Assembly (NCBI GenBank): GCA_003141315.1
Contig: PLLP01000016.1
Span: forward strand, 14,459-73,804
Direction of reading: 5' to 3'
DNA: 59,346 bases
Source: Phycisphaerales bacterium
GTDB taxonomy: Bacteria; Planctomycetota; Phycisphaerae; Sedimentisphaerales; Anaerobacaceae
The translations under genes and the position numbers were made by a program. Below are positions 1-59,346 of this stretch, one piece after another. The notes below the pieces were generated by a model. That model had not been told where the DNA came from. It made no database searches and saw nothing but the letters and a program-made list of their open reading frames with translations. How positions within the stretch are numbered: position 1 is the first letter of the stretch; each line of letters opens with the position of its first letter.

Positions 1-29
1 TTTTGGATTTTGGATTTTGGATTCTTCAT
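1..29 (-). CDS. Start of a further gene, probably another prepilin (partial)
   Basis: On the minus strand an ATG at 29-27 follows an AGGTG ribosome-binding site five bases upstream, 12 bases after the stop of the preceding prepilin gene. The readable codons give M-K-N-P-K-S-K-I-Q before the window ends. They are made entirely of an AATCCAAA direct repeat. A short, basic, hydrophilic leader fits the cytoplasmic leader of a type IV prepilin, and the position after a prepilin gene supports that. The pilin signature itself lies outside the window, so the identity is inferred. Confidence 0.45.
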
Positions 30-41
30 AATTTCACCTGT

Positions 42-518
42 TTAGTATTTTGCGCGAATCCAGCTTTCAGAGCTTAACTGCCGGCCGTTATGATAGATTT
101 TGACTGTCACCCGTATAAATGAGCTGGTGTCGTTGTCGGCAACTGCCTGTGTGAAATTGGATTTATTTACCTTCTCGACGGTGACTCTCTGACTGAAACT
201 GGCAAAGGTGGGAATCGGTTGTCTGCTGGCGTCTATAGGCGGCGAGAAAGAAGCATCATCGAAATCAGTAATATTGTCGTAAAGAGCAAGCGAGGACTCT
301 TTGGTACCAAAAACCGAACCATCATCCTTATCGGCGACGGGCAGGAGCGTCGTAAGCTCTCTTATCTGCTCTGTAAGGAACTCTGCGGTTGACATATCCA
401 GTGCGGCGCTGTTGTTCTGAGTAAAGACGCTGTTTGCGGCAACCAGCGCAACGACAGCCACGCCCACCAGCACAACCGCCGCCATTACTTCAATCAGCGA
501 GAAACCATTTCTTTTCAT
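42..518 (-). CDS. Type IV prepilin / pseudopilin (GspI- or PilV-like)
   Basis: This 158-residue protein has a class III prepilin signal: a short basic leader M-K-R-N-G, then F-S-L-I-E-V at the processing site, with the conserved Glu at +5 and about 20 hydrophobic residues. A prepilin peptidase would cut after Gly5 and the pilin would then join the pilus or pseudopilus. The C-terminal 120 residues are not recognisable beyond being a soluble globular head. An AAGGGGG ribosome-binding site lies nine bases before the ATG. It follows pilC by 72 bases, is on the same strand and closes the assembly operon. Its size fits minor pseudopilins. A major pilin role is less likely but not excluded. Confidence 0.85.
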   Translation of the reverse strand: MKRNGFSLIEVMAAVVLVGVAVVALVAANSVFTQNNSAALDMSTAEFLTEQIRELTTLLPVADKDDGSVFGTKESSLALYDNITDFDDASFSPPIDASRQPIPTFASFSQRVTVEKVNKSNFTQAVADNDTSSFIRVTVKIYHNGRQLSSESWIRAKY

Positions 519-590
519 AATATATTGCCCCCTTCGCTGCCCACCGTCTCTGCTCGTTTAGCAAGACGAAAAGCAGCAGCGAGCCCGCGG

Positions 591-1679
591 TTATTTTGCC
601 GCAACGAGGCTCGACATTTTAAATATGGGCAGGATGATGCTCATTGCGATAAAACCGACGAGGACGCCCATAATGATAATCATAATAGGCTCTATCATTG
701 AGGTGACGGTTTTGATGACCGTTCTCAATTCGCGCCCGTAGAAGTTAGCGATATCGCCGAGAACTTCCGCCATCGTGCCTGAGTCCTCTCCGCTGCGAAT
801 CATCTGAACGACATTAGCAGGCATAAGATTGAATTTGCCGAGACTCGATGCGATTTTTTTCCCTTGTTTGACATCGTTCTGTACGTCCAGCCACATACTT
901 TTGTATTGTGAATTGCCCGAAATATGAGCAGTAATCGAAATTGTATCGAGAATGGGTACGCCCGCGCTCGTGAGAACTCCCATTGTGTGCAGAGACCTTG
1001 TTATGTAGAGGCTGCGGCAGAGGGTCTTGATTACGGGAATTATCAGTTTCATTTTATCCCACCAGATTCGTCCCTCTTTGGTATTGATGAAAAATAAAAA
1101 GCCGCCCACTGCGGCGCCTATCGCAGGAATAACCAAAAACCAGAAGTTACGCAAAAAAACGCTGCTTGCTATTAAAATCTTGGTCGGTGTCGGAAGTAAA
1201 TCCTCGTGGCCTTCAAAAACCTTGACAAATCTTGGAAGAACAAAGCACAGCAGAAAAATCGTCACAGAGACGGCCATTACCGCTATTATTATTGGATAAA
1301 CCATCGCGCCTTTCACCTGCGAGCGGGTCTCGTTTTCCTGGTCGAGGTATTCGGCCAGTTTGTCGAGCATCTTGCTCAATGACCCGGATATTTCGGCGGC
1401 GGCTACCATATTTACGTATAGATTGTTGAATACTTCAGGATGGGCGCCGAGCGCCTGCGAGAGGCTCTCGCCGCTTTCTATTCGCTGCTTCAAATCCATA
1501 ATTACCGCGGCGAATTTCTTATTCTCAATCTGTGATGCGATTGATTCGAGCGTATCCTGAATGCTTATCCCCGCCCTGACCATAACGGCCAGTTGATTGG
1601 TAAAGCTCAGGATGTCCTTTCTGCTCGGACCGAACTCTACGCGGAAATGCTTTATTTTGCTAATTATATCTTCGTTCAT
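591..1679 (-). CDS. pilC: Type IV pilus / T2SS inner-membrane platform protein (PilC/GspF family)
   Basis: This 362-residue protein is the polytopic platform that couples the cytoplasmic ATPases to pilin assembly. Two T2SSF repeats are visible, at about residues 25-145 and 225-350. Each has a soluble helical part (with AVMVRAGISIQDTLE and HTMGVLTSAGVPILDTI as the matching motifs) followed by hydrophobic segments near 125-150, 175-198 and 330-352. The length is slightly short of the usual 400 residues because the N-terminus is brief. The ATG follows AAGGAA by five bases. It lies directly downstream of pilT. The family is clear. Assignment to a pilus rather than a type II secretion system rests on the PilMNO neighbours. 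Confidence 0.92.
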   Translation of the reverse strand: MNEDIISKIKHFRVEFGPSRKDILSFTNQLAVMVRAGISIQDTLESIASQIENKKFAAVIMDLKQRIESGESLSQALGAHPEVFNNLYVNMVAAAEISGSLSKMLDKLAEYLDQENETRSQVKGAMVYPIIIAVMAVSVTIFLLCFVLPRFVKVFEGHEDLLPTPTKILIASSVFLRNFWFLVIPAIGAAVGGFLFFINTKEGRIWWDKMKLIIPVIKTLCRSLYITRSLHTMGVLTSAGVPILDTISITAHISGNSQYKSMWLDVQNDVKQGKKIASSLGKFNLMPANVVQMIRSGEDSGTMAEVLGDIANFYGRELRTVIKTVTSMIEPIMIIIMGVLVGFIAMSIILPIFKMSSLVAAK

Positions 1680-1709
1680 AATTGTTCCTTGTTAAAAAGT
1701 CATCAGCCT

Positions 1710-2825
1710 CTATTCCGAAACTTCTGCCATCACCGGTTTTTTGGTCTTTCCCGGTGGTTGCGGCTGTTTTTCATCGAAGAGCTTACTCATCTTGCTGGAA
1801 TTGGTTGACTTTGCTATTGCCTCTTCCCTGTCAATCATACCCTTGAAATACAAATCAGCTATGCTGCGGTCCATAGTTTGCATACCAATCCGACGGGATG
1901 TCTCTATGATATTCGGTATTTCATATATCCTGTTTTCGCGTATGCAGTTTCTGACGGCTGATGTGCAAAGCAGTATTTCCACGCTGGGCACCATTCCGGG
2001 CTTGTCAACGCGGCGGAACAGCGTCTGCGATATTACCGCCTGCAGCGTGTTTGCCAGCATCGTACGAATCTGGTTCTGCTGACTTGCATGGTAGATATCG
2101 ATAATACGTTCGATTGTCTGCGGAGCGTTTATGGTGTGCAGCGTGCTGAAGACCAGATGTCCCGTCTCGGCTCCGGTGATTGTCGAGCTTGTTGTTTCCA
2201 GGTCTCGCATTTCGCCGACCATAATTATGTCGGGGTCCTGGCGAAGCACATGTTTGAGGCCCGATGCGAATTCCGGGCAGTCGCAGCCAATTTCACGCTG
2301 CTCTATCATACACGATTGATTTTCCAGCAGATACTCAATCGGGTCTTCGAGAGTAATTATACGTTTTCTGTATTTGCGATTGATGGCGCCTACCATTGCC
2401 GCGAGCGTTGTGCTTTTGCCTGCGCCGGTATGGCCTGTCACAAGCACAAGGCCTCTCGGCAGGTCTATCAGCTCTGTTACAACAGGCGGCATACCCAGAC
2501 TTTCGAGCAGCGGCACCTGGTTTGGTATCACCCTGAAGGAAATTGCTATCGTATCGCACTGATAATGCGCGTTGACACGAAAGCGGTGGCCATCATCGAG
2601 GTGCGTCGAGAAATCGAGGTCTTTTTTCTCCTGGAAAACCTCGAATCGTCCCTGCCCGACCATCGAAAGCATCATGCCCTTCGTATCTTCATCGGTGACT
2701 TTCGGAAAGTTCATCTCGAAAAGTTCCGTGTTGCGGCGCAGTATCGGCGGCATCCCGACATTGATGTGAACGTCGCTTGCGTCCTGGATTATTGCACCCG
2801 CCAGTATTTTTTTGATATCGAGCAT
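1710..2825 (-). CDS. pilT: PilT-type twitching / retraction ATPase
   Basis: This is a 371-residue hexameric secretion ATPase. It has a Walker A motif GHTGAGKST near residue 134, the Asp box around EDPIEY, Walker B in IIMVGEMRD and the His box with GHLVFSTLHT. A variant of the PilT signature, AVRNCIRENR, lies near residue 290. PilT powers pilus retraction from the cytoplasmic face of the inner membrane. It lacks the long N-terminal domain and the CxxC zinc motif that mark the neighbouring PilB. The ATG follows AAGGAAAAAG. It lies 32 bases after pilB and 30 before pilC. A C-terminal tail of about 25 basic, Pro-rich residues is extra. Confidence 0.92.
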   Translation of the reverse strand: MLDIKKILAGAIIQDASDVHINVGMPPILRRNTELFEMNFPKVTDEDTKGMMLSMVGQGRFEVFQEKKDLDFSTHLDDGHRFRVNAHYQCDTIAISFRVIPNQVPLLESLGMPPVVTELIDLPRGLVLVTGHTGAGKSTTLAAMVGAINRKYRKRIITLEDPIEYLLENQSCMIEQREIGCDCPEFASGLKHVLRQDPDIIMVGEMRDLETTSSTITGAETGHLVFSTLHTINAPQTIERIIDIYHASQQNQIRTMLANTLQAVISQTLFRRVDKPGMVPSVEILLCTSAVRNCIRENRIYEIPNIIETSRRIGMQTMDRSIADLYFKGMIDREEAIAKSTNSSKMSKLFDEKQPQPPGKTKKPVMAEVSE

Positions 2826-2857
2826 TTTCTTTTTCCTTATATATAAAGGATAAATAC

Positions 2858-4783
2858 CTAACTTAAGTTTTCGACCAGCTCCTCTTCGTCGTTTTTACCA
2901 TAGACATCCGTCACCCGCAGAACCTCTTCGAGGGTAGTAAGACCTTTTTTAACTTTTCTTATACCGTCATCGTAAAGCGTCAGGCCGCCGCTATCGCGAA
3001 AAACCTTGCGCATAGTATTTACTGAAGAATCTTTGGTAATCGTTTCCCTGAACTTGCTATTTACCGGGAGCATCTCATAAATACCGAGCCTGCCTATATA
3101 ACCTGAGCCTCGGCATTTATCGCAGCCTGCTCCGTAGAAAAGCTGTTCTGATTTTATATCTTCGCTTTTAAGATAGCGGCTGAACTGCTCGGGCGCCTTG
3201 TGCGGCTGTTTGCAGTTGTAGCAGATCATTCTGACTAAGCGCTGTGCGATAATCCCGTTCAGCGACGCCGCAATCAAATAAGGCTCAATTCCGATATCGA
3301 CCAGCCTGGTTATGCTGCTCGGTGCGTCATTGGTATGCAGAGTCGAAAGAACGAGGTGGCCGGTAAGCGCAGCCTGGACGGCTATGCGTGCGGTTTCTGC
3401 ATCGCGGATTTCGCCAATCATAACTATATCCGGGTCCTGACGAAGCAGGCTTCTAAGAGCCGATGAGAAGCTCATCCCGATTTTATCATTTATCGGCACC
3501 TGGTTACAGAAATCGAGCTTGTATTCGACAGGGTCCTCGACGGTGGAGATGTTGAGCCTGTCGCCATCCATCTGTGCCAGTGCCGAATACAGTGTTGTGC
3601 TTTTTCCGGAACCCGTAGGCCCTGTCACCAGCAATATGCCGTGCGGCATATATATCTGCTGTTTGAATAGTTCGAGGGTATCAGTTTCCATCCCGAGCTG
3701 CTCGAGACCTTTCATAATCCACTTATTTTCGAGAATTCGTATTACGACCTTTTCGCCGTTGCTCGTGGGCAGCACTGAAACTCGCAGGTCCACGCTCTTT
3801 CCACCTACGATAGCGGAAATCTTGCCGTCCTGCGGCAGTCTCCTTTCGGAAATATCGAGATTGGACATAATTTTGATTCTCGATACTACCGCAGGATGCA
3901 TCTGGAGGGGCGACTGCATTGTTTCAAAAAGCACCCCGTCGATGCGATAACGAATCCTCGTGAATTTTTCTTTCGGCTCGATATGAATATCGCTTGCGCT
4001 ATCGTGAATGGCGCTGCTTATCAGGTAATTTACAAATTTAATGACCGGCGACTGGCCCGCCATTTTTTCGAGGTCCTCAAATTCCCCTTTTTCTTCCCGC
4101 AGAACCTCGACGTCTGCCATATCGCTGATTATATCATCGACGTTATAATCAGGCTTGGTCTCTGTCATAGAGCTGCATACCGCATCGAAATCTTCAGGCG
4201 TGCAGACGAAAACCTTCAGTTCCATCCCGACAGTTTTCTTGACCTGCTCAATTACAAATATGTTGCCGGGCTTTGTTGTCGCAACGACAAGAGCATTATT
4301 TTCTATCGAGACCGGAAATATATTATTGCTTCTGATGAAATCGATATTCAGCTTCTCGAAGGCTTCTTTCTGAACAATATCGGGACTAATTCGCTTGAGT
4401 TCGAGATTAAACAAGGCTGCTTTTGCCCTCAGTATATCATCGGGTCCGACAATTCCTGTTTTGAGGAGATACGCTTCGATACCAGATGATGCAGCCGCTC
4501 CGGCATTTGAATACTGGCTTCTGATTTGCCCGTGCTGCTCGGGGCTTAATTTCTTGGTCTCCAGCAGAATATCCAGTATATCCCGGGAATGAGGCTGAAC
4601 GGGCTGGGCAGGCGGCTGTGCCGAACGAACAGGGTGAGCGGGCTGAACTGTCTGAAAAGCCTCTTCAGCAGCATCATCCGGAAAGTAAAGTTTGCTCAGA
4701 CCGGGTATTTCCTGTTCCTGCTCTACCTCAGAAACATTTGTTTCTGTTTGCGGCTGTGCGTTTTTCTTGAATGAAAGTCTCAT
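2858..4783 (-). CDS. pilB: PilB/GspE-type assembly ATPase
   Basis: This 641-residue protein is the extension motor of the pilus or secretion machine. An acidic, Pro-rich N-terminus (1-75) precedes a MshEN/GspE N-terminal domain (about 80-215). The ATPase core follows, with Walker A GPTGSGKST near 392, EDPVEY in the Asp box, IVMIGEIRD as Walker B and GHLVLSTLHTNDAP as the His box. The tetracysteine zinc motif (CYNC, then CDKC about 40 residues later) separates PilB/GspE from PilT. Only a weak GAGAA lies before the ATG. It is followed by pilT at 32 bases and preceded by the PilP-like gene. Confidence 0.93.
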   Translation of the reverse strand: MRLSFKKNAQPQTETNVSEVEQEQEIPGLSKLYFPDDAAEEAFQTVQPAHPVRSAQPPAQPVQPHSRDILDILLETKKLSPEQHGQIRSQYSNAGAAASSGIEAYLLKTGIVGPDDILRAKAALFNLELKRISPDIVQKEAFEKLNIDFIRSNNIFPVSIENNALVVATTKPGNIFVIEQVKKTVGMELKVFVCTPEDFDAVCSSMTETKPDYNVDDIISDMADVEVLREEKGEFEDLEKMAGQSPVIKFVNYLISSAIHDSASDIHIEPKEKFTRIRYRIDGVLFETMQSPLQMHPAVVSRIKIMSNLDISERRLPQDGKISAIVGGKSVDLRVSVLPTSNGEKVVIRILENKWIMKGLEQLGMETDTLELFKQQIYMPHGILLVTGPTGSGKSTTLYSALAQMDGDRLNISTVEDPVEYKLDFCNQVPINDKIGMSFSSALRSLLRQDPDIVMIGEIRDAETARIAVQAALTGHLVLSTLHTNDAPSSITRLVDIGIEPYLIAASLNGIIAQRLVRMICYNCKQPHKAPEQFSRYLKSEDIKSEQLFYGAGCDKCRGSGYIGRLGIYEMLPVNSKFRETITKDSSVNTMRKVFRDSGGLTLYDDGIRKVKKGLTTLEEVLRVTDVYGKNDEEELVENLS

Positions 4784-4830
4784 CTGTTCTCGCTATATAA
4801 ACCTATCAATTATAAAAGGCTGAATACTGC

Positions 4831-5490
4831 TTATTCCTCAGCCAGTTTAAGCGTAATTTTATTCTCGCCCAACTTCAGCACTACGAAATTTGCTTCGATT
4901 TCAGCAACGGTATAATCCGAAATTATCTGGCCGCGATAAAGAAGCTTGTCGTTGACCATGCAGCACCACTTGTTAGGGTCTGTATCGCCCCTCATTATGC
5001 TGAATAGCTGGAAATCGGTCGATTTGCGTGTTGTCGCAAGTACCTTGCTGCCTTCATCTGATACCGTCGTGCGTTTTTTCCCCTGCAAAAACGGGTTCTT
5101 TAGAAGCTGGTCAAGTCCAACCTGCTTTACATTGGCAAAATCATAAAATTTCTTGACTATTATTTCCATCTTGCTGGACATATCAGACCTGACGCCTCCA
5201 AGTTTGGAAACAAGCATATCAACCTGGACCTGCTCAAGGTCGTTCGACTGTGCAGATGCTATCTGCGGAGCGCCTTTTTTTACCATATAAAATAATCCCG
5301 CCATCCCTGCGGCAAACAGAATCGCCAGCAGTATGGTGGTTTTTCTTGTATTTTTGCCGCTGGCCTGGACTACTACAAATTCATTTTCTCCGAGCTTGGA
5401 AACCTTCGGTGGCGTATCTTTGGGGGCAGCCGGCGATGGCTTGTCATTCTTCGGTTCCAGGTCATCCTGTTCATTTAAGTAGTCGAGCAT
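4831..5490 (-). CDS. PilP/GspC-like single-pass periplasmic protein
   Basis: This 219-residue protein has a Pro/Lys-rich cytoplasmic N-terminus (1-50), one membrane segment (about 53-69, TTILLAILFAAGMAGLFYMV) and a periplasmic part. The last 60 residues, with LLYRGQIISDYTVAEIE and alternating hydrophobic strands, look like the small beta-domain shared by PilP and the homology region of GspC, which links the inner-membrane complex to the secretin. The overall topology differs from lipoprotein PilP. The assignment is from topology, the C-terminal pattern and its place between pilO and pilB. A GGGAG site lies eight bases before the ATG. Confidence 0.6.
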   Translation of the reverse strand: MLDYLNEQDDLEPKNDKPSPAAPKDTPPKVSKLGENEFVVVQASGKNTRKTTILLAILFAAGMAGLFYMVKKGAPQIASAQSNDLEQVQVDMLVSKLGGVRSDMSSKMEIIVKKFYDFANVKQVGLDQLLKNPFLQGKKRTTVSDEGSKVLATTRKSTDFQLFSIMRGDTDPNKWCCMVNDKLLYRGQIISDYTVAEIEANFVVLKLGENKITLKLAEE

Positions 5491-5543
5491 ATCAAAACTC
5501 CCGATAAATATTTACATTTTGGATATTTATTCTTCACAAAGGT

Positions 5544-6074
5544 TTAAGTTGACTGAAAGAAAACGCTTACAGTGAAGTCCGCCGAGACGCAGCCGTCCCG
5601 GTCGTTTATCTTCTTCAGTTCGAGGCTGCGAACCTTCACTATTCGAGGCAGCTTTTCGAGTTCCAGCAAAAACGAGTAGAACGAATCGAAATCGCCCTCA
5701 AGCTCCATCTTTAACGGCTGCTCTATATATCCGCTGTTCGTTTTAGAGGCGAGGGTGCGAATGGTCTTTGCCTGCAGACCCTGTCTCTGCGCAATGACGG
5801 TGAGCTGCTCGAGAACTTTGTAAATTTCACTTGTCGGCGGAAGCTTGCTCTCGAAAAATTTAACGGCGTCCTGAAGCTGCTTAAGCTGGTTATTGAGGTC
5901 GTAAGCGGCGGCCGTTGTCTTCTCAAACTCTGCCAGTTTCGCAGATTTTGACTGTATCCTTGCCTGCTGTTCCGACAACGCCTTGTTGGCAGGCCTGATC
6001 ATAAACTGGTATGAAAGAACCGTAATTCCTATCAGTGATAAATAAAATAACGCTTTTTTGAATCTGCTGTCCAT
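5544..6074 (-). CDS. pilO: PilO-like alignment protein
   Basis: This 176-residue protein has a short cytoplasmic N-terminus, one membrane helix (about 9-25), a coiled coil (about 30-80, rich in Gln, Lys and Glu) and a ferredoxin-like periplasmic domain. The stretch near 115-150, with LKMELEGDFDSFYSFLLELEKLPR, is the characteristic PilO segment. With PilM and PilN it forms the inner-membrane alignment complex. A GAGGA site precedes the ATG, and the gene lies 12 bases after pilN, so co-translation is likely. Confidence 0.85.
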   Translation of the reverse strand: MDSRFKKALFYLSLIGITVLSYQFMIRPANKALSEQQARIQSKSAKLAEFEKTTAAAYDLNNQLKQLQDAVKFFESKLPPTSEIYKVLEQLTVIAQRQGLQAKTIRTLASKTNSGYIEQPLKMELEGDFDSFYSFLLELEKLPRIVKVRSLELKKINDRDGCVSADFTVSVFFQST

Positions 6075-6086
6075 AATTATTTCCTC

Positions 6087-6827
6087 TCACTCGCTTATAG
6101 TCGTTTGGATATCGCTTTTACTGGCAATCTGTTTCACAATATTATCGCTTACCTGAATATCCCTGCCAAGCATAGCGGTAAGCTTAAACCGCCTGGTTTT
6201 CTCCTCTGCCGTATCCTGCTTCGCGCCGGATTTAGACAACTGGCTTGACTCAACCAGCGCCACATCACTGAGCAGAATCGACCTGCTCAACTGTTCTATG
6301 TATGATGCAACCTCAATATCGCTTGGCGCAACTCCTTCTATTTCTATTCTGGTCTCGAGCAGGTTTTCCTTCGAGACGTTCTTCTCCGAAGCCGCTTTTT
6401 CCTTGTCCTGAATTGCCTGATATTTATTTTCCGCGGGTTTCTGCTGCGAATTTGCCGCCCGCTCTTTTTGAACCATATTCAATCTTGTCAGTGAAACTCC
6501 CTTTGGCAGGTTGTTGGTAAGCGATGCCAGCACAACGCTTTTCGGAACCGGCTCAATCAGTTCAACCGTTGTAATTGCCGCTGACCACATCGTGTTTCTC
6601 TGTTTCTGCAGCTTGTCAACGGTAATAACCTGCACTTTCTTTTTTGCCAGCTCCACATCAATAGCAGCCTCCCGACTGTTGAGCGCGTGCTGTCGCATTT
6701 TTATTGCTCCAAACGCTCCTCCTATCGCAATCAGTATTATTGCAAGAAGAGCGATACATATAAGGTTGACTCGCCTTGACTCGTTGTTCTGGATGTAATC
6801 ATCTGGTATAAAATTTATATTAACCAT
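6087..6827 (-). CDS. pilN: PilN-like inner-membrane protein
   Basis: This 246-residue protein begins with the PilN cytoplasmic signature near residues 3-8 (NINFIPDDY, usually INLLP), which docks in the groove of PilM. A membrane helix follows at about 24-44, then a coiled coil and a periplasmic domain of the PilN/GspL-C type. A lysine- and glutamate-rich insertion at about 120-155 makes it longer than the usual 190 residues. An ACGGAG site lies six bases before the ATG. It sits between pilM (14 bases upstream) and pilO (12 bases downstream). Confidence 0.85.
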   Translation of the reverse strand: MVNINFIPDDYIQNNESRRVNLICIALLAIILIAIGGAFGAIKMRQHALNSREAAIDVELAKKKVQVITVDKLQKQRNTMWSAAITTVELIEPVPKSVVLASLTNNLPKGVSLTRLNMVQKERAANSQQKPAENKYQAIQDKEKAASEKNVSKENLLETRIEIEGVAPSDIEVASYIEQLSRSILLSDVALVESSQLSKSGAKQDTAEEKTRRFKLTAMLGRDIQVSDNIVKQIASKSDIQTTISE

Positions 6828-6841
6828 TTTTTTCTCCGTTA

Positions 6842-7774
6842 CTACGATAAGCTCAGCCCGAAAGCAGTGGCCCAGCTAAACTGGCAATTTCTTCTCTCCA
6901 TATCCATAAACCTGTTCTTGGCGGTCTGTACCGCAGACAGGCAATCTCCTATCTGTGCAGGCATCTGAAGCTGTTTGGCGATTGTCGTATAAATATCTTT
7001 ATCAACTGCCTGTCCCGACATAAAAATCAGCCGTTCTATTTTTGCCTTTTTGTAGAGGGAACTGAAACTTTGTTTGCACGCCGAAATTTCAGAAATCAGC
7101 CGGCCCATCATATCGTCCGACTGCAGAAGCTTTATTCCAACCGGTATCGAACGCGCAAAAAGCAGCCCTTTATGCCGGCATATTACTACATTGGTTCGCA
7201 GTATCCCCAGGTCAACGAGAATTACGACCATCTCCCTGTCGGTGGCTCTCCGGCCGAAAAACCGGATATAAGCGTTCGCAAGGGCTGCGGGCCATACCCC
7301 GATAGATTGGATTTTCAGACCGGCCTTTTCATAAATGGCCAAGTGCCTGTCTATCATAACCCGGCTCGTCGCTACTATAATTACATTATCTTCCTCAGCC
7401 GTTATGTATTTGACCATTGCATCCTCGAAGTCTGACGGCAGCTTCTGCTTGGCCTTGGACATTACCGTTTCATCAAAATCACGGTTATCGCTCTTGCTTA
7501 CCTTTATCTGGTCAATAAAAACATCCGATGGCGGAACCGACGCGATTACATATTTGCCCGAGAATTTATTCCTCGATACAAGCTGCTGCATCGAATCTAT
7601 CGCCCATTTTTGCCAACTCGCAGTCCCCGGTAAAACATCAGGCGGACATGACCGGCTACCCGCGGACGTCAATACCAGCGATTTTTTGCCTTCCCGCAAC
7701 TGGGCCATTCGAAGGCTGTCATCTGTGAAATCTACACCAATCGGGTGCGATTTTTGCTTCAGAAAACCGAACAT
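6842..7774 (-). CDS. pilM: PilM-like actin-fold cytoplasmic protein
   Basis: This 310-residue protein has the actin/FtsA fold of PilM. The N-terminal phosphate-binding strand reads IGVDFTDDSLRMAQL, a second one lies at VVILVDLGILRTNVVI, and the C-terminus ends in WATAFGLSLS. PilM is the cytoplasmic ring that binds the PilN N-terminus. I chose the ATG at 7774 because GAGG lies eight bases upstream. A GTG 33 bases further upstream is in frame but has no such site. It is the first gene of the pilus operon. Confidence 0.87.
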   Translation of the reverse strand: MFGFLKQKSHPIGVDFTDDSLRMAQLREGKKSLVLTSAGSRSCPPDVLPGTASWQKWAIDSMQQLVSRNKFSGKYVIASVPPSDVFIDQIKVSKSDNRDFDETVMSKAKQKLPSDFEDAMVKYITAEEDNVIIVATSRVMIDRHLAIYEKAGLKIQSIGVWPAALANAYIRFFGRRATDREMVVILVDLGILRTNVVICRHKGLLFARSIPVGIKLLQSDDMMGRLISEISACKQSFSSLYKKAKIERLIFMSGQAVDKDIYTTIAKQLQMPAQIGDCLSAVQTAKNRFMDMERRNCQFSWATAFGLSLS

Positions 7775-8257
7775 TATAATCGCCTCAAAAAATAATTCGC
7801 TTACCACTTAATATATGTACCATTCACCCGTCTGCAGCGGGCTATCCGTACCGAAAAATACGGCTTACAAACATTCATCGAACAAAACAAGCCCCGGTAT
7901 TAGCACCGGCTCACGATAAAACCATTTGCGCAGTATGCCCAAGGTAAAATATATGAAAAAATTGCACAGCCAGAGTCAAAAATGCAAAAATTACCCGAAT
8001 TTTATCCACTTTGTCCGATAATACCGCTCTTTTGTGTGTATAAAAATCTTCGACGAAAAAATTCGCACATAATTTTGCCGATATGTGCGGCGACTAAATC
8101 AGCGAAGGTCCGAAATTCATTAAGGCTGGTTTGTACGGATATTGGGCAGCAAAAAAATAATGTCCTATAAAAGACGTGTTCTGGTATAAAGGCGGATTAT
8201 CGGCGGTTATGTTGTTTATCCCGGTTTATCGTATCGTATATTGGGATGGCAGGGACT
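7775..8257. other. Gene-free region upstream of the pilus operon
   Basis: These 483 bases separate gpsA from pilM. I see no credible coding sequence: the 62-codon frame at 7982-8170 has no ribosome-binding site and no recognisable product. The promoter of the pilus operon must lie here. A GC stem at 7894-7909 is described separately. I searched by eye for a c-di-GMP-I riboswitch, which is common upstream of pilus genes, and did not find its conserved core. Confidence 0.6.
7894..7909 (-). promoter_or_regulatory. Stem-loop in the pilus operon leader, possible attenuator
   Basis: CCGGT and ACCGG form a five-pair stem around a six-base loop. On the minus strand it is followed within a few bases by a T-rich tract (TTGTTTTGTT). 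It lies about 120 bases upstream of pilM. It could be a weak terminator or attenuator. There is no second structure that would make a switch obvious. Confidence 0.3.
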
Positions 8258-9304
8258 TTAGGTGTTGTATTCGCTTTTTAACTGTCGGGTCATCAAATCG
8301 GCAACGGCTTTTCTTACCGGTTTATTTTCAAAGATTACCTGATAAACCGCTGCCGTTATGGGCATTTCGACATTATGTTTTTTTGCAAGGGCAGCAACCG
8401 ACCGGCAGGTCGCCACTCCTTCCACGACCGAGGCTGTTGCGCCGAGGGCCTGCTCAACACTTTGTCCTTGGCCGATTCTTTCGCCGAATGAGCGGTTTCT
8501 GCCCTTCGGCGAGATGCAGGTTGTCACCAAATCTCCTAAGCCTGCCAGCCCCGCGAAGGTTTGCGGCTTCGCTCCGCACGCAAGACCCAGACGGGTTATC
8601 TCGGCAAGACCACGGCTCAAAAGCGCAGCCTTGGCGTTATCACCGGCGCCGATTCCATCAATAATACCTGCTGCTATCGCGATAACATTTTTGCAGGCGG
8701 CTGCTATCTCCACGCCGACTACATCGGGATTGGTATAAACCCTGAACCATTCTGTATTGAAAGTGAACTGGATATCTTTTGCGAATTGCTCATCCTCGCT
8801 GGCGGCAGACGCAGTCGCCGGCAGTTTCCGCACCAGCTCATCCGCAATCGTCGGGCCGGAAAGGACAGCCGTCTTGAGTTTCGAGTTTTTGGCTTTAAGT
8901 TTTAAATTAGATGAGCTTTCCTTTTCCTGCAATACATCAGTCAAAATTTGCGTCGGGCGCATCAAAGTTTCGTTTTCGATACCCTTTGTCACCGATACTA
9001 TCGGCACATCGCCGGGCAGATACGGCTTTAATCGCAGCCACACCCCTCGCATAAACTGGCACGGAACCGCCGATACGACAAGCTCCGCTTTATCCAGTAT
9101 TCGCTTGTCGTCAGCCTCGAAGACAACCGCATCGGGGATTTTGTAGCCCGGCAGAAAATTGGTATTTTCCCTTGCCCTTTCAATCTCTTTTAGCTGGTCT
9201 GCATCATAGCCCCAGATTCGAACGGGTATTCGCTTTTCTGCCAGCAGAATCGCAAGGACCGTTGCCATTGCGCCATCGCCGATTATGGAAACATTCTTGA
9301 ACAT
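8258..9304 (-). CDS. gpsA: Glycerol-3-phosphate dehydrogenase [NAD(P)+]
   Basis: This 348-residue enzyme reduces dihydroxyacetone phosphate to sn-glycerol 3-phosphate for phospholipid synthesis. A Rossmann fold starts at residue 5 with IGDGAMAT, a GxGxxA variant of the usual GxGxxG. VTKGIE, VLSGPT and AACKNVIAIAAGI contain the catalytic lysines, and GLAGLGDLVTT is the conserved C-terminal motif. An extra, Lys-rich stretch (about residues 134-147, KLKAKNSKLK) sits just before VLSGPT. It is encoded by a low-complexity repeat and makes the protein about ten residues longer than usual there. The ATG at 9304 is preferred over an in-frame TTG six bases upstream. No strong ribosome-binding site is visible. 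Confidence 0.95.
   Translation of the reverse strand: MFKNVSIIGDGAMATVLAILLAEKRIPVRIWGYDADQLKEIERARENTNFLPGYKIPDAVVFEADDKRILDKAELVVSAVPCQFMRGVWLRLKPYLPGDVPIVSVTKGIENETLMRPTQILTDVLQEKESSSNLKLKAKNSKLKTAVLSGPTIADELVRKLPATASAASEDEQFAKDIQFTFNTEWFRVYTNPDVVGVEIAAACKNVIAIAAGIIDGIGAGDNAKAALLSRGLAEITRLGLACGAKPQTFAGLAGLGDLVTTCISPKGRNRSFGERIGQGQSVEQALGATASVVEGVATCRSVAALAKKHNVEMPITAAVYQVIFENKPVRKAVADLMTRQLKSEYNT
8871..8912 (-). repeat. Low-complexity repeat inside gpsA
   Basis: On the minus strand this reads as tandem AAATTTAAAACTTAAA-like and AAAAACTCGAAACTC-like units. It encodes the Lys/Leu/Ser-rich insertion before the GpsA motif VLSGPT. The codon pattern is unlike the rest of the gene, and the insertion is in frame. 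Confidence 0.6.
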
Positions 9305-9395
9305 AGCCAAATTAAAACAAGACCCGCCCGAAAATGCAATCGCGAATTTGAATAAACAAAAAAAGAGTTCGAAGGTATTAGTTGAAGATTTTTTG

Positions 9396-10706
9396 CTACA
9401 GTATTGTCAATTCCTGCGGATTGAGTTTTTTGAGGGCAGGCAGCTGGTGCCGGTCTAATTTTGCCTCGATGTAGACGAAGCCGTCATCGTATTTTTCTTC
9501 TATGATTTTCCCGTTCGCCCGGAGAAAACTTATGATTTTCCCGTCCGCCTGGCTGCATTTAATTCGCAGCACTACCAGACTGCCCTTGCATTTTTCGAGC
9601 ACCGCATGCGTAAGCTCCGCCAGTCCCAGCCCCGTCTTTGCGGATATTGAAACCGCCTGCGGATAAAGGGTCTGGAACATCTCATACCGGCTGATGTCGG
9701 GAACAACGTCAACCTTGTTGAAAACCTCGAGGAGTTGTTTTTCGGAGCAGCCCAGCTCCTTCAGAACCGTATTGACCGATTCAATCTGTTTTACCACGTC
9801 AGGATTGGAAATATCTATAATATGCAAAAGCAGGTCTGCGTTTATCGCCTCTTCGAGAGTCGCCTTGAAAGAGGCCACCAAATGGTGCGGCAGATTTTTA
9901 ATAAATCCTACTGTGTCGCTCAGCAGCACCTCGAAGCCGCGTTCGAGAACCCATCTCTTTGTCTGCGTATCCAGTGTTGCAAAAAGCCTGTCCTCGACTA
10001 ATGCATCGCTGCCCGTTAGTGCGTTAAGAAGCGTGCTTTTGCCGGCGTTGGTATAACCGACGATACAAATTTTGAATAATCCCTGCCGGCCGTCAATCTC
10101 GCGAACCCTTCTCTTGTCGATTTCCTCAAGCTTCTCTCGCAGTTCGCTTATCCTCTTCTTGGCAATTCTGCGGTCAATTTCAAGCTGCTTTTCGCCCGTG
10201 CCTCGCGTGCCGATGCCGCCGACCGCTCCTGCCGCGGGGCCTCCCGCAGCTCCCGTCACCGTGTCCAAATGCGACCACATCCGCGTAAGTCTCGGCGACG
10301 TGTATTCCAGCTGCGCAAGGTCAACCTGAAGTTTTGCCTGAAGCGTTTTTGCACGCGTCGCAAAAATATCCAGAATCAGTTCGCTGCGGTCGATAATCTT
10401 CACATTGACGATTTCTTCAAGCTCCCGAATCTGTCTCGGCAGAAGGTCATTATCGAAGATAACCACGTCTGCCCCGTTTTTCGCGACCCTCAAGGCAAGC
10501 TCCTGTGCTTTTCCTTTACCTATATAAAAGGCGGGATTAGGCGAGTGTATCTTCTGCTTTAGCTTGTCAACTACGATAGCGCCGGCGCTTTCCGCAAGGG
10601 CGGTAAGCTCCATCAAATCATCGTTGCTGCTGCCCGGCAAAAACGCGCCTACCAGGACGGCCTTTTCTTTTCTTACTCTTAAAGTTTGTCTAAAGTCTTC
10701 CAACAA
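9396..10706 (-). CDS. hflX: Ribosome-associated GTPase HflX
   Basis: This 436-residue GTPase binds and splits stalled ribosomes. The HflX N-terminal domain (about 1-190) contains the Gly-rich linker TGAAGGPAAGAVGGIGTRGTGEKQLE. The G domain has G1 GYTNAGKS near 216, G3 DTVGF with the switch FIKNLPHHLV, and G4 NKVD. A short C-terminal domain follows. There is no ATG at the start. Two adjacent TTG codons (10706 and 10703) follow TGAGGG, and the second has the better spacing of six bases. It lies downstream of, and divergent from, rpsU, and 91 bases upstream of gpsA on the same strand. Confidence 0.94.
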   Translation of the reverse strand: MLEDFRQTLRVRKEKAVLVGAFLPGSSNDDLMELTALAESAGAIVVDKLKQKIHSPNPAFYIGKGKAQELALRVAKNGADVVIFDNDLLPRQIRELEEIVNVKIIDRSELILDIFATRAKTLQAKLQVDLAQLEYTSPRLTRMWSHLDTVTGAAGGPAAGAVGGIGTRGTGEKQLEIDRRIAKKRISELREKLEEIDKRRVREIDGRQGLFKICIVGYTNAGKSTLLNALTGSDALVEDRLFATLDTQTKRWVLERGFEVLLSDTVGFIKNLPHHLVASFKATLEEAINADLLLHIIDISNPDVVKQIESVNTVLKELGCSEKQLLEVFNKVDVVPDISRYEMFQTLYPQAVSISAKTGLGLAELTHAVLEKCKGSLVVLRIKCSQADGKIISFLRANGKIIEEKYDDGFVYIEAKLDRHQLPALKKLNPQELTIL

Positions 10707-10970
10707 AAACCCTCAATAAACGGTTTAATTATTTATCGCATTTTACCACATTTGAGCAGGATTCTCAATAAAATGCTAAAATTTAATCGAAGAAACGACT
10801 GCGGCGCTGCAAAAATTGCGCATCCCCGTAATTGAAGATGATTAAATAATTGTCAAATCCCGGCATTTTTCCCTTTAAAAATCGCCGGTTTATATTAGAA
10901 TAGCGGTTCTGAAGGGTCCCGGCTTATCGGGATTGAATTGGTTGGTTTTTTTGAAAGGAAAAGTTTTGGT

Positions 10971-11165
10971 ATGCTGAAAATAAAGGCAAGAGCAGGCGAA
11001 TCAATCCAGCAAATGATGAGACGATTCAAGAAACTGTGCGAAAAAGAAGGTTTGATTAGAGACGTTAAAAGAAACAGCTATTTTGAGAAGCCATCGGAGC
11101 GCCATCGCAGGCAGGAACGAAAGGCCAAACGAACCGCCAGTTTCGGCACCGCCAGCAGGATGTAA
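10971..11165 (+). CDS. rpsU: Small ribosomal subunit protein bS21
   Basis: This 64-residue, strongly basic protein matches bS21 from the start (MLKIKARAGESIQQMMRRFKK) to the Arg/Lys-rich tail. bS21 sits near the anti-Shine-Dalgarno region of 16S rRNA and aids initiation. I chose the ATG at 10971, preceded by GAAAGGAAAAG, over the in-frame upstream start at 10938. The shorter form begins exactly where the family does. It is a single-gene unit divergent from hflX and is followed by an intrinsic terminator. Confidence 0.95.
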   Translation: MLKIKARAGESIQQMMRRFKKLCEKEGLIRDVKRNSYFEKPSERHRRQERKAKRTASFGTASRM

Positions 11166-11236
11166 TCTTTTACAAAGACTTTTAATCCGTTTGCGTATCT
11201 TTCTCTAAACACATCGTAGCGGCATTTCAATTTATT

Positions 11237-11258
11237 ATCCCAGCATTCGGGATTTTTT
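11237..11258 (+). terminator. Intrinsic terminator of rpsU
   Basis: ATCCC and GGGAT pair around a seven-base loop and are followed directly by six T residues on the plus strand. It lies 72 bases after the rpsU stop. No other plus-strand gene is near. Confidence 0.65.
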
Positions 11259-11347
11259 ATTGCTAATCTATCCCCATTTATCGACTACGCATCACGGCGG
11301 TATTCACGATAAAAATCAGGACACTGCATACCACGAGCCGCGAGCGA

Positions 11348-12988
11348 CTATTTAGCTACCGGCCAGAAAACCCAGTCGCCATTTTCAGCCCACATCCTAG
11401 GTTTGCCTTCTTCGTCAGTCCCCATTACTCCACCGTCATCTTTAAAATTCAGGCCGACACTGTATAAAGTAAAACCTGTCTCCGTCTTTTTATAAACCAA
11501 AGGTTTGTCGCTCCACGGGTCCATCGGCAGACTCTTCAGGAAACCGCTTGAAACCAACTCATCGAGATTTGTCGGGTAGCTGCCTTTCTCTTTCTCATAA
11601 ATTAACAGGGATATAATCGTTCGCAGGGCTGTTCTCTGTGCCTTTATTCTCCAGTTCCATTCACCCACTCTGCCGTGTACTGGCCCTAATAGCTTTAGCA
11701 TAACACTCTGTTTGCCCAACTCGTTCCAGATTTGAGATTCACCTTTTTGGTGCAGCTCATAAGGACTTTTTTCCAATAAATTTCCAGCTTTTGCAAAATA
11801 ATCATCTATCGTTGCCGTACACTCACGCCTGTCGGGAAAATTCCAGAAAAAGAAACCTGTGATAGAATTTAGAGCATCTTTCGTTACAAGTGGTAATCCC
11901 TGACTAAGCGCCCTCCCATTGCCCTTGCCGTCGTCCGTAAATCCCCGCTGAATAAGGTCATACCAAAAGGCCTTCTCTACCTCTAAAGTCAAAATTGGCC
12001 CGGCATTACAAATAATGCTTTCGAGCCTGGTACGAAAATCTTTTAACGTATCGATTGGGATGTCCTGCTTTTGCAGCAGCCTGGAAGTGCTGTTGATTGC
12101 TAACGCTTCAATCGCGATTCCAACAAGTTGTTCGTTTAATAACCCTTTGCCCTCTAAATGAGTTCCATATCTTAGCAGAATCAGGCAATCATTCAGGGCA
12201 TCAACCTCTTTACCTTCATATTCATCATATATGATTTGGTATTTCATTGCCTGGGCAATCACACGACGTTTAGACCACATATTCGTATCATAAAATGCAG
12301 AGTTGCCCTGTAAGGGTTGTCCTGATTTTTGGCCTTCATATATGGGCCAGTAATAAGGTTTTTCTGAGCCTTGCCTAAATGCCTCGAATGATTGCTGATT
12401 GTCCGCCAGCCATTTTGTGAAGGTTTCTCTCTGCAAATCATTCAGGTCGGCAAACCACTTATTAAAATCCGTGTCTATCAGAGTATGGGATTTCTCCACG
12501 ATTTCCGCCGGCATCTTCACGTACAGTTCTGCTGCCTTGTTGTAATTCATCCTTGCATTTTCCGCTTCCGGTCTGCCTGCCGCGACAAGTTTATTCAGCC
12601 ATTCGATATAATCTGTATTGATGCTGGGGCTGCCTGTGGCAAGAAATATAAGCCGTATAACAATGTATAAAAAGAGAAGACCGATTATCTTCGATGTTTG
12701 AACAAGAACTTTTTTCCATAAAGGCCTGCAGCGTTTTTTCGCCCTGCGAAGGAGAACGCTTAAAAGTTTCGGGTCGCCGAACTGCTCAATAAGCTGTTTT
12801 GCCTTCTGCTCTTTTTCCTCTTCGGTTTTGCAGTCCTTCAATTCATCTTCGAAATGCCCCGCCAGTTCAGCCATTACCTCACTGCGAACTTTTTTGCGAT
12901 ACCGCATCTTTTTTATAACCAGCCTGATATACTCCGCAGCCGGTAATGGAAGATTCTTTAAGATATCATCCTCTTTTCTTACAGCCAT
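11348..12988 (-). CDS. HAAS-domain membrane protein with a GspG-like C-terminus (copy 2)
   Basis: This 546-residue protein is a paralogue of the gene just upstream. Residues about 5-75 form a HAAS-type helical domain (EYIRLVIKKMRYRKKVRSE, then EEEKEQKAKQLIEQFGDPKLL), the usual partner domain of PadR regulators. One membrane helix follows at about 98-118. The long middle part is probably periplasmic and unrecognised. The last 70 residues (SLPMDPWSDKPLVYKK, then FTLYSVG and DDGG) resemble the C-terminal domain of GspG-type pseudopilins. The ATG at 12988 follows GAGGAG by six bases. The longer reading from 13021 lacks such a site. It lies 43 bases after its paralogue. The function is unknown. 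Confidence 0.8.
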   Translation of the reverse strand: MAVRKEDDILKNLPLPAAEYIRLVIKKMRYRKKVRSEVMAELAGHFEDELKDCKTEEEKEQKAKQLIEQFGDPKLLSVLLRRAKKRCRPLWKKVLVQTSKIIGLLFLYIVIRLIFLATGSPSINTDYIEWLNKLVAAGRPEAENARMNYNKAAELYVKMPAEIVEKSHTLIDTDFNKWFADLNDLQRETFTKWLADNQQSFEAFRQGSEKPYYWPIYEGQKSGQPLQGNSAFYDTNMWSKRRVIAQAMKYQIIYDEYEGKEVDALNDCLILLRYGTHLEGKGLLNEQLVGIAIEALAINSTSRLLQKQDIPIDTLKDFRTRLESIICNAGPILTLEVEKAFWYDLIQRGFTDDGKGNGRALSQGLPLVTKDALNSITGFFFWNFPDRRECTATIDDYFAKAGNLLEKSPYELHQKGESQIWNELGKQSVMLKLLGPVHGRVGEWNWRIKAQRTALRTIISLLIYEKEKGSYPTNLDELVSSGFLKSLPMDPWSDKPLVYKKTETGFTLYSVGLNFKDDGGVMGTDEEGKPRMWAENGDWVFWPVAK

Positions 12989-13031
12989 AATAGTCTCCTC
13001 AAACAGCCTTTTTACAATCAAACTGCTCTTA

Positions 13032-14696
13032 TTATTTTACAACCGGCCAGAAAACCACATCGCCTTCCTTTTCGTTCCACATTTGTATTTGGCCATCTTT
13101 GTCTTTTGCTGAGACGCCGCCGTCATCGACAAAGTTTTTGCCGACACTATATAAAGTAAAACTCGATTCTGTCTTTTTATAAACCAGAGGTTTGTCACTC
13201 CACGGATCCATTGGCAACTCCTTCAGGAAACCATTTGAAACCAATTCATCAAGGCTGTCGGGATATTGTCCTTTTTCCTGTTTATACCGCAGCAGGGCAA
13301 GGATAGAAATAGTAGCTTGAGTATTAATTTTGCTTCGGAAACTTAATTCGAGAACCCTATTTATTGCAGGAGCCATTATTTCCAAAAACAGGTTGCCTTT
13401 GACAATCTTCATAAATTCTTTTTCACTGTCAATCTTTTCAGAATGGATTTGTGCCGGCGTTTTGTGAGCAATATTGTCATGATTATAAAGACGATCAACC
13501 ATTTGTCGGGTTTTAACCTTGCCCGGCTGAGTGAACAAAACATGGAAGGTCATTTTTGGAGATACAAATGGGGCAAAAACCTCCAACCAAAAATATTCCG
13601 GTTTTTTGTCAGAACCTAGGTATAACCGAATACGAGGTAGATACAAATGACTGCCGAAAGCGCTATCTGTAAAACATCTCTGGATTTCATCATACATATA
13701 TAATTTTTCCCCTGTGAAATTTATAACAAAATCTTCTTTTGCAATGGTCTCCTCGAGATTTTTTTGCAAGATTGTTAATGCAGCTGAATCGATTTTGTGC
13801 GTATCGAGAATTCTGCAAATAGTCTCAACGGATAATCCCTCAATTGCAATACCAACCAATTGCTCAACCAAAGTTTTGTTACCCTGTCTGATGTGCCGGC
13901 CAAAACGATAACAGGCCGTCAAATCGTTGAATGAATCTTCATAAGACCCCTGCTCAGCAAAAAATTGCGCCCGCCAGTTTAAAAGCAGGGCAAGATAACG
14001 AAATCCAGAATTGTTCGGCGTCGAAACTCCCCTCATACCAGAATTGGGGCCCTCATTTTTATATATCATCCAGCAATAGGGTTTTTGACTGCCTGCAATA
14101 ACAAGGTCGAAAACCTCTTTATTTTCGGTTATCCATTTATCAGTTTTCCCTTTTTCATCGGTTGATGCTTCATATTTCTTCCCGGCTTGTAAAAGAATCT
14201 TTACATCATTGAAATCGCTATTGGCTTCAAGCAACTGAATCGCTTTATCATAGAGAGGGGAGGCATTCTGTGTTTCATCGGCAACCGGCCGGACAAGGCG
14301 GTTAAATTCAGCTACATAATCGGTGGAGATAACAGGTTTGCCTGCCATAAACCATATCGCGTAACCAATCAAAAATATAATCAAAATACCTGCTGCCTGA
14401 AACGTCCTTACAATCACAGTTCGCCAAAGAGGCCTGCATCGTTTTTTAGCCCTGCGCAAAAGAATACCCAATAACTTCGGGTCGCCAAAATCTTCGATAA
14501 GCTGTTTTGCCTTCTGTTCTTTTTCCTCTTCGCTTTTACAATCCTTCAACTCATCTTCGAAATGCCCTGCCAGTTCAGCCATTACCTCACTGCGAACTTT
14601 TTTGCGATACCGCATCTTTTTTATAACCAGCCTGATATACTCCGCAGCCGCAGCCGGCAAATTTTCCAAAGCATCTCCTTTTCCTTCTTTCCGCAT
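13032..14696 (-). CDS. HAAS-domain membrane protein with a GspG-like C-terminus (copy 1)
   Basis: This 554-residue protein is the first of two tandem paralogues. The HAAS-like N-terminus is nearly identical to that of copy 2 over about 70 residues. A membrane helix lies at about 92-115, the middle has diverged strongly, and the C-terminus again ends with the ELPMDPWSDKPLVYKK and LYSVGKNFVDDGG motifs of pseudopilin G-like domains. The ATG follows GAGGTG by six bases. It is 61 bases downstream of padR on the same strand. By analogy with PadR-HAAS pairs, the HAAS domain may transmit a membrane signal or be under PadR control. The substrate is unknown. Confidence 0.8.
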   Translation of the reverse strand: MRKEGKGDALENLPAAAAEYIRLVIKKMRYRKKVRSEVMAELAGHFEDELKDCKSEEEKEQKAKQLIEDFGDPKLLGILLRRAKKRCRPLWRTVIVRTFQAAGILIIFLIGYAIWFMAGKPVISTDYVAEFNRLVRPVADETQNASPLYDKAIQLLEANSDFNDVKILLQAGKKYEASTDEKGKTDKWITENKEVFDLVIAGSQKPYCWMIYKNEGPNSGMRGVSTPNNSGFRYLALLLNWRAQFFAEQGSYEDSFNDLTACYRFGRHIRQGNKTLVEQLVGIAIEGLSVETICRILDTHKIDSAALTILQKNLEETIAKEDFVINFTGEKLYMYDEIQRCFTDSAFGSHLYLPRIRLYLGSDKKPEYFWLEVFAPFVSPKMTFHVLFTQPGKVKTRQMVDRLYNHDNIAHKTPAQIHSEKIDSEKEFMKIVKGNLFLEIMAPAINRVLELSFRSKINTQATISILALLRYKQEKGQYPDSLDELVSNGFLKELPMDPWSDKPLVYKKTESSFTLYSVGKNFVDDGGVSAKDKDGQIQMWNEKEGDVVFWPVVK

Positions 14697-14757
14697 AATT
14701 TCACCTCGCTAAAATTTCGCTCTTTGGCGAGTCGAAACCGACCCGTTAACGCACAGT

Positions 14758-15102
14758 TTATACGGTTGAAAGACCGGCGCCGCCGAAAACGAATTTGAGG
14801 CCTTTCTGCAAACTGGCAAGCTGTTCCTTCTGGCGGGCCAGTTCCGTCTTACCCTTCGAGGTGATGGAATAATATCTCCGCTGCCTGCCGGAATCAGTCT
14901 CTTCCCATTCGCCCTTAATCAGTTTTTTCGCTTCGAGGTTATAAAGCAGGGGATACAGCGTTCCCTGTCCGAGCGTTAAAATATCTCCGCTTCGCTGCCC
15001 GACTGCCTCGCTGAGCTGGTAGCCGTACATCTTCCCGCGTGAGAGTATCTCCAGGACTACGACAGGGGCAATGCCTTTTAAGAGTTGACTTTCAAATTTC
15101 AT
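14758..15102 (-). CDS. PadR-family transcriptional regulator
   Basis: This 114-residue protein has a winged helix-turn-helix of the PadR N-terminal type (about 12-85, with ILSRGKMYGYQLSEAV and LTLGQGTLYPLLYNLE) followed by the wing in RRYYSITSKGK and a short C-terminal helix for dimerisation. It belongs to the short PadR subgroup that often pairs with HAAS-domain genes, as here. It starts an operon with the two HAAS genes. A palindrome inside its own promoter suggests autorepression. An AAGGAGG site lies before the ATG. Confidence 0.93.
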   Translation of the reverse strand: MKFESQLLKGIAPVVVLEILSRGKMYGYQLSEAVGQRSGDILTLGQGTLYPLLYNLEAKKLIKGEWEETDSGRQRRYYSITSKGKTELARQKEQLASLQKGLKFVFGGAGLSTV

Positions 15103-15191
15103 AATACCTCCTTTTCAAACCACAAAATAAACCATTTTTTTATAAACCACAAATAACGCAAATTAACAAAGGTCTATACCTTACAATGCTT

Positions 15192-15220
15192 ATTATGTAT
15201 TGCATAGTATGCAATGCCAA
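15192..15220 (-). promoter_or_regulatory. Sigma-70-type promoter of padR
   Basis: On the minus strand TTGGCA (-35) and CATAAT (-10) are 17 bases apart, about 90 bases upstream of padR. The 17-base spacer contains the palindrome described at 15199-15215. The untranslated leader also has two copies of a TTTGTGGTTT motif. Confidence 0.6.
15199..15215. promoter_or_regulatory. Perfect palindrome between -35 and -10, likely PadR operator
   Basis: ATTGCAT and ATGCAAT form a perfect 7-3-7 inverted repeat located exactly in the promoter spacer of padR. PadR proteins are typically autoregulators that bind dyads overlapping their own promoter. The binding is inferred from position. Confidence 0.6.
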
Positions 15221-15552
15221 GCAATAAATAAAATAATTTTGCTGCGGCTGGTTATGCAGGTTTTGTGCGATTAAAGGCCTGAAAATGGGAAAAAGAATTT
15301 AAAAATTATCCAAAAAAGAACAAAACCGTAATAAGTCTGTAACAAATACGCCTTAAAATAGCCTGAGATTAAAACGTGAAAATTAATTACGAAAAGGAAC
15401 ACAAAAATGAATCGGAACAGGCCGGGTCTGCCGGGTGGAAAAATTTAATGATGATTGGCGTAATTTTTTAAAATTTTTGAAACATTTTGCTGTCAAATGC
15501 GTCTTTAAATAAGGAAAAGCAACAAAAGAATAAGTATTAGCGGGGTATTAAA
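15221..15552. other. AT-rich, gene-poor region
   Basis: This stretch between the padR promoter and the acidic mini-ORF is AT-rich. The only coding candidate is the 13-codon frame at 15407. I see no RNA gene, repeat array or mobile element. Confidence 0.5.
15407..15448 (+). CDS. Possible 13-residue peptide or leader ORF
   Basis: ATG follows AAAAGGAA with good spacing and opens a 13-codon frame, M-N-R-N-R-P-G-L-P-G-G-K-I, ending in TAA. The ribosome-binding site is better than that of the next ORF. Nothing else supports it, and it may be chance. Confidence 0.2.
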   Translation: MNRNRPGLPGGKI

Positions 15553-15687
15553 ATGGAAAATAACGAAGTATATGAAATTCAGATGTTTAATATAATCGAG
15601 GAAATCGAAGATATGATCGATGCCGCCGGAGGGCAAAACGACGCCGGCTCTTCTCTAATGGAAATTCAAGTTCTCGAATCGGAGTAG
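15553..15687 (+). CDS. Possible acidic 44-residue protein
   Basis: This frame starts with ATG and encodes 44 residues, very acidic (many Glu and Asp, only one near-basic position), with a helical first half (MFNIIEEIEDMIDAAGG) and an LMEIQVLESE end. The only candidate ribosome-binding site is a GGGG seven bases upstream. It is not recognised. A small regulatory or precursor peptide is possible but unsupported. Confidence 0.3.
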   Translation: MENNEVYEIQMFNIIEEIEDMIDAAGGQNDAGSSLMEIQVLESE

Positions 15688-15848
15688 TTTCATGCGAAGC
15701 GAATCTGGTTTTTACGGATTTGTTTTTTTTAATCAGTACGAATCGAGATTACTGCTCATATTTTTATTGTCGAAATTGTGATAGCAATAACAAACTCCCC
15801 TTTTGTGTTTTCAACAGGACAATTTTACCAGCCGCCCCGCAGGGCTGA

Positions 15849-16784
15849 TTATTTGTATAGGCCTGTCAGAATAAACCCGGTTGTAAGTGCAATGCTGCCG
15901 ACGGCGTGCAGAAGAATTGTCAACCTGTTGGCGGCAACTTTTCCAGGAATGTTCAAATCCTTTTCATTGGCGGCCTTCATCGCTGCAACTGCCAGCGGCA
16001 TTGTGAACAGGTAAAAAAGGCCTGCAAAGAACGTGATTCTGAAAAACATCGAAATAATTGCCAGTGCATAACTCGATAACAGCGCAAGCCTGTAAATCCG
16101 GACAGATTTTGCCATGCCGAAATTTACAACCAGCGTCCTTTTGCTGACGGCGGCATCGGCGTCTTTGTCGGGAAACTCATTTATGAATACCACGAGAAAA
16201 ATCAGTATGCCGACTATGGCGGCGGGCAGAAACACAAATGCATCGACCCTTTTTGCCTGCAAATAATATGCACCCGCTACCGGCAGTATCCCGAATAAAA
16301 AGCCGATAGCCGTTTCACCGAGGCTGCGGTAGCCGAGCTTGACAGGCGGAGCCGTATAGAAGAACCCACCGACAATTCCCGCAAGGCCGAGAATAAAAAT
16401 GAAAATGCTTTTAGTAATCCAAATTATCGCCAAACCGAGGGCAGCCCCCGCCGCCAGCAGAAACACAGATAATAAAATGGTCGCCTTTGCAGATAGTACG
16501 CCCTGCTGGATAAATCTTCTGCCTCCCGAAAACGGAGTCGGATTTTTATTTAGCCAGTCGTTGCCAGATATGTGGTCGAAATAGTCGTTTGCGACGTTTG
16601 CGCCGCTGTGGATTAGCATTATCGATACAAACGCAAGAATGAAAATGCCTGCATCGAACCGCCCGCTCTGTGCAAAGCCCGCTGCCGAGCCAACCAGAAC
16701 CGGCGCGGCACTTGCCGTCAAAAACGCCGGCCTCGTCGCAAGAAGCAAGATAATAAATTTTGGTCTTAAAAGAATATCTTTCAA
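15849..16784 (-). CDS. UbiA-family prenyltransferase (MenA-like)
   Basis: This 311-residue integral membrane protein has about eight hydrophobic segments. The first Asp-rich motif is ANDYFDHISGND (about 66-77), and the second is NEFPDKDAD (about 207-215). These bind the prenyl diphosphate through Mg2+. The sequence before and after the first motif, with NPTPFSGGRR, matches 1,4-dihydroxy-2-naphthoate polyprenyltransferase, the step that makes demethylmenaquinone. No other menaquinone gene is in the window, so a different aromatic acceptor is possible. It lies 39 bases after the dockerin gene on the same strand. Confidence 0.8.
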   Translation of the reverse strand: MKDILLRPKFIILLLATRPAFLTASAAPVLVGSAAGFAQSGRFDAGIFILAFVSIMLIHSGANVANDYFDHISGNDWLNKNPTPFSGGRRFIQQGVLSAKATILLSVFLLAAGAALGLAIIWITKSIFIFILGLAGIVGGFFYTAPPVKLGYRSLGETAIGFLFGILPVAGAYYLQAKRVDAFVFLPAAIVGILIFLVVFINEFPDKDADAAVSKRTLVVNFGMAKSVRIYRLALLSSYALAIISMFFRITFFAGLFYLFTMPLAVAAMKAANEKDLNIPGKVAANRLTILLHAVGSIALTTGFILTGLYK

Positions 16785-16823
16785 AGTTGTCCTGAATTTT
16801 TAGTTTTTTTATAAAACCGGTAA

Positions 16824-19800
16824 TCAATTACCATTTACCATCCACTCTTTTGCCAGTATAGCCAAGTCGGTAAAGTTGACAGAGCCGCTCTTGTTGAAAT
16901 CGGCACCATAGCACCAGGAAGGCGAGGAGCAGGTATGCAGCCAGAGCGATGCAAAGGCAGCGAGGTCGTAGCAATCGACTTTACAATCTTGCACACCGAT
17001 ACCCTGCGGGCCGGCAATATCGGCCTTCGGGCAGTTAAGTGGAGTAGTCATACGTATTTGATAAGTTCCGCCCGCCGGAGAGTCGTAGCCATTGGTTACA
17101 CTTACATAATACCTGCCTGTGACAGGGCAAGTCCAGATGATTTCCTGATTTTCCCAATACGCGAGTTCCTGTAATTGAGTATATCCGTCGCGGCCGTAGA
17201 GAGCCAGACAGGCATATTGGGCAGTTCCTTTAGTTAAATCGAAGGTGTAGACCCTGCCTGCATTGGCATCACAGGCGTACCAATCGGTCTCTCTTGTTTC
17301 TGCATTGATTTCGCCGTTATACCAGGTGCCGTTTTGCATCAATACCGGATTGTGCAGTACCAAGTTGATGCCGACGGTATTCTGCTGCGATAAAAACACA
17401 GGGACCGATGTTTCGATATCAAAGGCAGTCAAATCGAAAGGATTGTCAAAGCCGAACAGGGGTGTAAACGCCCTGACGTAACCATCCCAGCCGAGACCTA
17501 TTCCTTCGAGTTTGTAAGGGCCTGGTTCCGTAATTAAAGTTGACGCAACGACACTGTTTCCGGGGTCTTCAATATCAGTATAAGCCTGCACAAGGATAGG
17601 CTGTCCGCTGAAACCTGCGAGGCTTACCATTCCTGATATGCTGCCGACAGGGCCGATTTTAAAATGTGTATTGTTATCTTCGCCGTTCCCGTTGGACCCG
17701 CTCCAGCTCCATCCTTCGGAACTGATGGTTAAAAATCTGCCCGGCAGAAAAGAAATATTATCCCAGGGTATAGAAAATTCCAGGCCGTTTTCAGTGAGGC
17801 GGCCGTAGAAACCGCCTTTGCTTTCCCAATTGTTAAATCCATAAGTATTTGTCATCTGGTATATACTAGTTCCAATACCATACTGATTTATGGATATCCA
17901 GAACCAGAGGCTGCCTAAAGAGTCTTTGGAATCTGAGTTGTAGCTGAGATACAGGCTGTAAGTCACCTGGCGTGTATCGGTGGGCATAGTGTTGAGGTCG
18001 TAGAAAGTTACAAGTCCGTTGAGATAATAATCGTCATAGGCCAAATATAGTTTGTCTATGTCTATATCTTCGACCGGGCTGTTTTTGTTCCAGGTATCAC
18101 CGCTTATATCGGAGAAGACAAGCTGGTCCTGCAGCCACAGGGCGACCCAGCCGTCGTGGCCTAGTTGCCAGGGGTAATCTTCGTTTAAATAGAATAAGCC
18201 GCCCGGCTGCAAATCGAATAAAGTCTGCCAGTCGTATTGCGTAATACCGGGCAGGATGCCACCCATAGTTGCATCGTTATTCAGGCCGTGCCCGATAGTA
18301 TCAGGTTGTGGACCGTTCCACTCGTCAAATGCGGGCAGCAAATCGCGTGGATTGACCGGCTGCGGGTATCTGGTTGTTGAGCCGTATATCGGGTTGAGGT
18401 CGAGGGCCTTTTGTTCGATTTCCTGATTAAACAGTGTGCCTGATAAATTGTATATTGTGCCGTAATCGGGTCCCCAATATTCAAATGTGCCATTGCTTAT
18501 TCCGTTATTGTCTGCGCTTAGTGTCCCCGTGAATAAAGCGCCGCCCCATTGGCCGGGTACATCGTATTCCATTTCAAGTAAAATTTCATTGCCATCGATA
18601 TCAAAATTTCCAATTTTCCACGGGCCTGGTGCGCTATTGCTATCAGAGGCTGTAAAGGTTCCCGGCTCATTTGACGGAAGCCCGAGGATATCGTAATTTA
18701 ATGTCAAGTTCCATATTGTCGAAAAACCAGGGGCGTGCAAATGATAAATTTTTGTCGTTCTCATGGGATATGTGCCAACCGTATCATTGCTTAGGGAGTT
18801 TCGCAGGGTGATTAACCTAGCGTTTATTGTATCGCACATTTTCTTATCACTGGGGTCTATGTATAAAAGCTCATCATCCTGTGGATCAGTGCCGGGCGGG
18901 TTATCCTCGTTTTTGATGTAGTCTATCGCATTAAGATAATAATTGATTCCACTAATCAAATCCTGTCGAGCTTTTGCAAGAATGGCTGCCCCGTTATTGG
19001 AGTCATTTACTGTGGGCAGAACCTTCAATAAATCAGGATGTGGAGAAAACAAGTCATTGTTAATATTGAATGATTTGCCATAAACTTTCTGGATAAGCAT
19101 ATCGTTCGCATCAATATAAATGTCGTAGGCTGTCTTTGCCTGAAGCTGGCCTTTTAAGGCCGTTAATATGCCTTTGAGCAGGAGAACTTCGCCGTAGTCA
19201 ACTTCTACCGGATGCAGAAAACGGGAGTCCGGGTTGTAATCAGGAGATTCGGGATCGAACATACCAGAGTAGTAAGGGAAAAATATGCGCAACTCGCCCG
19301 GCTGGAGGTATATTTTGAATCGATTTCCAGGCTGGTCGCCAATCGAATTCAAATCAGCGATAATCTTGTCGATTTCCGGAATTAACGAGTCATCCAGGAT
19401 GTGTCGCATGCCCGGCAGGTCTGGAGCATCAGGCGGTATCTGGTAGTTATCATGCGAGTTAAGTTGTGCTTTGAATTCTATGCTGTTAGGCTCAAAAAAA
19501 GGAGACCAGTAATCACCGATTGTATCTATGCCGAATTTTTTTGCCAGCTCGATAACGCTATTTATTGAACCGCCGTCATCTCTGGCAAATAACATGGCCG
19601 TACCTGCAACAGCGCGGAAAAATATAAGCTGCCTGCTGCTTTTGCATTGCGGACACGCCGAGTCTTTTAGGCCGTTGTCAAACGTTTGATATGCAGATCG
19701 AACGCCGGACAATTTACCATTGAATAATAAAGCTCTGCCCGGAATAATGTAATTATTTGGTTCGCTGGCAACCGATTGAGCAGTCGCAAGAATAAGTATC

Positions 19801-19835
19801 AATAACGACAGTATCAAAATTGTTTTGTGTAACAT
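16824..19835 (-). CDS. Large secreted protein with a PPC-like domain and a C-terminal dockerin
   Basis: This 1003-residue protein has a Sec signal peptide (1-23), then a large unrecognised region with a CPQC pair near residue 55. A beta-rich segment at about 815-925 (ETRETDWYACDANAGRVYTFDL, CPVTGRYYVSV) resembles bacterial pre-peptidase C-terminal domains. The end (about 935-1000) is a type I dockerin with two Ca-binding repeats, IGVQDCKVDCYDLAAFASLW and ADFNKSGSVNFTDLAILAKEWM. Such dockerins are abundant in planctomycetes without classical cellulosomes. AGGAGG lies seven bases before the ATG, which overlaps the upstream gene by 22 bases. The protein is exported. Its substrate is unknown. Confidence 0.8.
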   Translation of the reverse strand: MLHKTILILSLLILILATAQSVASEPNNYIIPGRALLFNGKLSGVRSAYQTFDNGLKDSACPQCKSSRQLIFFRAVAGTAMLFARDDGGSINSVIELAKKFGIDTIGDYWSPFFEPNSIEFKAQLNSHDNYQIPPDAPDLPGMRHILDDSLIPEIDKIIADLNSIGDQPGNRFKIYLQPGELRIFFPYYSGMFDPESPDYNPDSRFLHPVEVDYGEVLLLKGILTALKGQLQAKTAYDIYIDANDMLIQKVYGKSFNINNDLFSPHPDLLKVLPTVNDSNNGAAILAKARQDLISGINYYLNAIDYIKNEDNPPGTDPQDDELLYIDPSDKKMCDTINARLITLRNSLSNDTVGTYPMRTTKIYHLHAPGFSTIWNLTLNYDILGLPSNEPGTFTASDSNSAPGPWKIGNFDIDGNEILLEMEYDVPGQWGGALFTGTLSADNNGISNGTFEYWGPDYGTIYNLSGTLFNQEIEQKALDLNPIYGSTTRYPQPVNPRDLLPAFDEWNGPQPDTIGHGLNNDATMGGILPGITQYDWQTLFDLQPGGLFYLNEDYPWQLGHDGWVALWLQDQLVFSDISGDTWNKNSPVEDIDIDKLYLAYDDYYLNGLVTFYDLNTMPTDTRQVTYSLYLSYNSDSKDSLGSLWFWISINQYGIGTSIYQMTNTYGFNNWESKGGFYGRLTENGLEFSIPWDNISFLPGRFLTISSEGWSWSGSNGNGEDNNTHFKIGPVGSISGMVSLAGFSGQPILVQAYTDIEDPGNSVVASTLITEPGPYKLEGIGLGWDGYVRAFTPLFGFDNPFDLTAFDIETSVPVFLSQQNTVGINLVLHNPVLMQNGTWYNGEINAETRETDWYACDANAGRVYTFDLTKGTAQYACLALYGRDGYTQLQELAYWENQEIIWTCPVTGRYYVSVTNGYDSPAGGTYQIRMTTPLNCPKADIAGPQGIGVQDCKVDCYDLAAFASLWLHTCSSPSWCYGADFNKSGSVNFTDLAILAKEWMVNGN

Positions 19836-20623
19836 TTTTGTTCCTCCTTTTTATCGGAATGATTATCTCCGCACACTGTTAATTGCGTATCGACACAAAT
19901 GTTTCTGCCCGCAATTTGTTTTCCACCGCTGTTTAGCGCATAAACACCATCGACTTTAAACAGCCCCTTTTCTATATCCCAATCTGCACAGTTGCACACC
20001 AATGTGTTTCCTTGAACAGTTTCTATTTTCACATATCCCCGCAATACCAGGCCTGTATGACCGTATGAGGTCATTGCCCTTCTGCTTTGGATGCTCAGAA
20101 ATAAATCGCCATCCCGGAAAACTTTATAGTCGAACCCGTTAATAATTATTCCGGAGATATTGCTCAAATCGATATTAATGCACCAATCATCCTTGCCAAT
20201 GAGAGTTTTTTGAGCAGCCCCGATGATGGTTCGTAAATCAGGCTGGGTGGAAGTGGAAGTTGATGTTGTTTGAGAGCGGCTGTATTGATAAAGGTTTAAT
20301 GACAGGTCGCGGAGCTTTATAGCTCTGTACAGCCCCGTCTTAAAGATGCCCAACTTATTATTTTCTACCGCAAGGCCCTTAAAATTCAGAGAGACTGCAG
20401 CTCTGCCATTTTCTTTAGGTTCATACTGTTGATAACTGAAGGCTTTCAATTGATTTTTGGGTAGTGTGGAAATCGCATTATTACTATGAGCTTCATTATA
20501 TGGTATCTTGAACTCATTTCTTGTTGTGATCTGTATTAGTGTCAGAAAAGAGAGCAGCCAAATAACTGAAAAGACAAAGTACGTTCCCATCCGCCGTTTT
20601 GGGGTTATTCCTCCGCTTTCCAT
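19814..20623 (-). CDS. Single-pass membrane protein, LptC-like
   Basis: This 269-residue protein has one N-terminal membrane anchor (about 13-32) and a periplasmic beta-rich part. The pattern from about 150 to 245 (FDYKVFRDGDLFLSIQSRRA, then LVLRGYVKIETVQGNTLVCN and GGKQIAGRNICVD) resembles the stacked strands of LptC/OstA-fold proteins that carry lipopolysaccharide. The similarity is by eye and modest. GAGGAG precedes the ATG. Its end overlaps the start of the dockerin protein by 22 bases, which implies coupled translation and perhaps a shared role at the envelope. Confidence 0.5.
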   Translation of the reverse strand: MESGGITPKRRMGTYFVFSVIWLLSFLTLIQITTRNEFKIPYNEAHSNNAISTLPKNQLKAFSYQQYEPKENGRAAVSLNFKGLAVENNKLGIFKTGLYRAIKLRDLSLNLYQYSRSQTTSTSTSTQPDLRTIIGAAQKTLIGKDDWCINIDLSNISGIIINGFDYKVFRDGDLFLSIQSRRAMTSYGHTGLVLRGYVKIETVQGNTLVCNCADWDIEKGLFKVDGVYALNSGGKQIAGRNICVDTQLTVCGDNHSDKKEEQKCYTKQF

Positions 20624-20799
20624 CTGATATTATCTCCTCTAACACTCTTATTAAAGCAGCTTACTTTTCTGAAAAACCTGCTTATATTGCCAGAATTAGC
20701 ATAATTAATCTTATGGGTTTTCTGAAGATATGTCAAGGAAATTCCTTTGAGGATTTGTTAAAATCTTGTGAATGGCCTCCATAATCCGCTTTTTTTGCA

Positions 20800-20828
20800 T
20801 TGCTGTTATTCCAAAATTATTTTATATT
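20800..20828 (+). promoter_or_regulatory. Candidate sigma-70 promoter of proC
   Basis: TTGCTG and TATATT are 17 bases apart, about 60 bases upstream of the proC start, in an otherwise gene-free 267-base gap between divergent genes. Confidence 0.4.
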
Positions 20829-20890
20829 GATTCCTGATAATTTTCGGGTGCAATTATACCTTCAGAAATTTTTTTAACAAGGAGAAGCGA

Positions 20891-21700
20891 ATGGCGACTA
20901 TCGGCTTTATCGGGGGCGGCAATATGGCAGAGGCCCTCATAAAAGGCATTCTTTCGGCAAAAGTGTATCAGCCAAAAGATGTTTTCGTAAGCGACATCAG
21001 GCCCGACCGTCTCAAATTTCTCGCCGACCAGTATGGCGTGCAGACCTTGGGCAGCAACAAAAAGCTGGCTGGTTCCGCTGACATTGTGATTTTGAGCGTT
21101 GAGCCGCAGCAGTTAAATGGCGTTCTGCTCGACATAAAGGATAGCGCGAGGCCCGATACCCTTTTTATTTCGATTGCCGCAGGCCGCAAAATTCAAAAAA
21201 TAAAAGACGTCCTCGGCAATGTAAATCTGATTCGCGTTATGCCCAACACGCCCGCCCGGATTGGCCAGGGGCTTTCCGGAATCTACGCACCCGAAAATAC
21301 AAAAGCAAGGCTCGATGAGGCTGCGTCTGTTTTTTCGTCTATCGGAAAGACCATTATTCTTGAAAACGAGGATATGATTGATGTTATCACCGCCGTCAGC
21401 GGCAGCGGACCTGCCTACTTCTTCCTGCTTATGGAAAATATGATTCAGGCTGCCGTCGAGCTCGGCTTTACACAGCAGCGGGCGACCGATTTAGTTATCC
21501 AAACCGCAAAAGGTGCGGCTCTTCTTGCGGAGTTTGCCAAAGATAACGGCCAATCGCCGGGTCAGCTTCGCGAAAAAATCGTTTCCCGCGGCGGAACAAC
21601 GGAAGCTGCACTCAAGGTATTTGCCGGGGGAAATTTCGGCGCTCTGGTGAATTCTGCCGTCAAAAAGGCACACGCCCGCTCCAAAGAGCTTTCAGCGTAA
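20891..21700 (+). CDS. proC: Pyrroline-5-carboxylate reductase
   Basis: This 269-residue enzyme makes the last step of proline synthesis, reducing pyrroline-5-carboxylate with NAD(P)H in the cytoplasm. The Rossmann motif GFIGGGNMAEALIKG is at 5-19. The catalytic C-terminal signature is around SGSGPAYFF and GGTTEAALKVF. Length is typical. AAGGAGAAG lies just before the ATG. It is a single gene, convergent with the ferredoxin 27 bases away. Confidence 0.96.
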   Translation: MATIGFIGGGNMAEALIKGILSAKVYQPKDVFVSDIRPDRLKFLADQYGVQTLGSNKKLAGSADIVILSVEPQQLNGVLLDIKDSARPDTLFISIAAGRKIQKIKDVLGNVNLIRVMPNTPARIGQGLSGIYAPENTKARLDEAASVFSSIGKTIILENEDMIDVITAVSGSGPAYFFLLMENMIQAAVELGFTQQRATDLVIQTAKGAALLAEFAKDNGQSPGQLREKIVSRGGTTEAALKVFAGGNFGALVNSAVKKAHARSKELSA

Positions 21701-21727
21701 TCCCGGTTCCGGCTATCGTGGTTTAAT

Positions 21728-21910
21728 TTATTCGACGGTGATTGCTTCAACCGGGCATTCGTCCGCCGCCTGCTGAACCGCCTCTTCCAGCTCCGCCGGA
21801 ACTTCATCGACGATTACTTCTGCCTTTTCCGACCCCATCTGGAATACCTCCGGACAGGTATCCACGCACAGCCCGCAGGCAGTACAACTGTCTTCTACTC
21901 GAACTGTCAT
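21728..21910 (-). CDS. [4Fe-4S] ferredoxin
   Basis: This 60-residue acidic protein has Cys9-x2-Cys12-x2-Cys15 and Cys52-Pro, the ligand set for one [4Fe-4S] cluster. Cys19-Pro is an extra cysteine at the position of the fourth ligand in two-cluster ferredoxins, but the second motif is otherwise lost. It serves as a soluble low-potential electron carrier. The redox partner is not evident from its neighbours (proC convergent, SRP RNA divergent). AAGGGG precedes the ATG. Confidence 0.92.
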   Translation of the reverse strand: MTVRVEDSCTACGLCVDTCPEVFQMGSEKAEVIVDEVPAELEEAVQQAADECPVEAITVE

Positions 21911-22046
21911 ATAGCACCCCTTCTCTATTTTCTTCGGAATCTGCTAATCACTTTTCACCCGGCAAATGTTTATGTTTTCGAAAAAAGATTATCTTTTTTG
22001 TTTCGAGGTGTCAATCTGAAAATTTTATGGAAATGGCAGTGTCATC

Positions 22047-22055
22047 TGCTATACT
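22047..22055 (+). promoter_or_regulatory. Extended -10 promoter candidate for the SRP RNA and dnaX
   Basis: TGC-TATACT is an extended -10 element. No good -35 is present. It would start transcription about 50 bases before the mature SRP RNA, so a 5' leader would have to be removed. Confidence 0.4.
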
Positions 22056-22113
22056 GAATGCTGTCGTTTATAAGCTTCCTTCAACGAGCGACCAGCGACG
22101 AGTAACTATTTAT

Positions 22114-22208
22114 GGCCGGGTCCCATGCAGGCAGGGCCTGCGAATTTGGTCAGGCGGGGAACCGAGCAGCCATAGCGGATGCCCAGCCGTGCCGTGGCAA
22201 ACCCGGCC
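22114..22208 (+). ncRNA. ffs: Signal recognition particle RNA, small bacterial type
   Basis: The 95-base segment folds as one long hairpin closed by GGCCGGGT at the 5' end and ACCCGGCC at the 3' end. The apical part carries the conserved SRP domain: GGTCAGG on one side, a GGGGAA tetraloop region, then GAGCAGCCA on the other. This is the binding site of Ffh, and the RNA is the 4.5S-type form without an Alu domain. A short T-rich tail follows. It lies 73 bases upstream of dnaX, an arrangement also known from Firmicutes. Confidence 0.93.
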
Positions 22209-22281
22209 TTCTTTGAATTGATGATTTATTATTGATTATTTTTAATTTGTAAGTTTGATTTTATAATGAATCGCATCGAAA

Positions 22282-23970
22282 ATGTACACAGTACTTGCAC
22301 GGAAATATCGTTCGCAAACATTCGATGAGGTTGTCGGGCAGGAGCCAATCTCGCGGACACTAAAAAACGCCATTAAAACCGGCAAAGTGGCACACGCATA
22401 CCTGTTCACCGGCACTCGCGGCGTAGGCAAAACAACAATGGCACGAATCCTCGCAAAGGCCCTCAACTGCCTTTCGGCAGATGCGCCGACTATAGAACCC
22501 TGCTGCAAATGCGACAGTTGCACCGCTGTCAACATCGGCGAAGATATCGACGTAATCGAAATCGACGGCGCCTCGAATAACAGCGTCGACAATGTTCGCG
22601 AACTAATTCAAAATGCTGCTTATCGGCCTGCGAGGGCGCGATTTAAAATATATATTATCGACGAAGTGCATATGCTCAGTATATCAGCCTTTAATGCGCT
22701 ATTGAAAATTCTCGAAGAGCCGCCCTCGCACATAAAATTTATCTTCGCAACCACCGAGCCTCAAAAAATTATCGCCACCATCCAGTCGCGCTGCCAGCGA
22801 TTCGATTTCAGCAATATAAGCCCCCGTGTTATCGCGGCACAGCTCGAGAAAATTCTCGCACAGGAAAAAATCGAGTATGAAAAAGACGTTGTTTTGCTGC
22901 TGGCTAAAATGGCAAACGGCTCAATGCGCGACTCTCTGAGCCTTCTCGACAGGCTCATCAGCACCGGCGAGCCTCTCACCGTCAAATTAGTTGAGGAAAA
23001 TCTCGGCTGCCCGGACAGCGAAAAATTATGGCAGCTAATCAACCGTATTGGCGACAATGACGCCGCCGCCGTCCTCGATTCTGTTGATGCCCTGATTACC
23101 GCAGGTTTCAGCGAAGTCCAGGTAGTCGATTTGATGATTGATTTCCTCCGCGACCTGCTGCTCGTAAAAACTGTCGGGACAAACAGCGAGCTTTTGATTC
23201 TTACAACCCAGCAGAAGCAAAAAGCGGAACAGGCCGCCCAAAAATTCGATATTGCATATCTTGTCTACCTGATTACCGCCCTCGAAAAAGTCCGCTGGCC
23301 CGTGAAAAATTCCGAAACCGCACGCCCCCTGCTCGAAGCGACGCTGCTGCGGTTCGCTCTCAGCGAGCATTTCCTCAACGTTGACCAATTGCTATCGCAG
23401 TTAAATAAAACCGGCAATGCGGACATAAAAAAAAACAAAATAACTGACGCCGTAAGCCTTCATCAGGCTGAACCCCCCGCGAAAAACAAGACGCCCGCCC
23501 CTCCTGCTTTGCCGGAAAGCGATGAACAGGACAGTCCCGATGTGAAATCAAAATCGCTTCAGTGTAATGACTTAAAATCTCTCCAGGAAAACTGGCAGCA
23601 GGTTCTCAAATCTGCCGGCGAAAAACTCGGCAACGGCACGACCGGCCTGCTCACGAGGGCGATGCCCACGCAATTGGATGCCGATTATTTAACGATTACC
23701 TTCGATGCGAACGCCAAAGTGCAGCACGATTTATGCAGGGCGAACGGCCGGCCTGAAAAAATCGAGGCCTCCCTGTCGGGTTGTTTCGGCAGACAGATTA
23801 AAGTCAAATTCGAGCTCGGCGACAAGGTTTTTACGCCTGCCGGTCTCGCCTCTGAAAAAAATGGAACTATCCGGCAAAAGGAAAATGAAATCGTCAGCGA
23901 ACCCGCCGTCAAAACGATTATTACCGAACTCGGCGCAGCCATTACCGGCATCGAAGATTTCGACGGCTGA
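22282..23970 (+). CDS. dnaX: DNA polymerase III subunit gamma/tau
   Basis: This 562-residue clamp-loader ATPase starts with MYTVLARKYRSQTFDEVVGQ. Walker A is GTRGVGKTT near residue 45, a zinc module CCKCDSC lies near 74, Walker B is in IDEVHML and the SRC sensor follows. Domain III ends around 370. After a Pro/Lys-rich linker, a tau-type C-terminal domain starts near 430. An A9 run at codons 382-385 could yield a truncated gamma form (see the separate entry). No Shine-Dalgarno site is evident before the ATG. It is downstream of the SRP RNA and convergent with carA, 20 bases apart. Confidence 0.96.
   Translation: MYTVLARKYRSQTFDEVVGQEPISRTLKNAIKTGKVAHAYLFTGTRGVGKTTMARILAKALNCLSADAPTIEPCCKCDSCTAVNIGEDIDVIEIDGASNNSVDNVRELIQNAAYRPARARFKIYIIDEVHMLSISAFNALLKILEEPPSHIKFIFATTEPQKIIATIQSRCQRFDFSNISPRVIAAQLEKILAQEKIEYEKDVVLLLAKMANGSMRDSLSLLDRLISTGEPLTVKLVEENLGCPDSEKLWQLINRIGDNDAAAVLDSVDALITAGFSEVQVVDLMIDFLRDLLLVKTVGTNSELLILTTQQKQKAEQAAQKFDIAYLVYLITALEKVRWPVKNSETARPLLEATLLRFALSEHFLNVDQLLSQLNKTGNADIKKNKITDAVSLHQAEPPAKNKTPAPPALPESDEQDSPDVKSKSLQCNDLKSLQENWQQVLKSAGEKLGNGTTGLLTRAMPTQLDADYLTITFDANAKVQHDLCRANGRPEKIEASLSGCFGRQIKVKFELGDKVFTPAGLASEKNGTIRQKENEIVSEPAVKTIITELGAAITGIEDFDG
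23427..23435 (+). other. A9 slippage site in dnaX
   Basis: Nine A residues lie in the linker between domain III and the tau-specific part. In the normal frame they encode I-K-K-N. If one A is gained, the reading ends at TGA 23445-23447 (388 residues). If one is lost, it ends at TAA 23441-23443 (386 residues). Both alternative frames stop within four codons. A small AGCCT/AGGCT hairpin lies 20 bases downstream. Confidence 0.6.
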
Positions 23971-23990
23971 TTTTAATTTGCAAAGCGTGT

Positions 23991-25112
23991 TCAGGAACGG
24001 GATGAACTCATAAGTTTTGTAAAAGAATCAAAGAGGTAATTCGAGTCGTGCGGGCCGGGCGACGCCTCGGGGTGATACTGGACAGAAAAAGCCTTATTTT
24101 TCCGGCAAATCAATCCTTCGTTGGTTCCGTCATTTAAATTCAGATGGGTGAACTCCACCGATTTGCCTTTAAGAGAATTCGTATCGACGCAGAAGCCGTG
24201 ATTCTGGCTGGTTATTTCAATCGTGCCCGTATGCAGATTTTTAACGGGGTGGTTTGCACCGCGGTGCCCAAATTTTAATTTGTAGGTCTTGCCCCCGAGC
24301 GCCAGGGCAAGAATCTGATGGCCAAGGCAAATTCCGAATATCGGCACCCTGCCGAGAAGCCGGTTAACGGTTTCAATGGCATAACTAACGGGTGCCGGGT
24401 CGCCGGGGCCGTTGCTCAGGAACACACCATCAGGCTTTTTTGCGAGGACATCTTCTGCTGAAGTCCTGGCAGGCACAACTATCACATTGCAGCCGTGCGA
24501 GCAGAGCAGCCGCAGTATGTTTCGCTTAATACCGAAATCGAACGCAACGACCTTAAATTTTTTGGAAGGGTTATTTTCGATGCCGGTAATTACATCCGTC
24601 ACCCCTTCGTTCCAGGTGTAAGGTTTTTTGACAGACACTTCTTCGACAATGTCCCTGCCGACCAGACCCGGGTATTTGGAGAGAATTTTGGCCAGCTTTT
24701 TGGTATTTAACTCCGCTGAGGAGATAACGCCTTTCATAGCGCCGGCTGTCCGGATGTGCCTGACGAGCTGGCGGGTATCGATGCCTTCGAGGCCGACGAT
24801 ATTATTGGCAATCAGAAAATGCCGTAGCGACTCTTTATTTCGCCAGCTGCTCGGGTATTCGCAGTTTTCCCTGACAATAAAACCGGCAGCGAAACTTTTC
24901 CTCGACTCGACATCATCTTTGTTCGTGCCATAGTTGCCAATCAAAGGATACGTCATCGTAATGATTTGCTCGTTATAAGATGGGTCAGTGAGGATTTCCT
25001 GATAGCCGGTCATACTGGTATTAAATACGACCTCGCCGCACCTGTGCCCTTTTGCGCCGAAGGATGTGCCTTCGAAAATTGTCCCGTCTTCCAGCAGGAG
25101 AATCGCTTTCAC
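23991..25112 (-). CDS. carA: Carbamoyl-phosphate synthase small subunit (glutaminase)
   Basis: This 373-residue subunit hydrolyses glutamine and channels ammonia to CarB for carbamoyl phosphate. The N-terminal CPSase_S domain (about 1-135) is followed by a class I amidotransferase. The nucleophile lies in [15 protein letters not shown], and the His/Glu pair is in [14 protein letters not shown]. Its ATGA start overlaps the carB stop by four bases, which gives translational coupling and equal amounts. It is the last gene of the nitrogen operon. Confidence 0.97.
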
Positions 25113-28100
25113 TTTTTTAATCCTTTACTGCGATAATATAATTGAATAGGCTTTACATCAATTTTTGCTTTTCTCAGCTTGTCGATGGCGTTGACCACCG
25201 CGGCAGCGCCTCTAACCGTCGTCACATACGGGACCTGCTTTTCGAGGGCAGTTCTCCTGATGGGAAACGAATCCATCACAGCCTGACTGCCTATGGCGGA
25301 ATTTATCACGAGGTCAACTTTTTTGCTGATAATCAGGTCAACGACGTTCGGCCTGCCCTCTGCCACCTTGAAAACAAGCTCTGTAGGCACATTGTTTTTA
25401 ACAAATTCGCTGCACGTCCCGCTGGTCGCAAATATCTTAAAGCCCATCTGGGCGAATTTTCTGGCAATGCCGACTGACCGCTGCTTATCCGCACCCTTTA
25501 CGCTGAAGAATACGTTGCCCTTCAGCGGGAGGTTGTTGCCCGCCGCCATTTGTGATTTTGCGAATGCGATACCGGGGTCAAACGATATGCCCATTACCTC
25601 GCCGGTGGAGAGCATCTCCGGGCCGAGCAGCGTATCGGTTCCGGGGAATTTCAAGAACGGGAAGACCGACTCCTTGACAGCAAAATAACCGCGATGCACC
25701 TCTTTGGTGAATTTAAGCTCATCGAGGGTCATACCCGTCATCACTTTCGCGGCAAGTTTCGCAAGCGGAACGCCTATGGCTTTGCTCACAAAGGGGATGG
25801 TTCTGCTTGCCCGCGGGTTGACTTCGAGAATATAAACCTTGTCGTCCTTTACGGCAAACTGGATATTTAGCAGGCCTTTAACTTTCAGCGCCAGTGCGAG
25901 CAGGCGGGACTGCCGTTCGATTTCAGTAATGATTTTTTCGCTCAGCGAGATTGGCGGCAGGCAGCAGGCGCTGTCGCCTGAATGAATGCCGGCCTCTTCG
26001 ATATGCTCCATTACCGCGCCGATTACGACCGTTTTGCCGTCGCTGATGGCATCGACATCGAGTTCGGCGGCATCATCGAGAAATTTATCGATTAGCACGG
26101 GATGCTCGCCGGAGACTGCTATGGCCCGTTCGATGCAGGCCTTCAATGCGCTGCCGTCATAAACGACTTCCATTGCGCGGCCGCCGAGAACAAATGACGG
26201 CCTGACGAGCAGCGGAAACCCGAGCTTGCCCGCTATCTGAACCGCCTGCGAGTAGCTCGTGGCGGTGCCGCTTTCGGGCTGACGAAGTTTTAATTTTTCG
26301 ACCAGCGCATTAAAGCGTTTGCGGTCTTCAGCCATATCGATACTGTCGGGCGAGGTGCCAATAATTTTGACGCCGGCCTTTTCGAGAGGCACAGCAAGCT
26401 TCAAAGGCGTCTGGCCTCCGAACTGCACGATTACGCCGTCCGGCTTTTCCTTTTCGACGACATTCATAACGTCCTCGAAGGTGAGCGGCTCAAAATAAAG
26501 CCTGTCGGATGTATCGTAATCGGTGCTTACCGTTTCGGGGTTGCAGTTTATCATAATTGATTCTATGCCAATTTCGCGAAGCGCAAATGCAGCGTGAACG
26601 CAGCAGTAATCAAATTCTATACCCTGGCCTATCCGGTTCGGGCCGCTGCCGAGTATGATGACCTTTTTTCTCTTTGTCGGGTTTGCCTCACAGTCCTTTT
26701 CGTAGGTCGAATAAAGATAGGGCGTGTTCGCCTCGAATTCGGCGCCGCAGGTATCGACAATTTTATAGACGGCGTTCACGCCGAGTTTTTGGCGATGCTT
26801 ACGGAACTTTTGCTCAGGAATCGCAAGCAGTGATGCGACGCATTTATCGCTGAAGCCGTACTCTTTAATCTTCCGGGCAAAAGGTTCGTCGATATCGGAT
26901 AAGTCCGATTTTTTTATTCTTTTTTCAAGCTTTATTATGTCTTTAATGTTGTTGAGGAACCATGGGTCAATTTTGGTAAGGTCGAAAATCTCATCGACGG
27001 GGATGTTTCGCCGCAGCGATTCCGCAACATACCAGATTCTGTCCCAGCAGCTTGTCCGCAGTTTCTGTTTAAGCTGGGTATTGTTAAGCTTTTCCTTAAT
27101 GTATTTGTTATCGAGTGAATACCGGTCAATCTCAAGAGAACGAACGGCTTTTTGCAGGGCCTCTTTGAACGTCCTGCCGATAGCCATCGCCTCCCCGACG
27201 GATTTCATCTGTATCGTAAGCTCCGGATTTGTCTTCGGAAATTTTTCAAATGTAAATCGCGGCCATTTGACCACGCAATAATCGATTGTCGGCTCAAAAC
27301 AGGCAGGCGTCTTTTTTGTAATGTCATTGGGAATTTCATCGAGGGTGTATCCGACCGCCAGCAGCGATGCTATCTTTGCGATTGGGAACCCGGTTGCCTT
27401 GGAGGCAAGAGCGGAGCTGCGTGAGACACGCGGGTTCATCTCTATTACAACGAGCTCGCCGTTTTCGGGATTGACCGCAAACTGGATGTTCGAGCCGCCC
27501 GTCTCCACGCCGACCGCCCTTATAATTTTAATGGCGGCATCACGCATCACCTGGTATTCCTTATCGGTGAGCGTCTGCGCCGGCGCCACGGTAATGCTGT
27601 CGCCGGTATGAATCCCCATCGGGTCAACATTCTCAATCGAGCAGACAATAATAACGTTATCTGCCCTGTCCCTCATAACCTCCAGCTCAAATTCCTTCCA
27701 GCCGATAACAGACTGCTCAACGAGAACCTGTCTTTTGGGGCTCAGGTTGAGTCCCCAGTCAATATACTGTTTGTATTCTTCAACATTGTAAGCGATGTTT
27801 CCGCCTGTGCCGCCGAGGGTATAAGAAGGACGAATGATTGCAGGAAACCCAACTAACTCCGAGAGGTTTTTTGCCTCTTCCCAGGAATGCGCCAAGCCGC
27901 TTTTGGGAACGGTAAGCCCGCAACCTTCAACAACCTTTTTGAAAAGGTCACGTTCCTCGGCCTTTTTGATGGCGGGGAGGTCTGCGCCTATGAGTTTTAC
28001 GCCATATTTTTTGAGGACGCCGGATTCTGCAAGGGCAACAGCCGTGTTTAAGCCGGTCTGCCCGCCAAGCGTCGGCAGGAGGCTGTCGGGCCTTTCCTTG

Positions 28101-28336
28101 CGAATCACCATTTCGACCATCTCAGGTGTTATCGGCTCAATGTATGTCCGGTGAGCCAGCTCCGGGTCCGTCATAATCGTGGCGGGGTTGCTGTTCACCA
28201 GGATTACCTTGAAGCCTTCCTTGCGGAGAACCTTGCAGGCCTGGGCACCGGAATAATCGAACTCGCAGGCCTGCCCGATGACAATAGGCCCCGACCCGAT
28301 TATAAGGATTTTGTGTATGTCCCTTCTTTTGGGCAT
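25109..28336 (-). CDS. carB: Carbamoyl-phosphate synthase large subunit
   Basis: This 1075-residue protein has two homologous ATP-grasp halves (starting with [22 protein letters not shown] and [21 protein letters not shown] near 555). They activate bicarbonate and then carbamate. A methylglyoxal-synthase-like allosteric domain forms the last 140 residues. Length is normal. The ATG at 28336 follows AAGGAAAG by seven bases. An in-frame TTG two codons upstream is less likely. It overlaps carA by four bases and lies 35 bases after nadE. Confidence 0.97.
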
Positions 28337-28371
28337 AATCAATCTTTCCTTTGGAATCTCAGATGAACAAA

Positions 28372-30030
28372 CTATCGTTTGTATAAATTAGTAATAGGCA
28401 TTCGCCTGTCCCTGCCGAAAGCCCGTGGAGTAATTTTTATCCCCGGCGGATACTGCCTTCTTTTGTATTCGTTAAAATCGACCATCCTAATCACGCGCTC
28501 GACCACATCCTGAGGCAGACCCTGCTCGACAAGCTCCTTCGACGACTTGTCATCTTCGATATAACCTTTGAGTATTTTATCAAGTAAATCGTATTCTGGC
28601 AAGGAGTCAGAATCTTTTTGGTTATGCCTGAGCTCGGCGCTTGGCGGCCGCTCGCAAACGCTTTTCGGTATAATCTGTCGCTGGTGAATTTTATTGATGA
28701 AATCAGCGAGCTTATAGACAACGGTTTTTGGCACGTCTTTTATGGCGGCAAAGCCCCCCGCCGTATCGCCGTAAAGCGTCGAATAGCCGACCGCTATCTC
28801 GCTTTTGTTGCCCGTGGTTAAAACAAGATAAGAAAACTGATTACTCAACGACATAAGAATTGTGCCGCGAACCCTGGCCTGCAGATTTTCGTAAGGGATA
28901 CCCTTGTCGACCCAGCCTTCGACGCCGGCAAGAGTCCGGCTGAAACCTTCGAGGACAGGCGTAATCGGTATTGTCCGAAATTCCATATCGAGATTTTCGG
29001 CAACGACGGCGGCGTCTTTTATTGTCTGCGGGCTGTTGAATTGTGAAGGCATTGTCAGGCCGACAACATTTTCGCTGCCGAGAGCATCGACGGCAATTGC
29101 CGCCGTCACAGCCGAATCAACGCCTCCGCTCAGCGCCACTATAGCCTTGCTGAAACAGTTCTTGAGGGCATAATCCCTTGTCCCGAGAACAAGGGCATGG
29201 TAAATATCTTCGATGTCATCCGGCGCTGCGGCTGATGCGTGCCTCTTACTATTCACAATCTCCATTCTGATTTTTCCGTCAGCCTTTCCGCCTGTCGATT
29301 TTTCGATATCAGCCGTAATCAGGTCTTCGGCAAAGGCCTTTGCCTGACTTACAACGTCGCCCTTGTGGTCGAGGAACATGCTCCGCCCGTCAAAGACCAG
29401 CTCATCCTGTCCGCCAACGAGGTTGCAGTATGCGATGGTGCAATCAAAATATTTCGCGAGGCTGCCGAGAATCCGGTGCCGCTGCTGAATTTTACCGATA
29501 TGAAAAGGCGAAGCGGACGCATTGATAATCAGGTCAACACGCGGAGAATCCTTAAGCAAAACCGACAGCCAGTGAGGCTGCCAGACGTCTTCGCATATCG
29601 TAAGGATGACATTCACGCCTTTGATGTTAATAATGACCGGCTCGTTTCCGGTCCTGAAATATCTTTTCTCGTCAAAGACGCCGTAGTTAGGCAGGATTAT
29701 CTTGCGGTAAATTTTTCTTAAGTGCCCCGCCTGGAGGACGGCAAGCGAATTGAAAAACCCTTTCGGATTTTTTTCCGCAAAGCCGACGCATACAATTATA
29801 TCCTTGTCGGCGCAATCTTTGGCAAGCTGTTCGAGTGCAAGATGATTGTCTTCTATAAAATGACTTTTTAACAGCAGATCCTCGGGCGGGTAGCCGCTTA
29901 TGCACAATTCCGGAAAGACCACGACATCCGCATCAAGTTTTGCAGCCTGTGAAAAAAACTGCAATATCTTTTTTACGTTTCCTTCGATATCCCCTACGGT
30001 GACGTTCGGTTGTGCCAGGGCAATTTTCAT
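28372..30030 (-). CDS. nadE: Glutamine-dependent NAD+ synthetase
   Basis: This 552-residue enzyme amidates nicotinate adenine dinucleotide. The N-terminal nitrilase-type glutaminase (about 1-260) shows Glu41 in [15 protein letters not shown], the Lys in [13 protein letters not shown] and the Cys in [10 protein letters not shown]. The C-terminal synthetase has the PP-loop [13 protein letters not shown] near 300 and [17 protein letters not shown]. It is the fused, glutamine-using form. It stands 15 bases after gltD and before carB in a run of glutamine-consuming enzymes. This makes sense if the operon is keyed to glutamine supply. Confidence 0.96.
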
Positions 30031-30045
30031 TTTTTAATCTGACCC

Positions 30046-31485
30046 TTACTCCATTTTGTGGCAGCCGGTTTTCAGCCACCGGTCAATCGCATCGGCAGCA
30101 CAGCGCCCGCTGTATATCGCACGGGCAACCAGAGAAGCTCCGAGAATCGCATCGCCGGCGGCAAAAACGGCAGGCTCGCTGGTCTGGAAATTATTTACCA
30201 TAATATTACCCTGTCCGTCGAGCTGAAGATGCAGATTTTTTACAAGGCCGGTATGCTCGACGTGCTCGAACCCGAGAGCAAGTATTACCAAATCTGCCGG
30301 AATGGTAAAATCCGTGCCGGCAAGCTCTTTTATCTGCCAGCCCTTATCCTTTTTAATCCATTCCACTTTGCAGCAGTTTAACTTATTTACCCTCGTTTCG
30401 ATACCGGAAAAACTTTTTGTCATAACGGACCACATACGGTTGACGCCTTCCTCATGCGAAGAGGAGGTACGCATTATTCGGGGCCACATCGGCCAGGGCG
30501 TATCGACCGGGCGACTTTGCGGGGGCTGAGGCAGAATCTCAAGCTGGTGGATTTCCTTTGCTCCCTGACGGCGTGCGGTGCCGACACAATCGCTGCCCGT
30601 ATCGCCGCCGCCTATTACCACGACAACTTTTCCTTTCGCTGACAGGGCATTGTCGCCTTCCAAAGATTTATCGCCTTCGTTGGCTCGGTTTTGTGTCCTG
30701 AGATAATCCATCGCAAAAACGATATTCTCATAACCTCTGCCCTGCACCTGCAGTTCGCGTGGTTTGCCTGAACCCATCGCAAGACAGATACAATCGAACA
30801 TCTTGCGAAGGTAGCGGACTGAAATATCCTCGCCGGCAGACAGCCCTGATTGAAATTCGACACCCTCAGCGGCAAGCTGTGTGAGCCTGCGGTCAATAAT
30901 TCGTTTTTCGAGTTTGAAATCCGGGATGCCGTATCGCAGGAGGCCGCCCGGCTTGGTATCCTTTTCAAATACAACGACATTATGGCCTGCCCTTGCCAAT
31001 TGCTGCGCAGCGGCCAACCCTGCCGGCCCTGAACCCACGACCGCAACCCGCAAGCCAGTCTTCTCGGCAGCCGGCTGCGGTTTTATCCAGCCCTTCTCGA
31101 ACCCTTCCTCGACAACCTGAAGCTCGAGCTTTCTAATCATAACGGGTTCGTCATTGATACTTAATGTGCAGGCGGCCTCGCAGGGAGCAGGGCAAAGCCG
31201 GCCTGTAAATTCAGGAAAATTATTCATCGAATGAAGCGTCCGGCAGGCATCCTGCCAACGCTGCCTATAAACCAGGTCGTTGACGTCGGGCGTGCAGTTC
31301 TGCAGCGGGCATCCGAAACTGTGGCAAAAAGGCGTGCCGCAATCTATGCACCGTGCAGCCTGCTGACGGAGCTGGTCGGGAGTAAAGGGCAGCTCATACT
31401 CGGCAAAATCCTTTATGCGCTGCTCAACAGGCCTGTGTCCAACCTGCTGACGATTATATTTCAGGAAACCTTTTATCTCACCCAT
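30046..31485 (-). CDS. gltD: Glutamate synthase small subunit
   Basis: This 479-residue flavoprotein passes NAD(P)H electrons to GltB. The N-terminal Cys-rich region (CIDCGTPFCHSFGCP, then NCTPDVNDLV and CPAPCEAACTLS) holds the iron-sulfur ligands. Two Rossmann motifs follow: VAVVGSGPAGLAAAQQLARAGH for FAD near 147 and VVVIGGGDTGSDCVGTARRQG for NAD(P)H near 290. The ATG follows GAGGAGGT and lies inside the end of gltB (8-base overlap). Confidence 0.97.
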   Translation of the reverse strand: MGEIKGFLKYNRQQVGHRPVEQRIKDFAEYELPFTPDQLRQQAARCIDCGTPFCHSFGCPLQNCTPDVNDLVYRQRWQDACRTLHSMNNFPEFTGRLCPAPCEAACTLSINDEPVMIRKLELQVVEEGFEKGWIKPQPAAEKTGLRVAVVGSGPAGLAAAQQLARAGHNVVVFEKDTKPGGLLRYGIPDFKLEKRIIDRRLTQLAAEGVEFQSGLSAGEDISVRYLRKMFDCICLAMGSGKPRELQVQGRGYENIVFAMDYLRTQNRANEGDKSLEGDNALSAKGKVVVVIGGGDTGSDCVGTARRQGAKEIHQLEILPQPPQSRPVDTPWPMWPRIMRTSSSHEEGVNRMWSVMTKSFSGIETRVNKLNCCKVEWIKKDKGWQIKELAGTDFTIPADLVILALGFEHVEHTGLVKNLHLQLDGQGNIMVNNFQTSEPAVFAAGDAILGASLVARAIYSGRCAADAIDRWLKTGCHKME

Positions 31486-34400
31486 CGAAGACCTCCTCGG
31501 TAGCGGCTGTGGTTTCAGAATGCCTCTGTTCGCCAGCGCGCATCTTTTCGAGTGCCTTGCGATAATCTATCGGGAAGACCTTGACGAAACGTCCGACCAT
31601 ATCGGGCCAGGCATCGAGAATTCGCCGGGCCTGCCTGCTCTGAGTCAAAGAAAAGTGTCTTTGAATCAAATCGTAAAGAAGTTCTTTATCTTTTTTTAGC
31701 CAGACGCTCTCCAGCTCCACCATATCCAGGTTGCAAAGCGTGTCAAAAAGCTGAAGCTCGTCGAGAACATAAGCTGTGCCGCCGCTCATACCCGCAGCGA
31801 AGTTGCACCCGGTCTTGCCGAGAACCACAACTACCCCGCGGGTCATATATTCGCAGCAGTGGTCGCCAACACCTTCTACGACGGCGACAGCGCCGCTGTT
31901 CCGGACGGCAAAACGTTCGCCGGCGATGCCGTTGATAAATATCTCGCCGGAAGTTGCGCCGTATAAAACCGTGTTTCCAACGATTACATTTTCGTGCGGG
32001 ACGAGGGGCGAATTTTCCGGGGTCTGGACAACGATTCTGCCGCCGGAAAGCCCCTTGCCGAGATAATCATTGCTGTCGCCAATCAATTTCAGCGTGACGC
32101 CCGGCGACAAAAATGCGCCGAAGCTTTGCCCCGCCGAACCGTTAAATATAATTTCGAGCGTGCCGTCAGGCAGACCGGCCGGGCCGTGCTTCTGCAATAT
32201 ACGGTTGCTCAGAATCGCACCGACCGTCCGGTTGACATTGCAAATCGGCATTTCAATAACGGTCTTTTCCTTATTCTCGACGGCATTTTTTGCCTTTTCG
32301 AGGATTTGCCAGTCGATATGGTCTTTTGTTTTATCGACAGAATTTCCTTCGTAGCGAATCGCCTTGTTATCCGCGGCAGAATTTTTGTAAAAAATCGCGC
32401 TGAAGTCGAGTCCTTTCGCCTTAAAGTGTTCAATCGCGGCCCGCTTTTGTAATCGCTCGCTCCTGCCGATTATTTCCTCGAATTTTCTAAAGCCAAGTTC
32501 CGCCATAAGCCTGCGGACTTCTTCTGCGACAAAGAACATAAACCTCTCGACATACTCGGGCTTTCCTGCGAATCTTTTTCTAAGTAGCAGGTCCTGTGTG
32601 CCGATGCCAAATGGGCATGCCCCTTCGTGACATTTGCGAAGCAGGACACAACCGAGGCAGACCAGTGCAGCGGTTCCGAAACCAAAACGGTCTGCGCCGA
32701 GCATAGCCCCAATAACGACGTCCCTGCCGGTTTTCAACTGGCCATCAACCTGGATTCTGATTCTGCTTCGCAGGTCGTTATTGGTGAGAACCTGCTGTGT
32801 CTCCGCCAGTCCAAGCTCCCACGGGCAGCCGGCATGTTTAATCGAGGAAAGCGGGCTTGCGCCTGTTCCGCCGTCAAAGCCGCAAATCACAACCTCGTCT
32901 GCGCCGCCCTTTGCGACACCGGCGGCAATCGTCCCGACGCCGACCTCCGAGACGAGCTTCACCGAAACCTTAACGCCGGGATTGGCGCATTTCAGGTCGT
33001 ATATAAGCTGAGAGAGGTCCTCTATCGAATAAATATCGTGGTGAGGCGGAGGAGAAATCAGGGTGACGCCGACCGTCGAATATCTGATTGTAGCGATTTC
33101 ATCGGTCACCTTGTGGCCAGGCAATTGGCCGCCCTCGCCGGGTTTTGCGCCCTGCGCAATCTTGATTTGCAGCTCTTTCGCGTGCGCAAGATAGTTAATC
33201 GTCACGCCGAACCTGCCGCTCGCGATTTGTTTTATGGCGCAATTTTTGGAATCGCCGTTCGCTTCCGGATTATATCTGGCAGGGTCTTCGCCGCCTTCAC
33301 CGGTATTGCTCGCTGCGCCAAGCCTGTTCATCGCAATCGCCAGACACTCGTGAGCCTCTTTGCTGATTGAACCGTGGCTCATCGCACCGGTGCAGAATCT
33401 TTTCACGATACTCTCTGCCGGCTCAACCTCCGAAATATCGACCCGCCCAGTCTGGCGGGCCGGTATAAAATCGAAAAGTCCCCGCAGTGTATAAGGTTTA
33501 TCGTCCTGGTTGTTGACCACTGCCGCATATTGTGCATAAGCATCCGCGTCAGACATTCTTACAGCCTGCTGGAGTTTCGATATTGTCACGGGATTCCAGA
33601 GATGCCTTTCGCCGTTATTTCTGAACTGATATTCGCCGCCGAATTCGAGTTCGAGTGCCCCTGCCGGCCGCTGGCTAAAAGCAGAGCTGTGCCTTGCGAG
33701 CGCCTCGTTGGCGATTTGCTCGAGCCCGATGCCGCCGATTCGCGAGGCGGTATCTGAAAAGTACTTCTCGATAAAATCACGATTGAGGCCGACCGCCTCG
33801 AAAAGCTGGGCGGCGGTATAACTGCGAAGCGTCGAGATTCCCATCTTGCTCATCGTTTTGAGGATGCCTTTTTTCACGGCGGCAATATAATTATCGGCAA
33901 TCTGGACAGATTCCATTTTTAAGGGCATATCCCCCTGCCGGTGCAATTCATCGAGCGCCTCGAATACCAGGTAGGGATTAATCGCATTGCATCCGAAGCC
34001 GCACAAAAGACAGAAGTGCATAACCTCTCGCGGCTCACCGCTTTCGAGAATCAATCCCGCGTCGCTGCGAAGTCCGCTATCGAGCAGGCTGTTATGAACG
34101 GCAGAAACCGCCAGCAGCGACGGTATCGGCGCTTTGGCAGGCGTAATTCCGCGGTCGCTGATAATTACAAGCGAAGCCCCTTCTTTAATTACCCTTTGGG
34201 CTGAATCAACAAGTCTTTCCAAACCTTTTTTAAGTGCGCCGGCCGGGTCAGACGTATCAGCATCAAACAAAGCGGAGATGGTCGCCACCTTGAAATCATC
34301 GCGGCTTACCGTTCTCAATCGTTCGATGTCTTCGTTTGTCAGAACCGGATGCGGCAGTTTCAATTGCCGGCAGTGCTGCGGCGTCTCATCGAGCAGGTTA

Positions 34401-36049
34401 CGTCTTCTGCCGGTATAAATCATCAGGCTCATAACCAGGCCCTCGCGCAAAGGGTCGATGGCAGGATTTGTCACCTGAGCAAAAAGCTGCTTAAAATAAT
34501 CGAATAATAACCGGGGCCTGTCCGAGAGAACCGCAAGCGGCGTATCAGAACCCATCGAGCCGACCGGCTCCTGGCCGTTAAGCGCCATCGGGGTTAAAAT
34601 CATTTTCAGCTCTTCATTCGTATAGCCGAACGCCCTCATCCTTTTAAATACCGTCTGGGGGTCGCTCTTGACAAGTTTGGGGGCGTCGAAAAGTCCCCGC
34701 AGCTCGATTCTATTTTCATCAAGCCATCTGCGATACGGTTTCTGGCGGGCAACCTTGCTTTTAATTTCGTTGTCGGTAATGATTCTGCCTTCAACGGTAT
34801 CGACAAGGAACATACGTCCGGGCTGGAGACGTCCCTTCTGCTGCACTTTTTCCGGCGGGATTTTCACGACGCCGGCCTCGCTTGCCATAATCACAAGCCC
34901 GTCGGTCGTCACTAAGTATCTGCACGGTCGCAGGCCGTTGCGGTCGAGAGTCCCGCCAACGATTTGACCATCGGTAAAGACCATCGCAGCCGGCCCATCC
35001 CACGGCTCCATAACGGCTGAGTGATACTCGTAGAATGCCCTTTTATCTGTGCTGATGTGGTATCGCTGGCCAAAGGCCTCCGGCATCATCATCATCATCG
35101 AATGAGGCATAGAGCGTCCAGCGCGAATCAGAAGCTCGAGAGCATTATCGAAACATTCCGAATCGCTGCCCGCCGGCGCCAGCACCGGAAATAGCCCGTT
35201 CATGCCCTCGCTGAAAAGCGGGCTTTCCATCCTCGACTGCCTGGCAAGCATGTGATTGCGGTTGCCCCGCAGGGTGTTAATCTCGCCGTTATGAGCGATA
35301 TAGCGGAAAGGCTGCGCAAGCCGCCAGTTCGGAAACGTGTTGGTGCTGTACCGCTGATGAACAATTGCAAGTGCGGATTTAAGATTCGCATCAGCGAGGT
35401 CAGGATAATAATCGAACAACTGCCACGCCAGGAACATTCCCTTGTAGCAGATAGTTCTGCAGGAGAGACTTACAACATAAAAATCGCTGCCATCCTGGCC
35501 GAGGGTTTCACTGACGATTTTTTCCGCCATTTTTCTCGCCAGGAACAGCTGTTTTTCAAACAGGCCGGGTTCGAGGCCGCAGCCATCAACAAATATCTGT
35601 CTAATCGACGGTTCCGCCGCCAGCGCAATCTTGCCGAGGCAGCCGCTTGCCACAGGCACATCGCGCCAGCCTATTACCTTCATACCATAATGCTTGAGGG
35701 CCTCCTCCAAAACGCCCTCGCACCGGCCTCTGGCCCGCCTGACGGCGGGCTGTTTGGAGCCGAATACGACACCAACGGCATACTTAAACGGCTGCGGAAG
35801 CGCAAACCCGATTGTGCGGCATTGGTCCGAAAGAAACTCGTGAGGAATCTGAAAGAGGATACCTGCGCCGTCGCCGGTAGTCTCGTCAGCGCCCGCTGAG
35901 CCGCGATGCTGAAGGTTCAGTAAAATTTGCTTTGCGTTTTCGATAATCAAATGGCTGGGTCTGGCAGCAATATCTACAACTGCACCTATGCCGCAACTGG
36001 CCCGCTGGCCAGTTTCATCCAGCCCCTGATTTTCCGGTAATCGTGCCAT
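31478..36049 (-). CDS. gltB: Glutamate synthase large subunit (GOGAT)
   Basis: This 1523-residue enzyme converts 2-oxoglutarate and glutamine to two glutamates. The class II amidotransferase starts at Cys19 (SCGIGAVVDI), so an 18-residue propeptide would be removed. A central domain, the FMN-binding synthase domain (GGEDPARY, SGRFGVT, AKPGEGGQLPGHKV) and the C-terminal GXGXG beta-helix follow. A cysteine cluster CLGCVLLRKCHEGACPFG binds the 3Fe-4S centre. Two short stretches, PARQTGR (about 865) and AVRRARG (about 101), are encoded by GC-rich hairpin repeats. It is translationally coupled to gltD. Confidence 0.97.
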   Translation of the reverse strand: MARLPENQGLDETGQRASCGIGAVVDIAARPSHLIIENAKQILLNLQHRGSAGADETTGDGAGILFQIPHEFLSDQCRTIGFALPQPFKYAVGVVFGSKQPAVRRARGRCEGVLEEALKHYGMKVIGWRDVPVASGCLGKIALAAEPSIRQIFVDGCGLEPGLFEKQLFLARKMAEKIVSETLGQDGSDFYVVSLSCRTICYKGMFLAWQLFDYYPDLADANLKSALAIVHQRYSTNTFPNWRLAQPFRYIAHNGEINTLRGNRNHMLARQSRMESPLFSEGMNGLFPVLAPAGSDSECFDNALELLIRAGRSMPHSMMMMMPEAFGQRYHISTDKRAFYEYHSAVMEPWDGPAAMVFTDGQIVGGTLDRNGLRPCRYLVTTDGLVIMASEAGVVKIPPEKVQQKGRLQPGRMFLVDTVEGRIITDNEIKSKVARQKPYRRWLDENRIELRGLFDAPKLVKSDPQTVFKRMRAFGYTNEELKMILTPMALNGQEPVGSMGSDTPLAVLSDRPRLLFDYFKQLFAQVTNPAIDPLREGLVMSLMIYTGRRRNLLDETPQHCRQLKLPHPVLTNEDIERLRTVSRDDFKVATISALFDADTSDPAGALKKGLERLVDSAQRVIKEGASLVIISDRGITPAKAPIPSLLAVSAVHNSLLDSGLRSDAGLILESGEPREVMHFCLLCGFGCNAINPYLVFEALDELHRQGDMPLKMESVQIADNYIAAVKKGILKTMSKMGISTLRSYTAAQLFEAVGLNRDFIEKYFSDTASRIGGIGLEQIANEALARHSSAFSQRPAGALELEFGGEYQFRNNGERHLWNPVTISKLQQAVRMSDADAYAQYAAVVNNQDDKPYTLRGLFDFIPARQTGRVDISEVEPAESIVKRFCTGAMSHGSISKEAHECLAIAMNRLGAASNTGEGGEDPARYNPEANGDSKNCAIKQIASGRFGVTINYLAHAKELQIKIAQGAKPGEGGQLPGHKVTDEIATIRYSTVGVTLISPPPHHDIYSIEDLSQLIYDLKCANPGVKVSVKLVSEVGVGTIAAGVAKGGADEVVICGFDGGTGASPLSSIKHAGCPWELGLAETQQVLTNNDLRSRIRIQVDGQLKTGRDVVIGAMLGADRFGFGTAALVCLGCVLLRKCHEGACPFGIGTQDLLLRKRFAGKPEYVERFMFFVAEEVRRLMAELGFRKFEEIIGRSERLQKRAAIEHFKAKGLDFSAIFYKNSAADNKAIRYEGNSVDKTKDHIDWQILEKAKNAVENKEKTVIEMPICNVNRTVGAILSNRILQKHGPAGLPDGTLEIIFNGSAGQSFGAFLSPGVTLKLIGDSNDYLGKGLSGGRIVVQTPENSPLVPHENVIVGNTVLYGATSGEIFINGIAGERFAVRNSGAVAVVEGVGDHCCEYMTRGVVVVLGKTGCNFAAGMSGGTAYVLDELQLFDTLCNLDMVELESVWLKKDKELLYDLIQRHFSLTQSRQARRILDAWPDMVGRFVKVFPIDYRKALEKMRAGEQRHSETTAATEEVFDG
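33442..33459. repeat. CCCGCC...GGCGGG hairpin inside gltB
   Basis: A perfect six-pair inverted repeat with a six-base loop encodes part of the PARQTGR segment of GltB. It belongs to the same hairpin class as the intergenic TCCGCC...GGCGGA elements of this window. Confidence 0.5.
35733..35750. repeat. GCCCGCC...GGCGGGC hairpin inside gltB
   Basis: Seven perfect pairs with a four-base loop encode part of the AVRRARG segment in the amidotransferase domain of GltB. It resembles the intergenic TCCGCC...GGCGGA elements. Confidence 0.5.
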
Positions 36050-36128
36050 TTAATTCTCATCGTACGCAATTATCAACTTTTAGCGATAACCTTCTAACCG
36101 TCTTTTCCAAATAACAGTCTTTTTCAAG

Positions 36129-37364
36129 TTAGTAAAGGAAGATCGGATGAGAGTCCGGGTTCTTCCCGAAGAAGGTGACGTCGTCGATTTTCTCAACAAG
36201 CTTTCCTTTGGTCAGGGCAAAGAGCGCCCGTTCGATTCCGACACCGCCGCCCATAGTGTCCGGGAACATTGAATTTCCATTTTGGTCTTTTTGGGCAATC
36301 GCCATCAGGAACGGGCCATAACCACCCAGCTCATTAATATTCTCAAGCTCGCCATTGACTATTTTCGGCCTAACTGAAATAACATTGTTGTCAATCAGGC
36401 GTTCAATAATCGGTTCGTAGAGCCATTCCCGGACAGCGCCTGATAATATTTCGTAGGTATCGCCATACTTGCTGGTTTGTCTCTGGATGGATTTTGCGCA
36501 CATATCATAATTATAAACCATATCCGAAGTAAAATCGGCAAGCGGCGTCCTGGAACCATCTGGTTTCAAATACGGGTATATCAGGTCATAGTTCTCACGC
36601 AGAAGCCCGACAACCCAGAAAAACTGCGAGTCAGCCTGCTGGCCGAGCTTCGTCTCAAAGGTTCTGGCGCCGTATTTGGCAACGGCTTCGTCTTTTTTGT
36701 ATCTCGGGAATGGCGACTTTGGAACCTCGATTGCCACGCCGAGTGCCTTCAAATTCTCTTCGTTTTTATCAACCAAAGCGCTCATCGAATAGATAATCAG
36801 CTGCTCGAAGAACGTAAGGGCTTTATCCATATCTTCCTTGAGAATCTTCTGAACCTTTTTCGGGTTGTTCAGATAATCATCAAGGGAAACGCCGCGATTG
36901 CGCCGCATTTCAACATCCATCTGCGAAAAATCGCAGATATACTTTCCCCTCTGGGCGCCGGTAGGACTTTCGATTTCAAGCCGGATGTTGGGCGAATCCA
37001 CGAAGATGCCTTTGAACTTCTTGTTCATACAGGCAAGAAATTTCGAGTATATCATCGAATGCGTAAGCTTGTAGTCGTGTCCCTTGTAGCTGATGGTCGG
37101 AACATGCTCGACATCGTGGGCGAGCGGGTCCGTCACCGGGCTAAGCGACACCCTTTCGAGATTGAAAAGCCCCTGCTCCGTCAGAAAATTCGTCATAGAA
37201 TTCACGAATGTCGTGCGTATGGCTGAAACATGATATAAGGTATCGCCCTGCCATTTCGAGGTATAATTCTGCCTGATGAAATCATCGAGCGATTGACCGT
37301 TTTCTTTCAGTGCCGACTGAAAATTATACAGGCTCTGGCTAATGGATTCTTCATTACTTAACAT
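36129..37364 (-). CDS. AspRS-derived asparagine synthetase A-like enzyme (class II synthetase core)
   Basis: This 411-residue protein has the class II aminoacyl-tRNA synthetase catalytic core of the Asp/Asn branch: motif 1 near 48-80, motif 2 in IFVDSPNIRLE near 120-130, YICDFSQMDVEM near 142-153 and motif 3 GGGVGIERALFAL near 380-392. The N-terminal OB-fold that binds the anticodon is missing, because only about 45 residues precede motif 1. Such truncated AspRS/AsnRS relatives in archaea make asparagine from aspartate and ammonia. The neighbours, glnN and gltB, support an ammonia-using ligase. AAGGAG precedes the ATG. A tRNA-linked role is not excluded. Confidence 0.75.
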   Translation of the reverse strand: MLSNEESISQSLYNFQSALKENGQSLDDFIRQNYTSKWQGDTLYHVSAIRTTFVNSMTNFLTEQGLFNLERVSLSPVTDPLAHDVEHVPTISYKGHDYKLTHSMIYSKFLACMNKKFKGIFVDSPNIRLEIESPTGAQRGKYICDFSQMDVEMRRNRGVSLDDYLNNPKKVQKILKEDMDKALTFFEQLIIYSMSALVDKNEENLKALGVAIEVPKSPFPRYKKDEAVAKYGARTFETKLGQQADSQFFWVVGLLRENYDLIYPYLKPDGSRTPLADFTSDMVYNYDMCAKSIQRQTSKYGDTYEILSGAVREWLYEPIIERLIDNNVISVRPKIVNGELENINELGGYGPFLMAIAQKDQNGNSMFPDTMGGGVGIERALFALTKGKLVEKIDDVTFFGKNPDSHPIFLY

Positions 37365-37427
37365 ATTCGCTCCTTTAATGCTCAGGTATTTTTGGGTTTC
37401 ACATTTTCCTGATAATCACACATTTTT

Positions 37428-39536
37428 TTATTTAATAAACAGCATCTCTGCATAAGTTGGCAGAGGCCAAATGTCCGCTTCAACAATTTTTTCCAGGTTG
37501 TCGGCTGCTTCACGAACTTTCTGCATCGCAGGCCTCACAATATCGTGATACGCTGCGGCGTGTTTCGGCACATCCTTCACAGCCGCCGCTTTATCGACCG
37601 CCGCTTCGAGCGATTCGATGCTGCGATAGAGCGAATCCGTCAGACCGCAAACTTCATCGAGCATTTTCTTCTGGCTGACGCAGGCAGAGCCGGCTGAAGT
37701 TATCGAGCTGACGCCGGCGCCGAGGCTGCCGGAAAATTCCGCTGCCGCGGGCAGAATCTGACGCTTGGCAATATTCAGCATAGTTAACGCCTCGATGTTA
37801 ATCGACTTGGCGTAGGTCTCGAACAGAATATCCATTCGTGCGTGCAGTTCCGTTTTACTGAGAACCTTGTGCTTCGAGAAAAGCTCGACATTCTGCTTAT
37901 CCATAATAGAGCCGATAGCCTCGACTGAAGACCGCATATTCGGCAGGCCGCGTTTTTCGGCCTCTTCAATCCATTCGGGAACATAGTTATCGCCGTTATA
38001 TATTATGCGGTGATGCTCATTCGCGATTTTCTGAATAATTTTCTGTGCCGCAGTTTCCACCGTCTTGGCCTTTTCCAGCTCGTCGGCAATTTCACACAGC
38101 ACGTCCGCAACAATAGTGTTGAGAACAAACATCGGGCCTGCGGTTGACTGCGAAGAGCCGACCATTCTGAATTCGAATTTGTTGCCCGTAAAGGCAAATG
38201 GCGAGGTCCGGTTTCTGTCGGTAGTGTCTCTCGGCAACGTCGGAAGGGTTGAAACTCCCAGTTTCAATTCGCCGCCCTGCTTCGACTTTTTTGCTCCGCC
38301 TGCTGCAAGCTGCTCAATAATATCCGTCAGCTGCTCGCCGAGAAAGATTGAAACTATCGCAGGCGGAGCCTCATTGGCGCCAAGCCGATGCTCATTTCCG
38401 GCGTTAGCGACAGTTGCCCGCAATAATTTAGCGTATTTATCGACCGCCCGGATAACAGCGGAAAGCACCACAAGGAAAACCATATTGTCGTGCGGCGTAT
38501 TGCCGGGTTCGAGCAGATTAAAACCGTCGTCTGTCACCATGCTCCAGTTGTTATGTTTGCCGGAACCATTGACGCCCGCAAAAGGCTTTTCGTGAAGCAG
38601 GCAGACAAAGTCGTTCTGCAGCGCAACTTTCTGCAGAATCTCCATCGTCAATTGATTATGGTCGGTCGCGACGTTGACTGTTGTGAATACCGGCGCCAGC
38701 TCGTATTGAGAAGGCGCAACTTCGTTATGCTGCGTTTTGGCGGCAACTCCGAGCTTCCAGAGTTCCATATTGACCTCGTTCATAAACGATGCCACCCGTT
38801 CGTGGAGAGCGCCGAAATAATGGTCTTCCATCTCCTGGCCTCTCGGCGAGCTTGCGCCGAAAAGCGTTCTGCCGGTAAGAATAAGGTCCGGGCGTTCGAG
38901 GAAAAACGAACGGTCGATGAGAAAATATTCCTGCTCCGGGCCTAATGTGGCAGCAACGTGTTTCGATTGTTTATTGCCGAGCGCTCGCAGCACCCGCATC
39001 GTCTGCTTGTTAAGTGCATCCATTGAGCGAAGCAGCGGTGTTTTTTTATCGAGGGCATCGCCAGTATATGAGCAAAATGCGCTCGGTATATACAAAATTG
39101 TATTGCTGCCCTTACCCTTGACGAAAACCGGAGACGTGCAGTCCCAGGCGGTATAGCCCCTTGCTTCGAAGGTGGCGCGCAAACCGCCCGAAGGAAATGA
39201 CGATGCGTCCGGCTCGCCCTTAATCAGCTCCTTACCGCTGAATTCCAGCATTGTTTTGCCGTCAGACGTCGGCGAAATAAAGGCATCATGCTTTTCAGCG
39301 GTAAGCCCTGTCATCGGCTGAAACCAGTGACAAAAGTGCGTAGCGCCCTTCTCGATGGCCCAATCCTTCATGGCATTGGCAATTACATCTGCCGCCGCGG
39401 GGTCAAGCTGCTGATAGCCCAGAATCGTTTTCTTGAGCGACCTGTAGACTTCCTTCGGAAGCCGCTGTCTCATAATCGTATCATTAAATACATTTGACCC
39501 AAAAATATCCGCTACTGATTCGTTACAATTGTCCAT
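37428..39536 (-). CDS. glnN: Type III glutamine synthetase
   Basis: This 702-residue enzyme condenses glutamate and ammonia with ATP. Length and sequence (GLTAEKHDAFISP, TLGPEQEYFLID, HEKPFAGVNGSGKHNNWSM, NAGNEHRLGANEAPPAI) fit the large GSIII form of Bacteroidetes, cyanobacteria and planctomycetes rather than GSI. GSIII lacks the adenylylation loop of GSI, so control must be transcriptional or by other means. GGGGAAAAA precedes the ATG. It lies 67 bases after the PII gene and 63 before the asnA-like gene. Confidence 0.95.
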   Translation of the reverse strand: MDNCNESVADIFGSNVFNDTIMRQRLPKEVYRSLKKTILGYQQLDPAAADVIANAMKDWAIEKGATHFCHWFQPMTGLTAEKHDAFISPTSDGKTMLEFSGKELIKGEPDASSFPSGGLRATFEARGYTAWDCTSPVFVKGKGSNTILYIPSAFCSYTGDALDKKTPLLRSMDALNKQTMRVLRALGNKQSKHVAATLGPEQEYFLIDRSFFLERPDLILTGRTLFGASSPRGQEMEDHYFGALHERVASFMNEVNMELWKLGVAAKTQHNEVAPSQYELAPVFTTVNVATDHNQLTMEILQKVALQNDFVCLLHEKPFAGVNGSGKHNNWSMVTDDGFNLLEPGNTPHDNMVFLVVLSAVIRAVDKYAKLLRATVANAGNEHRLGANEAPPAIVSIFLGEQLTDIIEQLAAGGAKKSKQGGELKLGVSTLPTLPRDTTDRNRTSPFAFTGNKFEFRMVGSSQSTAGPMFVLNTIVADVLCEIADELEKAKTVETAAQKIIQKIANEHHRIIYNGDNYVPEWIEEAEKRGLPNMRSSVEAIGSIMDKQNVELFSKHKVLSKTELHARMDILFETYAKSINIEALTMLNIAKRQILPAAAEFSGSLGAGVSSITSAGSACVSQKKMLDEVCGLTDSLYRSIESLEAAVDKAAAVKDVPKHAAAYHDIVRPAMQKVREAADNLEKIVEADIWPLPTYAEMLFIK

Positions 39537-39603
39537 TTTTTCCCCTGTCTATTTTTTTCTGAAATCCGTTATTATTTTTAATGCCTTTTTCAATTACCCT
39601 GCC

Positions 39604-39945
39604 TTAACCAATCGCCGTGCCGCCTCGTTCGCCGGTGCGAATGCGAACGCACTGCTCCATCGAAAGAACAAATATCTTGCCGTCGCCAGTTTTGCCCGTC
39701 TGTGCTCCTTTTGTAATGGCTTTGATTGTCTGCTCGACAAAATTGTCATTAACGGCGATTTCCAATCGAATCTTCCTTAATAGATTTCCCGTTTCCTTGA
39801 AGCCGCGATAGACTTCCGTGACGCCTTTTTGCCTGCCGTGGCCAAGCACCTCGCTTACGGTAATAAGATTGACCTCTTCCTTGTAGAGCTCTTCTTTTAC
39901 CTGGTCAAGCCTGTGCGGCTGAATTATAGCAATTACCAGCTTCAT
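39604..39945 (-). CDS. PII signal-transduction protein, copy 1 (lacks Tyr51)
   Basis: This 113-residue PII protein senses ATP/ADP and 2-oxoglutarate. The ATP-binding signature TGKTGDGKIFVL and RIRTGERG are intact. The T-loop reads YRGFKETGN, so the uridylylation Tyr51 is Glu51, and control by GlnD modification is unlikely. It is nearly identical to copy 2. The ATG at 39945 has AAGGAAAA upstream. An in-frame TTG two codons earlier is rejected. It follows amt1 by 20 bases, so it probably gates that channel. Confidence 0.95.
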   Translation of the reverse strand: MKLVIAIIQPHRLDQVKEELYKEEVNLITVSEVLGHGRQKGVTEVYRGFKETGNLLRKIRLEIAVNDNFVEQTIKAITKGAQTGKTGDGKIFVLSMEQCVRIRTGERGGTAIG

Positions 39946-39965
39946 AATCAATTTTCCTTACAATT

Positions 39966-41303
39966 TTATTCCAACATCGTATAAGCACGCTCGTTGTGCT
40001 GGGTGAGGTCAAGGCCCATAGCCTCTTCTTCATCAACAACCCGCACACCGACAAAAACATCCACCAGTTTGTATATAATGAACGTACCAACGAATGCGTA
40101 GACCAGTGTTGCAGCCGCTGCGGCAAGCTGGATGAAAAATTGCCTGGCATTTCCCGCAAGCAACCCATTGGCGCCCGCCGGGTTGATAAGCTTCGTTGCG
40201 AATAATCCTGTTGCGATTACTCCCCAAAAGCCGCTTATGCCGTGTATGCCAAAGGCATCCAGCGAATCATCGTAATGAAAGGCACGTTTCACGAAACTAA
40301 CGGCAACAAAACAAAAGATGCTTGCCACGATACCAATTATCAATGCCGCCCATATCCCGACATACCCTGCCGCCGGCGTAATAGCCGCAAGACCCGCAAT
40401 CGCACCGCTGATTGTCCCGAGCATTGTCGGCCTGCCGCTAAGTTTCCAGTCAAGAAAGGCCCACGTCAAGGCCGCTATCGCTCCCGCGGTATTGGTGACA
40501 ACAAAAGCGTTGGTTGCCACAGCATTCGCAGATAACGCGCTTCCCGCATTGAACCCGAACCAGCCGAACCACAGCAGCGCCGCACCAAGAACACTAAAGG
40601 GCAGGTTGTGAGGCGGCGTGGGATTATGGCAATAACCTTTTCTTTTGCCGACGATAATTGCCGTCACCAGCGCTGCGATACCCGCGTTAATATGAACAAC
40701 CGTTCCGCCTGCAAAATCAAGGACGCCCAAATTTTTTAACCACCCGCCGACACCCCAAACCATGTGCGCAACCGGGTCATACACAAATGTCGCCCACAGC
40801 AGCGTAAAAATCAAAAATGCTGAAAACTTCATTCTCTCGGCGAAGGCGCCGATAATCAGCGCCGGCGTAATCACGGCAAACATCGCCTGGAATATCATAA
40901 ACGCCTGATGCGGAATCGTGGCTGAGTAAGCAGGATATGGTTCAAAACCAACACCGTTTAATCCGAACCATTTCAGGCCGCCTATGAAACCATTCCCCGG
41001 CGAAAATGATAAGCTGTATCCGATTAAAACCCATTGAACACTCAAAACAGCCAATACAATAAAACACTGCATCAGGATGCTGAGCATATTTTTACGCCTT
41101 ACCAGCCCGCCGTAAAAGAACGCCAGGCCGGGCGTCATCAGCATTACAAACGCAGCGCTCATCAGCACCCACGCAGTATCGCTCGTGTCGATTGCCGGTT
41201 TTTGACTTGTCAAAGAACTCGCTTCACCTGAGGCTGTAGTTTCACACACTCCTATTGCTGCTGTCAGTAAAATGACCAGAGCAATAGCCAGAGCAGTTTT
41301 CAT
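39966..41303 (-). CDS. amt: Ammonium transporter Amt, copy 1
   Basis: This 445-residue channel has a signal-like N-terminus (1-21) and 11 membrane segments. The twin histidines of the pore are in GTVVHINAG (about 185) and DAFGIHGISG (about 335). DTAWVLMSAAFVMLMTPGLAFFYGG is the first-helix signature. The tail LTQHNERAYTMLE is the same as in copy 2. The ATG at 41303 follows GGGAG. It is the first gene of the long nitrogen operon, 72 bases from a sigma-54 promoter, and precedes its PII gene (order amt-PII rather than glnK-amtB). Confidence 0.96.
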   Translation of the reverse strand: MKTALAIALVILLTAAIGVCETTASGEASSLTSQKPAIDTSDTAWVLMSAAFVMLMTPGLAFFYGGLVRRKNMLSILMQCFIVLAVLSVQWVLIGYSLSFSPGNGFIGGLKWFGLNGVGFEPYPAYSATIPHQAFMIFQAMFAVITPALIIGAFAERMKFSAFLIFTLLWATFVYDPVAHMVWGVGGWLKNLGVLDFAGGTVVHINAGIAALVTAIIVGKRKGYCHNPTPPHNLPFSVLGAALLWFGWFGFNAGSALSANAVATNAFVVTNTAGAIAALTWAFLDWKLSGRPTMLGTISGAIAGLAAITPAAGYVGIWAALIIGIVASIFCFVAVSFVKRAFHYDDSLDAFGIHGISGFWGVIATGLFATKLINPAGANGLLAGNARQFFIQLAAAAATLVYAFVGTFIIYKLVDVFVGVRVVDEEEAMGLDLTQHNERAYTMLE

Positions 41304-41386
41304 ATCCTGCACTCCCTGACTGCAAAGAGTCTAATTAAAAAAGATTCTTTTATGTTCACGTAAAACGGCTGTATCCAAAGTATTAC

Positions 41387-41401
41387 GCAAACACTGTGCC
41401 A
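41387..41401 (-). promoter_or_regulatory. Sigma-54 promoter of amt1-PII-glnN...carA
   Basis: On the minus strand TGGCAC-AGTGT-TTGC is a full -24/-12 sigma-54 element with GG and GC exactly ten bases apart. Transcription would start near 41375, 72 bases before amt1. Confidence 0.8.
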
Positions 41402-41426
41402 CAGGCCTTTTTGATATTCATTTTTT

Positions 41427-41457
41427 GCGCAACAACCTTCACAAGCTGAAGTTGCGC
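41427..41457. promoter_or_regulatory. Dyad between enhancer sites and the sigma-54 promoter
   Basis: GCGCAAC and GTTGCGC, extended by TTCA and TGAA after a four-base bulge, form an 11-pair stem with a short loop. It lies between the operators and the -24 element, where the DNA must bend. It could bind a bender or a second regulator. Confidence 0.35.
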
Positions 41458-41493
41458 TAACTAAACGCCTTGAGGCAGTCAGGGAATAAAGCT

Positions 41494-41504
41494 ACATTTT
41501 TGTG
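41494..41504. promoter_or_regulatory. ACA-N4-TGT operator (amt1 proximal)
   Basis: ACATTTTTGTG has the ACA and TGT half-sites with a four-base centre. Its centre is 112 bases upstream of the -12 GC of the amt1 sigma-54 promoter. Confidence 0.5.
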
Positions 41505-41523
41505 CATACTCCAGAACAAATTT

Positions 41524-41534
41524 ACATTTTTGTC
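41524..41534. promoter_or_regulatory. ACA-N4-TGTC operator (amt1 distal)
   Basis: ACATTTTTGTC lies 30 bases beyond the proximal copy. It shares the ACA-N4-TGTC frame with the three copies at 44328-44565. Confidence 0.5.
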
Positions 41535-41554
41535 ATTTTTTTAGTATTAAAACT

Positions 41555-41581
41555 GGGCTCTGCCAGCCGTGGTCAGAGCCC
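41555..41581 (-). terminator. Intrinsic terminator after PII copy 2
   Basis: GGGCTCTG and CAGAGCCC form eight perfect pairs with an 11-base loop. On the minus strand AGTTTTAAT follows. It separates the OMP-amt2-PII unit from the amt1 promoter 150 bases further on. T residues on both sides make bidirectional use possible. Confidence 0.65.
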
Positions 41582-41633
41582 TTTTAACAGGATTGTCCAT
41601 GTGGAGTCCTGTCATTTTTTGCAGGGCCAACTG

Positions 41634-41975
41634 TTATCCGATAGCTGTACCGCCTTTTTCGCCGGTGCGAATGCGAACGCACTGCTCCATCGAAAGAACA
41701 AATATCTTGCCGTCGCCAGTTTTGCCCGTCTGTGCTCCTTTTGTAATAGCCTTGATTGTCGGCTCGACAAAATTGTCATTAACGGCAATTTCCAATCGAA
41801 TCTTCCTTAATAGATTTCCCGTTTCCTTGAAGCCGCGATAGACTTCCGTGACGCCTTTTTGCCTGCCGTGGCCAAGCACCTCGCTTACGGTAATAAGATT
41901 GACCTCTTCCTTGTAGAGCTCTTCTTTTACCTGGTCAAGCCTGTGCGGCTGAATTATAGCAATTACCAATTTCAT
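41634..41975 (-). CDS. PII signal-transduction protein, copy 2 (lacks Tyr51)
   Basis: This 113-residue PII differs from copy 1 at only a few residues (for example Pro for Gln in FVEPTIKAI and Lys for Arg near the end). It has the same Glu51 T-loop and an intact TGKTGDGKIF. The DNA is identical to copy 1 over long blocks, in contrast to the more diverged amt genes. That suggests recent gene conversion. AAGGAAAAT precedes the ATG. It follows amt2 by 39 bases and is followed by a terminator. Confidence 0.95.
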   Translation of the reverse strand: MKLVIAIIQPHRLDQVKEELYKEEVNLITVSEVLGHGRQKGVTEVYRGFKETGNLLRKIRLEIAVNDNFVEPTIKAITKGAQTGKTGDGKIFVLSMEQCVRIRTGEKGGTAIG

Positions 41976-41993
41976 AATTTATTTTCCTTCAAC

Positions 41994-42008
41994 TCCGCCC
42001 AGGGCGGA
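41994..42008. repeat. TCCGCC-CAG-GGCGGA hairpin element
   Basis: A perfect six-pair inverted repeat with a three-base loop lies in the amt2-PII spacer. It is absent from the matching amt1-PII spacer, so it arrived after the duplication or was lost from the other copy. Confidence 0.5.
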
Positions 42009-42014
42009 CAAGAT

Positions 42015-43376
42015 TTATTCCAACATCGTATAAGCACGCTCGTTGTGCTGGGTGAGGTCAAGGCCCATAGCCTCTTCTTCATCAACAACCCGCACACCGA
42101 CGAAAACGTCCACAACCTTATAAATAATCAGCGTAGCAATGAAAGTGTACACCGCTGTAAAAGCAACCGCGGCAAGCTGTATTAAAAACTGTTTCGGGTT
42201 TCCGAAAAACAGGCCGTCCGCACCCGCCGGGTTGATAAGCTTCGTTGCAAATAATCCTGTTGCGAGCGCGCCCCACATTCCGCCGACACCGTGAACGCCA
42301 AAGGCGTCGAGCGAGTCATCGTAACCGAATTTGTGTTTGATAAACCCGACAGCGATAAAACAAAATACGCTTACCATCAGGCCAATCGCAATTGCCCCGC
42401 CGATACCGACGTATCCCGCGGCAGGCGTAATGGCAACGAGCCCTGCGACCGCACCGCTGATTGTTCCGAGGATGGTGGGATTGCCGTTGAATATCCAGTC
42501 TAACAATGCCCAGGACAGCGCCGCAGCAGCAGTAGCAGTGTTGGTGACGACAAAGGCATTGACCGCCAGGCCGTTTGCGGCAAGAGCGCTTCCCGCATTG
42601 AACCCGAACCAGCCAAACCACAGCAGCGCCGCGCCGATAACGCTGAAAGGCAGGTTGTGAGGCGGCGTGGGATTCTTGCAATAGCCTTTCCTTTTGCCGA
42701 TAACGATTGCCGTCACCAGCGCTGCGATACCGGCGTTAATATGGACGACCGTTCCACCGGCAAAATCCAGTGTGCCGAGGTCCCTGAGCCAGCCGCCAAC
42801 GCCCCAAACCATGTGCGCAAGCGGGTCATAAACAAACGTCGCCCACAAAACGGTAAATATCAAAAACGCGGAAAATTTCATTCTCTCGGCAAACGCGCCG
42901 ATGATAAGCGCCGGCGTAATCACGGCAAACATCGCCTGGAAAATCATAAACGCCTGATGCGGAATCGTTGCGGCATAAGCGGGGTACGGGTCCAGGCCGA
43001 CGCCTTTTAATGCAAACCATTTCAGGCCGCCGATGAAACCATTCCCCGGCGAAAATGATAAACTGTATCCGATTAAGACCCACTGCAGGCTTATTACCGC
43101 CAAGGCAATGAAGCACTGCATTAAAATGCTGAGCATATTTTTACGCCTTACCAGCCCGCCGTAAAAGAATGCCAGCCCCGGCGTCATCAGCATCACAAGC
43201 GCAGCGCTCATCAGCACCCACGCCGTATCGCCCGAGTCAACCTTTGGAGGCGGAGCCTGAACTGCCGCTTTTGCAGCATCTGATTGCACCAGGGTTGTGC
43301 TGTCCCCTGCAGAAACAACACCGGTTAATAACCATAAGCCCAACAATGTTCCAACCAATAATTTTTTCTTGCTCAT
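42015..43376 (-). CDS. amt: Ammonium transporter Amt, copy 2
   Basis: This 453-residue paralogue of the downstream Amt has a signal peptide (1-23), a short Ala/Gln-rich linker and then the same DTAWVLMSAALVMLMTPGLAFFYGG helix. The pore histidines are in GTVVHINAG and DAFGVHGVGG. The C-terminus is identical to copy 1. The membrane core is similar, and the N-terminus and several loops differ, so the two channels may differ in affinity or in binding of PII. AAGGTGG precedes the ATG. It lies between the outer-membrane protein gene and PII copy 2. Confidence 0.96.
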   Translation of the reverse strand: MSKKKLLVGTLLGLWLLTGVVSAGDSTTLVQSDAAKAAVQAPPPKVDSGDTAWVLMSAALVMLMTPGLAFFYGGLVRRKNMLSILMQCFIALAVISLQWVLIGYSLSFSPGNGFIGGLKWFALKGVGLDPYPAYAATIPHQAFMIFQAMFAVITPALIIGAFAERMKFSAFLIFTVLWATFVYDPLAHMVWGVGGWLRDLGTLDFAGGTVVHINAGIAALVTAIVIGKRKGYCKNPTPPHNLPFSVIGAALLWFGWFGFNAGSALAANGLAVNAFVVTNTATAAAALSWALLDWIFNGNPTILGTISGAVAGLVAITPAAGYVGIGGAIAIGLMVSVFCFIAVGFIKHKFGYDDSLDAFGVHGVGGMWGALATGLFATKLINPAGADGLFFGNPKQFLIQLAAVAFTAVYTFIATLIIYKVVDVFVGVRVVDEEEAMGLDLTQHNERAYTMLE

Positions 43377-43400
43377 TTTTCCACCTTTACATAATTTCTC

Positions 43401-43417
43401 ATCCCGACAATCGGGAT
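43401..43417 (-). promoter_or_regulatory. Intercistronic hairpin before amt2
   Basis: ATCCCGA and TCGGGAT form seven perfect pairs with a CAA loop between the outer-membrane protein gene and amt2. No T-run follows, so it is more likely an RNA-stabilising or processing element, or a repeat, than a terminator. Confidence 0.35.
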
Positions 43418-43424
43418 TCAGTTG

Positions 43425-44177
43425 TTAAAAACTTCTCGAAAAGCTTATCCCAGCCACCAGGTTATCGCTTTTGGCCGTTGCCGAGCGGATATCGCTATCT
43501 ACCATCACTGAATAATAGATGCTCGGGGTAATAGCCCAGCCTTTGAAACATACCGGCATCGCCAGCGAGGTATTCCAGTCATTGAATTTGCCGCCGGAAG
43601 TGGCGAAATAAAACTTGTTGTATTGTGAGTTCCCGTAAGCAAGGCTGCTGCCAATCCGCAGGCCGCAATAACAATCGTCGCTTATAACTGCCAGTTTATC
43701 GATGGTATGCCCCACGCCAACCTGTATATAGGTGCTTTTGGCCTCATCGACATCGCGGTATATCTTTATGAACGGCGACAGCGGGATAGCCAAACTCAGC
43801 CCGCCATAGATTTCTGTAGTCGGTTTAAAAACGGTATTCGGAAAATCATAATAGATAGTGCCGACAGAGAAAGATAAGACGTTCACATCCAGCACCGAGG
43901 CCGTATAGTCCAAAACGTAGTCCATCTCGATAAACTCATGGCAATGGTCGTTTTGTCCCGTCAGGTCCATATTCCCCCAAACAAAACCCGTAAGGCCGCC
44001 TTTTTTAATAGCAATTGTGGGTTCGAAAACCGCCCTGTCGCTTACAACCTGCCCACGCCAGATATATTTGGTGTAGAAATCAGTCGAAATCGTGTAAGTA
44101 ATCGAATCAGAGGCATAAGTTGCCGAACAAGTTAGTATGCCGAACCAAATCATCAATAACAGCCTTTTTCTTACCAC
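43425..44177 (-). CDS. Outer-membrane beta-barrel protein (TorF/Gcw_chp-like)
   Basis: This 250-residue protein has a signal peptide (1-22). Alternating amphipathic strands run to a C-terminal aromatic residue (AGISFSRSF), the usual barrel-insertion signal. ISTDFYTKYIWRGQVVSDRAVFEPTI at the mature N-terminus resembles the Gcw_chp/TorF family of putative porins. It starts with GTG, AGGG lies nine bases upstream, and it is the first gene after the sigma-54 promoter. The context suggests entry of ammonium or small N-compounds through the outer membrane. That role is inferred only from position. Confidence 0.65.
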   Translation of the reverse strand: MVRKRLLLMIWFGILTCSATYASDSITYTISTDFYTKYIWRGQVVSDRAVFEPTIAIKKGGLTGFVWGNMDLTGQNDHCHEFIEMDYVLDYTASVLDVNVLSFSVGTIYYDFPNTVFKPTTEIYGGLSLAIPLSPFIKIYRDVDEAKSTYIQVGVGHTIDKLAVISDDCYCGLRIGSSLAYGNSQYNKFYFATSGGKFNDWNTSLAMPVCFKGWAITPSIYYSVMVDSDIRSATAKSDNLVAGISFSRSF

Positions 44178-44231
44178 AGGTCATATCCCTTATTTAATCT
44201 GGTTATAAAACTTTCAGATATGCTTATAATC

Positions 44232-44246
44232 GCAAAGGCCGTGCCA
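44232..44246 (-). promoter_or_regulatory. Sigma-54 promoter of OMP-amt2-PII
   Basis: On the minus strand TGGCACG-GCCT-TTGC matches the -24/-12 consensus with the exact ten-base spacing between GG and GC. The start would be near 44220, 43 bases before the GTG start codon. Confidence 0.85.
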
Positions 44247-44327
44247 GAAACAGCAAGATTGTTATAAGTGTTTATTTTGCAAGGCTATATAGACTTTTTA
44301 AGATGCTGAAAAATATGGTTTAGCAAT

Positions 44328-44338
44328 ACAATTATGTC
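44328..44338. promoter_or_regulatory. ACAATTATGTC operator, copy 1
   Basis: This shares 14 bases, AATACAATTATGTC, with copy 2. Its centre is 101 bases upstream of the -12 GC of the OMP promoter, the usual range for a sigma-54 enhancer. Confidence 0.65.
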
Positions 44339-44358
44339 TTATCCATATAGCCAAAAAT

Positions 44359-44369
44359 ACAATTATGTC
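44359..44369. promoter_or_regulatory. ACAATTATGTC operator, copy 2
   Basis: This lies 31 bases from copy 1, about three helical turns, so both face the same side. A run of T and a TTGC follow. Confidence 0.65.
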
Positions 44370-44554
44370 GTTTTTGCAGCATAATATTCGGACCTTAATA
44401 AAACCCGCAAAGAGACAAAAAAGAAGTGAAACCACACAGCAAACCAAGCAATAATTAACCCAAGACTTTTATTTATAAGCACTTACGGCACATATCACGT
44501 TTTATCCATCAAATTACTTATAGTTCATATTTGCATAATTTATTTGCTCTTGCG

Positions 44555-44565
44555 ACAATTATGTC
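44555..44565. promoter_or_regulatory. ACAATTATGTC operator, copy 3 (autoregulatory)
   Basis: This is the best dyad of the set: CGACA-ATTA-TGTCG, five pairs. It lies about 40 bases upstream of the activator start codon, where it could overlap the promoter and give autocontrol. Confidence 0.6.
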
Positions 44566-44603
44566 GTATCATAAAAAGATAAACATAATTGGAAGTAATG
44601 GAT

Positions 44604-46181
44604 ATGGCAAATAAAGACATTTATATCGATAACCAGACGCAGGAGACCTCACGGCACCTGAAGGAGCTGGAGACCCTCTATAAGATTAGCCAAATCCTCG
44701 CAGAGGGTACGCCGCAAAGCCAAACCCTAAAAGAGGTGCTCGATATTCTCGACAGGGAGTTGGGAATGAACCGGGGCGCCATAACATTGCTGGTGCCGGC
44801 AGGTAAGGAAATAATAATCGAAGCGGTCCATAACTTTTCCGAGGAGCAAAGACGAAGGATAAGATACCGGCTGGGCGAAGGAGTGACAGGCAGGGTTATG
44901 CAGACCGGCAAACCTATGATAATACAAAAAGTCTCGGAAGAGCCTCTTTTTCTGAACCGATTCGAACGATGGAATATTACAAAGGAGGAAATCAGTTTTA
45001 TCTGCGTTCCGATTACAATCGGCGATGAGGTTATCGGGACAATTTCCATAGACCGGCCTTACAACAAAGAGACCTCTCTCGAAGAAGATATGCGAGCCCT
45101 GAGCATCGTCGCCAGTATGATTGCCAACGATGTCAGCGCCAGGCGCGAAGAAACCGTCAAACTGCAGGAGCTGGAAAACGAAAATCTGCGATTGCGCAGC
45201 GAGCTCGAAGACAAGTTCCGGCCGGAAAATATTATAGGCAACTCGAATACGATGCACGAGGTGTACCGCCAGATTCACCAGGTAGCAGACAGCGATACGA
45301 CGGTACTTATCCGCGGGCCGTCGGGAACAGGTAAAGAGCTGGTGGCGCACGCGATTCACTATTCGAGCAGCAGGGCAAAGGGAACATTCATCAAGGTAAG
45401 CTGCGCGGCGCTGAATGAGAACCTTTTAGAGAGCGAGCTTTTCGGCCATGAGAAAGGCGCATTTACAGGAGCGGTTCAAAGCCGGAAGGGACGGATGGAA
45501 GAGGCGAATGGCGGAACTCTTTTCCTCGATGAAGTGGGAGATTTTTCGCCGGTAATTCAGGTAAAACTGCTCCGGGTGCTGCAGGAGCGGGAATTTGAAC
45601 GGGTGGGCAGCAACCGGGCGATAAAAACAAGCGCGAGAATTATAACGGCGACCAACCGCGACCTTGAAAAGTGCGTAGAGGACGGCACGTTCCGCAGAGA
45701 CCTCTATTACCGCATAAACGTGTTTCCGATTTTTCTGCCGTCGCTGAGCGAACGCAGAGACGATGTTCTGCTGTTGGCAGACCATTTTGTGGAATTATAC
45801 TCCAAAAAAATGAATAAAAACGTAAGGCGAATCAGCACAACAGCTATCAATATGATGGTGGCGTATCACTGGCCCGGCAACGTACGGGAACTGGAGAACT
45901 GCATCGAGCGGGCGGTTTTACTCAGCACCGACGGCGTTATACACGGCCATCACCTGCCCCCGACACTTCAGACATCTGAGGCGACAGGCACGGTTGCGAC
46001 AGGCACGCTCGAAGACAGGGTAAGTATTTTCGAGCGCGATATGATTGTCGATGCCCTGAAGCGGACAAACGGGAAACTCGCAGCCGCTGCACGCCAGTTA
46101 GGCACAACCAGCAGGATAATAAGATATAAAACGCAGCAGTTAGGTATCGATTGCAAACGATATTCTACAAAACAGGAGTAA
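44604..46181 (+). CDS. NifA-like sigma-54-dependent activator (GAF-AAA+-HTH)
   Basis: This 525-residue protein has an N-terminal GAF domain (about 20-170; ELGMNRGAITLL, RYRLGEGVTGRV and EISFICVPI match NifA). A short coiled linker follows, then an AAA+ domain with Walker A GPSGTGKE near 238, the sigma-54 contact GAFTGA at 285 and Walker B LFLDEVGD near 306. A Fis-type helix-turn-helix closes the protein (about 485-515, GKLAAAARQLGTTSRIIRYK). The GAF domain of NifA can bind 2-oxoglutarate or PII. I chose ATG 44604 because GGAAG lies eight bases upstream. Earlier in-frame TTG and ATG codons are spaced badly. It is divergent from the nitrogen genes and three bases from the next gene. Confidence 0.92.
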   Translation: MANKDIYIDNQTQETSRHLKELETLYKISQILAEGTPQSQTLKEVLDILDRELGMNRGAITLLVPAGKEIIIEAVHNFSEEQRRRIRYRLGEGVTGRVMQTGKPMIIQKVSEEPLFLNRFERWNITKEEISFICVPITIGDEVIGTISIDRPYNKETSLEEDMRALSIVASMIANDVSARREETVKLQELENENLRLRSELEDKFRPENIIGNSNTMHEVYRQIHQVADSDTTVLIRGPSGTGKELVAHAIHYSSSRAKGTFIKVSCAALNENLLESELFGHEKGAFTGAVQSRKGRMEEANGGTLFLDEVGDFSPVIQVKLLRVLQEREFERVGSNRAIKTSARIITATNRDLEKCVEDGTFRRDLYYRINVFPIFLPSLSERRDDVLLLADHFVELYSKKMNKNVRRISTTAINMMVAYHWPGNVRELENCIERAVLLSTDGVIHGHHLPPTLQTSEATGTVATGTLEDRVSIFERDMIVDALKRTNGKLAAAARQLGTTSRIIRYKTQQLGIDCKRYSTKQE

Positions 46182-46184
46182 TAT

Positions 46185-48767
46185 ATGATTTCACCGCCGA
46201 CTACCGGCCTGAAAGGCCTCGACAAGATGCTGTGCGGCCTGAGAAAGGGAGACAACGTCGTATGGCAGGTTGACAGCATCGACGATTTCAGGCAGTTCGT
46301 CACACCTTTTGTGAAGGGGGCATTAAAAGACGGCAAAAAAATTATTTATATGAGATTTGCCGACCATGCACCGCTGGTAGAAGAAAATGCCAACATCACC
46401 ACTTATCATCTCGATGCCGAGAGCGGGTTCGAAATGTTTTCCAAGCAGGTTCATTCGATAATCTCAAAGGAAGGTGTCGGCGCTTATTATGTATTCGACT
46501 GCCTTTCCGACCTGCTGAGCGCATGGGCGACGGACCTGATGATAGGAAATTTCTTCAAGATTACCTGCCCATACCTTTTCGAGCTGGACACAATCGCATA
46601 TTTCGCGCTGCTGCGGCGCAATCACTCGTTCAAGACCATAGCCCGCATCCGCGAAACAACCCAACTTCTGCTGGATATCTACCGATTCGAAGGCAGCTTT
46701 TATATTCATCCGCTCAAGGTCTTCGAGCGCTACTCGCCGACGATGTTTCTGCCGCACCAGCAGCAGAGAGAAGATTTTTCGCCTGTAGTAAGCAGTATCG
46801 ACGCAGCCAAACTTTTTTCTCACATTTCCGAAAAAGGGCTCGATGGTTCCGCAAGAAGCCTCGATTACTGGGACCGCCTTTTTATGGCGGCTGAGAAATT
46901 TACCGACAAGAAAGCCGATTCGGAGGAAGTCCGGGAAACCGTAAAGCAGCTTTGCAAAATAATGATTGGCCGCGAAAAGAGAATGCTTACGCTTGCGGAA
47001 GGCAATTTTACGCTGGAGAATCTGCTGAGCATCAAAAGCAGGTTAATCGGAAGCGGCTTCATCGGAGGCAAGGCAGCGGGCATGCTGCTGGCGCAAAATA
47101 TTCTGCTGGCGGATAAGGCGTTTGACTGGAAGCAGTATTTGGAGCCGCACGATTCTTTTTATATAGGCTCAGATATTTTTTACAGCTACATTGTCGAGAA
47201 CGGCTGGTGGAAGCTGCTGATGGAGCAGAAAACAAAGGAAGGCTACTTCAAGGCGGCTCCTCTACTGAAGGAAAATCTGCTCAAGGGAAAATTTCCGGAA
47301 GAGATGCGCGAGAGATTTCAGGAAATGGTGGAATATTTCGGGCAGTCCCCGATAATCGTGCGTTCGAGCAGTCTATTGGAAGATTCGTTCGGGAACGCAT
47401 TTGCCGGCAAATACGAAAGCATATTCTTAGTCAACCAGGGCGACCCACAGCAGCGATATAACGAATTCGAAACCGCTGTTCGCAGGATTTACGCCAGCAC
47501 AATGGACGAAGACGCACTGGCCTACCGCCTGCAAAGAGGACTCGACCAGAAGGATGAGCAAATGGCGCTGCTGGTTCAGCGGGTATCGGGGTCATACAAA
47601 AATCATTATTTCTTCCCTGACGTTGCTGGCGTGGGGACTTCTTATAATGCGTTTGTCTGGAAGTCGACACTCGACCCGAAGGCTGGTATGCTCAGGCTCG
47701 TCTTCGGACTCGGGACAAGGGCAGTCGAGCGCGTCGAAGATGATTATCCGCAGGTAATCGCACTGGACCAGCCGCTCCTGCACCCGTATTCCGGAAAAAA
47801 AGACGAAAGGAGATTTTCGCAGAGGAGCGCGGACCTGCTCGATATAAAGAAAAATTGTCTTACAACTGTGAACGTCAATGACCTGCTCAATGAGAAGCTC
47901 GACATAAAAGCAGACCTTATAGCAACCGCTGACTACGAAACCGAAGATAAAATGAAGGAAGCGGGGATGGAAACCAAACTGCCGTGGATGGTGACATTCG
48001 AGAAGCTTTTCTCGAAGACCAATTACGCCGGCCTGATGCAAAAAATCCTGCAGAAACTCGAAGACAGTTATCAATACCCGGTTGACATAGAATTCACGAC
48101 AAACTTTGTCGATGATAATAGTTTTAAGATTAACCTTGTGCAGTGCAGGCCGCTGCAAACCAAGGGATTGCGGGCAAACGTCCGGATTCCAAAGAAAATC
48201 GAGAAGGAGAAAATACTTTTCGAATCTTATGGATATACGATGGGCGGGAGCATCTGGCAGCCAATAAAGAGAATCGTTTATGTCGAACCGGAGGCTTATA
48301 CCAAACTGAACCTGTCGCAAAAATACGACATTGCGAGGCTGGTGGGCAAGCTCAACAGGCAGATAACCAGCAGGCAATCAACGCCGACCTTGCTGATAGG
48401 GCCGGGCAGATGGGGAACTACGATGCCGAGCCTCGGTGTATCGGTGACATTTTCAGAGATAAATAATATGACGGTGCTTGCGGAGGTTGCTTATGAGGGC
48501 GGCAACCTGATGCCGGAACTTTCATTCGGAACGCATTTCTTCAGGGACCTTGTCGAGACTGATATTTTTTACGTGGCGATTTTTCCGCAGAAGGAAACCG
48601 TAATATTCAATAAAGACAGATTTTCGCGGATGCCTAATCTGCTGGAAACTCTTTTTCCTGAAAGCAAAAAATACGCCGACGTTGTGAAGGTCTGCGATAT
48701 TGAGGCTGAAAACCTGCAGTTTGTTTTTGACGTCCTGTCGCAAAAAGTTATCTGCTTTTTTACTTAA
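46185..48767 (+). CDS. KaiC-like / PPDK ATP-grasp fusion protein of unknown function
   Basis: This 860-residue protein has three parts. Residues 5-230 start like a KaiC/RecA domain (TGLKGLDKMLCGLRKGDNVVWQV) but have VDSIDDF where the GKT loop should be, so ATP binding there is doubtful. Residues about 285-690 resemble the PEP synthase/PPDK nucleotide-binding domain (GFIGGKAAGM near 292, PIIVRSSSLLEDSFGNAFAGKYES near 389, QCRPLQ). The phosphohistidine and PEP-binding domains are absent. The C-terminus (700-860) carries LIGPGRWGTT and GTHFFRDLVE. GGAG precedes the ATG, which lies three bases after the activator stop. A nucleotide- or pyruvate-responsive partner of the activator is a guess. Confidence 0.75.
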   Translation: MISPPTTGLKGLDKMLCGLRKGDNVVWQVDSIDDFRQFVTPFVKGALKDGKKIIYMRFADHAPLVEENANITTYHLDAESGFEMFSKQVHSIISKEGVGAYYVFDCLSDLLSAWATDLMIGNFFKITCPYLFELDTIAYFALLRRNHSFKTIARIRETTQLLLDIYRFEGSFYIHPLKVFERYSPTMFLPHQQQREDFSPVVSSIDAAKLFSHISEKGLDGSARSLDYWDRLFMAAEKFTDKKADSEEVRETVKQLCKIMIGREKRMLTLAEGNFTLENLLSIKSRLIGSGFIGGKAAGMLLAQNILLADKAFDWKQYLEPHDSFYIGSDIFYSYIVENGWWKLLMEQKTKEGYFKAAPLLKENLLKGKFPEEMRERFQEMVEYFGQSPIIVRSSSLLEDSFGNAFAGKYESIFLVNQGDPQQRYNEFETAVRRIYASTMDEDALAYRLQRGLDQKDEQMALLVQRVSGSYKNHYFFPDVAGVGTSYNAFVWKSTLDPKAGMLRLVFGLGTRAVERVEDDYPQVIALDQPLLHPYSGKKDERRFSQRSADLLDIKKNCLTTVNVNDLLNEKLDIKADLIATADYETEDKMKEAGMETKLPWMVTFEKLFSKTNYAGLMQKILQKLEDSYQYPVDIEFTTNFVDDNSFKINLVQCRPLQTKGLRANVRIPKKIEKEKILFESYGYTMGGSIWQPIKRIVYVEPEAYTKLNLSQKYDIARLVGKLNRQITSRQSTPTLLIGPGRWGTTMPSLGVSVTFSEINNMTVLAEVAYEGGNLMPELSFGTHFFRDLVETDIFYVAIFPQKETVIFNKDRFSRMPNLLETLFPESKKYADVVKVCDIEAENLQFVFDVLSQKVICFFT

Positions 48768-48976
48768 GTCTGTCGCCCACAACGAACAAGTAACGTGGAT
48801 TTAATTTAGCCACAGATTTCACTGATTAACACTGATTTTTTTGCAACTAAATATCGAAGATCCGCCATCTTTGTGGCGGACTAACGACTAAAAACTGACG
48901 ACTAATTTAGGCACAAGGAATTTGGAAATGCGATAAAGCTAAGGGGTGGTGCCTTCAGGCCATAAAACAAGACATA
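48768..48976. repeat. Repeat-rich spacer before asd
   Basis: This spacer holds a GCCACAGATTTCACTGATTA-type repeat (about 48810-48833), a TCCGCC...GGCGGA hairpin at 48861-48880 and CTAACGACTAAAAACTGACGAC-like units around it. No coding sequence is seen. Confidence 0.5.
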
Positions 48977-49004
48977 TTGCAATTTTTGGAAAAAGAGGTA
49001 TAAT
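48977..49004 (+). promoter_or_regulatory. Sigma-70 promoter of asd
   Basis: TTGCAA and a consensus TATAAT are 16 bases apart. Transcription would start near 49011, leaving an 83-base leader. Confidence 0.65.
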
Positions 49005-49037
49005 TCAGGCTGATAATCGGTTTTGTTCTTTATAGAT

Positions 49038-49060
49038 ACAGCCAGCGGTGTGCTGGCTGT
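49038..49060 (+). promoter_or_regulatory. Strong hairpin in the asd leader
   Basis: ACAGCCAGC and GCTGGCTGT form nine perfect pairs with a five-base loop. It ends 33 bases before the asd ATG. No T-run follows. The leader is too short for a lysine riboswitch, so it may act on RNA stability or bind a protein. Confidence 0.45.
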
Positions 49061-49093
49061 TGTTGTGAATAAGAAAGTTTTTGGAGTAAAAAG

Positions 49094-50095
49094 ATGGGTT
49101 GCAATTTGGCAATAGCAGGCGTGACGGGTGCGGTCGGCCAGGAATTCCTGAGGATTATCGAGGAGCGGGATTTCCCGTTCGACTCGTGCAAAATGCTCGC
49201 AAGCAGCAGAAGCGCAGGGAAAAAATTAACGTTCAAGGGCAAAGAATATACCGTAGAAGAAATGACGGCAAACAGCTTTAAGGGCGTGGGTATCGCCCTA
49301 TTCAGCGCAGGGGCGGCCCGCAGCAGAGAGTTCGCACCGGCAGCGGTGAAGGCAGGCGCGGTGGTTATAGATAATTCATCGGCATTCAGAATGGTGCCGG
49401 ACGTGCCTCTTGTCATCCCGGAAATAAATCCTGAAAAGATAAAGGAACATAAAGGGATTATCGCCAACCCGAACTGCTCGACGATTATAGCGATAGTGCC
49501 GGTGTGGCCTTTGCATAAGGCAAACCCCGTCAAGCGAATGGTGGTAAGCACATACCAGGCGGCAAGCGGAGCAGGGATGTCGGCGATGCTGGAGCTGGAA
49601 GAGCAGACCCGTGAGATACTGGCAGGCAAAAAGCCTACCTGCAAAGTGCTTGCTTATCAGCTTGCATTTAATTTGTTCTGCCACAATTCGAAAATCGGGC
49701 CGAACGGCTACAACGAAGAAGAGATAAAAATGGTCAACGAGACAAGGAAGATTTTCGATTGCCCGGATATTGCGATAACCTGCACCTGCGTTCGCGTGCC
49801 GGTATTGCGGGCGCACAGCGAGAGCATAAATCTCGAATTCAAGGATTCTATCCGACCGCAAGATGTGACGGAGCTGCTGCGGACTGCGCCCGGGGTCTCG
49901 ATAATCGACGACAGGGAAAATAACCGTTTCCCGATGCCGATAGACGCGACGGGCAAAGACGATATTTTTGTCGGCAGGATTCGGCAGGATGAATCGATAC
50001 CGGATAACCGCGGAATAAATCTGTGGGTTGTCGGCGACCAGATTCGCAAAGGCGCGGCCTTAAATGCTGTCCAAATCGCAGAAAAGTTGCTATAA
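49094..50095 (+). CDS. asd: Aspartate-semialdehyde dehydrogenase
   Basis: This 333-residue enzyme reduces aspartyl phosphate to the semialdehyde for lysine, diaminopimelate, threonine and methionine. The Rossmann start LAIAGVTGAVGQEFLRII, FSAGAARSREFAP, the active-site NPNCSTI (Cys near 132) and the catalytic His in CTCVRVPVLRAHSE are all present. Length is usual. GGAG lies before the ATG. It heads a plus-strand run with truA and the glycosyltransferase. Diaminopimelate supply links it to the mur genes further on. Confidence 0.96.
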   Translation: MGCNLAIAGVTGAVGQEFLRIIEERDFPFDSCKMLASSRSAGKKLTFKGKEYTVEEMTANSFKGVGIALFSAGAARSREFAPAAVKAGAVVIDNSSAFRMVPDVPLVIPEINPEKIKEHKGIIANPNCSTIIAIVPVWPLHKANPVKRMVVSTYQAASGAGMSAMLELEEQTREILAGKKPTCKVLAYQLAFNLFCHNSKIGPNGYNEEEIKMVNETRKIFDCPDIAITCTCVRVPVLRAHSESINLEFKDSIRPQDVTELLRTAPGVSIIDDRENNRFPMPIDATGKDDIFVGRIRQDESIPDNRGINLWVVGDQIRKGAALNAVQIAEKLL

Positions 50096-50104
50096 TCTGC
50101 CACG

Positions 50105-50845
50105 ATGGCGGCTCGCAAAATAAAATTAACGATTCAATATGACGGGAGCGGGTATTTCGGCTGGCAGGTTCAGCCGGACAGAATGACAATACAGCAATTG
50201 CTCAATGAGGCGGTCTCTACACTCATCGGCAGGAAGGTGACTGTCCACGGTGCAAGCAGAACTGATGCGGGGGTAAGTGCACTGGGGCAGGTGGGGCTGA
50301 TAGAAATTGATTCGCCGATACCGACGGAAAATTTTCCGCGTGCGATAAGCGACAGGCTGCCGCCGGAAGTGGCGGTTATCGAGGCGGTCGAGGTCGATAA
50401 AAAATTTGACCTTATCAACGACGTCAAAAGCAAACTCTATCGCTACACGGTTTTCAACGGCAAGCATAGGCCTGTGCTGGATGTAAGGCACTGCTGGCAC
50501 ATACCGGAAAAATTAGACACCGAAAAAATGAACGAGGCGGCGAAACTGCTGGAGGGGACTAAAGATTTTAAGTCTTTCGCATCGGCTAAGGATAACAGGG
50601 AAAGCAGCGTAAGAACTATTTTTCGCTGTGAAGTTTTCAGTAGGGAAGACTGGGTATATATTGATACCGAAGGCGGTGGTTTCTTATATAATATGGCGAG
50701 GAATATCGCGGGGACGCTCGTTGATATCGGCCTTGGCAGATGGCAGCCGGAAAAGATACAGGAGATTCTCGATGCGAAAGACCGCACCGCAGCAGGAATG
50801 ATTGCACCGGCGGAAGGACTATGTTTGAACTGGATAAAATACTGA
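50105..50845 (+). CDS. truA: tRNA pseudouridine(38-40) synthase
   Basis: This 246-residue enzyme isomerises uridines in the anticodon arm. YDGSGYFGWQVQP opens the protein, and the catalytic Asp is in GASRTDAGVSALGQV (about 57). LYRYTVFNGKHRP and the C-terminal GGGFLYNMARNIAGTLVDIG motif are typical. It starts nine bases after asd with no clear ribosome-binding site, so reinitiation is likely. Confidence 0.95.
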   Translation: MAARKIKLTIQYDGSGYFGWQVQPDRMTIQQLLNEAVSTLIGRKVTVHGASRTDAGVSALGQVGLIEIDSPIPTENFPRAISDRLPPEVAVIEAVEVDKKFDLINDVKSKLYRYTVFNGKHRPVLDVRHCWHIPEKLDTEKMNEAAKLLEGTKDFKSFASAKDNRESSVRTIFRCEVFSREDWVYIDTEGGGFLYNMARNIAGTLVDIGLGRWQPEKIQEILDAKDRTAAGMIAPAEGLCLNWIKY

Positions 50846-50846
50846 A

Positions 50847-52028
50847 TTGAAAATTGTTCACATTATAACTCGATTGATTTTGGGTGGGGCGCAGGAAAAC
50901 ACGCTGATAACGTGCAGGCTGCTTATCCAGCGGGGGCACGAGGTATGGCTTATAACGGGGCCGGCGAGCGGGCCTGAAGGAGAGCTGTTCGAGCAGACAA
51001 AACAGGCAGGATACAAAACTATCGTCGTCGATGAAATGATTCGGGCGATAAACCCGCTGAAAGATTTTATCGCTTACAGGAAAATCAGAAAAATCCTTAA
51101 CGAGATTCAGCCGGACATAGTTCATACACATTCGGCAAAGGCAGGGATACTCGGCAGATACGCAGCGTATAATCTAACTACAAATTCGAAATCCGAAATC
51201 CGAAATCCGAAAATTGTACATTCGATACATGGTTTGTCGTTTCACCCGTATCAAAACAATTGGCTCAATAGATTTTATATTGCGATAGAAAAGGCGGCGG
51301 CGAAGAAGACAGATTACTTCATCAGCGTAGCCGATGCAATGACAGAACAGGCGAAGGCTGCGGGCATCGGACTTGATAAACCTTATATTACGGCCTACTC
51401 GGCTGTTGACGAGGAGGCATTTTTATCACCTATACCAGAGGAAAAAAGGCTGGAATTCCGTGCGAAATATGGAATCGGTAAAGATGCGGTCGTGCTGGTG
51501 ACGGTGGCGAGATTATTTATGCTGAAGGGACACGATTACATCATCGAATCGGCAAAGACGCTTTCCAAACGATACAGAAATGTGATGTGGCTTTTTGTCG
51601 GCGACGGGAATCTGGCGGATAAATACAAGCAGCAGGCAAGCGATTTAGGACTGGCAGAGAGGATAAAATTCACGGGGCTTTTGCCTCCCAGCCAGATACC
51701 GCTTGCGATACAGTCTTCGGATATACTGGTGCACTGCTCGCTGCGGGAAGGACTCGCCCGGACGCTTCCGCAGGCGATGCTTTGCGGCAGGCCGGCGGTG
51801 AGTTTCGACGTCGATGGGGCAAAAGAGGTAGTGAGCGAAAAGACCGGCAGACTTGTCGAGCCGAAAAATATAGAGCAACTGACGAGAGTTTGCGCCGAAT
51901 TAATTGAAGATGAAAATCTGCGAAAAAGGCTTGGCGAAAACGGGCGGGAATCTGTAAAGAGAAAATTCGCACCCGAAACAATGGTTGATACAATAGAAGA
52001 TGTGTATCAGAAAATAGTAAAAGAATAA
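50847..52028 (+). CDS. Glycosyltransferase family 4-like protein
   Basis: This 393-residue GT-B enzyme uses a nucleotide sugar for envelope or capsule glycans. The N-terminal acceptor domain begins with IVHIITRLILGGAQENTL. The C-terminal donor domain has VARLFMLKGHDYIIESAK, FVGDG and HCSLREGLARTLPQAMLCGRPAV with the EGxxxxxxEA-like sugar motif. A TTG start lies one base after the truA stop. Residues about 112-123 (NSKSEIRNPK) come from an AATCCGAA-type repeat and have no counterpart in the family. Confidence 0.88.
   Translation: MKIVHIITRLILGGAQENTLITCRLLIQRGHEVWLITGPASGPEGELFEQTKQAGYKTIVVDEMIRAINPLKDFIAYRKIRKILNEIQPDIVHTHSAKAGILGRYAAYNLTTNSKSEIRNPKIVHSIHGLSFHPYQNNWLNRFYIAIEKAAAKKTDYFISVADAMTEQAKAAGIGLDKPYITAYSAVDEEAFLSPIPEEKRLEFRAKYGIGKDAVVLVTVARLFMLKGHDYIIESAKTLSKRYRNVMWLFVGDGNLADKYKQQASDLGLAERIKFTGLLPPSQIPLAIQSSDILVHCSLREGLARTLPQAMLCGRPAVSFDVDGAKEVVSEKTGRLVEPKNIEQLTRVCAELIEDENLRKRLGENGRESVKRKFAPETMVDTIEDVYQKIVKE
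51181..51214 (+). repeat. AATCCGAAATCC repeat inside the glycosyltransferase
   Basis: Four tandem units of CGAAATC/CGAAATCC lie in frame and encode SKSEIRNPK. The same family occurs at 1-26 and 57099-57155. Confidence 0.7.
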
Positions 52029-52064
52029 TTACCAAAAGAACCGGACATACCAAGGAGTGAACAA

Positions 52065-52445
52065 ATGAATCTCGACAGTTACTTTGAAAATGTTAAGGGT
52101 GTTGGGATATTGGCAACCAGCGATAAAAAGGGTAATGCGGATGCAGCGATTTATGCGAGGCCTTATGTAATCGACGAAAAAATAATTATGTTCAGTATGA
52201 TGGAACGCACAAGCTACGGCAACGTGATGGCAAATCCGAACGCCTGCTTTTTGTTTATGGAAAAAGGCGAGGGGTTCAAGGGATACAGATTTTATTTAAG
52301 GCAAAGGGGAGAGGAAACGAACGAAGACAACATAAAAATGCTCAGAAAAACGCACAACATTATGGACATAGTGTCCATTGAAAAAAGGCACCTGGTGTAT
52401 TTCGAGATTAAACAGGTAAGGCCTTTAATCGGCGATAAGGAATAG
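52065..52445 (+). CDS. Pyridoxamine 5'-phosphate oxidase-like flavin protein
   Basis: This 126-residue split-barrel protein looks like the small PNPOx-like group: GVGILATSDKKGNADAAIYARPYVID forms the first strands, and NPNACFLFMEKG and GYRFYLRQRG the later ones. Members bind FMN or F420, and the substrate is rarely known. It lacks the full PNPOx C-terminal region, so vitamin B6 synthesis is unlikely. AAGGAG precedes the ATG, 36 bases after the glycosyltransferase. Confidence 0.75.
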   Translation: MNLDSYFENVKGVGILATSDKKGNADAAIYARPYVIDEKIIMFSMMERTSYGNVMANPNACFLFMEKGEGFKGYRFYLRQRGEETNEDNIKMLRKTHNIMDIVSIEKRHLVYFEIKQVRPLIGDKE

Positions 52446-52754
52446 AAAGCAAAAAAGTTGCGGCTGCCGCAGTTCGTGACTCGTCGCTTGTGACTCGTCG
52501 CTCCGCCTCGGTCCGCCGGAGGCGGATAAGCCGTTGCTCGTCGCTCGTATTTGGCTTGTTTTAGTGCGTCATTTTACGACCGCCAAATCCCGATACCGGC
52601 GACGGCGAACAAGCCGAACAGGCAGCGGAAATTTTTCCCTTGTTTTAGGGTGCAATCGTGATAGATTACTGCTGCGCCTGCGGCGTTATAGCCGATATAG
52701 AGAAAATGGATTTTAAAAGAATTTTCCAGCAACAGAAAAGGAACAAAAAAGGCA
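52446..52754. repeat. Repeat-filled spacer before murC
   Basis: Two direct copies of TGACTCGTCGCT (about 52477-52502) and a TTGCTCGTCGCTCG unit surround a TCCGCC-GGA-GGCGGA hairpin at 52512-52526. The rest is unremarkable except for the small ORF listed next. A 60-codon Arg-rich frame at 52534 is regarded as chance. Confidence 0.5.
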
Positions 52755-52774
52755 ATGAAGAGTCTGACTTGTGA
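52658..52774 (+). CDS. Possible 38-residue ORF overlapping the murC start
   Basis: A GTG preceded by AGGG opens a 38-codon frame with a Cys-Cys-Ala-Cys cluster and a basic second half. It ends 20 bases inside murC. It could couple translation to murC. It is not recognised and may be chance. Confidence 0.2.
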   Translation: MIDYCCACGVIADIEKMDFKRIFQQQKRNKKGNEESDL

Positions 52775-54203
52775 GTCGAGAGGCAGGCTGTCAATAACGG
52801 GCCAAAAGCAGACAGCAGCAGTGGAGAGATTTCATTTTATCGGGGCGGGCGGAATCGGGATGAGCGGGCTGGCAAAACTATTACTCAAACGCAATTGCAT
52901 CGTGAGCGCATCAGACCAGGAAAAAAGTCCGGTGACGGACGGATTGGCAGAGCTCGGGGTGGAGATGAGGATAGGCCACGGCGAAGCAAACCTCGCGGAC
53001 CGCAGGCAAACCGTCGTGATATCGGCAGCGGTAAAAGAGGATAACCCGGAACTGAAACTTGCCCGCAAAAGGGGCTTGAGGATTTTTAAATATGCCCAGA
53101 TGCTCGGGACTCTAATGAACGATTATGACGGGGCGGCGGTGGCAGGCACGCACGGCAAAAGCACGACCAGCGGGTGGTTAGTTTATACGCTGAAGCAGCT
53201 CGGAGTCGATGCGAATTTTATCATCGGCGCCAATATAAGCCAGCTCGGCACAAACAGCGGAGCAGGCAACAGCAGGATTTTTGTGGCGGAGGCGTGCGAA
53301 TACGACCGCAGCTTCCTGAACCTGCGGCCTAAAATCGGCTGCATAATGAATATCGAGGCAGACCACCTGGATTATTACAAGGACGAGGCGGAGATAGTCG
53401 AGGCCTTCGACGATTTCGCAGGGAATATTAAAGATGATGGAATTCTGATAGCCAACGGCAGCGACCCGAACGTGAAAAAGATACTGCAAAACGGACGGGC
53501 AAAAAATTTTCAGACAATCGGTTTCGAGAGAAGCTGTGATTTTTACGCGGAGAATCTGCGGCTGCAAAATGGGTTATACAGCTTCGATGCTTATAACAAC
53601 GGGAGCTTTCTCGGAAATGCACGAATAAGCGTGCCGGGCAGGCATAATGTTTTTAATGCGATGGCGGTTATAGCGATGGCGGTAAATCTCGGTTGCGACG
53701 GCCCGCAGACAGTGGCGGAACTGGGCAAATTTACCGGTATGGACAGACGCATTATGGAGCGGGCGAGGGTTAACGGCGTCGTCATTCTCGATGATTACGC
53801 ACACCACCCGACGGAGATAAGGGCAAGCTTAGAGGCGATAAAGCAGCTGTATCAGCCGCGACGGCTTTGGTGCGTTTTTCAGCCTCACCAATACAGCAGG
53901 ACGAGATTTTTGCTTGATGATTTTGCGGAAAGCTTTAAGCTGGCAGATATGACGATTGTGCCGGAGATATACTTCGTGCGTGATTCCGTCGAGAGTAAAA
54001 AGGAAGTCAACGCCGCTGTTCTGGCTGAGAGAATAAGGACGAAGGGAAGCAATGCCTTGTTTATTGACGGCTTCGAGAAGATATGCGATTATCTTGTCGA
54101 GAATGTTTCTGATGGAGACTTAGTAGTGACGATGGGAGCGGGAGATGTCTGGAAGGTAGCAGATGAATATATTCAAAGGTCTGGAAAAGATAGTAAAAAG
54201 TAA
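52755..54203 (+). CDS. murC: UDP-N-acetylmuramate--L-alanine ligase
   Basis: This 482-residue Mur ligase adds the first amino acid of the stem peptide. FHFIGAGGIGMSGLAKLLL is the UDP-binding start near residue 26, GTHGKSTTSGW the ATP loop near 133 and DDYAHHPTEI the MurC signature. The first 23 residues (up to AAVE) precede the family start and may be an extension. An in-frame GTG at about 52821 is the alternative, but it lacks a ribosome-binding site. It overlaps murB by 41 bases. Confidence 0.95.
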   Translation: MKSLTCESRGRLSITGQKQTAAVERFHFIGAGGIGMSGLAKLLLKRNCIVSASDQEKSPVTDGLAELGVEMRIGHGEANLADRRQTVVISAAVKEDNPELKLARKRGLRIFKYAQMLGTLMNDYDGAAVAGTHGKSTTSGWLVYTLKQLGVDANFIIGANISQLGTNSGAGNSRIFVAEACEYDRSFLNLRPKIGCIMNIEADHLDYYKDEAEIVEAFDDFAGNIKDDGILIANGSDPNVKKILQNGRAKNFQTIGFERSCDFYAENLRLQNGLYSFDAYNNGSFLGNARISVPGRHNVFNAMAVIAMAVNLGCDGPQTVAELGKFTGMDRRIMERARVNGVVILDDYAHHPTEIRASLEAIKQLYQPRRLWCVFQPHQYSRTRFLLDDFAESFKLADMTIVPEIYFVRDSVESKKEVNAAVLAERIRTKGSNALFIDGFEKICDYLVENVSDGDLVVTMGAGDVWKVADEYIQRSGKDSKK

Positions 54204-55044
54204 TTATCCGATAGGCAGGGATACCTGGTACGGGCTTGGAGGGTCTGCGGATTATTTTATTGAGCCGCAGAGCGTAGACGAGCTGCAGGATGTCGTCCGG
54301 CAGTGCAGGGATAACAATATCCCGATTAAAATAATCGGGTTAGGCTCGAATCTGCTGATAAGCGACAAAGGTGTGCGGGCGGCGGTGATAAGGCTGGATT
54401 CAGAGGCGTTTTCGCAGATGGAATTTGACGGCGAGATTGTCATCGCGGGAGCGGGTGCGGAACTGAGCAGGCTGGTTCTGGAGTGCGTTCAAAAGGGGCT
54501 GAGCGGCCTGGAGGCTCTTACAGGGATACCGGGGTCGGTAGGCGGGGCAGTGAAAATGAACGCGGGCGGCAACTTCGGCGACATCGGCTCGGTAGTGCAG
54601 AGCGTGACGGTGATGGACAGCCGCGGACAGATAATAGAGAAAGTCAAGCCGGAACTTGTTTTCGATTACCGCAAGACGAATATCACTGCCAAATTCATAC
54701 TTGGCTGCCAGATGAAGCTAACAAAATCCGACAGCGAGCAGATTATGCAGCGTGTAAAAGAGATATGGATTTACAAGAAGAACAATCAGCCGCTCAACAC
54801 GAGAAACGCCGGCTGCATATTCAAAAATCCGGCGGGTGCGGCTGCGGGTGCATTGATAGACAAGGCCGGCCTCAAAGGAACACGGATAGGCAAGGCCGTT
54901 ATAAGCGAAAAGCACGCAAACTTTATCATAGCCGAGCAGGGCTGCAGGAGCAAAGACGTAATGGAGCTAATAGAGCTTGCGAGAAAAACGGTTAAGGATA
55001 AATTCGGAACGGCACTGGAACTTGAAATCGAGATATGGCAATAA
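54163..55044 (+). CDS. murB: UDP-N-acetylenolpyruvoylglucosamine reductase
   Basis: This 293-residue flavoenzyme makes UDP-MurNAc. FAD is bound by GLGSNLLIS and GIPGSVGGAVKMNAGG. DYRKTNI and the C-terminal Glu in TALELEIEIW are in place, and the length fits the short type II form. The start lies inside murC, and the 41-base overlap points to coupled translation. Confidence 0.95.
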   Translation: MNIFKGLEKIVKSNYPIGRDTWYGLGGSADYFIEPQSVDELQDVVRQCRDNNIPIKIIGLGSNLLISDKGVRAAVIRLDSEAFSQMEFDGEIVIAGAGAELSRLVLECVQKGLSGLEALTGIPGSVGGAVKMNAGGNFGDIGSVVQSVTVMDSRGQIIEKVKPELVFDYRKTNITAKFILGCQMKLTKSDSEQIMQRVKEIWIYKKNNQPLNTRNAGCIFKNPAGAAAGALIDKAGLKGTRIGKAVISEKHANFIIAEQGCRSKDVMELIELARKTVKDKFGTALELEIEIWQ

Positions 55045-55096
55045 ATCCTGATGAATCGGGACACTGAAGTTGGAGGAAAAACATAAATAAATTAAG

Positions 55097-56125
55097 ATGG
55101 AAATAGAAACAACAAAGAGCGATAATGGTTCGACAGGCTCACCACAAGCAAGTCAAAAAAAGGGGATCATAAAAGCCGCGGTTTTGTGCGGCGGGATAGG
55201 CGAGGAACGGCAGATAAGCCTGGAGAGCGGCAGATGTGTCCGGGATGCCCTGATACAGGGTGGGGTGGAGACGATTCTTACGGACGTCGGGCCTGAAAAA
55301 CTCGGAATTCTCGATGACAAAACAATCGATGTGTTTTTTATAGCGATGCACGGTCGATTCGGCGAAGACGGACAGCTTCAGGAAATAATGGAATCAAAAG
55401 GGCTCGACTTTACCGGCAGCCCGTCAGCAGCCTGCCGGCTCGCATACGACAAGATGCTGAGCAAAAAGGCATTTGCAAAGGCCGGCGTGAAAACACCGCC
55501 GTCGGTTGAATTTTCCATCGCGCCCGCCGGCAACGGAACGGACAAAAAAGAAGACGCGGAGGACATTAAGGAGCTTGAGGTGCGGCTTGCGGCACTGGCG
55601 AGTAAATTTGTCGTAAAGCCTTTTCGCCAGGGGAGCAGTTTCGGGGTAAGCATAGTCGATAACGCCAAAGAGGCAGCCATTATAGCGATCAAGACGGCCA
55701 GGCTTTTCGGCGACTGTATGGTTGAAAAATATATACAGGGCAGGGAGCTAACAGTAGGTATAGTCTGCGGGCAGGTTCTGCCGATAATTGAGATTAGGCC
55801 GAAAGAGGCGTTTTATAACTTTCAGGCAAAATACGTGGATGAAAAGACGCAGTTTTTGTTCGATACAATCGAAGACAAAAGGCTGGAGCAAAAAGTAAAA
55901 GATTCTGCGGCCAAATGCTTCGAGACAATCGGCGTAAGAGACATAGCAAGAGCGGATTTCATCCTTGGCAGCGACGGCGAGCTTTACGCGCTGGAGGTAA
56001 ATGCGATACCCGGACTGACGGGGCATTCGCTTGTGCCAATGGCGGCGGCAAAGGCAGGTATGACGATGAGCCGGCTGTGCACAATGATGGTAGAGGAAGC
56101 GATGAAACGAGGAAAGGCAAAGTAG
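55097..56125 (+). CDS. ddl: D-alanine--D-alanine ligase
   Basis: This 342-residue ATP-grasp enzyme makes D-Ala-D-Ala. The first half has VLCGGIGEERQISLESG and AMHGRFGEDGQLQ. The second half has FVVKPFRQGSSFGVSIV and the metal site in LEVNAIPGLTGHS. About 20 residues (TTKSDNGSTGSPQASQKKG) precede the usual start and include a segment encoded by a GTTCGACAGGCTCACC repeat. GGAGG is 19 bases before the ATG, which is far, so the exact start is uncertain. It lies 52 bases after murB. Confidence 0.94.
   Translation: MEIETTKSDNGSTGSPQASQKKGIIKAAVLCGGIGEERQISLESGRCVRDALIQGGVETILTDVGPEKLGILDDKTIDVFFIAMHGRFGEDGQLQEIMESKGLDFTGSPSAACRLAYDKMLSKKAFAKAGVKTPPSVEFSIAPAGNGTDKKEDAEDIKELEVRLAALASKFVVKPFRQGSSFGVSIVDNAKEAAIIAIKTARLFGDCMVEKYIQGRELTVGIVCGQVLPIIEIRPKEAFYNFQAKYVDEKTQFLFDTIEDKRLEQKVKDSAAKCFETIGVRDIARADFILGSDGELYALEVNAIPGLTGHSLVPMAAAKAGMTMSRLCTMMVEEAMKRGKAK
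55127..55152 (+). repeat. GTTCGACAGGCTCACC repeat inside ddl
   Basis: This unit encodes N-G-S-T-G-S-P-Q-A-S at the Ddl N-terminus. A relative on the other strand, CCCTGAAC...GTCGAAGGG, lies at 58122-58142. Confidence 0.5.
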
Positions 56126-56158
56126 GGCCGGATTCATCGAAGACGGGCTTGCTGTAAA

Positions 56159-57082
56159 ATGGTTTTTAAAAACAACACCAAAATAAAGAATAAGCAGAAG
56201 ACGGATTTCGCATCGTCTCAGTGGGTGCGGGTTCTAATGGTGGCAGGCCTGACAATTCTGCCGTGCTGTCTCTTTTTCGGATTCGTATATCTTGACAAGT
56301 ATGTAAAAAAAGCGGTGCCGGTTGCGAAGCGGACGGGCCTTATAGAACTTGTTGAGCCGCCGTGGTGGCTCAACGACGCATTGAAGGAGCGGATTTACGC
56401 AGCGGCGACGGCAAACGGGGAAGAGCTGAAACTCGACGAAGATGCGGCAAAATCAGTCCGGTGCAATCTCGAAAAGGCGGGCGGCTGGCTCGATAATGTA
56501 AAAGTGCAGACGACGTGGCATACGTTTCGGATAAGGGCAAAATGGCGAAGGCCGCTCGCGGTAATAAAAGGGCAGAAACAGACAATCATGGCAGATGCGG
56601 ATGTGCATCCGATGGATTACGTGGAGGTGCCGAATCTGCCGGTAGTAAATGTAGTCGGTTTTGCGGAAGAGGCAGGCGTGTTGCAGCCGGGCAGCGAATC
56701 TGCCGTGAACAAGAAAGATGATATTGCGGCGGCGGTAGCGATATTAGACAGGTTAGACAGGCGTGATTCGCTCGAAGGCCAGGGCCGGGGACTGCTCTAC
56801 GAGATTGCCAAAATTGACGTGAGTAATTTTAACGGCAGAAAGAGCACGAAAAATCCGCACATCGTTCTTTATACGACAGACGGCACGGAAATTATATGGG
56901 GAGCGGAACTCGGCAAATGGTACCGGCATCTTGAGGTGACAGATGAGCAGAAGATTGCCAGGCTATACAGCTATTTTTATGAAAAGGGGACGCTCCTTGG
57001 CGGAGCAAAAGTTATAAACCTGCGCGACCCGAAAGAGACAGTGCCTCTGCCAATAGATAAATACGTCGCAAGCAAAAACTAA
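56159..57082 (+). CDS. ftsQ: FtsQ/DivIB-like division protein
   Basis: This 307-residue protein has a basic cytoplasmic start, one membrane helix (about 25-44) and a periplasmic part. That part begins with a POTRA-like region and continues with beta strands (IDVSNFNGRKSTKNPHIVLYTTDGTEIIWG, then KWYRHLE). This is the FtsQ pattern, though the sequence is diverged. Order murC-murB-ddl-ftsQ is that of the division and cell-wall cluster. ftsA and ftsZ do not follow here. Confidence 0.8.
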   Translation: MVFKNNTKIKNKQKTDFASSQWVRVLMVAGLTILPCCLFFGFVYLDKYVKKAVPVAKRTGLIELVEPPWWLNDALKERIYAAATANGEELKLDEDAAKSVRCNLEKAGGWLDNVKVQTTWHTFRIRAKWRRPLAVIKGQKQTIMADADVHPMDYVEVPNLPVVNVVGFAEEAGVLQPGSESAVNKKDDIAAAVAILDRLDRRDSLEGQGRGLLYEIAKIDVSNFNGRKSTKNPHIVLYTTDGTEIIWGAELGKWYRHLEVTDEQKIARLYSYFYEKGTLLGGAKVINLRDPKETVPLPIDKYVASKN

Positions 57083-57098
57083 CAACAAGCAAAAAAGC

Positions 57099-57155
57099 AA
57101 ATCCGAAATTCGAATACCGAAATACGAAACAAGCACGAAATCCAAATGTTCAAAT
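57099..57155 (+). repeat. AATCCGAAATTCGAA repeat between ftsQ and the YkgJ-type genes
   Basis: Imperfect units (AAATCCGAAATTCGAATACCGAAATACGAAAC) fill most of this convergent spacer. They match the family seen in the glycosyltransferase and at the window start. Confidence 0.7.
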
Positions 57156-57178
57156 GACTAAACAATTTTTGAATTCGT

Positions 57179-57607
57179 TCATAACTTTGGCAATGTGACG
57201 TTGAGGGCGGTTCGAAGGTCGCTATAAATGTATGGTATATCGAATTCCGTGCAAAGAGATTTGAAACGGCTGATGGCAGATTCGCTTAACTTACTTTGAA
57301 AATCGGCGTCGCCTTCGCAGAAAAAGATTCGGCAGCCGGCAAAACGCAGCGGATAAATGGTGCATTTGCCTTTTTCGTTATAAGGACAAATATTTGCCGG
57401 CATTTTCCTGATTTTTTCGGGTTCGAGATTTTCCCGCAGAAAAACAAGCTCCGGCGTAGTTATAAAAAGCAGGTGGCCGAACCGCTCGAAGTCGCAGCAT
57501 TTGCCGCAGGCCTCGCATTGGGCTTTAAGACTACTTTGCTGAATCTGAGAATCGAGCCAGTTGTAAATCTCCGCGACTTTTTCGCAGGCCGGCGAATTAC
57601 TTTTCAT
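57179..57607 (-). CDS. YkgJ-family cysteine-cluster protein, copy 2
   Basis: This 142-residue protein has the zinc- or iron-binding pattern CEACGKCCDFERFG, then CPYNEKGKCTIYPLRFAGCRIFFC. The family is widespread and its role unclear (metal chelation or maturation are suggested). I chose ATG 57607 over an in-frame upstream start at 57712, because that would overlap the preceding gene by more than 100 bases. It overlaps by 11 bases with the chosen start. Confidence 0.8.
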   Translation of the reverse strand: MKSNSPACEKVAEIYNWLDSQIQQSSLKAQCEACGKCCDFERFGHLLFITTPELVFLRENLEPEKIRKMPANICPYNEKGKCTIYPLRFAGCRIFFCEGDADFQSKLSESAISRFKSLCTEFDIPYIYSDLRTALNVTLPKL

Positions 57608-58052
57608 TTTCCCACCATTTTTTCTGCCGGCGGAGTTTTTCGATTTCCTCGTGGCTGAAAAATTTTCCACGATTGATGCCGGGGCATTTTTTGGCAGTTC
57701 GATTCCATGCATCAGGATTTGAAAGGTTGTTCGGCCAGAACGGCCAGGTGCGGCACTGGTTCGGACGAACGGGATAAATTACGCATTTTTTTTTGCCTTT
57801 AATCAGCTTCAGAAAGATGCAGTCCTTCGTTGCGGGGTTTTCGATTATGGTTGTGCGCAAAAAGATTCGTTTGAGAAATTGGCGTCGCAATTGATGGATG
57901 GGCAGTTTGAGATGATAGGCGATAAGCTCGATTTCTTCCTTTGTCACCCAGATAAACCCTTCATCCGGCCCGGCGCAGCAGTTGCCGCAGGCCTGACACT
58001 CGAAATGCAGGCCGGCAGAATACCATTTATTTTCTTTAGCCACAGCGTTCAC
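57597..58052 (-). CDS. YkgJ-family cysteine-cluster protein, copy 1
   Basis: This 151-residue protein has CQACGNCCAGPDEGFIWVT near 19-37, then CIFLKLIKGKKKCVIYPVRPNQCRTWPFWP near 95-125 and a last Cys in AKKCPGIN. All the conserved cysteines of the family are present. The C-terminus is basic and Trp-rich. It is co-transcribed with, and distantly related to, copy 2. Confidence 0.85.
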   Translation of the reverse strand: MNAVAKENKWYSAGLHFECQACGNCCAGPDEGFIWVTKEEIELIAYHLKLPIHQLRRQFLKRIFLRTTIIENPATKDCIFLKLIKGKKKCVIYPVRPNQCRTWPFWPNNLSNPDAWNRTAKKCPGINRGKFFSHEEIEKLRRQKKWWENEK

Positions 58053-58314
58053 AGATTATTTCAGCCACCAAGACACAAAAGCACAAAGAAATACAAAAAT
58101 TAAATAGCCGCAAAAAGCCTGCCCTGAACGTAGTCGAAGGGGCACAAAATTTTTAGCCACAGAGGGCATCCGCCTTCGCTAAAGTTACGTCGGACAGGCA
58201 GAGTTCACAGAGAAAAACAAATTATTTTGCAGCCACAGATTTCATCCGCCTCCCGTAAGGGATGGCTTACGCCATGCGGCGGACCTTCGGCACACAGAGA
58301 AAATTTTTCACAAA
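58053..58314. repeat. Nested short repeats between ilvD and the YkgJ-type genes
   Basis: CCACAG...CACAGA units recur (about 58038, 58153, 58204, 58231 and 58290). Within them lie a CCCTGAACGTAGTCGAAGGG element (58122-58142), a TCCGCCTTCGCTAAAG...GTCGGA element (about 58169-58195) and a long TCCGCC...GGCGGA hairpin (58245-58283). No coding sequence is seen. Confidence 0.6.
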
Positions 58315-59346
58315 CTACCATTTGAGGATGGCGCCGGTATCGGCGCTTGTTGCCATAGCAGCGTATTTGGCGAGGCAGCCGGTAGTTATTCTCGGTTTCG
58401 GCGGTGTCCAATTCTTCCTGCGCTCGGCAAGCTCGGCATCCGATAGTTTGACGCTTAATTTGTTATTCGGAATATCGATTTCGATAATGTCGCCATTTCT
58501 AAGAAGGCCGATAGGCCCCCCTACCGCAGCTTCGGGGCTGATGTGGCCGATACAGGCTCCGCGCGTGCCGCCGCTGAAACGACCATCGGTAATAAGCGCG
58601 ACGGATTCGCCGAGGCCGGCACCCATAATGTAGCTTGTGGGCGAGAGCATCTCGACCATACCGGGACCGCCCTTCGGGCCTTCGCAGCGGATGACAACAA
58701 CATCACCCTGCTTTACTTTGCCGGCGAGGATGCCGTCGCAGGCATCTTCCTGCGATTCGAAGATAACGGCTGGGCCTGTGTGCTTGAGCATATTCGGCGC
58801 GACGCCTGCGGTCTTGACGACGGAGCCCTTCGGAGCGAGGTTGCCTTTCAAAATTGACAAGCCCCCTGTCTTCGAATAGGCGTTGTCGAGAGGCCTGATG
58901 ACTTCGGGATTTGTGATTTTTGCCCTTGCGATATTCTGTGCAAGTGTTTTGCCGGTAACGGTAATGCAATCAGGGTTCAGCAGGTTCGGGATTTTGTTTA
59001 TCTCTTTTAGTATTGCGCTGATTCCGCCGGCAGCATCGACATCCTCGACGTGGAATTTGCTGGAAGGCGAGACCTTGCAGATATTAGGGCATCGAGCGGA
59101 AATCTGGTTGATTCTATCAATGGTATAGTCGATGCCGGCTTCGTTAGCGACAGCCAGGCCGTGCAAGACGGTATTTGTAGAGCCGCCCATAGCCATATCA
59201 AGAATATAGGCGTTGTCGAGCGATTTCGTATTGATTATGTCGAGGGGCTTGATGTCTTTTTCAACGAGGGACAAAATCTGTTTGCCGGCTGTGCGATAGA
59301 GTTTTTTTCTTTTGGGGTCAACGGCGAGGATGGTGCCGTTGCCGGG
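58315..59346 (-). CDS. ilvD: Dihydroxy-acid dehydratase, C-terminal part (cut by the window end)
   Basis: The last 343 codons of IlvD are present. The frame stays open to base 59346, where [10 protein letters not shown] continues upstream. [17 protein letters not shown], the phosphate-binding GRFSGGTRG and [11 protein letters not shown], and the C-terminal [20 protein letters not shown] are conserved. It makes the 2-oxo acids for valine and isoleucine through a 2Fe-2S or 4Fe-4S cluster whose first ligands lie outside the window. Confidence 0.96.

Follow-up and report, generated by a model that had tools for sequence, protein, structure and literature searches.

Very small, probably mobile hairpins within the repeats, gene spacers, and protein genes of a planctomycete-type genome

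The window (i.e., the whole stretch of 59,346 nucleotides of a Phycisphaerales bacterium analyzed here) contains a series of short palindromes with the core TCCGCC-loop-GGCGGA, together with the repeats and the duplicated glnB-amtB spacer in which they lie. The features are as follows.

39960-39964, + strand: ACAAT within CCTTACAATTTTATTCC, the empty counterpart in the duplicated glnB-amtB spacer
41994-42008, + strand: 15-bp hairpin in the filled glnB-amtB spacer (spacer net +19 bp)
48810-48842, + strand: neighboring dispersed repeat CCACAGATTTCACTGATTAACACTGATTTTTTT; the composite recurs at L039 1443-1540, where the hairpin loop differs
48846-48853, + strand: left part of a host repeat, ACTAAATA; uninterrupted as ACTAAATACTAACGACTAA at L080 4824, L044 4722, and L024 5286
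48854-48880, + strand: 27-bp element TCGAAGA-TCCGCC-ATCTTTGT-GGCGGA (whole, TCGAAGATCCGCCATCTTTGTGGCGGA); 24 genome copies of the 27-bp form
48881-48908, + strand: host heptamer repeat resuming (CTAACGA CTAAAAA CTGACGA CTAATTT)
52474-52501, + strand: host heptamer-type repeat (TCGTGAC TCGTCGC TTGTGAC TCGTCGC); TGCTCGTCGCTCGT resumes at about 52535
52502-52526, + strand: 25-nt hairpin TCCGCCTCGGTCCGCCGGAGGCGGA, identical at L081 2722 including TAAGCC (to 52532)
55123-55145, - strand: empty copy GTGGTGAGCCTGTCGAACCATTA; at L054 8945, a 27-bp element interrupts these 23 bases
58169-58194, + strand: decayed 26-bp copy TCCGCCTTCGCTAAAGTTACGTCGGA
58232-58244, + strand: host repeat GCCACAGATTTCA, going on as CACAGAG from about 58294; uninterrupted as CCACAGATTTCACAGA at L084 4470 and L096 1669
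58245-58283, + strand: 39-nt element, an outer TCCGCC/GGCGGA stem enclosing two inner hairpins
58284-58291, + strand: CCTTCGGC tail, common to several copies inside the CCACAG..CACAGAG host repeat

Exact matches to TCCGCC-N1-10-GGCGGA occur three times in the window (41994-42008, 48861-48880, and 52512-52526), against 0.04 expected from shuffling, and the 2.35-Mb genome holds 237 TCCGCC..GGCGGA palindromes, against 10 for a reversed control pattern. About half of the genome was sampled as stretches (1.2 Mb of 2.35 Mb, including 40 kb of N), yielding 116 copies, of which 70 were intergenic (12.5 expected). These approximately 240 hairpin pieces of 15 to 40 letters sit within other repeats, in the spacers between genes, and in a small number of protein genes. 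In addition to the core, there are longer forms of 27 bp (TCGRAGATCCGCC-N8-GGCGGA), 24 bp (carrying a CCTTCGGC tail), and 25, 26, and 39 nt. The element is oriented, with A..C flanks in 63 of 114 copies (permutation maximum, 56), and its 5' tetranucleotides are varied, the commonest being AAGA, CTTA, GCCA, and GAGA. Most copies stand alone instead of forming inverted doublets; a neighbor within 200 bp was present for 22 of the 116.

A census of all 6-bp stems with 3-nt loops returned TCCGCC 61 times (0.4 expected), TTCGCC 16 times (0.35 expected), and CCCGCC 14 times (0.3 expected). This serves as a test of compensatory change: all three stems are overrepresented with their pairing kept, and a TTCGCC..GGCGAA variant of the 27-bp form is found at L084 4538. 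Stems are perfect among copies, and loops are highly variable. Because three overrepresented short stems keep pairing while the loops vary, the hairpin itself is probably the recognized feature.

The first-pass annotation had placed hairpins at 48861-48880 and 52512-52526. Both are present exactly, but the former is not a whole unit, being the core of the repeated 27-bp unit (predicted DNA fold, -8.0 kcal/mol; z = -3.07), and the true extent of the latter is 25 nt. The 31 bases at 52502-52532 are identical to those at L081 2722, where the context differs. The 39-nt hairpin lies precisely where it had been located (-11.2 kcal/mol; z = -2.35) and has one near-identical copy elsewhere (L037 11451). 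The related hairpin reported near 58169 is a decayed copy, its predicted fold being no more stable than those of shuffled sequences (z = 0.67); an intact 26-bp form in the relative G014 differs from it at 3 of 26 bases. On the other side of the hairpins, the host repeats resume, as had been described.

Dispersed 14-mer repeats were found near 29 of the 70 intergenic copies, approximately fourfold more than at random intergenic sites (mean, 7.7). The hosts include tandem heptamer repeats, such as CTAANNN and CTGTATT, and inserts are sometimes found inside other palindromes. Tandem host repeats can give an insertion a false appearance of exactness. The nesting might be coincidental if repeat-filled intergenic DNA makes any hairpin look nested and composites are duplicated whole. 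In line with this, random intergenic sites likewise often adjoined repeats in a 12-mer test, placement inside outer inverted repeats showed no significant excess (8 versus 4.2), and two sequences are each found again as a unit, namely, the composite at 48810-48908 and the 31-nt one at 52502-52532. The flanks of the former and of L039 1443-1540 are nearly identical, so this arrangement was copied whole and the two need not be independent insertions; some nested arrangements have been copied as composites, and a nested site is not always a separate insertion. Coincidence is nevertheless largely contradicted already by the clear 14-mer excess and by the uninterrupted host repeats restored upon exact excision of the 27-bp form, and we regard it as decidedly unlikely.

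Empty and filled sites were compared among loci within one genome and, for in-gene inserts, with sequences of relatives. Exact excision of the 27-bp form produced a match to existing genome sequence at 34 bits or more (i.e., at least 34 bits) in 11 of 17 loci; control excisions shifted by 3 to 12 bases produced matches in only 1 to 4 of the 17. For L054 8945, the empty match lies in the window and is exact (23/23). The hairpin at 41994-42008 had been noted in only one of two duplicated spacers, and these prove to be the glnB-amtB spacers, one filled and one empty. Empty sites thus exist, both for the 27-bp form and for this spacer pair, and the objection that there might be none falls away. 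A generic test of 68 intergenic copies gave a weak result (5 matches of at least 30 bits versus about 1), so most 15-bp copies are without a recognizable empty partner. At some sites (L044 4795 and L026 9599), about 6 nt of target was exchanged for 15 nt, rather than plainly interrupted. Target duplications, suggested earlier as a sign of insertion, did not emerge in any fixed form; all that was seen was a slight overrepresentation of imprecise direct repeats of 4 nt.

Within protein genes, net insertions of 3 residues (net +9 bp) in an HI0933-like flavoprotein, 10 residues in an AroD-AroE fusion, and 11 residues in a DPP-IV-like peptidase are missing from 15, 24, and 13 other sequences, respectively. 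These insertions into unique coding DNA show no obvious homology. Short stretches of residues can be added to proteins in frame by the hairpins. Copies within conserved protein genes argue against a nonmobile origin, in which hairpins would arise repeatedly at each site and be selected as terminators, mRNA stabilizers, or protein-binding sites. The intergenic enrichment and the combination of constant stem and variable loop would fit such an origin, but the nonpairing parts (i.e., TCGRAGA, the CCTTCGGC tail, and the 39-nt interior) are common to unrelated sites, the window copies have no Rfam match, and none of them overlaps a terminator-like site (a GC hairpin followed by a T run), so neither the Rfam nor the intrinsic terminator explanation gained support. 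We consider a nonmobile origin highly improbable.

Copy number is patchy and lineage specific, having risen in certain lineages while their relatives show no such rise. The 27-bp form was detected in 6 of 89 family genomes (this genome having 24 copies and G009 having 6), with 0 copies in the other 83. Bursts of 179, 123, 79, 76, and 75 copies occur in other genomes of the planctomycete phylum, one of which has nearly only TCA/TGA loops among the copies listed. A cross-phylum pattern scan led to 21 stretches from many phyla, a sporadic distribution in which chance or convergent matches may be included, and a scan of viral contigs with the 27-bp pattern gave 17 matches, not clearly over a rough chance estimate. 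A same-genus comparison, of G032 with G036, found the two too diverged, with no synteny in the part compared. Together, the empty/filled pairs, the in-gene inserts absent from relatives, and the patchy copy number support well the proposal of the first-pass annotation that a small palindrome has moved by insertion. Copies have evidently inserted into pre-existing sequence: heptamer-type tandem repeats and other dispersed repeats, the spacer of a duplicated operon, and protein genes are among the targets. They probably represent a family of very small nonautonomous mobile hairpins, and their behavior is like that of the smallest mobile elements yet described.

The hairpins would most likely move as folded single strands, which machinery acting in trans would paste into DNA that is exposed as a single strand. 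Candidates are an HUH Y1 transposase, whether still resident or since lost, and template switching at replication forks. It is rather unlikely that these are REP-type elements moved by a resident RAYT/Y1 (HUH) transposase through single-strand cut and paste. The genome has three Y1 matches, one of which is class-3-like (NHVH, YIWT, and YVKNGQ; signature according to PMC6006769) and has at its 3' end a TCCGCC palindrome lodged among its own CAGAGCC..GAGCGGTA repeats; HUH enzymes also give insertion without a fixed duplication. For class-3 TnpA Y1 repeats, a foot CnGA lies 5' of the hairpin (PMC6006769); in the 27-bp form, the stem is preceded by AAGA, GAGA, or CAGA, and linkage to the class-3-like gene consists of that single copy. 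However, the suggested RAYT link did not hold up: the palindrome occurred in the examined flanks of only 1 of 16 located RAYT/Y1 genes with an HUH motif, palindrome and Y1 numbers were uncorrelated across 41 genomes (rho, 0.003), no Y1 match came from G036, which contains 52 palindromes, and the mostly single copies have no GTAG/CGTC tag. Linkage and abundance of RAYT/Y1 genes revealed no enzyme moving the hairpins.

Spread without a transposase is somewhat unlikely; in this scenario, existing palindromes and repeats would be the sites of template switching during replication or of strand invasion, and quasi-palindrome correction would keep the stems perfect. The perfect stems with highly variable loops, the replacement of about 6 nt by 15 nt at L044 4795 and L026 9599, the net +9 bp in the flavoprotein, the insertions within other palindromes, and the absence of a linked enzyme are consistent with it; the precise ends of the 27-bp form at unrelated sites, including the nonpalindromic TCGRAGA, and the inserts in unique coding DNA argue against it. 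A broader and still less likely proposal is that hairpins of 15 to 40 nt undergo bursts in many uncultured bacterial lineages, moving by host replication or repair without a dedicated transposase; if so, they would be the smallest self-spreading DNA elements.

Elements of such size mark the lower limit of what counts as mobile DNA. With hundreds of copies, natural empty/filled pairs, and in-gene inserts, the copying of a 15- to 27-bp hairpin is directly testable, and the hairpins also give rise to composite repeats between genes, which are generally overlooked in annotation. The mobile hairpins resemble REPs and REPINs with RAYTs (PMC3116915, PMC3733652, and PMC6006769) in being short intergenic palindromes in hundreds of copies, nonautonomous and patchy, but they differ in having no GTAG/CGTC tag and no RAYT linkage or correlation, and inverted doublets are not their main unit. 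The short palindromic repeats of Volvox likewise form composites by insertion of palindromes within palindromes (PMC2670323), whereas those lie in organelle genomes and have AT-rich loops (TAAA/TTTA). Like MITEs, the present hairpins are nonautonomous, hairpin capable, and dispersed; unlike MITEs, they are far smaller, lack a fixed-length target-site duplication, and showed no separate terminal inverted repeats that would come from a parent transposon. The closest known kind is probably the small dispersed repeats (SDRs) of cyanobacteria, judged by description rather than by sequence. SDRs of Nostoc and its relatives are reportedly 21 to 27 nt long, hairpin forming, and dispersed; they are also said to lie within heptamer tandem repeats and within one another and to have been inferred to be mobile, and an RNA intermediate has reportedly been proposed. 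The likeness lies in a dispersed unit of about 20 to 30 nt in many copies (here, 237 core palindromes and 24 copies of the 27-bp form), in embedding within heptamer tandem and other repeats, and in a shared hairpin kept by compensatory change. Work on Nostoc-type SDRs is cited in passages of PMC2884548 and PMC4390886, and one such passage has SDR5 inserted precisely inside an HIP1 octamer (PMC4390886). In contrast to SDRs, the present hairpins probably have a different sequence, belong to a different phylum, and are seen inside protein genes against orthologues; the best-known parallel that can be named is nonetheless that of the cyanobacteria.

The pattern TCCGCC-N0-20-GGCGGA occurs 237 times in the whole 2.35-Mb genome from which the window derives, versus 10 times for the reversed pattern. 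In a 1.2-Mb sample, 70 of the 116 copies are not in ORFs (12.5 expected), and a census of every 6-bp stem with a loop of 3 nt ranked TCCGCC as the most over-represented (61 versus 0.4), followed by the paired stem variants TTCGCC (16) and CCCGCC (14). The element is asymmetric: 63 of 114 copies, more than in any permutation, have A..C as flanking bases (G..T when the opposite strand is read). Reading every copy together with its flanks defined the following subfamilies.

Core form: 15 bp, 3-nt loops
24-bp form: CCTTCGGC tail, hosted by CCACAG..CACAGAG and CCACCAAGGACACAAAG repeats
27-bp form: TCGRAGATCCGCC-N8-GGCGGA
25-nt form
26- to 28-nt form: common in the relative G014
39-nt form

Shared non-pairing parts show that copies descend from a common ancestor and did not arise independently again and again. 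All hairpins reported in the window by the first-pass annotation were found, although the limits of two (begun at 48861 and 52512) required correction.

48854-48880: 27-bp unit, with the hairpin at 48861 as its core
52502-52526: 25-nt hairpin (at 52512)
58245-58283: three-stem hairpin

Another hairpin, at 58169, is related to these as proposed, but it is decayed and folds no better than shuffled sequence. Other dispersed repeat families (CCACAGATTTCACAGATT, CCACCAAGACACAAAG, CCCTGAACGTAGTCGAAGGG, and GTGAGCCTGTCGAAC) and the heptamers CTAANNN, CTGTATT, and CCGAAAT occur at 58020-58165 and in many intergenic regions. Positions 22114-22211 encode a bacterial small signal recognition particle RNA (Rfam RF00169; 70 bits).

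Insertion of the element is shown by the existence of empty and filled site pairs, which bear out the earlier reading of a small mobile palindrome inserted into other repeats. The clearest test among the forms was provided by the 27-bp form: its host repeat, ACTAAATA|CTAACGACTAA, is split at 48854-48880 and further loci and unbroken in three sampled stretches (L080 4824, L044 4722, and L024 5286). Exact excision of the 27 bp yielded flanks matching existing sequence (>=34 bits) at 11 of 17 loci, versus only 1 to 4 of 17 when the excision was displaced by 3 to 12 bases; at L054 8945, 23 of 23 bases of the rejoined flanks match window positions 55123-55145. For the 15-bp copies, a general empty-site test was weakly positive. 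One spacer of the duplicated glnB-amtB operon in the window is empty and the other filled. This tandem duplication (39604-43376) has glnB parts 96% identical over 300 nt and amtB parts near 80% identical, a difference suggesting that the glnB part underwent conversion recently.

In three conserved proteins, extra residues fall exactly at a palindrome: an HI0933-like flavoprotein (3 residues more than 15 relatives), an AroD-AroE fusion (L025 9043-10659; 10 residues at a TCCGCC palindrome, lacking in 24 relatives), and a DPP-IV-like peptidase (11 residues more than 13 homologous sequences, one a paralogue), whose insert has TGG on both sides.

Tandem heptamer hosts blur the junctions, so that exact ends and target duplications are unreadable there. 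Direct repeats at element ends are inconsistent, the only excess being of imprecise 4-nt repeats, and at some loci about six target bases seem replaced rather than interrupted. Some composites were copied whole: 48810-48908 has a second copy at L039 1443-1540 that differs little except in the hairpin loop, and 52502-52532 has one at L081 2722; each of these two was scored as one event. The loops of the former pair (ATCTTTGT versus GTTCGTGT) diverge far more than their surroundings.

Copy number varies strongly among relatives (1 to 276). The 27-bp form occurs in 6 of 89 family genomes (24 copies in the window's genome and 6 in G009). The window's placement among planctomycetes is inferred; several of the named genomes that also carry the 24-bp form are Phycisphaerales and Sedimentisphaerales. 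Separate bursts occur in a few genomes of the phylum (179, 123, 79, 76, and 75 copies); among the copies listed for one, the loops are almost only TCA/TGA, as expected if a single copy was amplified. In the planctomycete-phylum lineage G157/G194, the palindromes listed have almost only TCA/TGA (or TAA/TTA) loops.

RAYT/Y1 genes were examined as the annotation had suggested. The window's genome has three Y1 matches; across 41 genomes Y1 and palindrome numbers were unrelated (rho, 0.003), and only 1 of 16 located Y1 genes has an adjacent palindrome, nested inside that gene's own flanking repeat. A class-3-like Y1 (HUH) protein of 177 aa is encoded at L018 (G000:C10:176040-176249) and L043 15851-16490; its gene resembles a REPtron, being flanked by inverted CAGAGCCGCGAAC..GAGCGGTA repeats, and a TCCGCC palindrome lying within one of these repeats supplies its last codons. 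We infer that the most plausible route would be a single-stranded hairpin intermediate handled by an HUH enzyme in trans, or replication template switching.

The element lacks the features that define REP/REPIN elements, namely a GTAG/CGTC tag, RAYT linkage, and inverted doublets as the main unit. The SDRs of Nostoc are reportedly very small mobile repeats, 21- to 27-nt hairpins embedded in heptamer repeats and each other, and the element's anatomy, compared by description, agrees with them. Palindromes within palindromes have been described in Volvox organelles as well (PMC2670323). We therefore class the element as a new one among the very small mobile hairpin repeats, rather than as belonging to the SDR families themselves.
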